64,000 nt of DNA from Phenylobacterium sp. (GTDB taxonomy: Bacteria; Pseudomonadota; Alphaproteobacteria; Caulobacterales; Caulobacteraceae): positions 1-64,000 of the forward strand of contig NZ_JAUSCJ010000004.1 of assembly GCF_030651185.1 (NCBI RefSeq), read 5' to 3'. Below are positions 1 through 64,000 of this stretch, one piece after another. The translations under genes were made by a program, and so were the position numbers. The notes beneath the pieces were generated by a model. The model searched no databases. It saw only the letters and a program-made list of their open reading frames with translations, and was not told the origin of the DNA. Position 1 is the stretch's first letter; every line of letters begins with the position of its first letter.

Positions 1-392
1 GCGAGCACCGCCTCGACGATTTCTGGGGTGTGTTCGGCCAGCTCGTGATAGGCGGCGCGCGTCAGCACCAGCACGCTGGTGTCGCGGATCGCAATCACAT
101 CGGCGGTGCGCGGCACATTGGCGAAGAAGCCGATTTCACCCACCAGCTCGCCGGCGCGAAGCTCGGCGATGACAGCGGTATCGCCCGATTTGCGGACCGC
201 GAGCGCGCCATGCAGCACGATGAACAGGGCATCCGAAGGCTCGCCCTGCGCCACCAGCATCTGGCCGCGCACCAGATCCCGGCGGACCATCGCGCGAACA
301 GCCTTCCGCCGCTGTTCGGAACTGAGCGTTCGGAACAGCGCCAAATCCTCGGATGCGTTTCCCCACGCAAATGTCGAGTTCAGCCCGTCCAT
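1..392 (-). CDS. Cyclic nucleotide-binding (cNMP/Crp-like) domain protein, C-terminus beyond window edge
   Basis: Reverse-strand translation from ATG at 392: MDGLNSTFAWGNASEDLALFRTLSSEQRRKAVRAMVRRDLVRGQMLVAQGEPSDALFIVLHGALAVRKSGDTAVIAELRAGELVGEIGFFANVPRTADVIA..., typical cNMP-binding beta-roll. Confidence 0.75.
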   Translation of the reverse strand, partial: MDGLNSTFAWGNASEDLALFRTLSSEQRRKAVRAMVRRDLVRGQMLVAQGEPSDALFIVLHGALAVRKSGDTAVIAELRAGELVGEIGFFANVPRTADVIAIRDTSVLVLTRAAYHELAEHTPEIVEAVL

Positions 393-524
393 TGGCCCTA
401 CCCGGTTCTGGTTGGCGGCCAATGTATCGCCGGCCCGCGGCTACGGCGAGCGATTTAGGCTTTGCTGCGCCAGCGAACGCCGGCACGCGGCGTGGCGCAC
501 CGCGTCCGGGGCACGCGTGCGAGG

Positions 525-998
525 TTATGCCGCCGGTGTCGTCAGCAGCTGGGCAAATTGATCGTCGCCGATTTCGGTTTGGGCGATCAGAACACTGCAG
601 CGAAGCTGATCGGTGAGATAGGTGCCGACCGACCCGAACCACCATCGCGCCAGCGGCCCGGTGGGGCGATGACCGACCACGACCAGATTCGCACCGATCT
701 CTTCCGCGACCGCGGCGATCTGCTGTGCGGGGGCGCCCATGCCCAGCCGTGCCGTCGGCGAGAATCCCACGGCCTTGAGCCGCTCGACGCCTTCGGCCAG
801 GACCGCCTTGTAAGCCGATATCTGTTCGTCCATCGAGATCCCGACGCCCCCCTCCAGGGTCGCCAGCGCCGGGGCGTTTTCCACGACCGCCAGCAGGAAG
901 ACTTCCGCGCCACAAATTTGCGCGAGCTTGGCACCCTCCCGCAACGCGCGCCGTCCTTCGATCGAGCCGTCATAGGCCAGAAGAACTTTCTTGTACAT
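525..998 (-). CDS. Universal stress protein (UspA family)
   Basis: [26 protein letters not shown]... and [33 protein letters not shown], UspA signature. Confidence 0.9.
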
Positions 999-1159
999 GA
1001 GGCGTCCCCGTCGATTCTCATGAAGTCGAGCCCGCGAAGGCTAGCACTAATCGACCGGGCAGGAAGCCAACTTTGGTCCGGGAGGAGCCGCTTTCCTCCC
1101 CAAAAGCCCCCGCCAGGACCGTTGCCCCTGCCCCGCCAATCGGCTAAATGGACCGTCAC

Positions 1160-1236
1160 GCACCCGTAGCTCAGCTGGATAGAGCGTTGCCCTCCGAAGG
1201 CAAAGGTCACACGTTCGAATCGTGTCGGGTGCGCCA
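1160..1236 (+). tRNA. tRNA-Arg (anticodon CCG), CCA encoded
   Basis: gcacccgtagctcagctggatagagcgttgccctccgaaggcaaaggtcacacgttcgaatcgtgtcgggtgcgcca; acceptor gcacccg/cgggtgc, anticodon stem ttgcc/ggcaa with loop ctCCGaa, T-loop gttcgaatc. Confidence 0.95.
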
Positions 1237-1400
1237 ACGGTTTTCCTCAAATTTCAGCCGCGTCATGCGCCTTCGGCCAACGCCGAGGCCGCGCCTCACG
1301 GCGCTTGACGTCGGGGCCGATTGACACCCCGCGCGCCGAGGCCCCTGATGCCCGGATTCATCCGGCGTTACGACCGGCGTTCATTTTGCAGGAAACCATA

Positions 1401-2915
1401 ATGGCCAGCTCGGCGCAGACTTCCGGCGCGCGCGTACCTCTTCGCACCAAATTCTTCTTCGGCCTCGGCGCCGCCGCCGAAAGCATCACCCTCGCCGCGG
1501 TCGGCGGTTATGCGATGTTCTACTACAATCAGGTCCTGGGCCTGCCGGCCACGCTGGCGGGTCTGGCCATCACCGTCAGCCTGGTGCTGGACGGGTTTGC
1601 AGATCCCATCGTCGGCTCGCTGTCGGACCGCACCCGGGGCAAGCTCGGCCGCCGCCACCCCTATATGTATCTGGCCCCCGTGCCCGTGGCCCTGTGCATC
1701 CTGGCCCTGTTCAACCCGCCGGCGGCCTTCTCCCACCTGTGGCTGTTCGTCTGGTTCTCCGGCTTCATCGTCACCCTGCGCGTCTTCATGGCCATCTATC
1801 ACGTGCCGCACCTGGCGCTGGGGGGCGAGCTATCCAGCGACTATACCGAGCGCAGCCGGGTGATGAGCTGGAACAACCTGCTGGGCATGATGGGGGCGGC
1901 CGGCGCCAGTTTCGTCGCCCTGACCTTCTTCTTCCACAAGACCGCCGAGTATCCGCGCGGCCTGCTCAACCCCCACGCCTATACGCCCTTCGCCATGGCG
2001 GTGGCGGGCTCGGGCATGTTGCTGCTGTTCGCCTCGGCCTGGTTCACCCGCGACCGCATCCCGCTGCTGCCCAAGACCCCCGACGACCTGCCGGCCTTCA
2101 GCCCCTTCGAGTTCCTGAAGGACATGGGCAGCGCGTTTTCGAACCGGAACTATGTCTATCTTCTGATCGCCTACTTCTTCCTGTCCCTGATGCTGGGCAT
2201 CCGCCAGGGGCTGGGGCTCTACATGAACACCTTCTTCTGGGAGTTCACGTCGGAGCAGATCCGCTGGTTCGTTATCGGCACCATCAGCGGCTACTTCCTG
2301 GGCTTCGCCACCGCGGCCCGGCTGCACGGGCGGTTCGACAAGAAGATCGCCATTATCGTCACCTGCGTGCTGCTCTCGACGATCCCGGCCATCGCCCCCT
2401 CCTTGCGGATCCTCGGCCTGTTCCCGGAACCCGGTCAGCCGATGCTGCTGCCGCTGATCATCCTCTTCACGGGGCTGGGCTCCTGCGTGGCCAGCATCAT
2501 GAGCATCAGCGTCATGTCGGCCCTGGCCGACATCGCCGATGAGAACGAGGTCCGCTACGGCTACCGGCAGGAAGGCGTGCTCTATTCGACCCGGGCGCTG
2601 TTCTCCAAGATCGACGCGGCCATCGGGCACTTCTTCGCCGGGGTCGCCCTGGACATCGTGGCCTTCCCCGAAAAAGCCCAGCCCGGCATGGTCGATCGCC
2701 AGACCCTGATGGACCTGGCCCTGGTGGACGCCCCCTTCGCGGCCATTCCCGGCCTGATCGCGGTGTTCTTCTACGCCCGCTACAAGATCAACCGGAAGAG
2801 CTACGACGCGACCCAGGCCCAGCTTCAGTTGCTGCGCCGCGAACGGGCCGCCAAGGCCGCGCCGGCCGGTCAGCCGGGCGCCGAGCCTGACGGGATGATC
2901 GCTGAAGTGACCTAG
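1401..2915 (+). CDS. MFS transporter, GPH (glycoside-pentoside-hexuronide)/MelB-like family
   Basis: Multi-TM ORF with DGFADPIVGSLSDRTRGKLGRRHPYMY; ATG at 1401 preceded by aggaaacc. Confidence 0.85.
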   Translation: MASSAQTSGARVPLRTKFFFGLGAAAESITLAAVGGYAMFYYNQVLGLPATLAGLAITVSLVLDGFADPIVGSLSDRTRGKLGRRHPYMYLAPVPVALCILALFNPPAAFSHLWLFVWFSGFIVTLRVFMAIYHVPHLALGGELSSDYTERSRVMSWNNLLGMMGAAGASFVALTFFFHKTAEYPRGLLNPHAYTPFAMAVAGSGMLLLFASAWFTRDRIPLLPKTPDDLPAFSPFEFLKDMGSAFSNRNYVYLLIAYFFLSLMLGIRQGLGLYMNTFFWEFTSEQIRWFVIGTISGYFLGFATAARLHGRFDKKIAIIVTCVLLSTIPAIAPSLRILGLFPEPGQPMLLPLIILFTGLGSCVASIMSISVMSALADIADENEVRYGYRQEGVLYSTRALFSKIDAAIGHFFAGVALDIVAFPEKAQPGMVDRQTLMDLALVDAPFAAIPGLIAVFFYARYKINRKSYDATQAQLQLLRRERAAKAAPAGQPGAEPDGMIAEVT

Positions 2916-3688
2916 ACGACCAAGCGGGCGCGGATGGCCTCACGGGCCGCCGCGTCCGCGCCGATCGCGTCCAGATAGGCGTCCACCGAGCCGCTGTGGG
3001 CGGCGATCGAGTCAAGGGCGGCGTCGAGGTAGATCGCATCGACCCCCAGGAAAGCCCGGACCGCGGTTTCGGAGGGCCGCTTTCCCAGAGAAGCCTCCAG
3101 CGCCTGCGTGATCATCGGCAGCCTCTGCTCCACCCGGGCCGCTACATTGGTCAGCAGGTAGTCCTCGCGCGCGTCGTCGGGGTGGACGCCGAGAACGTGG
3201 TGGGTGAGCGCCGCCAGCAGGCCGGTGCGATCCTTGCCGGCCGTGCAGTGGATCAGCACGGGGCCGTCGCCCCGCGCCAGGGCCGCGAAATAACGACCGA
3301 ACAGCTCCAGGTGCCGCAGCTCGAAGGGCGCCTTGTCGTAGTAGTCGAGGAAGAAGGCCCGGGCGCTCTGCGGCGTCAGGTCGGTTTCGCGCAGGAAGGC
3401 CACATGGGGCGCCTCGGCCTGGTCGCCCAGGTCGCACTGGATCACCTGGGCCGTGAATCCCTCGTGGCGAAGGCTGGGATCATTGTCCCGCTCGCGGGGC
3501 CGTCGCAGGTCCACCAGGGTGGCGAGCTTCAGGGCCGCCATGGCCTCAAGATCGGCCGGGGTGGCGCGAGCCTGATGGGCCGCGCGGAACAGCTGGCCCG
3601 AAGCGATCCGCCCCCCACGCACGGCATAGCCGCCGTAGTCGCGGAAGTTCTCGACGCCTTCGAGGGGCAGGATACGGGGATCGGTCAT
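2912..3688 (-). CDS. Tyrosine-protein phosphatase (Y_phosphatase3 family)
   Basis: HCTAGKDRTGLLAALTHHVLG, CX5R signature; N-term ILPLEGVENFRDYGGYAV. Confidence 0.9.
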   Translation of the reverse strand: MTDPRILPLEGVENFRDYGGYAVRGGRIASGQLFRAAHQARATPADLEAMAALKLATLVDLRRPRERDNDPSLRHEGFTAQVIQCDLGDQAEAPHVAFLRETDLTPQSARAFFLDYYDKAPFELRHLELFGRYFAALARGDGPVLIHCTAGKDRTGLLAALTHHVLGVHPDDAREDYLLTNVAARVEQRLPMITQALEASLGKRPSETAVRAFLGVDAIYLDAALDSIAAHSGSVDAYLDAIGADAAAREAIRARLVV

Positions 3689-3757
3689 GAGCCTCTCCAT
3701 GAGGCCCATGAGGTTAGACGGCAAGTGTGACGGTCCGTCAGCCCGCGGGCGTTTGAC

Positions 3758-3970
3758 CTAGAGCTGGTTGTACTCGCCGCAGCGGCACTTCACGACCACT
3801 TCGCGCGCCGAGGTGGCGTCCTGGCCGGTGAGGATCACCTCGTCGCAGGCGCCGCAGGTGAAGGCTGCGCCGACGTCGGGGGTGTTGTCGAGGTCGATCG
3901 CGACCGCTTCCACCAGGTCACGACGACCGATGAACAGGCTGGGGAACACACGCATCGAAGTCATGATCAT
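3758..3970 (-). CDS. Small hypothetical protein with CxxC...CxC zinc-ribbon-like cysteines
   Basis: MIMTSMRVFPSLFIGRRDLVEAVAIDLDNTPDVGAAFTCGACDEVILTGQDATSAREVVVKCRCGEYNQL. Confidence 0.55.
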   Translation of the reverse strand: MIMTSMRVFPSLFIGRRDLVEAVAIDLDNTPDVGAAFTCGACDEVILTGQDATSAREVVVKCRCGEYNQL

Positions 3971-4150
3971 CGAAATCGCCTCACTATGGCTCAAGCTCAC
4001 AAGGTCTTGGACCGACCCTGCAAGATCCAGGGTTATGAGCTTCATTTGCTGCAATGCAATGACAACACTCCTGCCTTGCACAGAAAGGCATGCAGCCGCC
4101 CAAGACTTGGTCAGCGTGGGCGACGCAACATCGCCGGCGCCACCTGGCGA

Positions 4151-4590
4151 TTAACGCGCCTGCGCGTCCATCAGGCTGCCAGCATAGGCGGCGTGGCCCA
4201 CGTCGGTCAGGCGAGCCTGGAAATCGGCGAACACCTGGCCTCCCAGGTCGCGCCAGCGGCGGCAGAAGGCGTAGTCCTCGGAGAGGTGCTCGCCCGTCTC
4301 GGCCTCAAAGAAGGCGTCGAAGATCATCGCGGCCTGCCTGGTCCCGCCGCCGGAGGTATCCCCGAGCCGCGCCTTCAGTTCCGGATGGGCCTCGGTGACC
4401 CGTTCCACCACCGCAGGCTTGATCAGCATGAAGCCCGTCGCGAGAAAGGCCACCGGGCCGAAGCCTCGACCTCGACGCTGTTGTTGGGTGTGGGGATGAA
4501 GCGGACGGCATAGCCCACCGAAGCGGCAATGAGGTCGCGCCTCTCGTCGAGGGCCGCCTGGAGAACCTTGGTCCAGTCGATATGACGCTC
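4151..4590 (-). pseudogene. 5'-truncated and frameshifted glycosyltransferase-like (GT-A fold) remnant
   Basis: HIDWTKVLQAALDERRDLIAASVGYAVRFIPTPNNSVEVE in one frame and GFGPVAFLATGFMLIKPAVVERVTEAHPELK...HLSEDYAFCRRWRDLGGQVFADFQARLTDVGHAAYAGSL in the next; one-base shift near 4460; no N-terminal DxD half upstream. Confidence 0.6.
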
Positions 4591-4641
4591 TGGTGAAGGC
4601 GTCAGCTTCCGGTGCGCGGGCGAGAAGCGCAAGCGCCGGAG

Positions 4642-4746
4642 TTAGTAGACCAGCTTGAAGCTCGCGAGCGCGGCGGCGGCGGTGAGAAACAGGATCACCG
4701 CGAGGATTTCGTAGCCTTTGAAGAGGGGGCCGTTCGGTGATCGCAT
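4642..4746 (-). CDS. Putative 34-aa single-TM small protein
   Basis: MRSPNGPLFKGYEILAVILFLTAAAALASFKLVY*, SD gggag 7-8 nt upstream of ATG; below the ORF-track length cutoff. Confidence 0.45.
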   Translation of the reverse strand: MRSPNGPLFKGYEILAVILFLTAAAALASFKLVY

Positions 4747-4811
4747 CTTGGTCTCCCAGTCGTCCCAGGACGGGACACCGAGGGTTTGTCAGGGCAAGCG
4801 GCAGGCCAGCC

Positions 4812-5447
4812 TCAGGGGCGGGCCGGGACCTTGCCGGGCCAGGTAAGGAAGCCGTTGCGGTCGCGGCCGGCGGCCTCGCGCGGGCCGCAGGTGTTGCAGC
4901 CGCGTCCGTCGCCTCGGCTGCCATAGCCGCCGCGCTCTTCGTAGCCGCCGGCATAGCGGCGACTGCCCGAGCTGTAGGTTTCCGACTGCTCGGAATAGCG
5001 TTCGCTGGAGGTTTCCCGCGCCTCGACGCTCATGACGCGACCGTGGATGCGGCGGTCGGGAACCTCGACATAGTCGTCATAGGCGGGCGCCGAGGGGACC
5101 ACGTAGGACCGTTGCTGGGCATAGGCGTATTCACGCACCTCGCCGGACTCGCGCTCGACCGGGGCGCGCTGCACATGGGCGACGCGGCGCACAGCCGGGC
5201 GGGCGGCCTGGTGATGGACGGCGGGACGATGAGCCACCCGCTCGGGTTCGGGCGTCATGGCCGTCGGCTGGGCGGCGATCGGCGTGGGCGCGCCGGCCGG
5301 CGGGCAGGTGGCCGCCGTCGTGACCGGCTTGCAGCAGCAGTCGGTGGGCTGGGCCGCCGGAGCCTGGGCGATCTTCAGCGCGCCGGTGGAATCGCAGGCG
5401 GCGAGTGCGAGAAAGGCCAGGGCGGGAACGAGGGAGCGCAGGCGCAT
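4812..5447 (-). CDS. Putative lipoprotein, low-complexity
   Basis: MRLRSLVPALAFLALAACDSTG, signal peptide with lipobox LAAC. Confidence 0.65.
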   Translation of the reverse strand: MRLRSLVPALAFLALAACDSTGALKIAQAPAAQPTDCCCKPVTTAATCPPAGAPTPIAAQPTAMTPEPERVAHRPAVHHQAARPAVRRVAHVQRAPVERESGEVREYAYAQQRSYVVPSAPAYDDYVEVPDRRIHGRVMSVEARETSSERYSEQSETYSSGSRRYAGGYEERGGYGSRGDGRGCNTCGPREAAGRDRNGFLTWPGKVPARP

Positions 5448-5497
5448 TTGGGATCTTCCGGCGGCTCGAAAACGAGGGTCGGAAAGATCGTTGGAGA

Positions 5498-6310
5498 TCA
5501 GGCGCCGTTAACGCTGTGACTTTCACCGTGGGCGCGAAGAAACGCCTCCACCAACTCGGCGTAGAGGTGAAATCCCTTATAGGCCACGAAACTCGGGGCC
5601 GCCGAGCGCCAGGCCTGGGCGAAGGCCGCCAACTGTCCGGGGCTCTCGGTGAGCGCCTGGAAGGGTGTCAGCCAGACGCGGATGGTGAACAGCACCCCGC
5701 CGGTCTCGGGAAGCCGGCGCACCGTCTGGCGCTCCACCCGGGTGAACAACGCCCGGCCCGCATCGCCCGGCGCGATCTCGCCGATGCGGGCGCGGACAGG
5801 GGCCGAGAAGGGGGTGAAGGGCTGATCGGAGTTGACCACCGACCAGTTGCGGCGCTGCAGGATCAGGCCCGGACGCAGGCCATCGAAGATGCGCACCAGC
5901 CGCGCCAGGAAACGGTCGTTGAAGCCGTTCACCGGGCCGTGGATATCGGCCAGGCTCTTTCCCAGCACCTCGCGGGCGGTGAAGAAGGTCGGCGCCGACA
6001 GGCTGATGGCGCTGACCCGCCAGTGACCGGCCGTCTTCTCCACCAGCACCAGGTCATCGGCCACGGTGCGCGCGGCGGCATACAGCGGAGGCAGGTCGCC
6101 GAAGGACGTCACCCCCAGCAGGGCGGCCGCCTCCCGCTGGCCGCGCCTGGAGGTCTCCGTCTCGCCCCACACAAGATCACCGTGCTCGGCCTGGAGGGGG
6201 TCCTTGCGCAGAGCGGGGTCGGCCTCGCCGCCCTCCAGCCAGCGCGCCTCGTCGATGGGCGCCAGGCCGATGGCGAAATCGGCGCCGTCCTCCCAAGGCC
6301 GATGGCTCAT
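5498..6310 (-). CDS. Heme-dependent oxidative N-demethylase family protein (DUF3445-like)
   Basis: MSHRPWEDGADFAIGLAPIDEARWLEGG...SVVNSDQPFTPFS...LPETGGVLFTIRVWLTPF, as recalled for this family. Confidence 0.7.
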   Translation of the reverse strand: MSHRPWEDGADFAIGLAPIDEARWLEGGEADPALRKDPLQAEHGDLVWGETETSRRGQREAAALLGVTSFGDLPPLYAAARTVADDLVLVEKTAGHWRVSAISLSAPTFFTAREVLGKSLADIHGPVNGFNDRFLARLVRIFDGLRPGLILQRRNWSVVNSDQPFTPFSAPVRARIGEIAPGDAGRALFTRVERQTVRRLPETGGVLFTIRVWLTPFQALTESPGQLAAFAQAWRSAAPSFVAYKGFHLYAELVEAFLRAHGESHSVNGA

Positions 6311-6663
6311 TGGCGCCGCAACCTCTGGACCAGGGCGTAGACCGCCAAGGCCGCCGCGACGCCCAGGCTGTCGGCCACGAGGTCGCGCCAGTCGCCATGC
6401 CGGCCAAAGCCCATGGTGGCCTGCAACGCCTCCACCAGCACACCCAGGCCAAGGGCGTAGGCGCCGATCGCCAGGGGTCGCTGGTGAGAAAGCAGCAGGC
6501 CCGTCCCAGTCAGGATGAACCAGGCGATGGTGTGCTCGATCTTGTCGCCCATCTGCGCCGAGGGCAGGTCCTGTTGGGGGACAAGGCACATGGCCAGCAG
6601 GATGAGCGTCGCCAGGCCGTAGAGAGCAAGGCGGAATGGGCGCGGAATGCGGTCGAGAAGCAT
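6307..6663 (-). CDS. VanZ-like membrane protein
   Basis: QMGDKIEHTIAWFILTGTGLLL...GVLVEALQATMGFGRHGDWRDLVADSLGV. Confidence 0.75.
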   Translation of the reverse strand: MLLDRIPRPFRLALYGLATLILLAMCLVPQQDLPSAQMGDKIEHTIAWFILTGTGLLLSHQRPLAIGAYALGLGVLVEALQATMGFGRHGDWRDLVADSLGVAAALAVYALVQRLRRQ

Positions 6664-6730
6664 GCGCCCTAACTTGCACGTCTGTCCGCGCCTCTCTAGC
6701 GTCGCGCCGCATTTCAAGGTGGAGCGGACA

Positions 6731-7387
6731 ATGGCGATCGAGGCGGTGATCTGGGATTTCGGCGGGGTGTTCACCTCCTCGCCCTTCGAGGCGTTCGCCC
6801 GGTATGAGGCCGATAACGGGGCTCCCAAGGACTTGATCCGCCGGGTCAATTCCACCAATCCCGACACCAATGCCTGGGCGCTCTTTGAGCGGAATGAAAT
6901 CGACACCCAGGGGTTCGACAAACTCTTCCTGGAGGAGTCGACGGCGCTGGGCCACCCGATCCCCGGCAGCCACGTCCTGCCCCTGCTCTCCGGCAGCGTT
7001 CGTCCGCGGATGGTGGCGGCGCTGAAGGCCTGCAAGGCGCAGTTCAAGGTCGGCTGCATCACCAACAACATGGTCAGCATGCATTCGCCGGGCGCCGACG
7101 CGCCGCAGCGGGCGGCCGGCGCCATGGGGCAGATCATGCCGCTGTTCGACCACATCATCGAAAGCTCCAAGGCCGGCGTGCGCAAGCCCGACCCGAAGAT
7201 CTACCTGATGATGTGCGAGGCCCTGTCGGTTGAGCCGGGGGCGTGCGTCTATCTCGACGACCTGGGCATCAACTGCAAACCGGCCGCGGCGCTCGGTATG
7301 ACGGCCATCAAGGTGGTGGATGTCGACCAGACCCTGGCGCAACTCGCCGCCGCCACGGGCCTGACCTTCGACGAGGCCGCCGCGTGA
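6731..7387 (+). CDS. HAD-IA family hydrolase
   Basis: [15 protein letters not shown], ...[19 protein letters not shown]...[13 protein letters not shown]. Confidence 0.9.
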
Positions 7388-7692
7388 GCCGGCCGGGCAA
7401 GATCGGCGCGGCCACCGCCCTGGCCAAGCTGCCCGGCTGGAACGCGCTCGGGGGCGACCGCGACGCCATCACCCGGACCTACCTGTTCCCGGACTTCAAC
7501 ACCGCCTTCGGCTTCATGGCCCGCGTCTCGCTGATGGCCGAGAAGCTGGATCACCATCCGGAATGGTTCAATGTCTACAACCGGGTCGAGGTGACCCTGG
7601 CGACCCACGACGCCGACGGAGTCACCGACCTGGACGTGACGCTCGCCAGCTTCATGGACGAGGCCGCCCACCATGCGGGCCTGAAGAACTAG
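7384..7692 (+). CDS. phhB: 4a-hydroxytetrahydrobiopterin dehydratase
   Basis: [50 protein letters not shown] start overlapping previous TGA. Confidence 0.9.
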
Positions 7693-8099
7693 TTCACCAG
7701 GATTGTGCCCAGCAGCAGCTTGCCGCCGGGCCGCCCCAGCACGCGGTCGGTTTCCCGTTGCAGTTCGCGGGCGATGAAGTCAGCATTGGGCGGGTTGGCC
7801 GGGTCGAGGCCCGAGGCGTAGATCTGCAGGGTCTGAACAAAGCCCGCCCGGAACCGGGGGACCAGCAGGTCGGCCCTGGCGCGCAGATCGGTGTCGGGAA
7901 TGTCGATGCCGGTTTCGACGGTGAGCACGCCGCGCCGGCCATCCACCCGCATGATGGTGGCCGTCAGGGTCGGAAGCTGCAGGTAGGAAAGCCCCCCGCC
8001 CTTTTTCTTTTCGGCCTTCTCCCCGCCCCCCGACGCATGGGCGGCCACCGGCAGGGCGGCGGCGAGGGCGGCGAGACTCATCAGGCGGCGACGATCCAT
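7689..8099 (-). CDS. Exported hypothetical protein, weakly FliL-like
   Basis: [25 protein letters not shown] signal peptide; conserved-looking [27 protein letters not shown]...[12 protein letters not shown]. Confidence 0.55.
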
Positions 8100-8106
8100 G
8101 ACGTGA

Positions 8107-9257
<1,151 letters not shown>

Positions 9258-9258
<1 letters not shown>

Positions 9259-10421
9259 TGGCCGGCCCGCTGCTCCCCTATGGCCGCCAGACCATCGAGG
9301 ATGACGATATCGCCGCCGTCGCGCAGGCGCTGCGCGGCGACTTCCTGACCACCGGTCCCCTGGTGGACGCCTTCGAGGCGGCCTTCGCCAGCCAGGTCGG
9401 GGCGCGCCACGCGGTGGCCTGTTCCAACGGCACGGCGGCCCTGCACCTGGCCATGCTGGCCCTGGAGGTGCAGCCCGGCGAGGTCTGCATCGTCCCCTCC
9501 ATCACCTTCCTGGCGACGGCCAACTGCGCCCGCTATGTCGGCGCCGAGGTGGTGTTCGCCGACGTCGATCCCTCGACCGGCCTGATGACGCCCGACACCC
9601 TGGCCGAGGCGATCGGTCGGGTCGGCGACCGCAGGCTGCGCGCGGTGCTGCCGGTCCATCTGCGGGGCGACACCGCCGAACTGCCGGCCCTGGCGGCCCT
9701 GGCGGCGGAGGCTGGGGCGGTGCTGGTGGAGGACGCGCCCCATGCGCTCGGCTCCAGCATGAGCTTCGGCGACACGGCCGAGCGGGTGGGAGACACGCGC
9801 CACTCCGCCATGGCCACCTTCTCCTTCCATCCGGTCAAGACCATCGCCACCGGCGAGGGCGGCATGGTCACCACCAATGACGACCGGCTGGCCCAGCGCC
9901 TCCGCACCTTGCGGAGCCACGGCATGGTCAAGCCCCAGGGCGCGGATCCGTGGATCTACGAGATGCCCGCGCCGGGCTTCAACTACCGGCTGCCCGACAT
10001 CCTCTGTGCGCTGGGCCTGTCGCAGCTGGCCAAGCTCGACCGCTTCGCCGCGCGGCGCCGGGCGCTCGCCGCGCGTTACGCCGAGGCCCTGAAGCCCCTC
10101 GCGCCCATCGTGCGCCCCGCCGCGCGCCCCGACTGGAGCGACCCGGTCCTGCACCTGATGGTGGCCCTGATCGACTTCGCCGCCGCCGGCAAGACCCGCC
10201 GCCAGGTGGTGGACGAGCTGAGGGCGCGCGGGGTGGGGAGCCAGGTCCACTACATCCCGGTCCACACCCAGCCCTACTACCGCGACCGCTACGGGCCGAT
10301 GGACCTGCCGGGGGCCGAGGAATGGTACCGGACTTGCCTGTCGCTGCCCCTCTACCCGGGCATGGCCGATGAGGACGTCGACCGGGTGATCCTGGCCCTG
10401 TCAGGGGTTCTGGGGCTCTGA
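9258..10421 (+). CDS. pseC: UDP-4-amino-4,6-dideoxy-sugar transaminase, PseC/FlmB-like
   Basis: LPYGRQTIEDDDIAAVAQALRGDFLTTGPLVDAFE...FSFHPVKTIATGEGGMV; GTG start overlapping pseB stop. Confidence 0.92.
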
Positions 10422-10463
10422 GGGCAGGTTTGGGCGCCGGATGAAGTGGTTCACCCGCCCCTG

Positions 10464-10481
10464 ATTTCGATATATCGAAAT
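10464..10481. repeat. Perfect 18-bp palindrome ATTTCGATATATCGAAAT in a convergent intergenic gap
   Basis: Direct reading; sequence equals its own reverse complement. Confidence 0.9.
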
Positions 10482-12202
10482 TACGCCGCCGCGGCGACGG
10501 CGGTCATGGCCTGCAGCAGTTCGCGGACCTGGCCCATGCGTTCCGGCGCTCTCGCCAATTCCGCGCGGGTGTCGTCGCGGCGGACCAGTTTCAGGGCCTC
10601 GGCGCGGGCGCGGTCGGCGGTGGGGCCGATGGGGGCGGTGTCGCCGATGGCCATGCGCAACAGGGTCATCAGCCGCTGGACCGGCCCCTGGGACGACTTG
10701 GCCACGGCGGCGACGATCTTGGAGTCGGCCTCCACCAGGCCGCCGACATCGCCGATCTTGGCCTGGATGGGACCATAGTCCTCGGGCGCGAGGCCGGCGC
10801 GGGCGGCCTGTTTCTGCAGCTTGGCCAGGACCTCCAGCTTCACGGCTGGGCTGTCGGAGCCGAGCCGGAACTCCTTCTCGAAGCGCATGCCGCTGACATT
10901 GGCCGACAGGTAGCGTCCGGCCTGGCGCTTATTGGCGGCGCCGATGACGTTTTCCACCAGCCACAGCAGGGCCTCGACCTCGGCGCGGGAGGTGCGATTG
11001 GTTCCGAGATAGGCCTCGACGAAGTCGCCGGTGACCAGCATCCGCGAGCGGGTGACGAAGGCCTCCTGCACGTCGTCCAGGGAGATCATGGTCCCGGCCG
11101 CGCAGGTCAGCGCCATGGCCAGGGCCCGCATGACGGCGATCTCGCCCTCGGCGTCGCCGGGGCGCAGGCGTCGCGGGCCGGTGAGGTCGCGGACCACCCG
11201 CTTGGCGATGGCCAGGCGCACGGCCCCGAAGTCCTCGGTGGAGAGCCACCGGGCCAGACGCTGGCCGGTCTCCGAGAGGGGCGGCATCATCCGCTGCACC
11301 GACGGCTCGATGCGCATCAGGGCGTCGACGGGATCGCAGGCCACCAGCCGGGTCATGGCCGCCAGGCGCGCGCCCAGGTCCAACTCCTTGCCGATGATGT
11401 CGTCCAGGCCGGACTTGGAGCCCAGGATCTCGGCCAGGGGCTGCTCGATGACCGCCAGGGCCAGGGCGCGCGGCGGCCCGGCCAGGGGCGCGGAATCGGC
11501 CAGGTCCAGCAGGCGGGTGACCTTCTCGGTCCAGCTGCGGGCCGGCGCGATGGAGACCGCCACCCCGGCGCCCAGAAGGTAGGCGCGCTCGGGATGCTGG
11601 GCCACGCGCTCGGCGGCGCGGGCGAAGCCTTCCTTGTCGACATCGGGCATGTCACCCTTGCGGGTGTCCTTCAGCAGCCGTTCGATGGCGCGCTCCACCA
11701 GGCCCTGGAAGACGCGGATCAGTTCGTGGACCGACAGGCCCCGGGCCTGGGCCTCGGGAATGGCCAGCTTCTGGATGGCATGCTGCAGGTCGGTGCCGGA
11801 CGCCTCCAGCTCCTCCACAAGGTCGGCCCGGTGCAGCAGTTCGAAGGGCGTGGCGCCCTTACGCTCCAGGAAGCCCTCCAGCAGGCGGCCGATCCGGTCG
11901 CGGGCGTGGATGGTGTAGAGGTCCTGCGGACTGACGCAGAGCGGGTCGTTGTTTTCCTTGACCGGGGACTTCTTCGGCGGCTCGGCGTTGCCGAGGTTGA
12001 GGATGCCGACCGACTGGAATTCACGGGTCTCGGCGTCGAGGGTTTCCTTGGTGACGCGGACCGCGGCCACCTTGCCCTCTTTCATCATGTCATTGGCGGT
12101 CGACAGCGCGTTGGCGCGGTCCTCCGTGGCAAGCCCGAGAGTCCAGCCGCTGCTAGGCGTCCGTTTGCTGAAGACCTCGTAGTGAACCTGTGCGCCGGCC
12201 AT
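10481..12202 (-). CDS. Large protein of unknown function
   Basis: 573-aa ORF MAGAQVHYEVFSKRTPSSGWTLGLATEDRANALSTANDMM...; no motif recognised. Confidence 0.7.
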   Translation of the reverse strand: MAGAQVHYEVFSKRTPSSGWTLGLATEDRANALSTANDMMKEGKVAAVRVTKETLDAETREFQSVGILNLGNAEPPKKSPVKENNDPLCVSPQDLYTIHARDRIGRLLEGFLERKGATPFELLHRADLVEELEASGTDLQHAIQKLAIPEAQARGLSVHELIRVFQGLVERAIERLLKDTRKGDMPDVDKEGFARAAERVAQHPERAYLLGAGVAVSIAPARSWTEKVTRLLDLADSAPLAGPPRALALAVIEQPLAEILGSKSGLDDIIGKELDLGARLAAMTRLVACDPVDALMRIEPSVQRMMPPLSETGQRLARWLSTEDFGAVRLAIAKRVVRDLTGPRRLRPGDAEGEIAVMRALAMALTCAAGTMISLDDVQEAFVTRSRMLVTGDFVEAYLGTNRTSRAEVEALLWLVENVIGAANKRQAGRYLSANVSGMRFEKEFRLGSDSPAVKLEVLAKLQKQAARAGLAPEDYGPIQAKIGDVGGLVEADSKIVAAVAKSSQGPVQRLMTLLRMAIGDTAPIGPTADRARAEALKLVRRDDTRAELARAPERMGQVRELLQAMTAVAAAA

Positions 12203-12386
12203 CGTCCCCCCAAGAGAGAACACTGTGACGCAACATCCCTAAAAACAGTTTACTGCGACGATTGGGCGCCTGTGGCGCTCTGACGCGTTATCCGCGCCGG
12301 AGCGTCACCACACGCCCGCCCCATTGAGGCCACGCTGAAGGCCGACTAGCTTCACCGACGCTTACGCAAGGATTTCATTCCCGATC

Positions 12387-13094
12387 ATGGCCAAGATCAC
12401 CCTGGTGGACGACGACGAAAACATCGTCACGTCGGTCAGCCTCGCCCTCGAAAGCCACGGCCATACCGTGAAGGCGTATTTTGACGGCGCCGCGGGCCTG
12501 GCGGCGCTGGAGAACGATCCGCCGGACCTCGCCATCCTCGACGTGAAGATGCCCCGCATGGACGGCATGGAGGTGCTGCGCCGCCTGCGCCGGACCTCGG
12601 ACCTGCCGGTGATCATCCTGACCTCGAAGGACGAGGAGATCGACGAGATCCTCGGCTTCAACCTGGGCGCCGACGACTACATGCACAAGCCGTTCAGCCA
12701 GCGCCTGCTGATCGAGCGGGTGAAGGCGGTGCTGCGCCGCGCCGGGGCCGACGCCGAGGAGGCGCTGGCCACCCCCGGCGACGCCAGCGCGCGCGCCTTG
12801 AAGCGCGGCAAGCTGACCCTCGACCCCGCCCGCCACGACTGCCTGTGGGAAGGCCGCCCGGTGAAGCTGACGGTGACCGAGTTCCTGCTGCTGCAGAGCC
12901 TCGCCCAGCGGCCCGGCTTCGTGAAGAGCCGCGACAACCTGATGGACGCCGCCTACGACGATCAGGTCTATGTCGATGACCGGACCATCGACAGCCACAT
13001 CAAGCGCATGCGGAAGAAGTTCCGCGAGGTCGACCCTGAGTTCGACGGCATCGAGACCCTCTATGGCGTCGGATACCGATACCGCGAGACCTGA
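12387..13094 (+). CDS. chvI: Response regulator, ChvI-like (OmpR family)
   Basis: [26 protein letters not shown]...[21 protein letters not shown]...winged-helix C-term [34 protein letters not shown]. Confidence 0.92.
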
Positions 13095-14664
13095 CCCGGG
13101 ACGGCTGTCCTCGTGGTTCAGCTGGCTGCCAGGCTCGCGCCTGGGGCGGCTCATCATCGTGCTCAACCTGCTGGGCCTGACGATCCTGATCTCCGGGGCC
13201 CTGGTGCTGAACGAGCTGCGACGCGGGCTGGTGAACGCCCGCATCGACAGCCTGACCACCCAGGGCGAGCTGATGGCGACCATCATCGACCAGGCCGCCA
13301 CGGTGGGCGAACCCCTGCCGGCCATGGACGCCGCCTATGCCAGCCAGATCCTGCAGCTGCTCTCCAACCCGCGCACCCAGCGGGCGCGGCTGTTTGATAG
13401 CAAGGGCCGGCTGATCGCCGACAGCTATTGGGTGGCCGACCGGGTGGAGTGGAAGGTGCTGCCGCCGGCCCGGGCCCGCGACGACGCCCCGGGCTTCTCC
13501 CTGCAGCTCAACCCGCCCCGCAAGCCGCCGGCCCCGCAGCCCGGCGTGCAGAAGGCGCTCGCCTTCGAGGTGGCCCAGGCCCTGGACGGCAAGCACTGGT
13601 CGGGCCTGCGGGCCGGGGACGACGGCGAGCGGGTGGTCTCGGTCTCCATCCCCATCCAGCACGTCCAGGCGGTGCTCGGCGTGCTGACCCTGGAAGCCAG
13701 CGACGTCGACGAGATCATCGCCCGCGAGCGGGTGGCCCTGATCCCCTTCATCCTGATCGCCATCGGCGTGACGCTCGCCTCCTCCCTGCTGCTCAACAAC
13801 CTGATCGCCCAGCCGGTCCGCCGCCTGGCGCGCGCCGCCGACCGGGTGCGGCTGAGCCGGGCGCGCTCCATCTCCCTGCCCGACATCGCCAAGCGCGACG
13901 ACGAGCTGGGGGACCTGACCCGGTCGCTGCAGGACATGACCCATGTGCTCTCCGAGCGGATGGACGCCATCGAGCGGTTCGCCGCCGATGTGGCCCACGA
14001 GATCAAGAACCCGCTCACCTCCCTGCGCTCGGCGGTGGAGACCCTGGAACTGGTGAAGGACCCCGTCGCCCAGGCGCGGCTGCTGAACATCCTGCAGCAG
14101 GACGTCACCCGCCTGGACCGGCTGGTCACCGACATTTCCAACGCCTCGCGGCTGGACGCCGAGCTGTCGCGGGAGGACCCCAAGGCCTTCGACCTGGGCC
14201 ACCTGATCGGCGAGGTCGCGCAGCTCTACCAGGACACCGCCAAGCCCGGCGAAGCCACCGTGGCCTATGCCCCGCCCGACGTGCTGGAGCCGATCCTGGT
14301 GTCGGGCCGAGAGGGGCCGCTGGGCCAGGTGTTCCGCAACCTGGTGGACAACGCCCGCTCCTTCAGCCCGCCCGGCGGCGAGGTGCGGGTCAGCCTGGAG
14401 CGCAACAAGGGCGAGGCGACCATCGCCGTGGAGGACGACGGGCCCGGCATTCCGCCTGACAACCTGGAGACCGTGTTCGAGCGGTTCTACACCTCGCGGC
14501 CCAAGGGCGCGGCCTTCGGCGGCAATTCCGGCCTCGGCCTCTCCATCGCCCGGCAGATCGTCGCGGCCCAGGGCGGGACCATCCAGGCGGAGAACCGGAT
14601 GGGGCCGGACGGTCAGGCGGCGGGCGCCCGCTTCACCGTGGTGCTGCCCGAGGCGCGGCGGTGA
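13063..14664 (+). CDS. chvG: Sensor histidine kinase, ChvG-like
   Basis: N-terminal [28 protein letters not shown]-box, [17 protein letters not shown]-box; overlaps chvI. Confidence 0.92.
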
Positions 14665-15083
14665 TCCATCACGCCGGATTGATCGCCGCCTTCATGGGCG
14701 GCGGCTGGCGCGGCGTCCTGATCGAGGGGCCCTCGGGCGCGGGCAAGAGCGACCTGGCCCTGCGCTGCCTGGACCAGGGCTTCGCCCTGGTGGCCGACGA
14801 TCGGGTGGAGCTGTGGATCAGCGGCGGCCGCCTCTATGGGCGGGCGCCGGAAACCCTGGCCGGCAGGATCGAGGTGCGTGGCGTTGATGTCCTGCCAGCG
14901 TCCGCCCTGGCCTGGAGCCGCATCAGCCTCTGCGTCCGCGCCGGAACCCCTGACCGCATCCCGGAACCGGCCTTCACCGATGACTTCGGGTTGAGGATAC
15001 CGGTTCTCACTCTCGCGCTGCTTGAGTCCTCGGCGCCTGCGAAACTGAGTCGCGCGTTACGACATCTTGGAGGCGGACAATAA
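14661..15083 (+). CDS. hprK: HPr kinase/phosphorylase, short alphaproteobacterial type
   Basis: GVLIEGPSGAGKSDLALRCLDQGFALVADDRVEL Walker A; GTG start. Confidence 0.9.
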   Translation: MIHHAGLIAAFMGGGWRGVLIEGPSGAGKSDLALRCLDQGFALVADDRVELWISGGRLYGRAPETLAGRIEVRGVDVLPASALAWSRISLCVRAGTPDRIPEPAFTDDFGLRIPVLTLALLESSAPAKLSRALRHLGGGQ

Positions 15084-15156
15084 GGAGCGTATCTAGGCGG
15101 CCTCGCGGCCGGCGTTTCGCCGCAGCCGGGTGGGGATTCCCGTTGAGAGAGTTGGC

Positions 15157-15561
15157 ATGATCGGCCTCGTGATCGTCACACACGGGCGCTTGGCCGAGGA
15201 ATTCGTCTTCGCCATGGAGCATGTGGTCGGCCCGCAGACCGCGGTGGCCGCCATCTGCATCGGGCCCGAGGACGACATGGAAAAGCGTCGTCAGGACATC
15301 CTGGCGGCCTGCGGACGCGTGGACATCGGCGACGGGGTCATCCTGCTCACCGACATGTTCGGCGGCACGCCGTCGAACCTGGCCATCTCCGTCATGGAGC
15401 AGACCAAGGCCGAGGTGATCGCGGGCCTGAACCTGCCGATGCTGATCAAGCTGGCCAGCGTGCGCACCAAGCTGCCGCTGCAGGACTGCGTGGCCCACGC
15501 CCAGGAGGCCGGCCGCAAGTACATCTCCGTCGCCTCCTACGTGCTGGCCGGCGAGAAATGA
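15157..15561 (+). CDS. PTS sugar transporter subunit IIA (EIIA-Man type)
   Basis: MIGLVIVTHGRLAEEFVFAMEHVVGPQ...VILLTDMFGGTPSNLA. Confidence 0.9.
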   Translation: MIGLVIVTHGRLAEEFVFAMEHVVGPQTAVAAICIGPEDDMEKRRQDILAACGRVDIGDGVILLTDMFGGTPSNLAISVMEQTKAEVIAGLNLPMLIKLASVRTKLPLQDCVAHAQEAGRKYISVASYVLAGEK

Positions 15562-15830
15562 CGGCGAGCCGCTCGGTCGAAATCATCAACAAGCGGGGCC
15601 TGCATGCGCGGGCCTCGGCCAAGTTCGTGAAGATGGCCTCGACCTTCGACGCCGAGGTGACGGTCTCCAAGGACGGCTCGACCGTCGACGCGCGCTCGAT
15701 CATGGGCCTGATGATGCTGGCCGCCGGCCCCGGCTGCTGCATCGAGATCCAGGCCCAAGGCTCCGAAGCCGAACCCGCCCTCGACGCCCTGGCCCAACTG
15801 GTGGCCAACCGGTTCGACGAGGGCGAGTAG
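15558..15830 (+). CDS. ptsH: HPr phosphocarrier protein
   Basis: VEIINKRGLHARASAKFVKMAS, HPr His-15 motif. Confidence 0.95.
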   Translation: MTASRSVEIINKRGLHARASAKFVKMASTFDAEVTVSKDGSTVDARSIMGLMMLAAGPGCCIEIQAQGSEAEPALDALAQLVANRFDEGE

Positions 15831-15866
15831 GGTCGTTTGCCAGGCTGCGGTCGCGATAACGGCCGC

Positions 15867-15906
15867 AAGAAGATCGACCACGAACCACACGAACCACACG
15901 AACGGG
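15867..15906. repeat. Left ~40-bp inverted repeat (CCACGAACCACACGAACCACA core)
   Basis: aagaagatcgaccacgaaccacacgaaccacacgaacggg; reverse complement present at 16387-16427 with a 21-bp exact core. Confidence 0.85.
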
Positions 15907-15907
15907 T

Positions 15908-16420
15908 TCAGAGGACGAAGCGCTCGATGCGGGCCTTTGGCATCGCGCCGAAGTTCACGAGCAGACCTAGAGCCTTTTAGGGTCAGATGGAATCATCTGA
16001 CCCGTTCAAAATGGCTCTAATTCAAAGAGATAGAGCGCGTCGGGCGGGTTAACCGGGTTCCACTTAACCCTGACGCGCTCTAGGCGCATGCCGGAAGCCT
16101 TCAGGTAGTTCAGGACCTGCGCCCGATGCTCGGGCGCGAACTCCCGGAGAGCTTTGATCTCGACGATGACCGTCCCAAAGCAGACGAAGTCCGGAACATA
16201 GGTCTGCTTCAGCGGCTGCCCCTTGTAGGTCAGGCTCAAAGGCCGAGAAGCGGCGAACGGTATCCCCGCGCCTCAAACTCGATGCTCAGGGCTTCTTGGT
16301 ACACGGCCTCCAAGAAGCCGGCGCCAAGCTCGCGATTGACCTCGAAGATGCGCCTTGGATCGCAAACACCTCATCCGGATAGAGCGCCCGTTCCTGTGGT
16401 TCGTGTGGTTCGTGGACCAT
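15908..16420 (-). pseudogene. GxxExxY-family protein gene, interrupted by a palindromic element and with two frameshifts
   Basis: ATG at 16420: MVHEPHEPQERALYPDEVFAIQG / IFEVNRELGAGFLEAVYQEALSIEFEARG / IPFAASRPLSLTYKGQPLKQTYVPDFVCFGTVIVEIKALREFAPEHRAQVLNYLKASGMRL / GLLVNFGAMPKARIERFVL*; segments joined only after correcting two one-base shifts (near 16351 and 16265) and removing 15971-16083. Confidence 0.8.
15971..16083. mobile_element. 113-bp double-hairpin palindromic element (MITE/REP-like) with CTAG at both junctions
   Basis: CTAG at 15967-15970 and 16080-16083; hairpins tagagcc..gggtcagatg-gaat-catctgaccc..ggctcta (15968-16019) and tagagcgcgtc..gggttaa..ttaaccc..gacgcgctcta (16031-16082); excision restores the host ORF. 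Confidence 0.8.
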
Positions 16421-16427
16421 TCTTCTT
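16387..16427. repeat. Right ~41-bp inverted repeat
   Basis: cccgttcctgtggttcgtgtggttcgtggaccattcttctt; contains the GxxExxY start codon. Confidence 0.85.
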
Positions 16428-16471
16428 CGCGCTCAGCTCACCGGCGCGGCCAAGCTAGCGCCACCTTGAGA

Positions 16472-17229
16472 CTACGTCTTCAGCTTGTAGCCGGTCTTGA
16501 AGATCCAGGTGATGGCCGCCAGGCAGAGCAGCATGAAGCCGAAGGTGGCGGCGAGGCTGACGCCGACGCTGACGTCGGACTTGTCGTAGAACGCCCAGCG
16601 GAAGCCGGAGACCAGATAGACCACCGGGTTGAACAGCGTGATCTTCTGCCAGATCGGCGGCAGCATGCTGATGGAATAGAAGCTGCCGCCCAGGAAGGTC
16701 AGCGGCGTGACGATCATCATCGGCACGATCTGCATCTTCTCCCAGCCGTCGGCCCAGATGCCGATGACGAAGCCGAACAGGCAGAAGGTCACCGCCGTCA
16801 GGGCCAGGAAGGCGATCATCACGAAGGGGTGGGCGATGGTGAAGGGCACGAAGAGCCTGGCCGTGGCCAGGATGATCAGCCCCAGGATCACCGACTTGGT
16901 GGCCGCGGCCCCCACATAGCCGATGACGATCTCGATGGGGGAGATGGGCGCCGACAGCACCTCGTAGATCGTGCCCGACCACTTGGGCATGTAGATGCCG
17001 AAGGAGGCGTTGGAGATGCTCTCGGTCAGGATCGACAGCATGATCAGGCCAGGCACGATGAAGGCGCCGTAGCTGATGCCGTCGATCTGCGTCATCCGCG
17101 AGCCGATCGCCGAGCCGAAGACGATGAAATACAGGGACGTCGAGATCACCGGCGAGGCGATGGACTGCAGCACCGTGCGCCAGGTGCGAGCCAGCTCGAA
17201 GTGGTAGATGGCGCGGATCGCATGCAGGT

Positions 17230-17233
<4 letters not shown>
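16472..17233 (-). CDS. ABC-2 type transporter permease
   Basis: [40 protein letters not shown]...[33 protein letters not shown]. Confidence 0.9.
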
Positions 17234-18156
<923 letters not shown>

Positions 18157-18267
18157 GCGGGCTCCGGGGGCGTTGGGGTTTCCGCAGATAGGCGCGGGCG
18201 GATGGTCAAGCGAGTCCGCAGGACGAATAAGGCTCGTCCGGGCCGACATCGGCCAAGGTTTAATCGG

Positions 18268-18645
18268 TCAGGCGCCGGATTCTGTCAGCAGCCGCCCGAG
18301 CGCCCTGGGCGCCATGGCGACATAGCTCTGACGCAGCCAGGCCTTCAAAGTATCGCGCTCGGCCAGGATGTCGTCCTCGGGCCCGAAGTGGGCGATGGCC
18401 CATCTGTGCTGGTGATACCAGGGCGAGCCCTGCCGCACGAAGGGCAGGTGCTGGACCATCTCGTAGGAGATCGGCAGCTTGAGGGTGATCGTCAGGGCCT
18501 CGCCCTTGTCGCCGAACACCGCGAACCCCTTGCCCCGCACCCGCAGGTAGCGGGTGTCGCTCCAGCCCGGCGCGAGATCGGTCTCCGGCAGGCTCAGGGC
18601 GTAGGCGGTCAGTTCGGCTTCGGCCTGTTGGCGCGGCGTGGGCAT
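18268..18645 (-). CDS. MmcQ/YjbR family protein
   Basis: ALSLPETDLAPGWSDTRYLRVRGKGFAVFGDKGEALTITLKL... Confidence 0.75.
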   Translation of the reverse strand: MPTPRQQAEAELTAYALSLPETDLAPGWSDTRYLRVRGKGFAVFGDKGEALTITLKLPISYEMVQHLPFVRQGSPWYHQHRWAIAHFGPEDDILAERDTLKAWLRQSYVAMAPRALGRLLTESGA

Positions 18646-18683
18646 GGCGGCAAATCTAGCACCGCCATGCCCGCTGCAAAGTC

Positions 18684-19676
18684 CTAGGCCGAGACGCCCA
18701 TGGTCATGGGCCGCAGGCCGAGGTCGGCCATCAGGGCGGCGTCGGTGTCCTTGTCCGGGTTGGCGGTGGTCAGCAGCTTGCCGCCGATGAACATCGAATT
18801 GGCGCCGGCCAGGAAGCACAGGGCCTGCAGTTCACGGCTCATATGCTCGCGGCCGGCCGAGAGCCGCACCACGGTCTTGGGGCAGAGGATGCGGGCCACG
18901 GCGATCATGCGGACGAACTCGATGCCGTCCACCGGGGTGGAATCCCCCAGCGGCGTGCCGGGGATCGGCATCAGGTCGTTGATGGGCAGGCTGTCGGGAT
19001 GGGCCGGCAGGGTGGCCAGGGTGTGCAACAGGCCGGCGCGGTCACGGCGGGTCTCGCCCATGCCGACGATGCCGCCGCAGCAGGTGCTCATCCCCACCGA
19101 ACGCACGGCCTCCAGGGTGTCGAGGCGGTCCTGGTAGGTCCGCGTGGTGACCACCTTGTCGTAATAGTCGGGTCCGGTGTCGAGGTTGTGGTTGTAGTAG
19201 TCGAGGCCGGCGTCCTTCAGGGACTGGGCCTGATCGCGGGTCAGCATGCCCAGCGTCGCGCAGGTCTCGAGACCGAGCGCCTTCACCCCGGCGATCATCT
19301 CGGCCACCTTGGGCACGTCGCGGTCCTTCAGGTCGCGCCAGGCGGCGCCCATGCAGAAGCGCTGCGCCCCGCCGGCCTTGGCCTCGGTGGCGGCGGCGAT
19401 GACGGCGCCGGCGTCCAGGAGCTTCGACGCGGTGGTGGCGGTCTTGAAGTGCTGGGACTGGCTGCAATAGCCGCAGTTCTCGGGGCAGCCGCCGGTCTTC
19501 ACCGAGAGCAGCTGGGAGAGCTGCACCTCGGTGGGATCGAACCACATCCGGTGGACTTGCGCGGCGCGGAACACCAGGTCCATGAAGGGCAGCTCGAACA
19601 GCGCCTCGACCTCGGTGAGCGACCAATCGTGCCGCGGTTGCGTTTCATCAAGGACGGCGTTGAAGGGGGCGTTCAT
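18684..19676 (-). CDS. bioB: Biotin synthase
   Basis: [20 protein letters not shown] radical-SAM motif; [39 protein letters not shown]. Confidence 0.97.
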
Positions 19677-19736
19677 GGTGCACTCCTCGGGTCTGGGCGC
19701 CCCGCTTTGAGTCGGGCGACGAGGAGCATGTAGCGC

Positions 19737-21179
19737 ATGGGCGCCGACGAGATCGAGTTGAAGTTCCTGTGCGAGCCGCAGGATGTCGCCGCCCTGCTGG
19801 CCGCGGCCCCGGTGGGCGCTGCGGAAACCAAGCAGCTCACCGCCATCTATTTTGACACCCCCGACGGGCGCCTGAAGGCCGCCCACATCTCGCTGCGGCT
19901 GCGGGAAAGCAGCGGCAAGCGGGTGCAGACTCTGAAGCGGGGCGACGGTTTCGCCCGCGAGGAGCACGAGGCCAGGATCGCCGGCGAGGCGCTGGACCTG
20001 ACCATGCCGGCGGTGAAGGCGGCTCTGAAACCCGCCCAGCGCAAGGCCTTGGCGCCGGTCTTCACCGTGCGCGTGACGCGCCAGCAGCGGACCTTCACCT
20101 ATGAGGGCGCCGAGATCGAGCTGGCCCTGGACCAGGGAGAGATCACCGCCGGCGACCAGCAGCGCCGCCTCTGCGAACTGGAGCTGGAGCTGAAGTCCGG
20201 CGATCCGGCGGCGCTGTTCGCGCTGGCCCGTCAACTTTCGGTGACCGCGCCGCTCTACCTGTCCTTCGACGGCAAGGCGTCCCAGGGGCAAGCCCTGATG
20301 ACGGGAACCCGGCACGAGCCGCGCCGCCACGACAAGGCGCCGCTGCGGCGCGGGGGGACCACCGGCGAGGCCTTCCAGACCATCGCCCGCAACGCCCTTG
20401 TCCAGATCGCCGCCAACGGGGTTGTGCTGCGGGAGACCGACAGCGAGGACGCCCTGCACCAGCTGCGCGTCGCCGTCCGCCGCCTGCGCAGCGCCATGAG
20501 CACCTTCAAGACGGTGGCGCAGGACGCGGGGACACGGGGCCTGAAGGCCGAACTGAAGTGGCTGTCGAGGGCCTGCGACGACGCCCGAGACCTGGACGTG
20601 TTCAGTAACGACAACCTGCAGATCGCCGGCGAAAAGGCGCCCCTGGCGCCCAAGGTCGCGGCCGCCCGGGCAGAGGCTCACGCCAAGGCCTGCGCCGCCG
20701 TGTCGTCCAAGCGGTTCCGCGACCTGGTGCTGGAGACTACGGCCTGGGTGGAGACCGGCGCCTGGCGCCAGACCGCGCCCGGCCACAGGTCGGCCCGCGA
20801 CTTCGCCGCCAAGGCCCTCGACCGGCGCTGGAAGACCCTGTTGAAGCTGGGCCACGACGTGAAGGGCCTGGACGACGCCGGGCGCCACAGGGTGCGGATC
20901 GCCGCCAAGAAGCTCCGCTACGCCGCCGAGGCCTTCGCCCCCCTGTTCGCCGCCGAGCCCGGCCGCCGGTTCCTCAAGAAGATGAAGGCCCTGCAGGACA
21001 CCCTGGGCGCGCTGAACGACGCCGCCGTGGCCCAGACCCTGGTGGCCAGGCTGGCGCCCACCGACTCTCCGGCCGCCCGCGAACTGTTGTCGGCGCGGGA
21101 GGCCAAACGGCCCCGGGCCCTGAAGCAGGCCGCCAGGCAGATGAAGACCCTGGCCCAGGCCAAGCCTTTCTGGCGGTAA
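19737..21179 (+). CDS. CYTH and CHAD domain-containing protein
   Basis: N-term [10 protein letters not shown] (CYTH ExExK-like); C-term [19 protein letters not shown] and [17 protein letters not shown] (CHAD). Confidence 0.92.
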
Positions 21180-21186
21180 ACCACGT

Positions 21187-21208
21187 CATATAAAGACATC
21201 TTTATATG
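21187..21208. promoter_or_regulatory. Candidate operator upstream of ahcY: CATATAAAG-ACAT-CTTTATATG
   Basis: Perfect 9-bp arms, 4-nt spacer, 68 nt upstream of the ahcY start; resembles ArsR-type (SahR-like) dyads as recalled. Confidence 0.6.
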
Positions 21209-21276
21209 TTTGTTGCAGGCTTGTGCGGGCGCGGCTATAGAGCCCGCAATTGCATTTGCGCCGACAGGAAGCCCTG

Positions 21277-22668
<1,392 letters not shown>

Positions 22669-22678
22669 GCTTCCCCTT

Positions 22679-22739
22679 CGTCATCCCCGGCGCCGGCGTT
22701 TCTCCAGTCCGCCGAGCCCCCCAAGCGCCGGGGATGACG
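22679..22739. repeat. Inverted repeat cgtcatccccggcg/cgccggggatgacg
   Basis: 14-bp perfect arms in the ahcY-pdxY gap; matches the common GTCATCCC-type intergenic repeat style; may act as terminator. Confidence 0.65.
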
Positions 22740-22789
22740 TTTTCGTTCTGTGCTAGCGCCGCCTTGAGGGCTCGGCTAACAAACCGGCC

Positions 22790-23635
22790 ATGCCGCTCGC
22801 GCTCGTCATCTCCAGTCATGTCGCCGCCAGCCGTGTCGGCGGGACCGCCCAGGCCCAGGCCCTGGCGCCCTTCCGCATCGACACCATGGTCGTGCCCACG
22901 GTCCTCTATGGCCGCCATCCGGGCTGGGGCGCCCCCGGCGGGGCCTCCGTGCCGGTGGAAGCCATCGAGGGGATACTGGACGGGATCGAGGCCAATGGCC
23001 TGTTCGCCCAGACCGACCTGGTGCTGACCGGCTACTTCGCCACCGCCGCCCAGGTCCGCGCCGCGGCCCGCGCCATCGACGCCGTGCGCGCCGCCCCGCG
23101 GGAAGTTGGCGTGCGCAAGCCGATCATCATCGTCGATCCCACCATCGGTGACGCCGGCAAGGGCCTCTATGTGGCCGCCGACGTGGCAGAGGCGGTGATC
23201 GGCGACCTGGTTCCCCGCGCCGACATCGTCGCCCCCAACGCCTGGGAGCTGCAGCGGATGACCGGGGCCGAGACCCGCGACCCCACCCAGGCCCTGCACG
23301 CCGCCCGCCTTCTGGGCCGCCCGGTCATGGTCTCCTCGGTGCAGCGCGGCGGTGAGATCGGGGTGATCTATGCCGACAAGAAGGAAGCCTGGCTGGCCGC
23401 CCATCCCCGCGCCGACTCCGCGCCCAAGGGCACCGGCGACCTGCTGTCGGCCCTGTTCGGCGCGGCCCTGATCGACGGCCTGACCACCTCCTACGCCCTG
23501 GCCCGCGCCGTGGGCGGGGTGGCCGAGACCATCAGCGCCGCCCAGATCTGGAACGCCGCCGAACTGCCCATCGTGGCCATGGCCCAGCGGCTGAAGGCCG
23601 CCTCGCCCACCGTGCGCATGGAGCGGCTGATCTGA
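22790..23635 (+). CDS. pdxY: Pyridoxal kinase (PdxY-like)
   Basis: MPLALVISSHVAASRVGGTAQ...MVVPTVLYGRHPGWG...PKGTGDLLSALFGAALIDG. Confidence 0.85.
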   Translation: MPLALVISSHVAASRVGGTAQAQALAPFRIDTMVVPTVLYGRHPGWGAPGGASVPVEAIEGILDGIEANGLFAQTDLVLTGYFATAAQVRAAARAIDAVRAAPREVGVRKPIIIVDPTIGDAGKGLYVAADVAEAVIGDLVPRADIVAPNAWELQRMTGAETRDPTQALHAARLLGRPVMVSSVQRGGEIGVIYADKKEAWLAAHPRADSAPKGTGDLLSALFGAALIDGLTTSYALARAVGGVAETISAAQIWNAAELPIVAMAQRLKAASPTVRMERLI

Positions 23636-24756
23636 CCGAGATCTTCGGAACCTGCGCCCCGGCCTTCTTCGCGGTCCGGGAAGCCTTCGAGGCCAACTTC
23701 GCCAAGGGCGAGGAACTGGGCGCGCGGTTCTCCCTGGTGCACGGCGGCGAGACGATCGTCGATCTCTGGGCGGGTTACGCCGACCGCCAGCGCACCCGGG
23801 CCTTCGACGACAAGACCCTGACCGCCATCTTCTCCAGCACCAAGGCCATCGCCGCCCTGCTGATCGCCCGGCTGGTGGACGCCGGAAAGCTGGACTACGG
23901 CCAGACCGTCGCCAGCGTCTGGCCGGAGTTCGCCCAGGCCGGCAAGGCCGCCATCACCGTCGAGCAGGCCATGAGCCACCAGGCGGGCCTCTCAGGCTTC
24001 CCCGAGCCCATGGAGCCGTCCCTGTGGTTCGACTGGGACGCCATCTGCGCCAGGCTGGCCGCCATGGCGCCCCTATGGCCGCCGGGAACCGCCAGCGGCT
24101 ATCATCCGGTGACCTTCGGCTATCTGGCGGGCGAGATCTTCCGCCGGGTGGATGGCAGGACCATGGGAACGGCCCTTCGCCAGGACCTGGCCGTCCCCTT
24201 CGAGCTCGACCTGTGGATCGGTTTGCCGGACGCCGAGCATGGCCGCGCCGCCGACATGCAGCGCCCCAATGGCCCGGCGAAGTTCGGCGAGATCAACGAG
24301 GCCACCCGGGCGGCCTTCCTCACCCCTTGGTCCTCGGCCGGCGGCCGCGGCCAGGCCGAGTGGCGGCGCACCGAGATCCCCTCGGCCAACGGCCATGCCA
24401 CGGCCCTGGCGCTGGCTCGCCTGTTCGGGGCCCTGGCCAATGACGGCTGGCTGGACGGCGAGGTGATCCTGTCGCCGGCCCTGATCGCCGAGGCGGCCCG
24501 CGAACGCATAGGTGGCCAGGACCTGGTCCTGCCCTTCGAGATGAGCTGGGGCGCGGGCTTCATGCGCAACGCCCCGGTGAAGGTCTGGGGACCCGGCGAA
24601 CAGACCTTCGGCCACTCCGGCTGGGGCGGCTCCTGCGTATTCGCCGACCCGCAGACGGGTCTGGCCGGCGCCTATGTGATGAACCGCCAGTCCACCGACC
24701 TGATCGGCGACCACCGGCCCAGGGCGCTGATCGAGGCGGCCTACGGGTCGCTCTGA
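23632..24756 (+). CDS. Serine hydrolase (beta-lactamase/EstB family), probable CTG start
   Basis: FSSTKAIAALLIARL (SxxK), family-like N-term LTEIFGTCAPAFFAVREAFEANFAKGEELGARF encoded upstream of the first GTG (23737). Confidence 0.8.
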   Translation: MTEIFGTCAPAFFAVREAFEANFAKGEELGARFSLVHGGETIVDLWAGYADRQRTRAFDDKTLTAIFSSTKAIAALLIARLVDAGKLDYGQTVASVWPEFAQAGKAAITVEQAMSHQAGLSGFPEPMEPSLWFDWDAICARLAAMAPLWPPGTASGYHPVTFGYLAGEIFRRVDGRTMGTALRQDLAVPFELDLWIGLPDAEHGRAADMQRPNGPAKFGEINEATRAAFLTPWSSAGGRGQAEWRRTEIPSANGHATALALARLFGALANDGWLDGEVILSPALIAEAARERIGGQDLVLPFEMSWGAGFMRNAPVKVWGPGEQTFGHSGWGGSCVFADPQTGLAGAYVMNRQSTDLIGDHRPRALIEAAYGSL

Positions 24757-24759
24757 TCT

Positions 24760-24787
24760 TTTCCTGCCCCGTAAACGGGGCAGGAAA
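24760..24787. terminator. Hairpin between convergent genes
   Basis: tttcctgccccg-taaa-cggggcaggaaa perfect 12-bp stem. Confidence 0.8.
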
Positions 24788-24791
24788 GTCT

Positions 24792-25700
24792 TTAGGCCAC
24801 CACCGGGCTCGGCAGGGCGCGGCTGTGGCGCCAGGCGCCGTAGGTGAAGACCGCCGCCCCGCCCCAGATGAAGATGAAGGAGATCGCCCGCAGCGGGGTG
24901 AAGGCCTCGCCCTGGGTCACGCCGATCACGAAGGCGATGGTGGGGCCGATGAACTGCAGAAAGCCCATGAAGGAGAGCGGTATGCGCCGCGCGGCCCAGG
25001 CGAACAGCACCAGGGGCACCGCGGTGATCGGCCCCGAGGCGATCAGCCAGACGATGGTGGCCGGCGAGGCCAGGAAGTGGCCGCCGCCCTGGCCCTCCAG
25101 CCACAGCACGAAGAAGAAGCTGGGCACGGCCAGCAGCAGGCACTCGATGAACAGCCCCGTCTGGGCGTCGGCCGCCACCTGCTTGCGCACCACGCCGTAG
25201 CCGCCGAACGAGAGGGCGAGCGCCAGGGAGACCAGGGGCAGGTGGCCCAGCGCGACCGCCTGGATCACGACGCCCACCACCGCGAGCACGATGGCGGCGA
25301 CGCCGATGCGGTCCATGCGCTCGCGGAACAGCAGGGTCCCGGCCGCCATGTTGATCAGCGGGGTGATGTAGTAGCCGAGGCTGGATTCCAGCACCCGGCC
25401 GGAATTCACCGCCCAGATGAAGACCATCCAGTTGACCGCGATCAGGCCCGCCGACAGGGCCAGCCAGGCCAGCACCCTGGGCTGGCGGAACACGCCCACC
25501 ACCTGGGTCCACTGGCTGGCGAGCAGCACGAAGATCAGCGCCGTGGGCGCGCCCCAGATGGTGCGGTGGGCCAGGGTCTCCCAGGGACCGACGCCGAGCT
25601 GGCCGATGGCCTGGAACGCCAGGGGCACGAACCCCCAGATGAAGTAGCAGAGGACCCCCGCCCCCAGCGCCGTGCGGTCGATCGAGGCGGGCTGGGTCAC
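24792..25700 (-). CDS. rarD: EamA-family transporter, RarD-like
   Basis: GVLCYFIWGFVPLAFQAIGQLG...EILAHRTIW-like ETLAHRTIWGAPTALIFVL...ESSLGYYITPLINMAAG; GTG start. Confidence 0.85.
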   Translation of the reverse strand: MTQPASIDRTALGAGVLCYFIWGFVPLAFQAIGQLGVGPWETLAHRTIWGAPTALIFVLLASQWTQVVGVFRQPRVLAWLALSAGLIAVNWMVFIWAVNSGRVLESSLGYYITPLINMAAGTLLFRERMDRIGVAAIVLAVVGVVIQAVALGHLPLVSLALALSFGGYGVVRKQVAADAQTGLFIECLLLAVPSFFFVLWLEGQGGGHFLASPATIVWLIASGPITAVPLVLFAWAARRIPLSFMGFLQFIGPTIAFVIGVTQGEAFTPLRAISFIFIWGGAAVFTYGAWRHSRALPSPVVA

Positions 25701-25793
25701 GGCGACGGACTTTCGAAGCGTCAGCTTGTTGCGGGTTCCCCACCTAGGACGGGCGGGGCTTCGGACAAGGCCCAATCGCGCGACAGCTGGCGA

Positions 25794-25820
25794 CTTCGGC
25801 CCAGGAATCCTGGGCCGAAG
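25794..25820. terminator. Hairpin downstream of asd
   Basis: cttcggcccagga-a-tcctgggccgaag, 13-bp arms. Confidence 0.65.
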
Positions 25821-25831
25821 CCGAGTTCGCC

Positions 25832-26869
25832 TTAGGCGCTGGCGATGGCCTTGGTCTTGATCAGGCCGCGCTCGTGCAGCAGCTGGGCGATCTGCACGGC
25901 GTTGAGGGCGGCGCCCTTGCGGAGGTTGTCGGCCACGACCCAGAGGTTCAGGCCGTGCTCGACGGTGGTGTCGTTGCGGATGCGGCTGACGAAGACCGGG
26001 AACTCGCCCTGGGCTTCCTTGGGGGTCATGTAGCCCTGGTCGTTGCGGCTATCGATGACGATCACGCCGGGGCTTTCGCGCAGCAGGTCGCGGGCCTCGT
26101 CCTCGTCGAGGTGTTCGTGGAACTCGATGTTCACCGCCTCGGAGTGGCCGACCATGACCGGCACCCGCACGCAGGTGACCGTCAGCTTGATGGCCGGGTC
26201 GATCATCTTGTGGGTCTCGTTCCACATCTTCTGCTCTTCGTCGGTGTAGCCGTCATCCTGGAAGGCGCCGATGAAGGGGATGACGTTGAAGGCGATCTGC
26301 TTGGGGAACTTCTTGGGCGGGGTGGCGCCCAGCACGAAGACGTTCTTGGTCTGGTCGAACAGCTCGTCCATGCCCTCCTTGCCGGCCCCGGAGACCGACT
26401 GGTAGGTCGAGACCACCACTCGCTTGATCTTCGCCCGGTCATGCAGCGGCTTGAGCGCCACCACCAGCTGGGCGGTGGAGCAGTTGGGATTGGCGATGAT
26501 GTTCTTCCTGTGCGCCCAGGTCACGTCGTCGGGGTTCACCTCCGGCACCACCAGGGGGACGTCGGGGTCCATCCGGAAGGCCGAGGAATTGTCGATGACG
26601 ATGGGGCCGGCGGCGCCGATCTTCGGCGACCACTCCTTGGAGAAGGTCCCGGACACGCTCATCAGCACGACATCGACGGTGGAGAAGTCGAACTGCTCGA
26701 CGTCCTGGCACTTGATGATCTTCTCGCCGAACGAGACCTCGACGCCGATCGACTTGCGGCTGGCGATGGCGTGAATCTTGTCGATGGGGAATTGAACTTC
26801 CTCAAGGATGTTCAACATTTCGCGGCCCACATTACCCGTGGCGCCGACGACGGCTACGCGATAGCCCAT
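25832..26869 (-). CDS. asd: Aspartate-semialdehyde dehydrogenase
   Basis: MGYRVAVVGATGNVGREMLNILEE...NPNCSTAQLVVALKPLHD. Confidence 0.97.
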   Translation of the reverse strand: MGYRVAVVGATGNVGREMLNILEEVQFPIDKIHAIASRKSIGVEVSFGEKIIKCQDVEQFDFSTVDVVLMSVSGTFSKEWSPKIGAAGPIVIDNSSAFRMDPDVPLVVPEVNPDDVTWAHRKNIIANPNCSTAQLVVALKPLHDRAKIKRVVVSTYQSVSGAGKEGMDELFDQTKNVFVLGATPPKKFPKQIAFNVIPFIGAFQDDGYTDEEQKMWNETHKMIDPAIKLTVTCVRVPVMVGHSEAVNIEFHEHLDEDEARDLLRESPGVIVIDSRNDQGYMTPKEAQGEFPVFVSRIRNDTTVEHGLNLWVVADNLRKGAALNAVQIAQLLHERGLIKTKAIASA

Positions 26870-27005
26870 CGGGGTCTCTCCTGATCTTCAAGCGGAGCGT
26901 TCCGTTACGCTCGCAGGCCCGAAATCGCAAGCTGGACGGCGCTTTTGCCGCGCGCGAAGCAGGCTAAGGTCACGCCAAGAAACGCACGCGACCTGAGGAA
27001 ACCCC

Positions 27006-27410
27006 ATGGCCCAAGACACCGGCATGCCCTTCGCCAACCTGATGGGGGTGCAGATCACCGACCCCTCCAAGGAGAAGGTGATCGGAAAGCTGCAGGTGCG
27101 GCCCGATCTCTGCACCTCCGGCCACATCCTGCACGGCGGGGCGATCATGGCCTTCGCCGACGCGCTGGGGGCGGTGGGGGGCTTCCTGAACCTGCCGGCG
27201 GGATCGCGGACCACGACCATCGAGAGCAAGACCAACTTCGTGGGCTCGGCCAAGGAGGGGACCACGGTGACCGGCGAGGCGACCGCCCTGCACGTCGGCC
27301 GGTCCTCCAGCGTCTGGCAGACCCGGATCACCGGCGAGGACGGCAAGCTGGTGGCCATCGTCATCCAGACCCAGATGACCGTGGCCCTGGCGGAAAAGCC
27401 CCCCGCCTAG
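27006..27410 (+). CDS. PaaI-family thioesterase (hotdog fold)
   Basis: HILHGGAIMAFADALGAVGGFLNL. Confidence 0.88.
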   Translation: MAQDTGMPFANLMGVQITDPSKEKVIGKLQVRPDLCTSGHILHGGAIMAFADALGAVGGFLNLPAGSRTTTIESKTNFVGSAKEGTTVTGEATALHVGRSSSVWQTRITGEDGKLVAIVIQTQMTVALAEKPPA

Positions 27411-28492
27411 CTCTTGCCGGGCTTCGGCGCGCGGCAGGCGCCCGACACCTGATCGGCGGTCACGGACTCCCCGGCGTCCAACGCCGCGAAAAGGAGCCGG
27501 AAGTCGCAGGACCGGCCATTGGCCAAACCCCGCCCGGTGGCGAACAGGCCCTTGCGGTTGAAGAGGTTCACCGCGAACTCGTCGGAGCCGACATAGGCCC
27601 GCAGGAAGGCCAGGACGAGCAGTTCGCGGTCGGCGCCCTGGGTTTCGCCGTCCATGATCATCGTGCGCCAGAGGGCGCAGTTGGCCTGGCCATCCCAGAC
27701 GTGGCCCGCCGCCAGCCTGGGACGCTTGGCGCTCGGGACCTGGCAAGGCACGTCGTTCTTCATCGACACGAAGGCCGCCCCGGTCCGGGCCCGCGAGATG
27801 AAGTCCACATCCCGCGTCTCGCCGGCCTTTGAGGTGGCGAGCTTGGCCATCACCGCCTCGATCTCCGCCAGGTAGCGGGCGCCGGCCTGAACCCGCATGT
27901 CGTGGAAGAAGGCGTATTCCGCAAAGCGTGGCTGGGACCGGCCCTGCAGATTGGCCGACCATTTGGCCGCCAGGTTCCAGGCCGAGGCGCGAAACACCTC
28001 TTCGCCCGCATCCTGGGCGGCGATCACCGCAGGTTCCGCCAGGAAGCCCTCCAGCTCGAGGGCGAAGGCCCGATCGATCACGCCATCGGTCTGCACCGAC
28101 CGCGCCCAGGCCAGAGCCTCGGGCCGGGTGAGCGGATCGCGCGATAGCCGCGCGTAGCGGATGAAGTCCGCGCCGTGGAAGGGCATGGCGGCCGCGGCCA
28201 GGGCGTCGGCGTCGGGGACGCCCTCGATCAGGTCGGCGACGGTCCCCTGGCCGAAGTTCCATTGCAGGGCGCCGACCGACAGGCCCTGCCGGTCCCTGTC
28301 TCCGGCCACGCTGGTGTAGACCGCTAGGCTGGAGGGGGCGGCGGTCTCCAGCAGCCGGGTCATCAGCGAGGCGGCTTGCGCCCAGGCGAGCGGCGGGGCG
28401 GGCGAGACGACCGGCGGCGGCTCGACCGGCTGGGCCCGAGCGGCCCCGGCGAGCGCCAGGCACAGACCGAGCACCGCCCAGAGCCGGCCCAT
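27407..28492 (-). CDS. Exported hypothetical protein, possible lysozyme/chitosanase-like fold
   Basis: Signal peptide MGRLWAVLGLCLALAGAARAQ; LSVGALQWNFGQGTVADLI motif. Confidence 0.6.
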   Translation of the reverse strand: MGRLWAVLGLCLALAGAARAQPVEPPPVVSPAPPLAWAQAASLMTRLLETAAPSSLAVYTSVAGDRDRQGLSVGALQWNFGQGTVADLIEGVPDADALAAAAMPFHGADFIRYARLSRDPLTRPEALAWARSVQTDGVIDRAFALELEGFLAEPAVIAAQDAGEEVFRASAWNLAAKWSANLQGRSQPRFAEYAFFHDMRVQAGARYLAEIEAVMAKLATSKAGETRDVDFISRARTGAAFVSMKNDVPCQVPSAKRPRLAAGHVWDGQANCALWRTMIMDGETQGADRELLVLAFLRAYVGSDEFAVNLFNRKGLFATGRGLANGRSCDFRLLFAALDAGESVTADQVSGACRAPKPGKS

Positions 28493-28493
28493 C

Positions 28494-28904
28494 CTACGCC
28501 TCGCCGGCCATCGCCAGGATCGCCGTCCATTCGGCCGGCTCGACGGGACAGACCGAGAGCCGGAACTGCTCGAACATCTTCATCTCGGCCAGGGCCGGAT
28601 TGGCCTTCATCTGGGCCAGGCTCACCGGCTGCTTGAGCTTGCGCACCGGCGCCACCTCCACGGCCACGAAGCGGCCCGCCGGGTCGCTGGGATCGAGGAA
28701 GGCCTCGCGCACCACCCTGGCGATCGCCACTACCTCCAGGCCGATCTGCGAGTGGTAGAAAAAGGCCTCGTCGCCGACCTGCATGGCCTTGAGATAGAGG
28801 GCCGCCTGGTTGTTGCGCACCCCGTCCCAGACGGTCTTCCCGTCGCGGACCAGGTCGTCATAGCTGAACTTGTTGGGCTCGGACTTCATCAGCCAGTGGG
28901 CCAT
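28494..28904 (-). CDS. EVE domain-containing protein
   Basis: MAHWLMKSEPNKFSYDDLVRDGKTVWDGVRNNQAALYLKAMQVGDEAFFYHS. Confidence 0.92.
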   Translation of the reverse strand: MAHWLMKSEPNKFSYDDLVRDGKTVWDGVRNNQAALYLKAMQVGDEAFFYHSQIGLEVVAIARVVREAFLDPSDPAGRFVAVEVAPVRKLKQPVSLAQMKANPALAEMKMFEQFRLSVCPVEPAEWTAILAMAGEA

Positions 28905-28998
28905 CGGCGCATTCCCTCGGATCTTCGCCAAGATATCGCCGTCCGCGGTGGCGCTTGGCAAGGCGCATCCAGGCGCCTGTTTTCAGCGTAGGTCAGGC

Positions 28999-29598
28999 AT
29001 GATCGATCGACGCCTCCTGCTCGCCGGCGGCCTGGCCGCCCTCCCGGCCCTGGCCCTCGCCGCCACACCCGTCGCCCGCCGGCTGACCTTCAGCGTGCTG
29101 CGCAACGGGACGAAGATCGGCGAGCATGTGATGAGCTTCACGGGCGACCCCGCCTCCCCCACGGTGACCACCGATGTCCGAATGACCGTGAAGCTCGGCC
29201 CGGTGCCGGTGTTCCGCTATCGCCATCACGCCGTGGAGCGCTGGAGCGGCGGCCGCTTCGCCAGCCTGGAAACCACCACCGATTCGGGCGGCAAGGCCGA
29301 GCGGGTCTCCGCGCGGCGCACCGAGACCGGCGTGATCATCGAGACCGCCAAGGGCAGGATCACGGGCCCGGCCGGCGTGCGCCCCTTCACCCACTGGAAC
29401 CCGGAGGTCTTTTCAGGCCCCCTGTTCAACCCCCAGGAGGGCAAGCTGCTGAAGGTCACCGCCCGCAAGGTCAGCGCCAGCCACTGGACCGTGCGCGGCG
29501 AGGCCGAGATCGACGACTTCTATGACGAGGCCGGGGTGTGGACCGCCCTGAAGGGCAAGCTCGAGGACGGCTCGCGGATCGAGTACCGGCGCCTTTAG
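28999..29598 (+). CDS. Exported protein, DUF6134-like
   Basis: Signal peptide then [19 protein letters not shown]...[21 protein letters not shown]. Confidence 0.7.
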
Positions 29599-30647
29599 AG
29601 CGCCGCCAGCACCGCGTCGCCCATCTGGACGGTGGTGAGCGCGCCGCCCAGGTCGCGGGTGCGGGCGCCGTTTTCCAGCGCCTTGTTGACGGCGGCGTAG
29701 AGCTGGTCGGCCAGGTCGGTGCGGTCCAACGACCAGCGCAGGGCCATCTCGAAGGACAGGATGGCGGCCAGCGGGTTGGCCAGGCCCTGGCCGGCGATAT
29801 CCGGCGCCGAGCCGTGGATCGGCTCATAGAGGCCCGGTTTGCCAGACACGCCAAGGGCGGCCGAAGGCAGCATGCCGAGCGAGCCGGTCAGTTGGGCCGA
29901 GATGTCCGACAGAATGTCGCCGAACAGGTTGTCGGTGACCATGACGTCGAACTGCTTGGGGTTCTTGACGATCTGCATGGCGGCGTTGTCGGCCAGGATG
30001 TGCTCCAACTCGACATCGGCGTAGTCGCGGGCGTGCAGGTCGGTGACCACCTGGCGCCAGAGCAGGCCTGAATCCATCACGTTGGACTTCTCAGCCGAGG
30101 TCACCTTGTTGCGGCGGCCGCGGGCCAGTTCAAAGGCGACGCGGGCCACCCGCTCGATCTCGGCGGTGGTGTAGACCTGGGTGTCGACGGCCCGTTTGCC
30201 GCCACCGGGCAGGTCCTCGATGAAGCGCGGGCTGCCGAAATAGATGCCGCCGGTCAGCTCCCGGACGATCATGAAGTCCAGGCCCTCCACCACCTCGCGC
30301 TTGAGGCTCGACGCATCGGCGAGCGGCTGGAAGCACAGGGCCGGGCGCAGGTTGGCGAACACCTCCATGCCGGCGCGCAGGGCCAGCAGGCCGGCCTCGG
30401 GCCGCTTGTCGCGGGGAACCCCGGCCCACTGCGGGCCGCCGACCGCGCCCATCAGCACGGCGCGCGACGCCTTGGCGGTGGCCAGCGCCTCGTCGGTCAG
30501 CGGGGTTCCGTGGGCGTCATAGCTCGAACCCCCGAACAGCCGCTCCTCGACCTTCAGGTCGGGGGCGAGGGCCACCACCACGCGGCGCACCTGGGCGGTC
30601 ACTTCGGGTCCGATGCCGTCGCCCGGCAGGAGGAGGAGGTCGGTCAT
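29595..30647 (-). CDS. leuB: 3-isopropylmalate dehydrogenase
   Basis: [19 protein letters not shown]...[28 protein letters not shown]. Confidence 0.97.
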
Positions 30648-30668
30648 GTCGGAAGCCTTGGAGAGAAC

Positions 30669-30971
30669 TTAAAGCGCGCGCTCGGAAGCGGTCTCGTAGG
30701 CGAAGAGCCTGCGGTCGCCAACACCGAACTGGGGCCAGGACGCCCGCCACGTCGCCATGTGCGGCTGCTGGAAGTGGGCTTCGATGGCGGCCTGGTCGCG
30801 CCAGGCCTCATAGACCCGGATCAGGCCGGGGTCGGCGACGTCCTGGGCGTAGGAGTATTCAAGGCAGCCGTCCTCGGCGCGGCTGGCCGCCAGCATGGCC
30901 AGCATGTGCGGCCGGAAGGCTTCGAGGTTCTCCGGCGGGACGCGGACGGTCCCGGCGATGATGACGCTCAC
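30669..30971 (-). CDS. Antibiotic biosynthesis monooxygenase (ABM) family, putative quinol monooxygenase
   Basis: [61 protein letters not shown]. Confidence 0.9.
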
Positions 30972-31579
30972 GCCCGTTCCAGCCAGGGCTCGGACAGCGC
31001 CCGCTTGCTCTCATAGACGTCGATGTCCAGGGCGGCGGTCAGGGTCTCGCCGATGGCGTCCAGGCCCTGGAGCATCTTGGCCTTGCGCTGCGGGTCGATC
31101 TGGAAGCTGAAGGCCGCGCCCGAGGGCGAGACCACGGTCTGGGCCGCCAGGTCGACGGTGACCACGTGGTTGCCACCCTTGGCCTCCTCCATCAGGGCCT
31201 GGACCTCTTCGGGTTTCAGCACCACCGGCAGCAGGCCGTTCTGGAAGCAGTTGTTGTAGAAGATGTCGGCGAAGGAGGTGGAGATCACGCAGCTGATCCC
31301 GAAGTCCAGCAGGGCCCAGGGCGCATGCTCGCGGCTGGAGCCGCAGCCGAAATTGTCGCCGGCCACCAGGACGCCGACGCCCTTGTACTCCGGGCGGTTC
31401 AGGACGAAGTCGGTCTTCTCCACCCCCTGCTCATCGAAGCGGAAGTCGTAGAACAGCCCGCGGCCCAGGCCCTCGCGTTCGACGGTCTTGAGGAACTGCT
31501 TGGGGATGATCTGGTCGGTGTCGATATTGGCCATGGTCAGCGGGGCCATGCGCGCATCGAGCTTGGTGAAGGCTTTCAT
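30968..31579 (-). CDS. leuD: 3-isopropylmalate dehydratase small subunit
   Basis: [36 protein letters not shown]...[15 protein letters not shown]. Confidence 0.97.
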
Positions 31580-32472
31580 CGGGTCGTCTCAGGCAGGGTT
31601 TGGGTGATTGTGTGGCGATCGACCATCTGAATGGTCTTGTCGTCAAACGACATGGCTGAGGACTGGGTGCAATCGATCTTCACGGCGAAGCCGCTTCGAA
31701 TGTCGATCTCACTTCGGCAGGTCCGCAAAGAATTCGGGTGCATCTGAGCTGCTGCCTCTTCAGCAGAAGCTACGCTTTCCGGGGATTTTCTCCGCGCACG
31801 TTCAATCAAGCTGTCTCGTAGAGATGCGGGATCGGGCGCTTCGCTCCAAGTCCACACAGCGCGTCCAGCGGCTGGATCGTAGAGGTCCAGTGTATTGGTG
31901 ATGTGCCACGTGACTGGTTGCCCGTTCTCCGTGGCTCGGGCCTGATCTTCCGAATAGGTCGAGCGCCCCTCCTCGAAGAACACGTCCTGCCCACGAGAAA
32001 TTAGGACGACATCACGGGTGATAAACCCCATCGCCACGCTCTTGAGAAAGTCGGGGCTCTCCGCAACGATGTCGTTCAAGGTTTCAACGGACATCCCGGA
32101 TTTTAGGAGTTCAGAGCGCGTCGCGGCCACAACCTCGCCCATGTTGCGGACGCTGACGGGCGTCAGAAATTCGTCGACCTCCAAGTCCACAGGAACACTG
32201 AGGGATTGAACGGGAAGGAGTTCCGGCGGACCTTTGCGCTGAACGTCGGCTGATATGGTCGTGACCACCAGCCGATCAGGCGCATGCCAGATGAGGCTCT
32301 TGGTTGTCGCGACAGTGATCCCGACCTCAAGTCCACCGGGACCAGTCGCCTGGGTGTCGCGGCGCGATGTGATGGTCCAAGTCGCGCCGTCAACCAAGTG
32401 AACCGGCAGGTCCTGCGCCAGAGCTGAACCTGAGCACCCAAGTGCGGCGAGCGCCAAGGCCGTAAACCTCAC
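31576..32472 (-). CDS. Exported hypothetical protein within the leu operon
   Basis: [41 protein letters not shown]...; GTG start; visibly lower GC than neighbours. Confidence 0.65.
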
Positions 32473-33326
32473 GGCGGCGCGCCTTGCTGGATGATCAGGG
32501 CCGGGGCCGAGGGCACGCCGGACCGCAGGGTGAAGACCTTGGTGCCGGGCTTTCGGCCCGTGCGCACCTCGGAGACGTCGAAGCCGGCCGCGGCGATCCG
32601 GGCGCGGGCGGCGTCGGCGTCGGTAACCCGCCAGGCCAGTCCGCCGAAGCGGTCGGGGGCGTCGGACACCGGGGTCTTGAGGCTGGCGCCCATCTCCACC
32701 ACGGCTGTGCCACAGCGGAAGAACAGCTGGCGCACGCCCCACTGATCGTTGGAACGGTCGAGGCGCAGGTCGAGGTTCAGCTTGGCGCCGTAGATGGCGA
32801 GCGCCCGGTCGGGATTGGCGGTGTTGATCACCACGTGGTCCAGCTCGCTGACAGCCGAGGCCCCGCTTTCGACAGGCGCCGACAGCGGCCAGGGCTCGCC
32901 GCTGCGGGGCGGATCCACCAGCAGGATGTTGAGGCCGCCGGTGTCCGCAGCGTTCAGGGCCGAGGTGGTCCAGTAGCGCTTGCGGCCGTCGTCGTGGGTC
33001 GAGCGGGTGGGTCCGGGGACGGAGCCGCGCAGGCCCCGGCGCTCGGCCAGTTTCTGAGCGGCTTCGGCGTTCTCCACCGTGAAGGCGATGGCCCAGATGC
33101 CCTCGCCGTGCTCGGCCAGGTGCTGGCGGATGGTGTCGCCGAAGGCGCCCTCACCGTGCGGGGTGATGACGTCCAGCGCCATGTTGGGCAGCTGGAACCA
33201 GGCGTGGCGCGCCCCGCCGTCGCCGCCGATCCAGTTGGGCTCGCGGCCCAACAGGGCGCGATAGCCGGCCACCGTGGCCTCCAGATCGTTCACCGCGAGC
33301 GCGATGTGATCCAGGCCGGTGATCAT
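32469..33326 (-). CDS. VOC-family (glyoxalase-like) protein, two VOC modules
   Basis: [27 protein letters not shown]...[30 protein letters not shown]. Confidence 0.88.
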
Positions 33327-34750
33327 TTCATCATCTCGCGGACATCGACGATGTGGCCGGCGATGGCGGCGGCCGCGGCCATGGCCGGGCTCATCAGGTG
33401 GGTGCGTCCGCCCCGGCCCTGGCGGCCCTCGAAGTTGCGGTTGGAGGTCGAGGCGCAGCGTTCCCCCGGCGCCAGGCGGTCGGGGTTCATCCCTAAGCAC
33501 ATCGAACAGCCCGGCTCGCGCCAGTCGAAGCCCGCGGCCTTGAAGATGGCGTCCAGGCCTTCTTCTTCCGCCTGTTCCTTCACCAGGCCCGAGCCCGGCA
33601 CCACCATGGCCCGCACGTGGGGCGCCACCAGGCGGCCGTTTAGGAAGGCGTGCTGGGCCACAGCAGCGGCGGACCTCAGGTCCTCGATGCGGCTGTTGGT
33701 GCAGGAGCCGATGAAGACCACGTCGACCTTGGCCTCGGTGATCGGCTGGCCAGCGGTGAGGCCCATATAGTCCAGGGCCCGCTCGGCGGAGATCCGCTTG
33801 TCGGGGGTGGCGAAGCTTTCGGGCGCCGGCACGTTTCCGGTCACCGCCACCACATCCTCAGGGCTGGTGCCCCAGGTGACGGTGGGGGCGATATCGGCGG
33901 CGTCCAGCACCACCTCGCGGTCGAACACCGCGTTGTCGTCGGTGAAGAAGGTCTTCCAGTGGGCCAGCGCCATCTCCCAGGCCGCGCCCTTCGGCGTGGC
34001 CGGACGGCCCACCATGTAGTCGAAGGTGGTCTGGTCGGGGGCCACGAGACCGGCCCGCGCCCCGGCCTCGATGGCCAGGTTGCACAGCGTCATGCGGCCT
34101 TCCATGGACAGGCCACGGATCGCCTCGCCGGCATATTCGATCACCGAGCCGGTGCCGCCGGCCGTGCCGATGACGCCGACGATGGCCAGCGCGAAGTCCT
34201 TGGCGCCGACGCCGGGACCCGGCGTCCCGTTGACGGTGACCCGCAGGTTCTTCGACTTCTTCTGGCGCAGGGTCTGGGTGGCCAGGACGTGCTCGACCTC
34301 CGAGGTGCCGATGCCCTGGGCGAGCGCCCCGAAGGCGCCGTGGGTCGAGGTGTGGCTGTCGCCGCAGACGATGGTCATGCCCGGCTGGGTGCGGCCCTGC
34401 TCAGGCCCCACCACGTGGACGATGCCGTTGCGGATATCGCCCATCGGGAAGAACTCGATGCCTGCGTCCTTGACGTTGCGCTCCAGGGTCTGGAGCTGCA
34501 GCCGCGCCTCCTCGTCGGCCACCGCGCCGACGCCGAGCGCCTGGCCCTCGGTCGGCACATTGTGGTCGGCCACCGCCAGCGTGCGGTCGGGACGGCGCAC
34601 GGGGCGGCCCGCCGCGCGAAGGCCGGCGAAGGCCTGGGGCGTCGTCACCTCGTGGATCAGGTGCAGGTCGATATAGAGGATCGCCTCGCCGTCTTGCTCC
34701 GCAACGACGTGAGCGTCCCAGATCTTGTCATAAAGGGTCTTGCCGGACAT
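33323..34750 (-). CDS. leuC: 3-isopropylmalate dehydratase large subunit
   Basis: [41 protein letters not shown]...[20 protein letters not shown]. Confidence 0.97.
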
Positions 34751-34829
34751 GGGCGGCATGTAGGGTCGCAGGGGGGCGTAAGTCCAGCGTCCCGCGACGA
34801 ATTCCCGCGAGGCCGCGCAAGGATTTGCC

Positions 34830-35807
34830 TCAGGCTGCGGCTTTTTGGTCGCTTGGGAGGCAACCTTGACCCTGAAGCGCGACCCTAAGCGCCGTTTCGA
34901 GGGGGGTGTGGGGCTCCGCGCCGAGGGTTTTCACCAGCTTGGCGTTGTCCAGCAGGACAGTGTTGTCCCAGAGGTAGCGCATCTCGACGAGCTCGCGCAG
35001 CATCTCCACGAAGGGCGCCAGGGCGCGCAGGGCCAGCCACGGGAAGCGCTTCACGACAAGCCTGCGCCCCGCCACCCGCTCCAGGCCCGCGATCATCTCG
35101 TCGCCGGTGAGCTGATGCCCGCCGAACTGGTAGGCCGCGACGTCCGGCAGGGTCGCCTCGATCTCCGCCAGCCGGGCCATGGTCTCGGCGAGGTCGGGCA
35201 GATAGGCCCAGGCGTGACGGATCTCGCGGGGGCCGGGATAGCTGACGCTCTTCAGCGGCTTGTCCTTGGCCACCAGGCCCTCGGTCAGGAAGGAGCTGGC
35301 GCTGACCGGGCCGAAGAAGTCGCCGGCCCGGACGATGATCGTCCGCACCCCGGCGGTCGCCAGACGCCTTTCCATCGCCACCCGGATCGCGCCCTTGCGG
35401 GTCCTGGGATTCTGCGGCGCGTCCTCCGCCATCATCGGGAAGACGTCGGGGCCGTAGTTGTAGACATTGCCCGGGAAGATGATCCGCGCGCCCGTCGCCT
35501 GGGCCGCCGCGATGGTGGCCTCCAGCATCGGGACGGCCAGGCCTGCCCAATTCTTGTAGCCGGGCGGATTGGCGCCATGGACGATGACGCGCGCGCCGCG
35601 CGCCGCCGCCGTGACATCCGCGCCCGACATGGCGTCGCCCTTCACCCACTCGACGGCCTCAAGATCCACCGCCTCGCGGGCGGCCCGGGCCGGGTCGCGA
35701 TGCAGGCCGCGCACATGCCAGCCATGGGCCAGCAGGGCGGCGGCGACCTCGCCACCCACCGATCCCGTCGCCCCAATCACCAGTGCGGTCTTGTCTGAAG
35801 TCGCCAT
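34830..35807 (-). CDS. NAD(P)-dependent epimerase/dehydratase
   Basis: [31 protein letters not shown]. Confidence 0.88.
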
Positions 35808-35897
35808 GTCGCCATCTCCTTGGAAGCGACGCCAAGATCGACCCCGGGGAGCTCAGACGAAATTGCGGATATCTGTGACTCAGCTATTCATAAGCGC

Positions 35898-36794
35898 ATG
35901 AGCGATCCGACCTGGGACCTGTACCAGAGCCTCCACGCCGTCCTGCAGGCGGGCAGCCTGTCGGCGGCGTCGCGTTCCCGTGGCCTGACCCAGCCCACCA
36001 TCGGCCGTCACATCGAGACCCTGGAGCAGCAGCTGGGCGCGCCGCTGTTCCTGCGCAGCCCCCGCGGCCTGACCCCCACCGACCTGGCCGTCAGCCTCAA
36101 GGCCCACCTTGAGGAGATGCACGCCGCCGCCGCCGCCGCCGCGCGCGACGCCTCGGGGTCGGCCGACAGCGAGAAGGGCTCCGTCCGCATCGCCGCCAGC
36201 CTGATTGTCGGCGTCGAGGTCCTGCCGCAGATCCTGGCCGGCTTCATGGAGCAGCATCCGGACATCGCCATCGAACTGGTGCTGTCCAACAAGATCGAGG
36301 ATCTGTCGCGCCGCGACGCCGACATCGCCGTGCGCATGGCCCGCCCGACCCAGGGCGCTCTGGTGGCCCGCAAGGTCGGCATGCTCGGGGTCGGCTTCTA
36401 CGCCACTCGGGGTTATCTGGACCGACGTGGGACGCCAGAGAGCCTCGAGGACCTGGAGAACCACATCATCATCGGCTTTGATCGGGAACGCCCGCCCCTG
36501 GAGGCGCTGACCAACATCGAATTTCCCCGCCCCATCACCCGCGAGATCTTCAATTTCCGCACCGACGACGACGCCGCCCAGATCTCGGCGATCCGGGCCG
36601 GCATGGGGATCGGCGGCGTCCAGCATCAGATCGCCCGCCGCGACGGTCTGGTCCCGGTGCTCTCCAACGCCTTCTCCTTCCAGCTGGAATGCTGGATCGC
36701 CATGCACGAGAACCTGAAGGGCAGCCGGCGCATGCGGCTGATGTTCGACCACCTTGTGGCCGGGTTCGGCGAGTATCTGAGCCCGGGCCGGTGA
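35898..36794 (+). CDS. LysR-family transcriptional regulator
   Basis: LHAVLQAGSLSAASRSRGLTQPTIGRHIETLEQQLGAPLFLRSPRGLTPT; divergent from 34830-35807. Confidence 0.93.
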   Translation: MSDPTWDLYQSLHAVLQAGSLSAASRSRGLTQPTIGRHIETLEQQLGAPLFLRSPRGLTPTDLAVSLKAHLEEMHAAAAAAARDASGSADSEKGSVRIAASLIVGVEVLPQILAGFMEQHPDIAIELVLSNKIEDLSRRDADIAVRMARPTQGALVARKVGMLGVGFYATRGYLDRRGTPESLEDLENHIIIGFDRERPPLEALTNIEFPRPITREIFNFRTDDDAAQISAIRAGMGIGGVQHQIARRDGLVPVLSNAFSFQLECWIAMHENLKGSRRMRLMFDHLVAGFGEYLSPGR

Positions 36795-37186
36795 GCCTGT
36801 CGGGCGGCTGCCTCTGCGGCCAGGTCCGCTATGAGGCGCGGGGTCGGGCGCTGAACGTTCGGTGCTACCACTGCACCCTTTGCCGGAAGGCCAATAGCGC
36901 GCCGTTCTTCGCCCGCGCCATGTTCGCCGCCGGCGACATCACCCTGACCGGCGAGACCCTGGACTACCCGACGTCGGACCGCGTCATGCGCCGCTCCTGC
37001 GCCAGCTGCGGGACCCTGGTCTTCGCCCAGCCCAAGGACTCGCCAGCCCGCATCGCCATCAGCCTGCCGACCCTCGACGACCCGAACGCTCTGGCCCCCG
37101 AGATGCACATCTTCACGAGCACCAAATTGGCTTGGCTGAAACTGGACGACGGCTTGCCGCAATATCTGGAGAGGCCCCCCGCATGA
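36791..37186 (+). CDS. GFA-family (glutathione-dependent formaldehyde-activating enzyme-like) protein
   Basis: SGGCLCGQVRYEA...CYHCTLCRKANSAPF; GTG start. Confidence 0.9.
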   Translation: MSLSGGCLCGQVRYEARGRALNVRCYHCTLCRKANSAPFFARAMFAAGDITLTGETLDYPTSDRVMRRSCASCGTLVFAQPKDSPARIAISLPTLDDPNALAPEMHIFTSTKLAWLKLDDGLPQYLERPPA

Positions 37187-37653
37187 GCCGTCTGCCGACC
37201 TTCCCCATCGAGGGCGGCTGCGCCTGCGGGGCCCTCCGCTACCGGCTGAACGCGCCGCCGATCGCGGTCTATACCTGCCACTGCGCCGACTGCCAGTCGC
37301 TGACCGGCAGCGCCTTTTCCATGGCCATGCCGGTGCTGCGCAAGGACTTCGAGATCACCAAGGGCAAGCCGGCCAACTGGCCGCGCCAGGCGGCGTCCGG
37401 GACGGTGATCCCTCAGCGCTTCTGCCCCGACTGTGGCGTGCGGGTGTTCACCGAGCCGCCCGGCGGGCCGCATTCCCTGACGATCCGGCCGGGAACCCTG
37501 GACGACACCAGCTGGCTGCACCCGGTCTCGGCCTTCTGGGTCTCCAGCGCCCAGCCCTGGGTGACCTTCGACGGGGACGTCCTGCAGTATGAGACCCAGC
37601 CCACCGACTTCGTCCCGGTGATGCAGGCGTGGAAGGCGTGGGTGGAGGGCTGA
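37183..37653 (+). CDS. GFA-family protein, tandem paralogue
   Basis: EGGCACGALRYRL...CHCADCQSLTGSAFSM...RFCPDCGVRVF. Confidence 0.9.
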   Translation: MSRLPTFPIEGGCACGALRYRLNAPPIAVYTCHCADCQSLTGSAFSMAMPVLRKDFEITKGKPANWPRQAASGTVIPQRFCPDCGVRVFTEPPGGPHSLTIRPGTLDDTSWLHPVSAFWVSSAQPWVTFDGDVLQYETQPTDFVPVMQAWKAWVEG

Positions 37654-37662
37654 AACGAAAAC

Positions 37663-37686
37663 GGCGGCCCTGTCGCCAGGGCCGCC
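37663..37686. terminator. Bidirectional hairpin between GFA gene and rplS
   Basis: ggcggccct-gtcgcc-agggccgcc in a convergent gap. Confidence 0.75.
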
Positions 37687-37712
37687 GCTTGAAACTCGTA
37701 AAGTCCGAAGAC

Positions 37713-38126
37713 TTAGTCTTCGACGGTTTCCGCCGGGGTGACGGTTTCCGGCTTGGCCGCGCCGCCGGTGTAGGAGCGTTCGGCGATCCGGGCCGACTTC
37801 CCGCGACGGTCGCGCAGATAATAGAGCTTGGCGCGACGCACGACGCCGCGACGCTTCACCTCGATGGACTCGATCATCGGCGAGTGGGTCGGGAACACGC
37901 GTTCCACGCCTTCGCCGAAGGAGATCTTGCGGACGGTGAAGCTCTCGTTGATGCCGCCGCCCTGACGGGCGATGCAGACACCTTCATAGGCCTGGACGCG
38001 CTCGCGCTCGCCTTCCTTGATCTTCACGTTGACGCGAAGGGTGTCGCCGGCTTGGAATTCGGGAATCTTGCGGGTGGCGAGAAGGCGGTTGCGCTCTTCG
38101 TCTTCCAGCTGCTGGATGATGTTCAT
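37713..38126 (-). CDS. rplS: 50S ribosomal protein L19
   Basis: [54 protein letters not shown]. Confidence 0.98.
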
Positions 38127-38152
38127 CTAAGTCGTCCTCTAGGTCTTCGGGC

Positions 38153-38863
38153 TTAATCGCCCTTTGGCTGTTGATTGGCGGTTCGCCGCGCCCACAAGTC
38201 CGGCCGCTGCTTCCGCGTCGTCTCTTCGCGCTGCTCAGCCCGCCATTTCCGCACCAGGGCGTGATGGCCGCTCAGCAGCACCTCGGGGATATCCAGGCCT
38301 TCGAACGTCCGCGGTCGCGTATATTGCGGACCTTCGAGGAGCCCGTCCTCGAAGCTTTCTTCACTCAAGCTCTCGGCCTGCCCCAACACACCAGGGACCA
38401 GCCGCACGCACGCCTCGATCGTCACCAGAGCCGCCGCCTCGCCACCGGCGAGCACCGCGTCGCCGACGGCGACCTCCTCGAACCCGCGCGCGTCAAGCAC
38501 CCGCTGGTCCACCCCCTCGAACCGGCCGGCCAGGACGATCAGTCCAGGCCCGTCAGCCCACTTTTTTACCCTCGCCTGGGTCAGGGGCTGACCCCGGGCG
38601 CTCATGTACAAAAGCGGCCGTCCTCGCCGCTCCACGCTGTCCAGCGCAGAGGCGATGACGTCCGCTCGCATCACCTGTCCCGGGCCGCCACCCGCAGGGG
38701 TGTCGTCCAGGAAGCCGCGCTTATCCTTGGAAAATCCCCGAATGTCCACTGTTTCCAAGGACCAGAGCCCCTGCTCGCGCCAGGCCGTGCCGATCAGCGA
38801 AACGCCGAGCGGGCCCGGAAAGGCCTCGGGAAACATGGTCAGGACGGTGGCGTCGAAGGACAT
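38153..38863 (-). CDS. trmD: tRNA (guanine37-N1)-methyltransferase
   Basis: TVLTMFPEAFPGPLGVSLIGTAW...DDTPAGGGPGQVMRADVI...GRFEGVDQRVLDARGFEEVAVGDAVLAGGE. Confidence 0.97.
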   Translation of the reverse strand: MSFDATVLTMFPEAFPGPLGVSLIGTAWREQGLWSLETVDIRGFSKDKRGFLDDTPAGGGPGQVMRADVIASALDSVERRGRPLLYMSARGQPLTQARVKKWADGPGLIVLAGRFEGVDQRVLDARGFEEVAVGDAVLAGGEAAALVTIEACVRLVPGVLGQAESLSEESFEDGLLEGPQYTRPRTFEGLDIPEVLLSGHHALVRKWRAEQREETTRKQRPDLWARRTANQQPKGD

Positions 38864-38970
38864 CTGCGGCTTTTGGACTATCGGGCCGCGTAATTCTACC
38901 GCCTTGCCCGAGCGCCGCTATGGGCCTAATCCGTCGCCTTTCGCACTTGCAGCATATTTCGAGACGCATA

Positions 38971-39837
38971 ATGGACACCCCCGAGAGCCTGCCCGAGACC
39001 CTGTCGCTGGAACGCCTGGAGCTGAACCTGTTCCGGGGCGTCAGCCCGTCCATGGGACCGGGCCGCATCTTCGGTGGCCAGGTGATCGCCCAATCCCTGC
39101 TGGCAGCCTACGAGACGGTCGAGGACCGGGTCTGCCACTCGCTGCATTGCTACTTCATCCGGCCGGGCGATCCCCGCGTGCCCATCGTCTTCGACGTGGA
39201 CCGGTCGCGCGATGGCGGCACCTTCACCACGCGCCGCGTGGTGGCCATCCAGAACGGCAAGCAGATCTTCAACCTCGCCGCCTCCTTCCAGGTGGTGGAG
39301 GACGGCTTTGAACACCAGATCCCGATGCCCGAGGTCCCCGGCCCCGAGGACCTGGAGGACGACTCCGTCAAGCAGCGCAAGATGATGGAGAAGGCGCCCG
39401 AGGCGATGCGCAAGATGATGTCGCGCCCGCGGCCCATCGAGATGCGCTCGGTCGGCCCGTCGTCCTGGACAAAGGGCCCCAAGCCTGCCGAGAACAGCGT
39501 CTGGTTCCGCGCCACCGCCCCGATCGGGACCGATCCGCACATGCACCAGGTGATCATGGCCTATGCGTCGGACATGAACATGCTGTCGACGGCGATGCGG
39601 CCGCACCGGGTCGAGTGGCAGACGCCTGGCCTGCAGTCGGCCAGCCTCGACCACGCCATGTGGTTCCACAAGCCGTCGAACTTCAACGAATGGCACCTGT
39701 ACCACCAGGACAGCCCCTCGGCCTCGGGTGGGCGCGGCTTCGTGCGCGGCTCGATCTATGACCAGAAGGGCGAGCTGGTCGCCTCGGTCACCCAGGAAGG
39801 TCTCATTCGGATGAAGAAGCCGGAAGAGAAGGCCTGA
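38971..39837 (+). CDS. tesB: Acyl-CoA thioesterase II
   Basis: LELNLFRGVSPSMGPGRIFGGQVIAQSLLAA...HSLHCYFIRPGDPRVPIVFDVDRSRDGGTF. Confidence 0.93.
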   Translation: MDTPESLPETLSLERLELNLFRGVSPSMGPGRIFGGQVIAQSLLAAYETVEDRVCHSLHCYFIRPGDPRVPIVFDVDRSRDGGTFTTRRVVAIQNGKQIFNLAASFQVVEDGFEHQIPMPEVPGPEDLEDDSVKQRKMMEKAPEAMRKMMSRPRPIEMRSVGPSSWTKGPKPAENSVWFRATAPIGTDPHMHQVIMAYASDMNMLSTAMRPHRVEWQTPGLQSASLDHAMWFHKPSNFNEWHLYHQDSPSASGGRGFVRGSIYDQKGELVASVTQEGLIRMKKPEEKA

Positions 39838-39877
39838 TCCAACCTTCTCCCGCAAGGGGAGAAGGACGCGCTCTTGC

Positions 39878-40516
39878 CTAGGCCTTCGTATCCACCGCCT
39901 CGCCGTCGTGGGAGGTGTCGTGCGAGACGTCGTTGGCGGCGTAGGGGTTGGCCGGACCGCCCGCGGGCTCACCGGCCGCGGCGCTCGGACCCGTCGAGCC
40001 CTTGGCGGCCACCACCACCATGGCCGGGCGGATCAACCGGCCCAGCAACTCGTAACCCGGTTGCAGCACCTGAATAACCCCGCCGGCGCCGACCTCGGTG
40101 GAGGGCTGCTCCATCATGGCCTGGTGCTGGTGCGGGTCGAACTTCACGCCCTTCTCGGGCTCGATCTTCTTCAGGCCATTGGTCTCAAAGGCGGTCTGCA
40201 GCGACTTGGCGGTCATTTCGACGCCGACGACGAAGGTCTTCACCACCGAGTCGGCGCTGTCGGCCGGCGCGGCGGCCAGGGCGCGCGACAGGTTGTCGGC
40301 GGCGGCCAGAAGGTCCTTGCCGAACTTCTGGATGGCGTAGGCCCGCGCGTCATTGGCCTCGCGCTCGGCGCGCCGGCGGGTGTTCTCCGCCTCGGCGGCG
40401 TAGCGCAGCACCTGTTCCTTCAGCGCCTTGTTCTCTGTGGTCAGGGCCTCGATATGGTCGATCGCCGCATCGGCGATGTCGTTGACGGCGTCGGCCGGCG
40501 TTTGATCGTCGGACAT
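39878..40516 (-). CDS. grpE: Nucleotide exchange factor GrpE
   Basis: YAAEAENTRRRAEREANDARAYAIQKFGKDLLAAADNLSRAL...GVKFDPHQHQAMMEQPS. Confidence 0.96.
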   Translation of the reverse strand: MSDDQTPADAVNDIADAAIDHIEALTTENKALKEQVLRYAAEAENTRRRAEREANDARAYAIQKFGKDLLAAADNLSRALAAAPADSADSVVKTFVVGVEMTAKSLQTAFETNGLKKIEPEKGVKFDPHQHQAMMEQPSTEVGAGGVIQVLQPGYELLGRLIRPAMVVVAAKGSTGPSAAAGEPAGGPANPYAANDVSHDTSHDGEAVDTKA

Positions 40517-40518
40517 GT

Positions 40519-41595
40519 TCAATCCTTCACGCGTTCTCGGACCTGGGACAGCACGCGGGCGGTATAGTCCACCAGCGGGATGACCCGGGCATAGTTTAGC
40601 CGGGCGGGACCGATCACGCCGATCGCGCCCAACACCTTCTGTTTGCCCGTCATATAGGGCGCGGCGATCACGGCGGAACCCGAAAGCGAAAACAGCCGCG
40701 TTTCGGCCCCGATGAAGATGCGCACGCCCTGGGCCTCGTTGACCCCGTCTAGCAGACCAATGAGCTGTTCCTTTTGCTCCAGATCATCAAACAGCATTCT
40801 AACGCGCTCGAGGTCGTCCAGGGTCTCCGGGTCGGCGAGGAGATTGCCGCGGCCACGCACGATCAGGGCGCGTTCGGCCACCTCGCCCCCGCCCCAGGCG
40901 GCCAGGCCATCCTCCACCAGCCGGGCGGCGGTCTCGTTGAGCTGCCGGCGGGCCACGTCCAGTTCGGTGCGCATCTCGCGGCCGGCCTCGGCCAGGGTCT
41001 TGCCGCGCAGCCGGGTGTTGAGGAAGTTCGACGCCTCCTGCAGGGCGCTCGGCGTCACCCCGGCGGTGAGCGCCATCAACCGGTTCTCCACCGCCCCGTC
41101 GTCGAACACCATGACCGCCAGCGCCTGGTCGGCCGACAGCGAGACGAACTCCACGTGCTTGACGCCGGCGTCGCGCACCGGGGTCACCACCACGCCGGCG
41201 CCCCCCGCCAAGCCGGACAGAATGGCGCTGGCCTCGTTGAGGGCGTCGTCGAAGGTCTGGCCGCGGCCGGTGAGCCGGTGCTCGATGGACCGCCGCTCCT
41301 CCTCGCCCACATCGCCGACCTCCATCAGGCCGTCGACGAACAGCCGCAGGCCGGCATGGGTCGGCAGCCGCCCGGCGCTGACATGGGGCGCCCCCAGTAG
41401 GCCGAGCTGGGTCAGGTCCTGCATGGTGTTGCGGATCGAGGCCGGCGACAGGTGGACCCCGCCCTTCGACAGGGTGCGCGACCCGACGGGATCGCCGGTT
41501 TCCAGATAGCTTTCCACCACGCGGCGGAAGATGTCGCGAGCGCGTTCGTCCAGCGCGGCCAGAGACGGGCCGCCGGTGAGCAGGGGATTGTTCAA
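40519..41595 (-). CDS. hrcA: Heat-inducible transcriptional repressor HrcA
   Basis: [48 protein letters not shown]. Confidence 0.97.
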
Positions 41596-41688
41596 GAGCG
41601 GGTCAGAACCATGGACGGAACCTCTGTATTCTAGGATAAGCGCGACCCTCTGCGGCGCAAGACGTCGCGCTCATATCCGAGCCTTTCC

Positions 41689-42405
41689 ATGCGCCCTTCT
41701 GACCGTACGCCCGAACTGCTTCGCGCCGTGACCTTCGAAACCGGGGTCAACCGCTATGCGGAGGGCTCCTGCCTGATCACCTTTGGCCACACCAAGGTGC
41801 TGTGCACCGCCAGCGTCGAGGACCGGGTGCCGGGCTTCATGCGCGGCCGCGGCCAGGGCTGGGTGACCGCCGAGTACGGCATGCTGCCGCGCGCCACCCA
41901 CACCCGGGGCCGCCGCGAGGCCTCAGAGGGCAAGCAGTCGGGCCGCACCCAGGAAATCCAGCGGCTGATCGGCCGCTCGCTGCGGGCGGTGATCAATCCG
42001 GCGGCGCTGGGCGAACGGCAGATCTCCATCGACTGCGACGTCATCCAGGCCGACGGCGGCACCCGGACGGCCTCGATCACCGGCGCCTGGGTCGCCCTGC
42101 GGCTGGCGGTGAACTACCTGATGGAAGAGGGCCTGGTGACCACCGACCCGATCACCGACCAGGTCGCGGCCATCTCGTGTGGCATCTATAACGGCGTCCC
42201 GGTGCTGGACCTGGAGTACGAAGAGGACTCCAACGCCGAGGCCGACGCCAACTTCGTGCTGACCGGCTCCGGCGACATCGTCGAGATCCAGGCCACCGGC
42301 GAAAAGCGCGGCTTCAGCCAGGGCGAGTTCGAGGCCCTGTTCAGCCTGGCCCGCAAGGGGATCGGCGAACTCTGCGAGATGCAGATCGCCGCCAGCGGCA
42401 AGTAG
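41689..42405 (+). CDS. rph: Ribonuclease PH
   Basis: [73 protein letters not shown]. Confidence 0.98.
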
Positions 42406-42414
42406 CGCACAGCA

Positions 42415-42446
42415 AAACGGGCGGCCCCGCGAGGGACCGCCCGTTT
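42415..42446. terminator. Rho-independent-like hairpin after rph
   Basis: aaacgggcgg...ccgcccgttt 10-bp arms. Confidence 0.75.
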
Positions 42447-42496
42447 CGAACGCTAAACCACGGACCCGGGGGGTGGGCCGTGGGGTACTGACTCTC

Positions 42497-42604
42497 TTAG
42501 AGACCGTTCAGCAGCTGACGGAAGGCCGAGGCGGGCAGGCGGGCCAGCTCTTCGGCGAAGGGGGCCATCAGGCGGTCGATCAGGCTTTCAATGGCGCGAG
42601 CCAT
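42497..42604 (-). CDS. Putative 35-aa small protein
   Basis: MARAIESLIDRLMAPFAEELARLPASAFRQLLNGL*; SD aaaggag upstream; below ORF-track cutoff. Confidence 0.5.
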   Translation of the reverse strand: MARAIESLIDRLMAPFAEELARLPASAFRQLLNGL

Positions 42605-42752
42605 GGGGAGCTCCTTTGTGCGATGCAGCAGAATGTTGCAGCGCATATAGGATCGAATTCCTTACCCCGCAACATCTAAACACCGCTCAGTCGGACTTTT
42701 TTGCACACGCGCGCACAGTTTTTCGTTGCGCTGCGTCATCACGCCGCCGTGT

Positions 42753-42995
42753 TCAGCCATCACCCTCGTCGTCGGGCAGATCGTCGGAGGGCCCGGCCTC
42801 GTAGTGCAACAGGTCGCCGGGCTGGCAGTCCAGCTCGCGGCACAGGGCCGCCAGGGTGGAGAACCGCACGGCGCGGGCCTTGCCGGTCTTGAGGATCGAC
42901 AGGTTGGCGATGGTGACGCCGACGCGGTCGGCGAGTTCGGTAAGCGACATGCGGCGTTCCAGCAGCACGCGGTCGAGCAGGACACGAATAGGCAT
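42753..42995 (-). CDS. XRE-type helix-turn-helix regulator (YozG-like)
   Basis: MPIRVLLDRVLLERRMSLTELADRVGVTIANLSILKTGKARAVRFSTLAALCRELDCQPGDLLHYE. Confidence 0.92.
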   Translation of the reverse strand: MPIRVLLDRVLLERRMSLTELADRVGVTIANLSILKTGKARAVRFSTLAALCRELDCQPGDLLHYEAGPSDDLPDDEGDG

Positions 42996-42997
42996 GA

Positions 42998-43528
42998 TCA
43001 GATCGTCAGCTCCGCTTCGCGGCGCAGGCGCGCGCCTTCGCGGAACACCTCGGCGAGGACAAACACCACCAGGACGGAGAACCAGGCCGTCAGGCTGAAA
43101 CCCTGGCTGCTCTTGGTCTGGGCCAGGTCGAGCCAGTCGCCGGCGAAGCGGACGGCGTAGCGCACCAGCTCCAGACTGCCGAGCGCCAGGCCGATCACCC
43201 GCAGGCGCAGCACATTGTCGGGGTGGAAGGGGTCTCCGGCCGTCAGGGTGGCGAAGATCTGGCGCAGCCGCGCCACGATCACCAGCAGGCCGGCCATGTA
43301 GAGGGCCGCAGCCAACAGACCGCCGGCCAGGACAGGACCTCGGCTGACCACGCTGGCGCCCTCGGCGCTCAGCGCCAGGCTGCCGATCAGGTCGGGATTG
43401 AAGCTCAGCAGCAGGGCGGCCAGCATCAGGACGCCGACGACGCCGATGCCGATCCACAGGGCCACATAGACCACGTCGAGGATGATCTTCAGGAAGCTCG
43501 AAACCGAGCCGGGCCCCAAGGCGCGCAT
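42998..43528 (-). CDS. DUF2975 membrane protein
   Basis: Four predicted TMs; GDPFHPDNVLRLRVIGLALGSLEL; directly upstream of the XRE gene, a known pairing. Confidence 0.85.
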   Translation of the reverse strand: MRALGPGSVSSFLKIILDVVYVALWIGIGVVGVLMLAALLLSFNPDLIGSLALSAEGASVVSRGPVLAGGLLAAALYMAGLLVIVARLRQIFATLTAGDPFHPDNVLRLRVIGLALGSLELVRYAVRFAGDWLDLAQTKSSQGFSLTAWFSVLVVFVLAEVFREGARLRREAELTI

Positions 43529-43609
43529 CAACTGTATCTCCCCGCTGGCGTGGCTCCGCCGCCAACGTGGCGGCTGGCGGCGGGAAGCATCTGACTTGAC
43601 CACCTCAGT

Positions 43610-43717
43610 CTAGCTGACCAGCGAGCCCGCCACCAAGGCCACCACGGGGAGGGCGGCGAGAACGATCACGACTTGCATCAGGGCGCGGTCCATCCAGGTC
43701 ACAACAGGCGAAAACAT
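43610..43717 (-). CDS. Putative 35-aa single-TM protein
   Basis: MFSPVVTWMDRALMQVVIVLAALPVVALVAGSLVS*; GGAG about 10 nt upstream. Confidence 0.45.
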   Translation of the reverse strand: MFSPVVTWMDRALMQVVIVLAALPVVALVAGSLVS

Positions 43718-43806
43718 GACTTCATCTCCAGGTTTGCGCCGGCTTGGCGACGCTGAGTGTGGTGGGCGGCCCGTCGCCGCCCGATGTCGATAGTCAATAT
43801 GGGCGC

Positions 43807-43843
43807 ATCGCTTTTCGATCAAGACAATTATCGAAAAACGATA
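43807..43843. promoter_or_regulatory. Paired dyads ATCG-N5-CGAT, candidate operator of the DUF2975/XRE cluster
   Basis: ATCGCTTTTCGAT (43807-43819) and TATCGAAAAACGATA (43829-43843), each a dyad and mutually inverted. Confidence 0.55.
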
Positions 43844-43949
43844 TGAAACATTGGTAATGTTCAGCTTCCCCGCGCGCAATCCCTTGCAATTGAAGGGCGC
43901 GCGCGCGGCGACTATGGTCCGCCTTCGCATTCGAACCGGAGGTTTTCCC

Positions 43950-44549
43950 ATGGCGCTGAAGCTCGAACCCGGCGCGCGGCTGGTGGTGGCGACGCACAAT
44001 CCCGGCAAGGCCGTCGAGATCGCCGCCATTCTGGAGAACCGCTTTTCCCTGGTGACCGCCGGCGAACTGGGACTGCCCGAGCCCGACGAGACCGAGACCA
44101 CCTTCGTCGGCAACGCCCTGCTCAAGGCCCGCGCCGCCGCCGACGCCAGCGGCCTGATGGCGCTGGCCGACGACTCCGGCCTGTCGGTGGCGGCCCTGGG
44201 CGGCGCGCCCGGCATCTTCTCGGCCCGTTGGGCGGGACCGGAGAAGGACTTCGCCATGGCCATGGGCAAGGTGGAGGCGCGGATCGAAGAGACCGGCTCG
44301 GAGGACCTGTCCTGCTGGTTCACCTGCGCGCTCGCCGTCGCCTGGCCGGGCGGCCCCGCCGTGGTGGTGGAAGGCCGGCTCGACGGGACCCTGACCTTCC
44401 CGATGCGCGGAACACGCGGCTTCGGCTACGACCCCATCTTCACGCCCCTGGGCCACCAACAGACCTTCGGGGAGATGGACCCCGCCGCCAAGGACGCCAT
44501 GAGCCACCGGGCGGTCGCCTTCGCCAAGCTCAAGGCCGCCGTCCTTTGA
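43950..44549 (+). CDS. rdgB: XTP/dITP diphosphatase (RdgB/HAM1)
   Basis: [18 protein letters not shown]...[25 protein letters not shown]. Confidence 0.96.
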
Positions 44550-45691
44550 ATTTGCTGGGGGTCTATATTCACTGGCCCTACTGCGCGCGCATCTGCCCCT
44601 ATTGCGACTTCAACGTCCTGCGCGACCGGGGCCGGGAAGTTGAGCAACGCGCCCTGAAGGACGCCATCCTCGCCGACCTGCGCCGCCACCGGGCGCTGAC
44701 CGGGCCCCGCGAGCTGACCTCCATCTTCCTGGGCGGCGGCACGCCGTCGCTGATGGACCCCGACTGGGCCGGCGAGATGATCGCCCTCTGCAAGTCGCTC
44801 TGGACGCCGGCGGCGGACCTGGAGATCACCCTGGAGGCCAATCCCACCGACGCCGAGTCCGGCCGGTTCTCAGGCTTCGCCGACGCCGGGGTGCAGCGGC
44901 TGTCCCTCGGCGTCCAGGCCCTGGATGACGCCAGCCTGGCCCTGCTCGGCCGCAACCATGGCGCCGACGAGGCCCGCCGCGCCGCCGCCCTGGGGGCGAA
45001 GACCTTCCCGCGCCTGTCGCTGGACCTGATCTACGCCCGCCCCGACCAGACCGCGCAGGCCTGGCGCGCCGAACTGGCCGAGACCATCGCGCTCGGCGCC
45101 GAGCACCTGTCGCCCTACCAGCTGACCATCGAGGCGGGCACCGCCTTCGACCGGGCGGTGAAGCGCGGAACCCTGGTCCCGGTGGCTGAAGACCTGGCCG
45201 CCGAACTGTTCGACGTGACCCAGCAGGTGCTGACCGATCACGGCTTTACCGCCTACGAGGTCTCCAACCACGCCAGGGGCCAGGCCGCCCGCTCGCGCCA
45301 CAACCTCGTCTACTGGCGCGGTCAGGACTATGTGGGCGTAGGCCCCGGCGCCCACGGCCGCCTGACGCTGGAGGGGGCCCGCACCGCCACCTTCGCCGCC
45401 GCCAGACCCGCCGACTACATCGCCAAGGTCGCCGGGACCGGCCTGGGCTGGGCCACCCGCGAGGCCCTCACCGGCCAGCAGGCCGCCGAGGAGCGCCTGC
45501 TGGCCGGCCTGCGCATCGAGGAGGGTGTTTCCTTCGCCGAGATCGCGGCGCTAGCCCTCACGCCAGTCCATCCCGAGGTGCTGGACCTGATCGGCGCCGG
45601 CCTGCTCGCCCCCGATCCTGACCGGCTGAGGGCCACCCCGGCGGGCCGCCTGGTGCTGAACTGGGTCACCAGCCGGCTGGCGCTCGCCTGA
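44546..45691 (+). CDS. hemW: Radical SAM family heme chaperone HemW
   Basis: [46 protein letters not shown] start overlapping rdgB stop. Confidence 0.92.
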
Positions 45692-45734
45692 GCCCAAGCT
45701 TGCCATGGGCGCCCGAACCGGCGATTCCTCGTCC

Positions 45735-46607
45735 ATGTCCCCCCGCCCGCCGCCGCCCGAACTGTCGCAAGCGCCCCTGGCGCCGGGCCTCTACCTAGTG
45801 GCGACACCGATCGGGAACCTGCGGGACATCACCCTGCGCGCCCTAGACGTGCTGGCCGCCGCCGACCTGGTGCTGGCCGAGGACACCCGCGTGGCCGGCA
45901 AGCTGCTCTCCGCCTACGGCCTGTCGAAGAAGCTGGAGCGCTACGATGAGCACTCCGCCGACCGGGCCGGCCCCAAGGCCCTGCAGATCCTGAGCGAGGG
46001 CGGCCGGGTCGCCCTGGTGTCGGACGCCGGCACGCCCCTGGTGTCCGACCCAGGCTACCGGCTGGCGCGGGAAGCCATGGCCGACGGCCTGCCGGTCTAT
46101 CCGATCCCCGGCGCTTCGGCCCTGCTGGCCGGGCTGACGGTGGCGGGCCTGCCCACCGACCGCTTCCTGTTCGCCGGCTTCCCGCCGCCCAAGAGCGCGG
46201 CGCGCCAGACCTTCTTCCAGGAACTGGCCGGCCTGCGCGCCACCCTGGTGTTCTTCGAGGGGGGCAGCCGGGTGGCCGCCAGCCTGACCGACATGGCCGC
46301 CGTGTTCGGCCCGCGCGAGGCCGCCGTCTGCCGCGAACTGACCAAGCTCTATGAGACCGTCACCCGCGCGCCCCTGGACCAGCTGGCCGCCGACAAGCGG
46401 TTCGCAGCGCCCAAGGGCGAGTTCGTCATCGTCGTGGCCCCCGGCCGCGAAGAGGCCGCCACCGAGGCCGATGTCGACACGGCGCTCACCCAAGCCCTGG
46501 AGCGGCTGGGCACCGCCGACGCCGCCAGCGAGGTGGCCAAGGCGCTGGGTCTGCCGCGGCGCGACCTCTACAGGCGGGCCATGGCGCTCAGGGACACCAA
46601 GCCGTGA
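45735..46607 (+). CDS. rsmI: 16S rRNA (cytidine1402-2'-O)-methyltransferase
   Basis: GLYLVATPIGNLRDITLRALDVLAAADLVLAEDTR...VSDAGTPLVSDPGYRL. Confidence 0.96.
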   Translation: MSPRPPPPELSQAPLAPGLYLVATPIGNLRDITLRALDVLAAADLVLAEDTRVAGKLLSAYGLSKKLERYDEHSADRAGPKALQILSEGGRVALVSDAGTPLVSDPGYRLAREAMADGLPVYPIPGASALLAGLTVAGLPTDRFLFAGFPPPKSAARQTFFQELAGLRATLVFFEGGSRVAASLTDMAAVFGPREAAVCRELTKLYETVTRAPLDQLAADKRFAAPKGEFVIVVAPGREEAATEADVDTALTQALERLGTADAASEVAKALGLPRRDLYRRAMALRDTKP

Positions 46608-46978
46608 ACCCCCTCCGCCAGGCACGCGGGGCGGCCGCGAGGCTCTCTGGCCGGCGGGCCGAGGTCTGGGCGGCGATCTGGCTGATGCTGAAGGGCTACC
46701 GCATCCTCGGCTTCCGACTGAAGACCCCGCAGGCCGAGATCGACCTGCTGGCCCACCGCGGCGGGGTGCTGGCGGTGGTGGAGGTCAAGTCGCGCGCGAC
46801 GATGCTGGCGGCGATGGAAGCGGTGAGCGCCGACCAACGGGCTCGCCTGCGCCGGGCCGGGGCCACGCTGGCGGCCCGGCGGCCCGCGCTGCACAACGCT
46901 GCGGTGCGCCTGGACCTGATCGCCCTCGCGCCCGGCAAACTTCCAAGACATAGTCCCGACGCCTGGAGAGGCGCGTGA
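46604..46978 (+). CDS. YraN family protein (UPF0102)
   Basis: RAEVWAAIWLMLKGYRILGFRLKTPQAEIDLLAHRGGVLAVVEVKSRAT. Confidence 0.92.
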   Translation: MNPLRQARGAAARLSGRRAEVWAAIWLMLKGYRILGFRLKTPQAEIDLLAHRGGVLAVVEVKSRATMLAAMEAVSADQRARLRRAGATLAARRPALHNAAVRLDLIALAPGKLPRHSPDAWRGA

Positions 46979-46985
46979 GGCTTAG

Positions 46986-47801
46986 ATGAGTCGCGAGGAC
47001 GCTGAGACCTATCTGACCCAAGCGGGGCAGTGCGTGGACGGCGACTTCCCCCTGCTGGAAGCCGCCATCGCCTGCGCCCTGCACGAGGATCCCAGCCGCG
47101 ACGCCCAGCAGGCCCGAGACCTGGGAGAGGCGGGCGTCGCGCACCTGACCCAGCGCCTGGCCAACGAAAGTCCCGAGGAGGCCCTGGCCGAGGCCATGGC
47201 CGGCGACCTGAGGCTCGGCGGCGACCTCTTCACCTACGAACATCCCGACAACGCCGACATCCTGTCGGTGGCCGAGCGCCGCAAGGGCCTGCCGGTGGCG
47301 CTGGGGGTCTACTACCTGCATGTCGCGCGAAAGTGCGGCCTGACGGTCCAGGGCGTCGATTTCCCCGGCCACTTCCTGCTGCGCATCGAGACCCGGGAGG
47401 GGCCGCTCGCCCTGGACCCCTATGCCGAGGGCCGGGTGGTGCTGCCGTCGGAGCTGACCCGGCGGGCGCTGCACGCGGGCCTGACCCCCAACGTCGCCGA
47501 CCGCCTGGACCGGCTGATGGCGCCGGCCCCCGACCGCGCCGTACTGATGCGGCTGCAGAACAATATCTTCGCCCGCGCCGTGGCGGCCCGGGACTTTGGC
47601 CGCGCCGAGCGCGCCGCCCTGCGCCGGGCCCTGCTGGACCCCAGCGACCACCGCCCCTGGCTGGACGTCGCCGCGGCCCGCGAAGGCCAGGGCGCCCTGG
47701 CCGGCGCCCTACAGGCCCTGGCCCGGGCCTCGACCCTGGACGGCGGCGCGACGCTGGCCGCCCGCGCCCATCGCGAGCGCGTCCGGCTGCAACTCAACTA
47801 A
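46986..47801 (+). CDS. Transglutaminase-like/SirB1 family protein
   Basis: [53 protein letters not shown]. Confidence 0.85.
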
Positions 47802-47866
47802 GCAGCGCTGGCGCTCGCGCCCGCCGCGACCTATCTGAACGCCTCAGCTTGCAAGGAAGCCTGCCC

Positions 47867-48814
47867 ATGTCCCTGAAGGTCGCCGTCCAGATGGACCCCC
47901 TGGAGGGGATCAATATCGAAGGCGATACGACCTTCCTGATGATGCAGTCGGCCCAGGAACGGGGCCACAGCCTGTGGGTCTACACGCCTGAGCGCATGGC
48001 CCTGGAGAACGGCAAGCTCACCGCCAAGGGCCGTGCGGTCACCGTCCAGCCGGTGAAGGGAAACCACGCGACCTTCGGGCCCTGGGAGACCCGCGACCTG
48101 TCGGAGTTCGACGTCGTCCTGCTGCGCCAGGATCCGCCCTTCGACATGGCCTACATCACCTCCACCCACTTCCTGGACGCCATCCACCCGGGGACCCTGG
48201 TGGTGAACAACCCCACCGAGGTGCGCAACGCGCCGGAAAAGCTGTTCGTCACCACCTTCCCCGGCGTGCAGCCCCCGACCCTGATCACCTCCGACCTCGA
48301 GGCCATCTACGAGTTCCGCGCCCGACAGGGCGACATCGTGCTCAAGCCGCTGAACGGCGCCGGCGGTTCGGGTGTCGCCCGCCTGTTGGCCGACGACCCC
48401 AATCTCGACGCCATGCTCGACCTGCACCGGATGATCAGCCGCGAGCCGGTGATCGCCCAGAAGTACGTGCCCGCCGTGGTGAAGGGCGACAAGCGCATCC
48501 TGCTGGTGGACGGCGAGCCGGTCGGCGCCATCAACCGGGTGCCCAGCGCCGGCCAGATCCGCTCCAACCTGGCGGTGGGTGGCCGGGCCGAGGCCGTCGA
48601 GCTGACGGCGCGGGACCTGGAACTGTGCGGGATCATCGGGCCCGAATTGAAGCGCCGGGGCCTGATGTTCGTCGGCATCGACGTGATCGGCGACTACCTC
48701 ACCGAGATCAATGTGACGTCACCCACCGGCGCCGTCGCCTTGAAAAAGTTCACCGGCGTCGATGCGACAGTTCTGCTTTGGGAACGCGTTGAAGCGATTC
48801 GCGCCACGGTCTAG
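47867..48814 (+). CDS. gshB: Glutathione synthase
   Basis: [34 protein letters not shown]...[13 protein letters not shown]-type motif [20 protein letters not shown]. Confidence 0.97.
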
Positions 48815-48949
48815 CTTGTGAGATGAGAAATGTGGTCTAGGCCACGGAAACCCCTCATCTTCTCTATAGGTTCCTTTTTTGTTCTTGATCCGACCCGCGC
48901 GGCGTGCTGGGGTTGTGGATAAAACATGCTCAAACCGGGGACATGAGCC

Positions 48950-50485
48950 ATGGCTGCGCGGGTCGTCACGCTGGCGTTTCAAGGGGTTGAGGCCCGGCGG
49001 GTCGATGTCGAGGTGCAGCTCACCGGCGGCGAGTTCGCCTTCATCCTGGTCGGTCTCGGCGACAAGGCGGTGGGCGAGAGCCGCGAGCGGGTGCGGGCGG
49101 CCTTCTCCGGTCTCGGCCTGTCGCTGCCGGGCAAGCGGATCATCGTCAACCTGGCGCCCGCCGACCTGCCCAAGGAGGGCAGCCACTACGACCTGCCCAT
49201 CGCGCTGGCCGTCATGGCCGCCATGGGCATTATTCCCCCCGACCGGCTGACGGAATGGGCGGCCATGGGGGAGCTTTCCCTCGACGGCCGCATCGTCCAG
49301 GTGGCCGGCGCCCTGCCGGCTTCCGTGGCGGCCGGCGCCCTGGGCCTGGGCCTCATCTGCCCCGAGGCCTGTGGGGCGGAGGCGGCCTGGGCTGGCGACA
49401 CCCAGATCCTGGCGGCGCCCTCGCTGATCTCCCTGGTGAACCACTTCCGCGGGACCCAGATGCTGTCACCGCCCAAGCCCGGCGCGATCCTCGACGGCGA
49501 GCGGGTCCCCGACCTGCGGGAGGTGAAGGGCCAGGAGAACGCCAAGCGCGCCCTGGAGATCGCCGCCGCCGGCGGCCACAACCTGGCCTTCACCGGACCG
49601 CCGGGCTCGGGCAAGTCGATGATGGCCGCCCGCCTGCCGGGCTTGCTGCCGCCGCTGTCGCCCGCCGAGCTGCTGGAAACCTCGATGATCCATTCGGTGG
49701 CCGGCCTCATCGCCAAGGGCGAGCTGACGCGGGCTCGGCCGTTCCGCACTCCGCACCATTCGGCCACCATGGCGGCCCTGACCGGCGGCGGGGTCCGCAT
49801 CAAGCCCGGCGAGGTGTCCCTGGCCCACAACGGGGTGCTGTTCCTGGACGAGCTGCCGGAGTTCTCGGCCCAGGCCCTGGATTCGTTGCGCCAACCCCTG
49901 GAGACCGGCGAGGTGGTGGTGGCCCGCGCCAACGCCCACGTCCGCTATCCGGCCCGCTTCCAGCTGGTGGCCGCCCAGAACCCCTGCAAGTGCGGCCACG
50001 GCGGCCCCGGACGCGGGGCCTGCGGCCGCGCCCCGCGCTGCCAGACCGACTATCAGATGAAGGTCTCCGGCCCCTTCCTGGACCGCATCGACCTGCAGAT
50101 CGACGTGCCGGCGGTCAGCGCCGCCGACCTGGCCCTGCCCGCCCCATTGGAGGGCACGGCGGAGGCCGCCGCCCGGGTGGCCCAGGCCCGCGACCTGGCC
50201 GCCGAACGCGCCGCGGCCTCTGGCCATGAGCGCGCCGAGCCGATCAACGCGCGGGCGGAAGGCGACTGGCTGGAAACCATCGCCGACCTGGATGCGCCGG
50301 CCAAGGCCCTGCTGGCCAAGGCCGCCGAGGCCAATCGCCTGACCGCCCGGGGCTGGACGCGCACCCTGCGCCTGGCCCGCACCATCGCCGACCTGGAGGG
50401 CGGGGGCGCTATCAGGCGGGTCCACGTCGCCGAGGCGCTGATCTATCGGCGGGTGGGCGCAGGCGGCCTAAGTCCGGTGGGCTAG
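48950..50485 (+). CDS. comM: YifB/ComM family Mg chelatase-like AAA+ ATPase
   Basis: GPPGSGKSMMAARLPGLLPPLS...RPFRTPHHSATMAALTGGG...FLDELPEFSAQALDSLRQPLE. Confidence 0.93.
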   Translation: MAARVVTLAFQGVEARRVDVEVQLTGGEFAFILVGLGDKAVGESRERVRAAFSGLGLSLPGKRIIVNLAPADLPKEGSHYDLPIALAVMAAMGIIPPDRLTEWAAMGELSLDGRIVQVAGALPASVAAGALGLGLICPEACGAEAAWAGDTQILAAPSLISLVNHFRGTQMLSPPKPGAILDGERVPDLREVKGQENAKRALEIAAAGGHNLAFTGPPGSGKSMMAARLPGLLPPLSPAELLETSMIHSVAGLIAKGELTRARPFRTPHHSATMAALTGGGVRIKPGEVSLAHNGVLFLDELPEFSAQALDSLRQPLETGEVVVARANAHVRYPARFQLVAAQNPCKCGHGGPGRGACGRAPRCQTDYQMKVSGPFLDRIDLQIDVPAVSAADLALPAPLEGTAEAAARVAQARDLAAERAAASGHERAEPINARAEGDWLETIADLDAPAKALLAKAAEANRLTARGWTRTLRLARTIADLEGGGAIRRVHVAEALIYRRVGAGGLSPVG

Positions 50486-50902
50486 GCCGGCCCGTCGCTC
50501 GCGGTGCATGTTCCAGGCGCCGACCGCGAGGGCGCCCAGCACCAGATAGCTCCAGATCGCCAGGCCGCGGAAATAGGCCAGGGTGCGAACCCCGGGATCG
50601 ACGGCGATGGCGATGTGGGTGATCACCGCCAGCAGCTGGAAGGCGGCGGCGAACAGCAGCCAGGTTCGGTCGGTGGTGGCCGCGAACCAGACCAGCAGCA
50701 GCATGAACATCGCGTCCACGATAAAGACCCCCCACTGGGGATCCATCAGGGCGTTTCGGTAGGCGAGCGGGGTGAGGATCCAGGCCGCGAGGTTGGCCAT
50801 GGCGATGCTCCGCTCCGGCCCCGCGCCCCGCCACAGAGCAAGGCCGGAGACCAGGACCATCAGGACGATCCAGGTCTGTTGGGCGAGGGTGGCGAAGACC
50901 AA
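50468..50902 (-). CDS. Hypothetical membrane protein
   Basis: 144-aa ORF with about four TM segments, MVFATLAQQTWIVLMVLVSGLALWRG... Confidence 0.6.
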   Translation of the reverse strand: MVFATLAQQTWIVLMVLVSGLALWRGAGPERSIAMANLAAWILTPLAYRNALMDPQWGVFIVDAMFMLLLVWFAATTDRTWLLFAAAFQLLAVITHIAIAVDPGVRTLAYFRGLAIWSYLVLGALAVGAWNMHRERRAGLAHRT

Positions 50903-50971
50903 AGGCGTCGGGCCCCCAGCGGCTGAGGGCCCGATCTTGTCAGAAACCGGCCTGGGTTTGTAGCGGCGAGC

Positions 50972-51334
50972 TTAGGCGGCGCGCGCAGCCCGGGCCACGG
51001 CGCGCAGGTCGCGCGCGCCGTCGGCGATCATCTGCGGCTTGGGCAGGGAGTCGCCGTACATCACCGCGCCCAGGCCCATCTGCTTCTGGGCGATGCTGAG
51101 CTCCATATGGGTCTCGCAGATGGCGCGCCGGGCGGTGGCGAGCGCGGCGAAGGCCTCGCCGGCCCGTTCCACGGCGCCCTGGCCGATGAGCGCCGAGATG
51201 CCGGCCTCGGTGCGCAGGCCCGGCATGATGCCGGCCAGGGCGGCGGCCTTGGCCAGGGCCAGGTCGATGGCGGCCTCGGCTTCGAAGAGGCTGGCGGCGA
51301 CTTGGTCTGCGACCAGGCGGCGTTGCTTGAGCAT
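50972..51334 (-). CDS. Hypothetical protein
   Basis: 120-aa ORF MLKQRRLVADQVAASLFEAEAAIDLALAKAAALAGIMPGLRTEAG..., helical, natural composition. Confidence 0.65.
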   Translation of the reverse strand: MLKQRRLVADQVAASLFEAEAAIDLALAKAAALAGIMPGLRTEAGISALIGQGAVERAGEAFAALATARRAICETHMELSIAQKQMGLGAVMYGDSLPKPQMIADGARDLRAVARAARAA

Positions 51335-51403
51335 GAGCGATCTCCTGCACGCCGGGCGACCCGGCGCGGTGCTGCTGAAAAACGAAGGGGATGTGGGGGT
51401 TAG

Positions 51404-52180
51404 CTAGGCGAGGTCTTGCAGGGCGTGCAGGCCGGCCAGCATCCCCCCGAAAGCCAGGGCGGTGATGATGGCGATCAGACCGATCAGCCCCAGTCGGGCG
51501 GCGGGACCTAGGGCATTTCGGCCGATCCCTCCTGAGGGGGCTGGAAGCCCTCGTCCAACAGCGCCCAGGTCATGCAGAGGATTTCGCGCAGGACCATTTC
51601 CGGCGGCTTGAAGTGCGACATCTTGGCCGTGGCCGAGACCAGGTCCCGGGCCATCGCCGCCTTGGCCGGACACCCCGCCAGATCGGCCAGCTGGCGCTCC
51701 AGCTGGCTCCAGGTGAAGCCCGGGGCCTGAAGCCCCTCGGCCCGCATCTCCGGCCAGCGGGCCTGGAAGGCGTCCACCTCCTGGCCCAGCCGCATCACCC
51801 GGTTCACCGCCGCCCTCTGCTCCTGGCCTTCCCAGTCCGGTTGGGACGGGTCCACCTCGAGCAATGCTTTCATCCAATCGGCCATCGGCCTGTCCTCCCG
51901 TGTCGCCCCAAGGAGGGACCGCGGGAGGACGGCTGTCTGTCCTGATCGGATCGTGTCCTGACGCGATCAGGACACCGCGGTCGTGGTCGGCAAGGCGCCG
52001 CGCGGCTTCGTAGCGGTCGTCGACCCCCAGCTTGCGGCGCGCGCGGTCGCAATAGGTGTCGACGGAGGTCTTGGACATGCCCAGCTCGCGGGCGATCTGC
52101 TTGGAGCTCAGGTGCCGGTCCACCAGCCGCAGACATTCCCGCTCGCGCGGGGTCAGAAGCTCGACGGGATCTTCGGTCAT
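51404..52180 (-). CDS. LuxR-type HTH ORF with C-terminal TM segment; central linker overlaps another ORF
   Basis: N-term MTEDPVELLTPRERECLRLVDRHLSSKQIARELGMSKTSVDTYCDRARRKLGVDDRYEAARRL; C-term ARLGLIGLIAIITALAFGGMLAGLHALQDLA; open throughout. Confidence 0.65.
   Translation of the reverse strand: MTEDPVELLTPRERECLRLVDRHLSSKQIARELGMSKTSVDTYCDRARRKLGVDDRYEAARRLADHDRGVLIASGHDPIRTDSRPPAVPPWGDTGGQADGRLDESIARGGPVPTGLGRPGAEGGGEPGDAAGPGGGRLPGPLAGDAGRGASGPGLHLEPAGAPAGRSGGVSGQGGDGPGPGLGHGQDVALQAAGNGPARNPLHDLGAVGRGLPAPSGGIGRNALGPAARLGLIGLIAIITALAFGGMLAGLHALQDLA
51508..51885 (-). CDS. 125-aa hypothetical protein, overlapping the HTH-TM ORF in another frame
   Basis: MADWMKALLEVDPSQPDWEGQEQRAAVNRVMRLGQEVDAFQARWPEMRAEGLQAPGFTWSQLERQLADLAG...; RBS ggaggacaggccgATG; natural amino-acid composition. 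Confidence 0.65.
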   Translation of the reverse strand: MADWMKALLEVDPSQPDWEGQEQRAAVNRVMRLGQEVDAFQARWPEMRAEGLQAPGFTWSQLERQLADLAGCPAKAAMARDLVSATAKMSHFKPPEMVLREILCMTWALLDEGFQPPQEGSAEMP

Positions 52181-52406
52181 TTCCTGTGCTCGCCCATAAG
52201 GTGGGTAGTTAAAAGCCCCCGCGGAGTTTCGTCCAGGCGTAACCTCCTCGCCGGCGACGTTCCGCTTATGCATCAGGCATTTGCGGCGCCAGGGCCGGAC
52301 CCAAAGACCGCCGTTCTCCCACGCCAGAAAGTTGCAGCTTCGCCGGAAGACGGGCGTTGTCCGCCGCTTGACCGCCCGTTAAGCCGCCGGCGCCTAAGCT
52401 TGCTCC

Positions 52407-53903
52407 ATGGCCCGCAAGCACACGACCCCCAACCTTCCCGACGCCCGCGTTAGCGCCGAGCAGCTCGCCTCGCTCAGCCACGAATTCCGCACGCCCCTCA
52501 ATGGCGTGCTGGGGATGGCGCGCCTGCTGGAGGGCACCGGCCTCACCGCCGAACAGAAAGCCTATGTGTCGGCCCTGCGGGAGTCCGGCGAGCACCTGCT
52601 GAGCCTGGTCAACGACGTGCTCGATTTCGCCAAGCTGGGCGCCGACAAGATCGAGCTGCATCCCGCCACCATGGACGTCGAGGGCCTGCTGCGGTCGGTG
52701 AGCGAACTGCTATCGCCGCGCGCCCAGGAAAAGGGGCTGGAGATCGCCTGGGCCGCCCCCACCGGCATCGGCCAGGCCCTGGCCGACGAGGGACGCCTGC
52801 GCCAGATCCTGCTCAACTTCGCCGGCAACGCCGTGAAATTCACCGAAACCGGCGGCATCCTGCTGACCGTCGCCGAGCGCGACGGCTCGCGCCTGCGCTT
52901 CAGCGTCGCCGACACCGGTCCCGGCGTCACCCAGGCGGCGCGGGAGAAGATCTTCGAGGCCTTCGCCCAGGCCGACCCCTCCTATGACGGCGCCCAGCTG
53001 GGCGGCGCGGGCCTGGGCCTGGCCATCGCCCGCAAGCTGGCGACCGCCATGGACGGCGAGGTGGGCGTCGAGGACGCCCCTGGCGGCGGCGCGCTGTTCT
53101 GGTTTGAAGCGGCTTTCCCGCGCCTCACCGCCCTGGGCGAGGCGCCTCTGGCGGGCCGCACCGTGGGCGTGCTGTCTCCCAATCCCGTGGTCTGCGAGGC
53201 CGCGCGACGCCAGGTCGAGGCCGCCGGCGGCACGGCCGTGACGGGCGAGGACAAGAGCGCCCAGGTCCTGCTGGTGGACCATGCGCTCGCCCCCTCCTGC
53301 CCCCCCGACTCCCGCCCCGCCATCATCCTGCTGCCGCCCGGCGAGCGGGCCCGCATCGAGACCTACCGGGCCCAGGGCTTCGCCGGCTACCTGATCAAGC
53401 CCCTGCGCCGCGCCTCCCTGGCCGAGCGGGTGCTGGCGGTGCTGGGCGAGGGCGCCCACCGCGCCGAGAGCGCCGAGGACGAACGCATCGCGCCGGCCAT
53501 CGCGCCGGGCGCCCGGGTGCTGCTGGTGGAGGACAACGCCATCAACGCCCTGCTGGCCCGCACCCTGCTGGCCCGCGAGGGCTGCAAGGTCGACCACGCC
53601 GGCGGCGGAGAGGACGCCATGGCGGCCCTGAAGGTCGGGCGCTACGACCTGATCCTGATGGACATGCGGATGCCCGGCATGTCGGGGCTGGACGCCACGC
53701 GGGCCCTGCGCGCCGCCGGCCTGGACACCCCGGTGGTCGCGTTGACCGCCAACGCCTTCGAGGACGACCGCCACGCCTGCCTGGCGGCCGGCATGAACGA
53801 TTTCCTGGTCAAGCCCTTAGCGCCGGACGCTCTGCGCGGGATCCTGGCCAGGCTGACCCGCGGCGGCTGGACGGAAACGACGGACCGCGCCAAGGTCGGC
53901 TGA
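52407..53903 (+). CDS. Hybrid sensor histidine kinase/response regulator, soluble, no obvious input domain
   Basis: LSHEFRTPLNGVLGMARLLE H-box; GGAGLGLAIARKLATAMDGEV; C-terminal REC LLVEDNAINALLARTLL...LILMDMRMPGMSGLDATRALR. Confidence 0.94.
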   Translation: MARKHTTPNLPDARVSAEQLASLSHEFRTPLNGVLGMARLLEGTGLTAEQKAYVSALRESGEHLLSLVNDVLDFAKLGADKIELHPATMDVEGLLRSVSELLSPRAQEKGLEIAWAAPTGIGQALADEGRLRQILLNFAGNAVKFTETGGILLTVAERDGSRLRFSVADTGPGVTQAAREKIFEAFAQADPSYDGAQLGGAGLGLAIARKLATAMDGEVGVEDAPGGGALFWFEAAFPRLTALGEAPLAGRTVGVLSPNPVVCEAARRQVEAAGGTAVTGEDKSAQVLLVDHALAPSCPPDSRPAIILLPPGERARIETYRAQGFAGYLIKPLRRASLAERVLAVLGEGAHRAESAEDERIAPAIAPGARVLLVEDNAINALLARTLLAREGCKVDHAGGGEDAMAALKVGRYDLILMDMRMPGMSGLDATRALRAAGLDTPVVALTANAFEDDRHACLAAGMNDFLVKPLAPDALRGILARLTRGGWTETTDRAKVG

Positions 53904-53943
53904 GGCCGGGCCGCCCCCGGCGCCGATCTCGGGGGAGGCCGCC

Positions 53944-55668
53944 ATGACCATCGAAGCCGCGCCGAAACGCAGCGCCTGGAGCGCCATCAAGGTCTATGGC
54001 GAGCGCCGCGCCCTGGTCATGCTGGCCCTGGGGTTCGCGTCGGGCCTGCCCAACCTGCTCATCTTCGACACCCTCTCGGCCTGGCTCCGCGACGCGGGAC
54101 TGAGTCTGGAAGTGATCGCCTTCTTCAGCCTGGCGACCCTGGCCTATTCCCTGAAGCTGCTCTGGGCGCCGATGATCGATCGCGCCGCCATTCCGGGCCT
54201 CACCCAATGGCTGGGGCATCGGCGCTCCTGGATGCTGGTCTGCCAGGCCCTGATCATGCTGGGGCTATGGCTAATCTCCGGGGTCGACCCCAAGACCAGC
54301 CTCGGCCTGATGGCCGCCTTCGCGGTCTTCGTGGGCTTCACCTCGGCCACCCAGGACATCGTCATCGACGCCTGGCGCATCGAGGCGGCCGACACCGAGA
54401 AGCAGGGCGCCATGGCGGCGGCCTACCAGTGGGGCTACCGCATCGCCATGATCGTGGCCGGCGTCATACCGCTGGCCATGTCCGACGTGGTGGGCTGGAG
54501 CCTGTCCTACGCCCTGATGGCCGGTCTGATGGTGGTGGGCGTCGCAGGCGTGCTGGGGGCGCCGCGCGAGGCCAAGCACATCCTGCGCGATATCGACTTC
54601 CAGGGCGTCGCCGGGGTTCCCTACCGCGATGGGGTCGAGTGGGTCATTCGCCTGGCCATCGTCCTGCTGGGGGCCCTGATCTTCGGCTCGGGCCTGGCGG
54701 GGAACGCCACCGTCCTGCAGTCGGTCACCGCCCACCTCGGCCAGCCCCAGGTGGGCGACGCCATCAAGGCCGCCTGGGAAGCCAAGCCCTTCGGGGTGTT
54801 CGCCCAGGTCGGCGGCATCCTGACCGGCGTGGCCCTGATCGTGGTGGCCGCCCTGCCGATCCCCGGCGCGCCGACAAGGCCCGGCCGCTACCTGTCGACC
54901 GCGCTCGGGGCGCCCTTCATCGACTTCTTCCGCCGCTATGGCGACGTGGCCGGGCTGATCCTGGCCCTGATCTGCGTCTACCGGCTGAGCGACTTCGTGC
55001 TCAACATCATGAACCCGTTCTACATCGACCTCGGCTTCAACAAGCTGCAGATCGCCGAGGTCCGCAAGGTGCTGGGCGTGGTCATGTCGGTGATCGGGGT
55101 GGGCCTGGGCGGCTTCTGCGTCGCGCGGCTGGGCCTGATGCGCTCCATGGTGATCGGCGCCTTCGCCGGGCCCATTTCCAACCTGGTCTTCGCCTGGCTG
55201 GCCTTCCAGGGCCCTGATCTCTGGGCGCTCAGCGTCGCCATCGGGGTGGACAACATCGCCTCGGGCTTCGCCGGCACCTGCCTGATCGCCTACATGTCGA
55301 GCCTCACCGGGGCGGGCTTCACCGCCACCCAGTACGCCATGTTCTCGTCCTTCTACGCCCTGCTGGGAAAGCTGGTGGCGTCGCAGTCGGGCAAGGTGGT
55401 GGAGGGCTCGGCCAAGGCCGCCGACCAGGGCGGCCTGTTCGCCGGTCTGAAGGGCCTGTTCACCGGCCTGCCGCCCGAGACCTTCTCCAGCGCCATGGAG
55501 AAGTCCGGCGTGACCCCCGCGGCGCTGGGCTCCGGCTATGTGGTGTTCTTCGTCTATTCGGCCCTGCTGGGGGTGCTGGGGATCATCCTGGTCTTCATCG
55601 TCGCGGCGCGGACCGCCGACATGCCGGCGGGCGGCGCGGAGCCGGTGGCTGAGGCCGACCCCGCCTAG
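53944..55668 (+). CDS. ampG: MFS transporter, AmpG-like (muropeptide permease family)
   Basis: MLALGFASGLPNLLIFDTLSAWLRDAGLSLEVIAFFSLATLAYSLKLLWAPMIDR...GHRRSWMLVCQ...ATQDIVIDAWRIE. Confidence 0.88.
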   Translation: MTIEAAPKRSAWSAIKVYGERRALVMLALGFASGLPNLLIFDTLSAWLRDAGLSLEVIAFFSLATLAYSLKLLWAPMIDRAAIPGLTQWLGHRRSWMLVCQALIMLGLWLISGVDPKTSLGLMAAFAVFVGFTSATQDIVIDAWRIEAADTEKQGAMAAAYQWGYRIAMIVAGVIPLAMSDVVGWSLSYALMAGLMVVGVAGVLGAPREAKHILRDIDFQGVAGVPYRDGVEWVIRLAIVLLGALIFGSGLAGNATVLQSVTAHLGQPQVGDAIKAAWEAKPFGVFAQVGGILTGVALIVVAALPIPGAPTRPGRYLSTALGAPFIDFFRRYGDVAGLILALICVYRLSDFVLNIMNPFYIDLGFNKLQIAEVRKVLGVVMSVIGVGLGGFCVARLGLMRSMVIGAFAGPISNLVFAWLAFQGPDLWALSVAIGVDNIASGFAGTCLIAYMSSLTGAGFTATQYAMFSSFYALLGKLVASQSGKVVEGSAKAADQGGLFAGLKGLFTGLPPETFSSAMEKSGVTPAALGSGYVVFFVYSALLGVLGIILVFIVAARTADMPAGGAEPVAEADPA

Positions 55669-56498
55669 GTCGTCGACAGGCAGATCACCTGGGCGACCCG
55701 CAGGTCGCGGCGCAGGGCGTCGGCGACACGGCCGTAGTTGTCGGTGGTGACGCTCTCGCCCACCGCAAAGCTGGCGGGGCGTTCGTGGGCCTCGGACATG
55801 GCGGCGCCCAGGGTTTCCGGCGCGGTGGTGTAGATGCGGCCCCGGCGCGGCGCCTCGGCCACGGTCACCCCGATCACCCGGCCGGCGCTGTCCAGGGCCG
55901 GCGCGCCCGACAGGCCCGCCAGCGTGCCCTTCAGGCCATCGGTGCGGCCGGTCTCGGCCCAGACCAGCACCGGCTCGGTGCGCGCGCCGCGGCCTCGCAC
56001 CACCAGGTTCTCACGGCCCAGCAGCCGCGAGGTGGCCTCGCCGGACTGCCCCTGGGGGAAGCCCGGGTGGTAGGCGCGGTCGCCCCGGCGCAGCTTCTGG
56101 TCCAGGCCCAGCGGTAGGGGCGGCGCCCCGCCCTCGGTGGTGAGGATGGCGGCCTCGCCGCGCTGGTCGATGCTGACCTTGGCGGCCACGCCCCGGCCCT
56201 CGGCCACCACGATGGCGGCCTGGGTGCAGCCGTCCACCACATGACGGGCGGTGACCCAGACCCCGCGCTCGGCCACCGAGAAGGCGGTGCCCAGGCCGGG
56301 CTCGGCCTTGGCCGGCACGTCGACGACAATGGAGGGATCAAAGGGCGAGGCGGGCCCCAGCGGCACGCCCTCTTCCCCCGGCACCGGCGGCGGCGGCGGC
56401 GGGGCGTCGGCGCGCTCCTGCCGGCCCACGGCCGCGATCAGCAGCGCCAGGACCACAGCCGCATAGACCAGCCAGTCCGGCAGCTTGGGGAAATGCAT
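55665..56498 (-). CDS. Membrane-anchored trypsin-like serine protease
   Basis: N-term TM; GLGTAFSVAERGVWVTARHVVDGC (His) and GLSGAPALDSAGRVIGVTVAE (Ser). Confidence 0.85.
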   Translation of the reverse strand: MHFPKLPDWLVYAAVVLALLIAAVGRQERADAPPPPPPVPGEEGVPLGPASPFDPSIVVDVPAKAEPGLGTAFSVAERGVWVTARHVVDGCTQAAIVVAEGRGVAAKVSIDQRGEAAILTTEGGAPPLPLGLDQKLRRGDRAYHPGFPQGQSGEATSRLLGRENLVVRGRGARTEPVLVWAETGRTDGLKGTLAGLSGAPALDSAGRVIGVTVAEAPRRGRIYTTAPETLGAAMSEAHERPASFAVGESVTTDNYGRVADALRRDLRVAQVICLSTT

Positions 56499-56506
56499 CG
56501 GTCCGC

Positions 56507-56935
56507 TCAGCCCGCCACGGCGGCTGCGAGAATGAGCGCGGTGGCCAGCTTGGCGCCCACCAGCAGGGCGGCTGCGGAAATCTCGCCCTCCTGGATTCGC
56601 TGCGGCAGGCCGCGCAGGATCATGTCGACGATGCGGAAGATCAGCAGCTGCACGACCACCGTCGAGGCGCCCCAGATGCCGATCTCGATCAACGACGTCG
56701 ACGCCGTCAGCGACACCGCCAGCGGAATGGCCAGCCCGATCATCACCCCGGCCAGCGACAGGGCTGCGGCGGAATTCCCCTCGCGGATCAGGGCGATCTC
56801 GCGGTGCGGGGTCAGCAGGACATAGAGGGCGCTGCCGAGGAACAGGATCAGGACGGTGAGCCCCGCATGGAGCAGGGTGATCGGGAAGCCGGTGGCGAAA
56901 GCCTGGATTTCAGGAGACTGGAGTTCGGGCGGCAT
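56507..56935 (-). CDS. DUF350 membrane protein
   Basis: ALYVLLTPHREIALIREGNSAAALSLAGVMIGLAIPLAVSLTAS. Confidence 0.85.
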   Translation of the reverse strand: MPPELQSPEIQAFATGFPITLLHAGLTVLILFLGSALYVLLTPHREIALIREGNSAAALSLAGVMIGLAIPLAVSLTASTSLIEIGIWGASTVVVQLLIFRIVDMILRGLPQRIQEGEISAAALLVGAKLATALILAAAVAG

Positions 56936-57004
56936 CGGGACCCTTGGGCAAGGAACTGTCGGTCGCCATCGTTAGCACGGACCTTTCGCCGACGCGAAAG
57001 TCCT

Positions 57005-58183
57005 TCAGGCGGCGGGCGAGTCCAGGACCTCGGGCGGGGTCATGGCCTTGCGCCGGGCGCTGGCGCGAACCTTCTCGCTCTCGCTCTTCAACTGGCCGCA
57101 GGCCGCCAGGATGTCGCGCCCGCGCGGCGTGCGGATCGGCGAGGCGTAGCCGGCGCGGTTGAGGATGGCGGCGAATTTCTCGATCGCGCCCCAGTCGGAA
57201 CAGACATAGTCGGTCCCCGGCCAGGGATTGAAGGGGATCAGGTTGATCTTGGCCGGAAGGCCCTTCAGCAGCTTCACCAGGGCCAGGGCCTCGGCGGGAC
57301 TATCGTTGACGCCCTTGAGCATCACATATTCGAAGGTCACGCGGCGGGCGTTGGACAGGCCCGGATAGGCGCGGATGCCCTCGATCAGCTGGGCGATCGG
57401 GTACTTCTTGTTGAGCGGCACCAGCACGTCGCGCAGCGGGTCATTGGTGGCGTGCAGGGAGATCGCCAGCATCGCCTGGGTGCGGGTTCCCAGGGCTTCC
57501 AGTTCCGGCACGACGCCCGAGGTGGACACCGTGATCCGCCGGCGCGAGATGGCGATGCCCTCGCCGTCCGAAATGATGTCGATGGCGTCGGCGACGTTGT
57601 CGAGATTGTAGAGCGGCTCGCCCATGCCCATGAAGACGATGTTGGAGAGCCGGCGGTCCTCCTTGGGGCTGGGCCATTCCTCCAGGTCGTCCCGGGCCAC
57701 CTGCACCTGGGCGACGATCTCGGCGGCGGTCAGGTTGCGGACCAGGGCCTGGGTGCCGGTGTGGCAGAAGGTGCAGTTCAGCGTGCAGCCCACCTGGCTT
57801 GAAACGCACAGAGCGCCGGCCCGCCCGACATCGGGAATGTAGACCGTCTCCACCTCGATGCCCGGCGCCATGCGGATCAGCCACTTGCGGGTGCCGTCCT
57901 TGGACACCTGGCGCTCGACGATCTCGGGCCGCGCCAGGCTGAAGGCCTCGGCGAGAACCGCCCGGGTCTCCTTGGCGATGTCGGTCATCGCCTCGAAGTC
58001 GGTGACCCCGTAGTGGTGGATCCAGCGCCACATCTGGCCCGCACGCATCCGGGCCTTGGGCGCCGGCACCACGTCGGCGGCGATCAGTGTCTCCACCAGC
58101 CCCTTGCGGGTCAGGCCGCAGAGGTTCGGCTTCACGGGCGCGGCCGGCTTGGTGGCGCGCGAAAGATCGAGGGTGACGCCCAA
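57005..58183 (-). CDS. rlmN: 23S rRNA (adenine2503-C2)-methyltransferase; TTG start proposed
   Basis: [35 protein letters not shown]...[14 protein letters not shown]. Confidence 0.95.
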
Positions 58184-58354
58184 GGTGAGGAACTCGCTGG
58201 CTGGAAGCCCGCCAATATAGGGCCTGCGGCGTCCCACGCCAAATCGCCCCGACGCCGCACCGATCCAAACAAATGTTCGACGCCGGACTTCCGCCCAGGG
58301 AAGGCGTGGGTTAGCGTCCGCCAACTTTCGAAAAACGATGTCCGGGAGACGACG

Positions 58355-59356
58355 ATGAAGGCGCTGCTGAGCAAGACCACCGGGGGTCCTGAGACCCTGG
58401 TTTATGAAGACGTGGCCTCTCCCGAGGTCCGTCCCGGCTTCGCCGTGATCAGCACCAAGGCCGTGGGCATCAACTTCCCCGACGTGCTGATGATCGAGGA
58501 CAAGTACCAGATGAAGCCGCCGCGCCCCTTCTCCCCGGGCGGCGAGCTGTCGGGCGTGGTCAAGGCGATCGGCGAGGGTGTCACCAATGTGAAGGTCGGC
58601 GACCGCATCCTGGCCAACACCGGCTGGGGCGGCCTGGCGGAAGAGGTCCTGCTGCCGGCCAACCGCCTGTGGCACATCCCCGACAGCATGCCCCACGATG
58701 TGGCGGCGGCCTTCATCCTCACCTACGGCACCAGCTATCACGCTCTGAAGGACCGCGGTCATCTGAAGGCCGGCGACACCATGCTGGTCCTGGGCGCGGC
58801 CGGCGGCGTCGGCCTCTCGGCGGTCGAACTGGGCAAGGCCATGGGGGCCCGCGTGGTGGCCGCCTGCTCCAGCCAGGAAAAGTGCGACCTGGCCATCGCC
58901 CACGGCGCCGACGAGGGCATCGTCTATGGCCGCGGCCCCTTCGACCGCGACGGCCAGAAGGCCCTGGGCCAACTCTTCAAGGACGCCGGCGGGGCCGAGG
59001 GCTTCAACGTGATCTATGACGCGGTCGGCGGCGGCTATGCCGAGCCGGCCCTGCGCTCCATCGCCTGGGAAGGCCGCTATCTGGTGATCGGCTTTGCGGC
59101 CGGCGACATCCCGAAGATCCCGCTGAACCTCGCCCTGCTGAAGGGCTGCGACATCGTTGGCGTGTTCTGGGGCACCTGGACCACCAAGAACCCCGAGCTG
59201 TTCGCCCAGTCCATCGACGAGCTGCTGGAGCTCTACGCCCAGGGCAAGGTCAAGCCGCACGTCTCCGAGCGCTTCCCGCTCTCCAAGGGCGCCGACGCCA
59301 TCGCCCACCTGGGCAGCCGCAAGGCCATGGGCAAGGTCGTGGTGACGGTCGACTAA
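58355..59356 (+). CDS. NADPH:quinone oxidoreductase family (zinc-independent MDR)
   Basis: [20 protein letters not shown]...[32 protein letters not shown]...[29 protein letters not shown]. Confidence 0.93.
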
Positions 59357-59362
59357 CCTGAG

Positions 59363-59483
59363 GTGTCATCCCGCATGGAGCGCGAAGCGCGGAAGTGCGG
59401 GAGCCAGAAGCAACGATCTCTCCGGCATGCCCCGCGCATCTGGGTCCCGGACAAGCCGCTGGCGTGGCTTTCCGGGATGACAC
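59363..59483. repeat. Inverted repeat gtgtcatcccg/cgggatgacac
   Basis: 11-bp perfect arms about 100 bp apart; GTCATCCCG-type intergenic repeat. Confidence 0.65.
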
Positions 59484-59545
59484 TTGTTGGCGAGCCCATC
59501 CGGCTTTAGTGATCGCCGATCAGTTACAAGAAACGGGGAAGCGAA

Positions 59546-60400
59546 ATGGCGGGACGTCTGCAGGATAAGGTCGCGGTGATCACCGGGGCCGCGTCGGGCA
59601 TCGGCCTGGGCACGGTGGAGCTATTCGTCGCCGAGGGGGCCTGCGTCATCGCCGCCGACATCCAGGACGAAAAGGGCGCCATGCTGGAGAAGCGGTTCCC
59701 CGGCAAGGTCGTCTACGCCCACTGCGACGTCACCCAGGAAGCCGAGATCGAAGCCGCCATGCAGCGGGCCAAGACCGAGTTCGGCGGCCTCGACATCCTG
59801 TTCAACAACGCCGGCATCTCCGACCGGATGACCTCCATCGCCGAGATCACCGCCGACGGCTGGAGCTGGATCTTCGATGTCCTGGTGCGCGGCCCGGCTC
59901 TGGGCATGAAGCACGCCGTGCCCCTGATGCTGGAGCGGGGCGGCGGCTCGATCATCAACACCGCCTCCATCGCCGGCCTGCAGGCCGGCTGGGGCCCCAT
60001 CGCCTATTCCAGCGCCAAGGCCAGCGTCATCCATATGAGCCGGGCCGCCGCGGCCCAGCTCTCGCCGCAGAAGATCCGGGTCAACGCCATCTGCCCGGGC
60101 CTGATCGCCACCTCGATCTTCGGCGCCTCGCTCGGCCTGCCCCGCGAGGTGGCCGACCAGATGGCCGCCCGGGTGGCCGACAACGCCGCCAAGGTGCAGC
60201 CGGTGCCCAAGGCCGGCATGCCCGACGACATCGCCAAGGCCGCCCTCTATTTGGCCTCGGAGGACTCGGCCTTCGTGTCGGGGACCCATATCGTGGTGGA
60301 CGGCGGCATCACGGTCGGCGGCCGGCACGCCTGGGACGCCACCGCGGGCTCGCCCTTCGCGGCCCTGTTCGGCGACGCCCTGCCCGGCGCGACGGCCTAG
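59546..60400 (+). CDS. SDR family oxidoreductase
   Basis: KVAVITGAASGIGLGTVELFVAEGA...YSSAKASVIHMSR. Confidence 0.95.
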   Translation: MAGRLQDKVAVITGAASGIGLGTVELFVAEGACVIAADIQDEKGAMLEKRFPGKVVYAHCDVTQEAEIEAAMQRAKTEFGGLDILFNNAGISDRMTSIAEITADGWSWIFDVLVRGPALGMKHAVPLMLERGGGSIINTASIAGLQAGWGPIAYSSAKASVIHMSRAAAAQLSPQKIRVNAICPGLIATSIFGASLGLPREVADQMAARVADNAAKVQPVPKAGMPDDIAKAALYLASEDSAFVSGTHIVVDGGITVGGRHAWDATAGSPFAALFGDALPGATA

Positions 60401-60405
60401 GGACG

Positions 60406-61131
60406 ATGATCCGGGCGCTCGACCTGGCGCGGGGCCTGGACCCCGCCAAGCTGCGCCCGGCCTTCGAGCGCTTTGGCCGCCTGCACCTGCCCGGGATCTT
60501 CGCGGCCAAGGACGCCCAGGCGATCCACGCCGGCCTGGTGGCCGCCCCCTACCACCGCTCGCTGACGGCCTCGGGCAAGAGCTACGACATCGCCCTGGAC
60601 ACCCTGGCCGCCATGCCGCCCGAACGCCGGGCGGAGCTGGAGGCGGCGATCCTGGAGGGCGGCAGGACCGGCTTCCAGTATCAGTTCGACGCCTGGCGGC
60701 TGTCGGACCTGATGGAGGCCGGCCAGAGGACGGGCGGGGCGCTGGCGCCCCTGGAGGGCGTCTACGACCTGATCAACAGCGAGGCGTTTCTCGGCTTCGT
60801 CCGCACCCTCACCGGCGACTCGCGACCGGCCCACGCCGACGCCCAGGCCACCCGCTATGGCCCGGGCGACTTCCTCACCGCCCATGACGACGACGTGGCC
60901 GGCAAGCACCGCCTCTACGCCTATGTGCTGAACTTCACCCCGGCCTGGCGGCCGGACTGGGGCGGCCTGCTGGCCTTCCACGACGCCGACGGCCATGTCA
61001 GCGAGGCCTATACCCCCACCTTCAACGCGCTGAACATCTTCCGCGTGCCGCAGCAGCACGCCGTCACCCAGGTGGCGAGCTTCGCGGGCGCGCAGCGGTT
61101 CTCCATCACCGGGTGGATCCGTGAGCGCTGA
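60406..61131 (+). CDS. 2-oxoglutarate/Fe(II)-dependent oxygenase family protein
   Basis: ATRYGPGDFLTAHDDDVAGKHRLYAYVLNFTPAWRPDWGGLLAFHD...NIFRVPQQHAVTQV, HxD...H and R-x-S-like end RFSITGW. Confidence 0.9.
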   Translation: MIRALDLARGLDPAKLRPAFERFGRLHLPGIFAAKDAQAIHAGLVAAPYHRSLTASGKSYDIALDTLAAMPPERRAELEAAILEGGRTGFQYQFDAWRLSDLMEAGQRTGGALAPLEGVYDLINSEAFLGFVRTLTGDSRPAHADAQATRYGPGDFLTAHDDDVAGKHRLYAYVLNFTPAWRPDWGGLLAFHDADGHVSEAYTPTFNALNIFRVPQQHAVTQVASFAGAQRFSITGWIRER

Positions 61132-62050
61132 CGCCGCGGGCAAGCCCGGCCTGTCGCCCAACCTGCACGGCGCCCTGTGGATGGTGGCCTCGGCGGTCGG
61201 CTTCACGGCCATGACCACCCTGATCAAGTATCTGGGAGACGACTACGCCGCCTCGCTGCAGACCTTCTACCGGCAGTTCTTTGGCTTCCTGATCATGCTG
61301 CCGGTCATCCTGCGCCATCGCGGCGCGGCCTTCGCCACCACAAGGCCCGGCATCCTGATCTTCCGCTCGGCGGCAGGCACGGTGGGGATGATCCTCTCCT
61401 TCTACGCCTTCCAGAAGATGCCGTTGGCCGACGCCAATGCGCTCTCCTTCACCCGCACCCTGTGGCTGGTGCCCCTGGCCTTCTTCGTGGTCCGCGAGCC
61501 AGTCGGCCCCTTGCGCATCGGCGCCGCCGTGGTGGGCTTCCTGGGCGTGCTGATCATGCTGCGGCCTGGCGCGGGGCACGACTTCGCCATCGGCCTGCCC
61601 GCCATGGCCATGCTGGCCTCCTCCTTCCTGTTCGCGCTCACCATCACCGGCATGAAGGTGATGACACGGGACCACGCCCCCATGGTGCTGCTGGTCTGGT
61701 CAGCAAGCCTTGGCCTGGTGCTGGCCCTGCCCGGCGCCTTCCTGGCCTGGCGCTGGCCCGAGCCCTTCGACCTGCTGCTGCTGGCCGCCATGGGCGTGCT
61801 CGGCACCATCACCCAGGGCTGCTACATCAAGGGCATGTCCATCGGCGACGCCGGCGCCATGGCCCCCATCGACTATATCCGCCTGGTCTTCACGGTGATC
61901 GTCGGCTTCGCCCTCTTCCAAGAAGTCCCGGGGATCTGGACCGTGGTGGGCGCCGGCGTGGTGGTGGTCTCCACCCTATTCATCACCTGGCGCGAACACC
62001 TGGCCAGCCGGGCGAAGGTGGCCGCCGCGGCGCTCGTCGAACCGGTCTAG
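61121..62050 (+). CDS. DMT family (EamA) transporter
   Basis: GALWMVASAVGFTAMTTLIKYLGDDYAASLQTFYRQFFGFLIMLPVILR..., ten TM segments. Confidence 0.92.
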   Translation: MSADAAGKPGLSPNLHGALWMVASAVGFTAMTTLIKYLGDDYAASLQTFYRQFFGFLIMLPVILRHRGAAFATTRPGILIFRSAAGTVGMILSFYAFQKMPLADANALSFTRTLWLVPLAFFVVREPVGPLRIGAAVVGFLGVLIMLRPGAGHDFAIGLPAMAMLASSFLFALTITGMKVMTRDHAPMVLLVWSASLGLVLALPGAFLAWRWPEPFDLLLLAAMGVLGTITQGCYIKGMSIGDAGAMAPIDYIRLVFTVIVGFALFQEVPGIWTVVGAGVVVVSTLFITWREHLASRAKVAAAALVEPV

Positions 62051-63348
62051 CCGCCCGGGCGCGACGGCGCCGACCCGCGATTTGCGGCCTCGCCGTCTTG
62101 CTCGGCGTCGGGATCGCGACCCTGGCTGCGATCGAACCATCGCATCACCGGCGTGACCGTGACGCCGTGCAGCAGAATGGACAGCAGGCAGATGAGGCCC
62201 ACGATGGCCCAAAGGCGGTCGCCCCCCTCGAAGGGCGCGGCGTTGAGGCCAAAGGCCAGGTAGTAGAACGAGCCGACCCCGCGGATCCCGAAGAAGGCCA
62301 GGATCAGCTTCTCGCGCAGAGGCCTGCGCCATCCGACCAGGCCCAACATCCCCGTCAGGGGACGAACCACCAAGACGATGAGGAGCGCGGCGGCGACATC
62401 GATGGGTCGCAGCGGCGCGAGAAGCCCCGAGACCAAGGCGCCCCCGAACAACACCAGCACCACCATCATCCCCATGCGTTCGATCTGCTCGATGAAGTCG
62501 TGCATCTCGACGTGGAAGCTGTGGTCGGGATCGGCGTGACGGAAGGCCAGCGCGGCGATGAACACCGCCAGAAAGCCGTAGCTGTGCAGCATCTCGGCGA
62601 CCGCGTAGGAGAGGAAGGTCGCCGCCAGAACGATGAACCCGTCGCGGGTCCCGGCCAGGCGCGAACTGACCGGCAGCGCAAAGGTCAGCCGGCCAAACAC
62701 CCAGCCGAGCACCCAGCCGGCTCCGAGCCCCGCCAGGACCTTCCACAGAACACTGACGGTGAGCCATTGGGTGAGCCAGCCGGTTGTCGGGCCCGACGCC
62801 GCGAGGGCCAGGGCTATGGCCAGGTTCACGAAGGGAAACGCCAGACCGTCGTTCAAGCCGGCCTCCGACGTCAGCCCGAAGCGGACCTCGTCCTCTCGCC
62901 CCTCCTGCGGCGCGCCGACCTGGACGTCGGCCGCCAGCACGGGGTCGGTGGGCGCGAGGCTGCCCGCCAGCAGGATCGCGCCGGCCAGCCCAAGACCCAG
63001 GAGAGTGACCCCCAGCCAGGCGATCGCGGCGATCGACAGCAACATGGTCACGCCCAGCAGGCGCCAGGTGACCTGCCATCGCTTCAGATTGAAGATGCGG
63101 TCGATCTTCAATCCCGCCCCCATCAGGGCGATGATCACCACAAACTCCGTCAGCCTCTCCGTCACCTCCGGATAGGCCTGGGGCATGGGGTTGAGCCCGA
63201 CCTGCGGCAGGCTGAAAAGACCGGCCCCGAGGACGATGCAGACGATCGGCAAGGACAGCGGAGCCCGTCGGATGGCGAGGGGCAGCCAGGCGACCAGGGC
63301 CACCAGGGCTCCGATCACGAACAGGATGAGGATATAGGGGTCGGGCAT
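62047..63348 (-). CDS. Cation:proton antiporter (CPA1, Na+/H+ exchanger-like)
   Basis: SLAPTDPVLAADVQVGAPQEGREDEVRFGLTSEAGLNDGLAFPFVNLAIALAL. Confidence 0.92.
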   Translation of the reverse strand: MPDPYILILFVIGALVALVAWLPLAIRRAPLSLPIVCIVLGAGLFSLPQVGLNPMPQAYPEVTERLTEFVVIIALMGAGLKIDRIFNLKRWQVTWRLLGVTMLLSIAAIAWLGVTLLGLGLAGAILLAGSLAPTDPVLAADVQVGAPQEGREDEVRFGLTSEAGLNDGLAFPFVNLAIALALAASGPTTGWLTQWLTVSVLWKVLAGLGAGWVLGWVFGRLTFALPVSSRLAGTRDGFIVLAATFLSYAVAEMLHSYGFLAVFIAALAFRHADPDHSFHVEMHDFIEQIERMGMMVVLVLFGGALVSGLLAPLRPIDVAAALLIVLVVRPLTGMLGLVGWRRPLREKLILAFFGIRGVGSFYYLAFGLNAAPFEGGDRLWAIVGLICLLSILLHGVTVTPVMRWFDRSQGRDPDAEQDGEAANRGSAPSRPGG

Positions 63349-63554
63349 CGCGATCCGGAGGGTTGGGCGGGAGATGCACTAATGCGCGAGCGGGCCCGAG
63401 GTCGCGACGGCGGGCCTTGGATCTTCGGCGCGACACGCGCCCGGCAGGCCGCACCGGCCAATTCAATTGCGTAAAATTCAATTTGACCTGACACGTTTGG
63501 CGGCGGATGAAAGGGCCATCGGTCGAGATGGCCGAGTTCCCGCCAGAGGCTGTC

Positions 63555-64000
63555 ATGAAGCACGTCCTAGCTCTTTCCATCGGCGCCGCCCTGCTCGTCG
63601 CCGCCCCCGCCCTGTCGGCGCCCGCCGCGCCGCCGGCGCCTCAGTTCGTGCGCGGCACGGTGACCGCCGTCACCCCGACCTCGCTGAACGTCACCTCGCG
63701 GGAGGGCAAGAAGCTCACCCTCGGCCTGACCAAGGACTGGACCGTGCAGATCACCAAGCCGGTGACCGTCGCCCAGATCGTGCCCGGCAGCTTCATCGGC
63801 ACCGCCGAGATGCCCCAGAAGGACGGCACCGGCCGCTCGCTCGAGGTCCACGTCTTCCCGCCCGGCGTGAAACTGGGGGAGGGCCACTACGGCTGGGACC
63901 TGAAGAAGGGCTCGATGATGACCAACGGCACCGTGGGCAAGGTGGTGGCCAACAAGTCCGGCAGCGCCTTCGACGTCAGCTACTCCACCGGCGTGCGCCG
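63555..64000 (+). CDS. Exported hypothetical protein, DUF5666-like; runs off window
   Basis: MKHVLALSIGAALLVAAPALSAPAAPPAPQFVRGTVTAVTPTSLNVTSREGKKLTLGLTKDW. Confidence 0.6.
   Translation, partial: MKHVLALSIGAALLVAAPALSAPAAPPAPQFVRGTVTAVTPTSLNVTSREGKKLTLGLTKDWTVQITKPVTVAQIVPGSFIGTAEMPQKDGTGRSLEVHVFPPGVKLGEGHYGWDLKKGSMMTNGTVGKVVANKSGSAFDVSYSTGVR

Follow-up and report, generated by a model that had tools for sequence, protein, structure and literature searches.

We describe a locus of the Caulobacteraceae in which a complete gene, B, is nested within a longer gene, A, on the same strand and one base out of phase with it. The reading that we consider highly probable is that of a conserved, fully nested same-strand pair consisting of a tethered regulator, A, and the nested B, including an interplay of both with the adjacent gene D1 that we infer. 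Sequence comparisons support well the view that the overprinting is true, old, and family-wide and that the shared DNA is dual coding; we put forward the regulatory mechanism as a hypothesis, and the functions proposed below are deduced.

Results

The window, which is the whole stretch of 64,000 nucleotides of Phenylobacterium DNA that was analyzed, carries the locus on its minus strand, with the following features:

51404..52180 (–): gene A, LuxR/GerE HTH, disordered linker, and C-terminal TM helix, 258 aa (ORF list, Pfam GerE, AF2, open frame in 79/80 B-anchored loci)
51986..52168 (–): HTH domain of A, aa 5-65 (Pfam PF00196 at aa 8-61; pLDDT 86-97)
51935..51974 (–): 40-nt candidate cis element TGTCCTGA-N5-TCAGGACA-N8-TCAGGACAGAC, within A and upstream of B (near-invariant over 75 Phenylobacterium loci, frozen synonymous codons, palindrome unique per genome)
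51922..51930 (–): 5' arm GTCCTCCCG, which could pair with the Shine-Dalgarno (SD) region of B (sequence and predicted fold; absent from the consensus fold of 75 loci)
51892..51900 (–): 3' arm CGGGAGGAC, which holds the SD site of B (sequence; SD-like sites precede most B starts)
51508..51885 (–): gene B, nested orphan protein predicted to be all-helical, 125 aa, +1 relative to A (conserved family; five helices, pLDDT 87; no Pfam or PDB match)
51410..51505 (–): TM helix of A, aa 226-257, in the HTH frame and without a start codon of its own (AF2 helix, pLDDT 80-93; frame-A third-position variation)
50972..51334 (–): D1, conserved downstream partner gene, 120 aa (adjacency across loci; no Pfam, NCBIfam, or PHROG match)

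Gene A starts with the ATG at 52180 and ends with the stop codon at 51404-51406; a longer mechanical ORF begins at 52273, and homologues favor the start MTEDPVELL. B (51508-51885) lies wholly within A (51404-52180), on the same strand and in another frame, and its ATG at 51885 is preceded by GGGAGGACAGGCCG, the ribosome-binding site that the original prediction had given. Re-reading of the sequence and the ORF list returned exactly the coordinates and both translations of that prediction, and also bore out its claim that TM coding begins a few codons after the B stop with no start of its own, the distance being about three codons without any ATG, GTG, or TTG.

The HTH of A scores 49.3 bits against Pfam GerE PF00196 (cut-off 23.5) over aa 8-61. 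In the AF2 model it reaches a pLDDT of 86-97 and the TM helix 80-93, and the Gly/Pro/Arg-rich linker of about 150 aa is modelled as disordered (pLDDT 41-56). Neither a receiver nor an autoinducer-binding domain, the traits of the NarL/LuxR subgroups, was found in A, for which only HTH families gave matches; by Pfam and AF2, what follows the HTH is the disordered linker and the TM helix only. A convincing match to the TM helix, or a close relative of the HTH, was not found elsewhere in the class. B forms a protein family with an invariant Trp and the conserved motifs LERQL and KPxEMVLREIL, and its AlphaFold model, a confident all-helical structure of five helices (pLDDT 87), indicates a folded helical protein. 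It had no match in Pfam, PDB sequences, PDB folds, or PHROGs. A profile search for free-standing B matched only two Caulobacteraceae among 385 genomes of the class, with none outside Caulobacteraceae in that set and none in plasmids. At one locus (L159, G203), what looks like a tandem pair of B-like domains occupies frame B, and frame A is open across both.

The nested layout is shared by relatives. A search based on A found matches in 79/101 Phenylobacterium genomes, and the frame runs stop-free from HTH to TM in all matches of the genus except two that are truncated, one that is broken, and one that has the HTH only; full-length relatives of A occur in further genera of the Caulobacteraceae, including Caulobacter. 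Because such a search favors an open frame A, we also ran a census anchored on B, in which 80 Phenylobacterium and Caulobacter loci were retrieved from GTDB contigs by B patterns alone. Frame A is open from the HTH past B in 79 of these 80 loci, the lone exception being C. vibrioides OR37, and B is always in +1. Of the 79 intact loci, 78 show the TM helix in frame with the HTH; in the remaining one it was undetected. Diverged paralogs have the same A/B layout. The original prediction had offered two explanations, an in-frame insertion into an HTH-TM gene or true overprinting; the latter is supported, and an isolated insertion in this genome or lineage is rejected in view of a layout that is near-universal among B-bearing homologues, paralogs included. 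It had also named the homologue pattern that would speak against it, an HTH frame ending before B with an unconserved TM segment, and only three damaged loci approach this.

In two of these three, OR37 (L140/L246) and G766 (L300), A is broken between the HTH and B, and B is intact; in the third, the MAG G033 (L029/L059), a single indel in the B region brings the C-terminal half of B into frame with the HTH. The broken A frames are either sequencing errors or true losses. OR37 and G766 have a C6 run at a place where most relatives have C7, possibly through slippage (a phase-variable tether) or sequencing error, and the indel of G033, a fragmented MAG, is likely an error or decay. A relative with HTH, short linker, and TM but no B also exists (L162, G020:C16), and no D1 was detected beside it. 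It is possible that this type pictures the state before overprinting, and an HTH-short-linker-TM ancestor may, long ago, have acquired B in its linker or given rise to it there.

By itself, the open frame A in this sequence is unremarkable and within chance: synonymous shuffling of B in this genome gives 0.86 frame-A stops on average, and 36% of the outcomes are stop-free. Across loci the picture differs, and the homologues decide the matter. When synonymous codons were shuffled with every B protein and its codon usage kept fixed, the overlaps of 129 loci, diverged paralogs included, were predicted to contain 229 frame-A stops; 0 were observed. These loci came from A searches, possibly favoring open frames, a concern that the B-anchored census covers for Phenylobacterium and Caulobacter. 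The probability of such stop avoidance is 10^-14.3 over 19 representatives below 50% B identity and 10^-23.7 over 27 representatives below 60%. No comparable depletion was seen in the third frame, C (529 stops vs 462 expected), or at the same offset in neighboring D1 (147 vs 166), the latter indicating that general codon-pair bias accounts for little.

Codon positions tell which protein dominates where. Over 75 Phenylobacterium loci, variability among codon positions peaks at A3 (0.40) in the HTH, at B3 (0.35) in the overlap, and again at A3 (0.46) in the TM segment. For the window, GC3 reaches 0.92 in frame A of the HTH, 0.90 in frame B of the overlap, and 0.84 in frame A of the TM segment. 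The codon-position check proposed in the original prediction thus yields an A-B-A switch in both GC3 and substitutions. Among distant relatives, the amino acids of the A linker are no more conserved than an untranslated frame (identity excess 0.0375 vs 0.0388). Taken together, stop avoidance in A, and the variability of B3 with the conservation of the B family, show purifying selection on both frames. In the tether, selection keeps the frame open and leaves the sequence itself almost unconstrained; a tether held stop-free by selection would keep HTH and TM in one polypeptide.

Most loci have a B start codon with an SD-like site at the corresponding place. For C. crescentus, SD sites are reported to be poor predictors of initiation, with no more than 24.6% of CDSs carrying one (Schrader et al., 2014; PMC4117421). 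Between the HTH and B, the Phenylobacterium loci carry a near-invariant 40-nt stretch (75 loci), TGTCC[TC]GA-N5-TC[AG]GGACA followed by TCAGGACAGAC. Rare synonymous codons are frozen in it (GGA 75/75, ACA 75/75, AGG 74/75), the codon GTC is also kept in 75/75, and mean synonymous entropy is 0.32, vs 1.02 in the HTH. The palindrome halves vary together, with a joint T-A to C-G change in 14 loci and a broken pair in three. One copy occurs per genome, inside A, and genomes without A lack it. It is weak outside Phenylobacterium; a general palindrome was not found across all paralogs, and Phenylobacterium and one further group are the only ones to stand out. The element may act at the DNA level, as an operator/promoter, or as an RNA hairpin, and the published internal transcription start site (TSS) considered below favors the former. 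In predicted folds of the window and of several Phenylobacterium loci, the SD site of B pairs with the upstream GTCCTCCCG; RNAalifold did not recover this SD-masking hairpin as a consensus of the 75 loci.

D1 adjoins A/B in 74/75 Phenylobacterium loci, in 23/23 loci of a second set (L108-L130), and in 28/34 loci of diverged types (L131-L164), and has no match in Pfam, NCBIfam, or PHROG. Next after it, several of the genomes read have an ORF of about 145 aa resembling a membrane protein; in the window, a second downstream gene without a known family occupies 50468-50902 (–). On the other side, a divergent hybrid histidine kinase with a receiver domain (52407-53903, +) adjoins A, and another of the Phenylobacterium genomes read (L268) likewise has such a kinase close to A.

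Discussion

A unifying model is that A acts as a one-component regulator whose LuxR-type HTH would be anchored to the inner membrane through a TM helix and a long disordered tether, and that the same DNA, read one base on, would yield B, a folded helical protein with a start codon of its own inside A. The 40-nt element just upstream of B may be the operator or promoter region of a transcript of its own, and a hairpin may mask its ribosome site. A, B, and adjacent D1 would cooperate, A exerting local control over B, and B serving as a protein partner of A or D1. A more far-reaching version, in which the locus is a self-contained cassette across the Caulobacteraceae whose tethered LuxR-type A binds an operator in its own gene, controls an internal promoter for B, and was duplicated as a unit with D1, is possible, though we regard it as doubtful.

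Frame A could also be a product of high GC content, in which case B and a gene for a short HTH protein would be real and the TM segment a chance reading or a remnant. The many synonymous shuffles in this genome that leave A open (36%) would fit, as would a Gly/Pro/Arg-rich linker conserved no better than an untranslated frame. However, none of the 229 expected stops is present, and the TM segment bears a frame-A codon signature and keeps the HTH frame in 78/79 intact B-anchored loci; with no stop codon in A, a ribosome starting at the HTH must reach the TM helix unless it shifts frame. We reject this account on the stop-avoidance test and give it a very slight chance. Such shifting, if programmed, could make one protein of three segments that abut, from the HTH into B by +1 and/or from B into the TM by –1. 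The C-run (usually C7) before B in Caulobacter group-I loci, C6 in two loci with broken A, and the joining of the HTH to the C-terminal half of B in G033 agree with it. Yet B carries a start codon of its own, in most loci together with an SD-like site, A is open throughout and needs no shift, and no common slippery site was noticed when the A-B and B-TM junctions were inspected by eye. In C. crescentus, moreover, the small CDS is reported on an internal transcript (PMC4117421). We judge programmed frameshifting improbable.

We assign a similarly small probability to the idea that the openness of A serves RNA or translation only, a continuous stream of ribosomes exposing the B start, and that the tethered protein is functionless. 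An unconstrained linker is compatible with this, and so is the pairing of the SD site of B with an upstream arm in the window and several Phenylobacterium loci, but that hairpin is not a consensus over the 75 loci, the HTH is highly conserved, and the TM helix is conserved as a protein past the end of B, where B can no longer gain from unwinding. A tethered regulator with a nested B is the reading that we retain.

A probable orthologue has been reported in a model organism. CCNA_00832 of C. crescentus comprises an 804-nt CDS and, on a transcript that begins at an internal TSS, a 360-nt CDS in the +2 frame; both CDSs yielded LC-MS peptides (Schrader et al., 2014, Fig. 4E; PMC4117421). In five C. 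vibrioides-clade loci (L238, L243, L270-L272; L273 and L274 seem to come from the genomes already represented by L238 and L243), A is exactly 804 nt and B 363 nt including the stop, that is 360 nt of sense codons, so that these loci have the sizes and frame given in the available part of that paper. A flagellin gene lies 8 kb away in one Caulobacter genome, whose neighborhood was looked at for the identity of CCNA_00832. CCNA_00832 is very probably the orthologue of the A/B pair, as matched by clade, exact size, and frame rather than by sequence. In its available part, the paper reports the gene as one example in one species and does not describe the HTH-tether-TM architecture, the family-wide selection, the paralogs, the cis element, or the D1 linkage. 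It lends A/B proteomic support through this probable orthologue.

The undescribed three-gene module of A, B, and D1, putatively regulatory, can now be tested directly in C. crescentus. Membrane-tethered one-component regulators of the CadC/ToxR type consist of a DNA-binding domain, a cytoplasmic linker, and a single TM helix, and A is like them in these three parts. However, A has a GerE/LuxR HTH in place of their OmpR-type winged helix, it ends right past the TM helix without their C-terminal periplasmic sensor domain, neither of these hallmarks being found in A, and its linker harbors another gene.

Nested genes are known from lambda Rz/Rz1 and B. subtilis srfAB/comS, in which a complete shorter gene lies inside a longer one, on the same strand and in another frame, and both are functional. 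To our knowledge, few cases in cellular bacteria are well supported, and many of the candidates are single-genome ORFs in GC-rich DNA. A/B, known here from sequence, is backed by a family-wide comparison, with stop avoidance near 10^-14 in distant representatives and paralogs of the same layout. It shares same-strand full nesting with lambda Rz/Rz1 and srfAB/comS and differs from them in that the arrangement persists, paralogs included, across a bacterial family and that the outer frame is apparently an unconstrained tether between two conserved domains. This structural division of labor, a disordered tether in one frame and a folded protein in the other, suggests one route by which two genes may occupy the same DNA with little conflict: the outer one codes for a tether whose sequence hardly matters.
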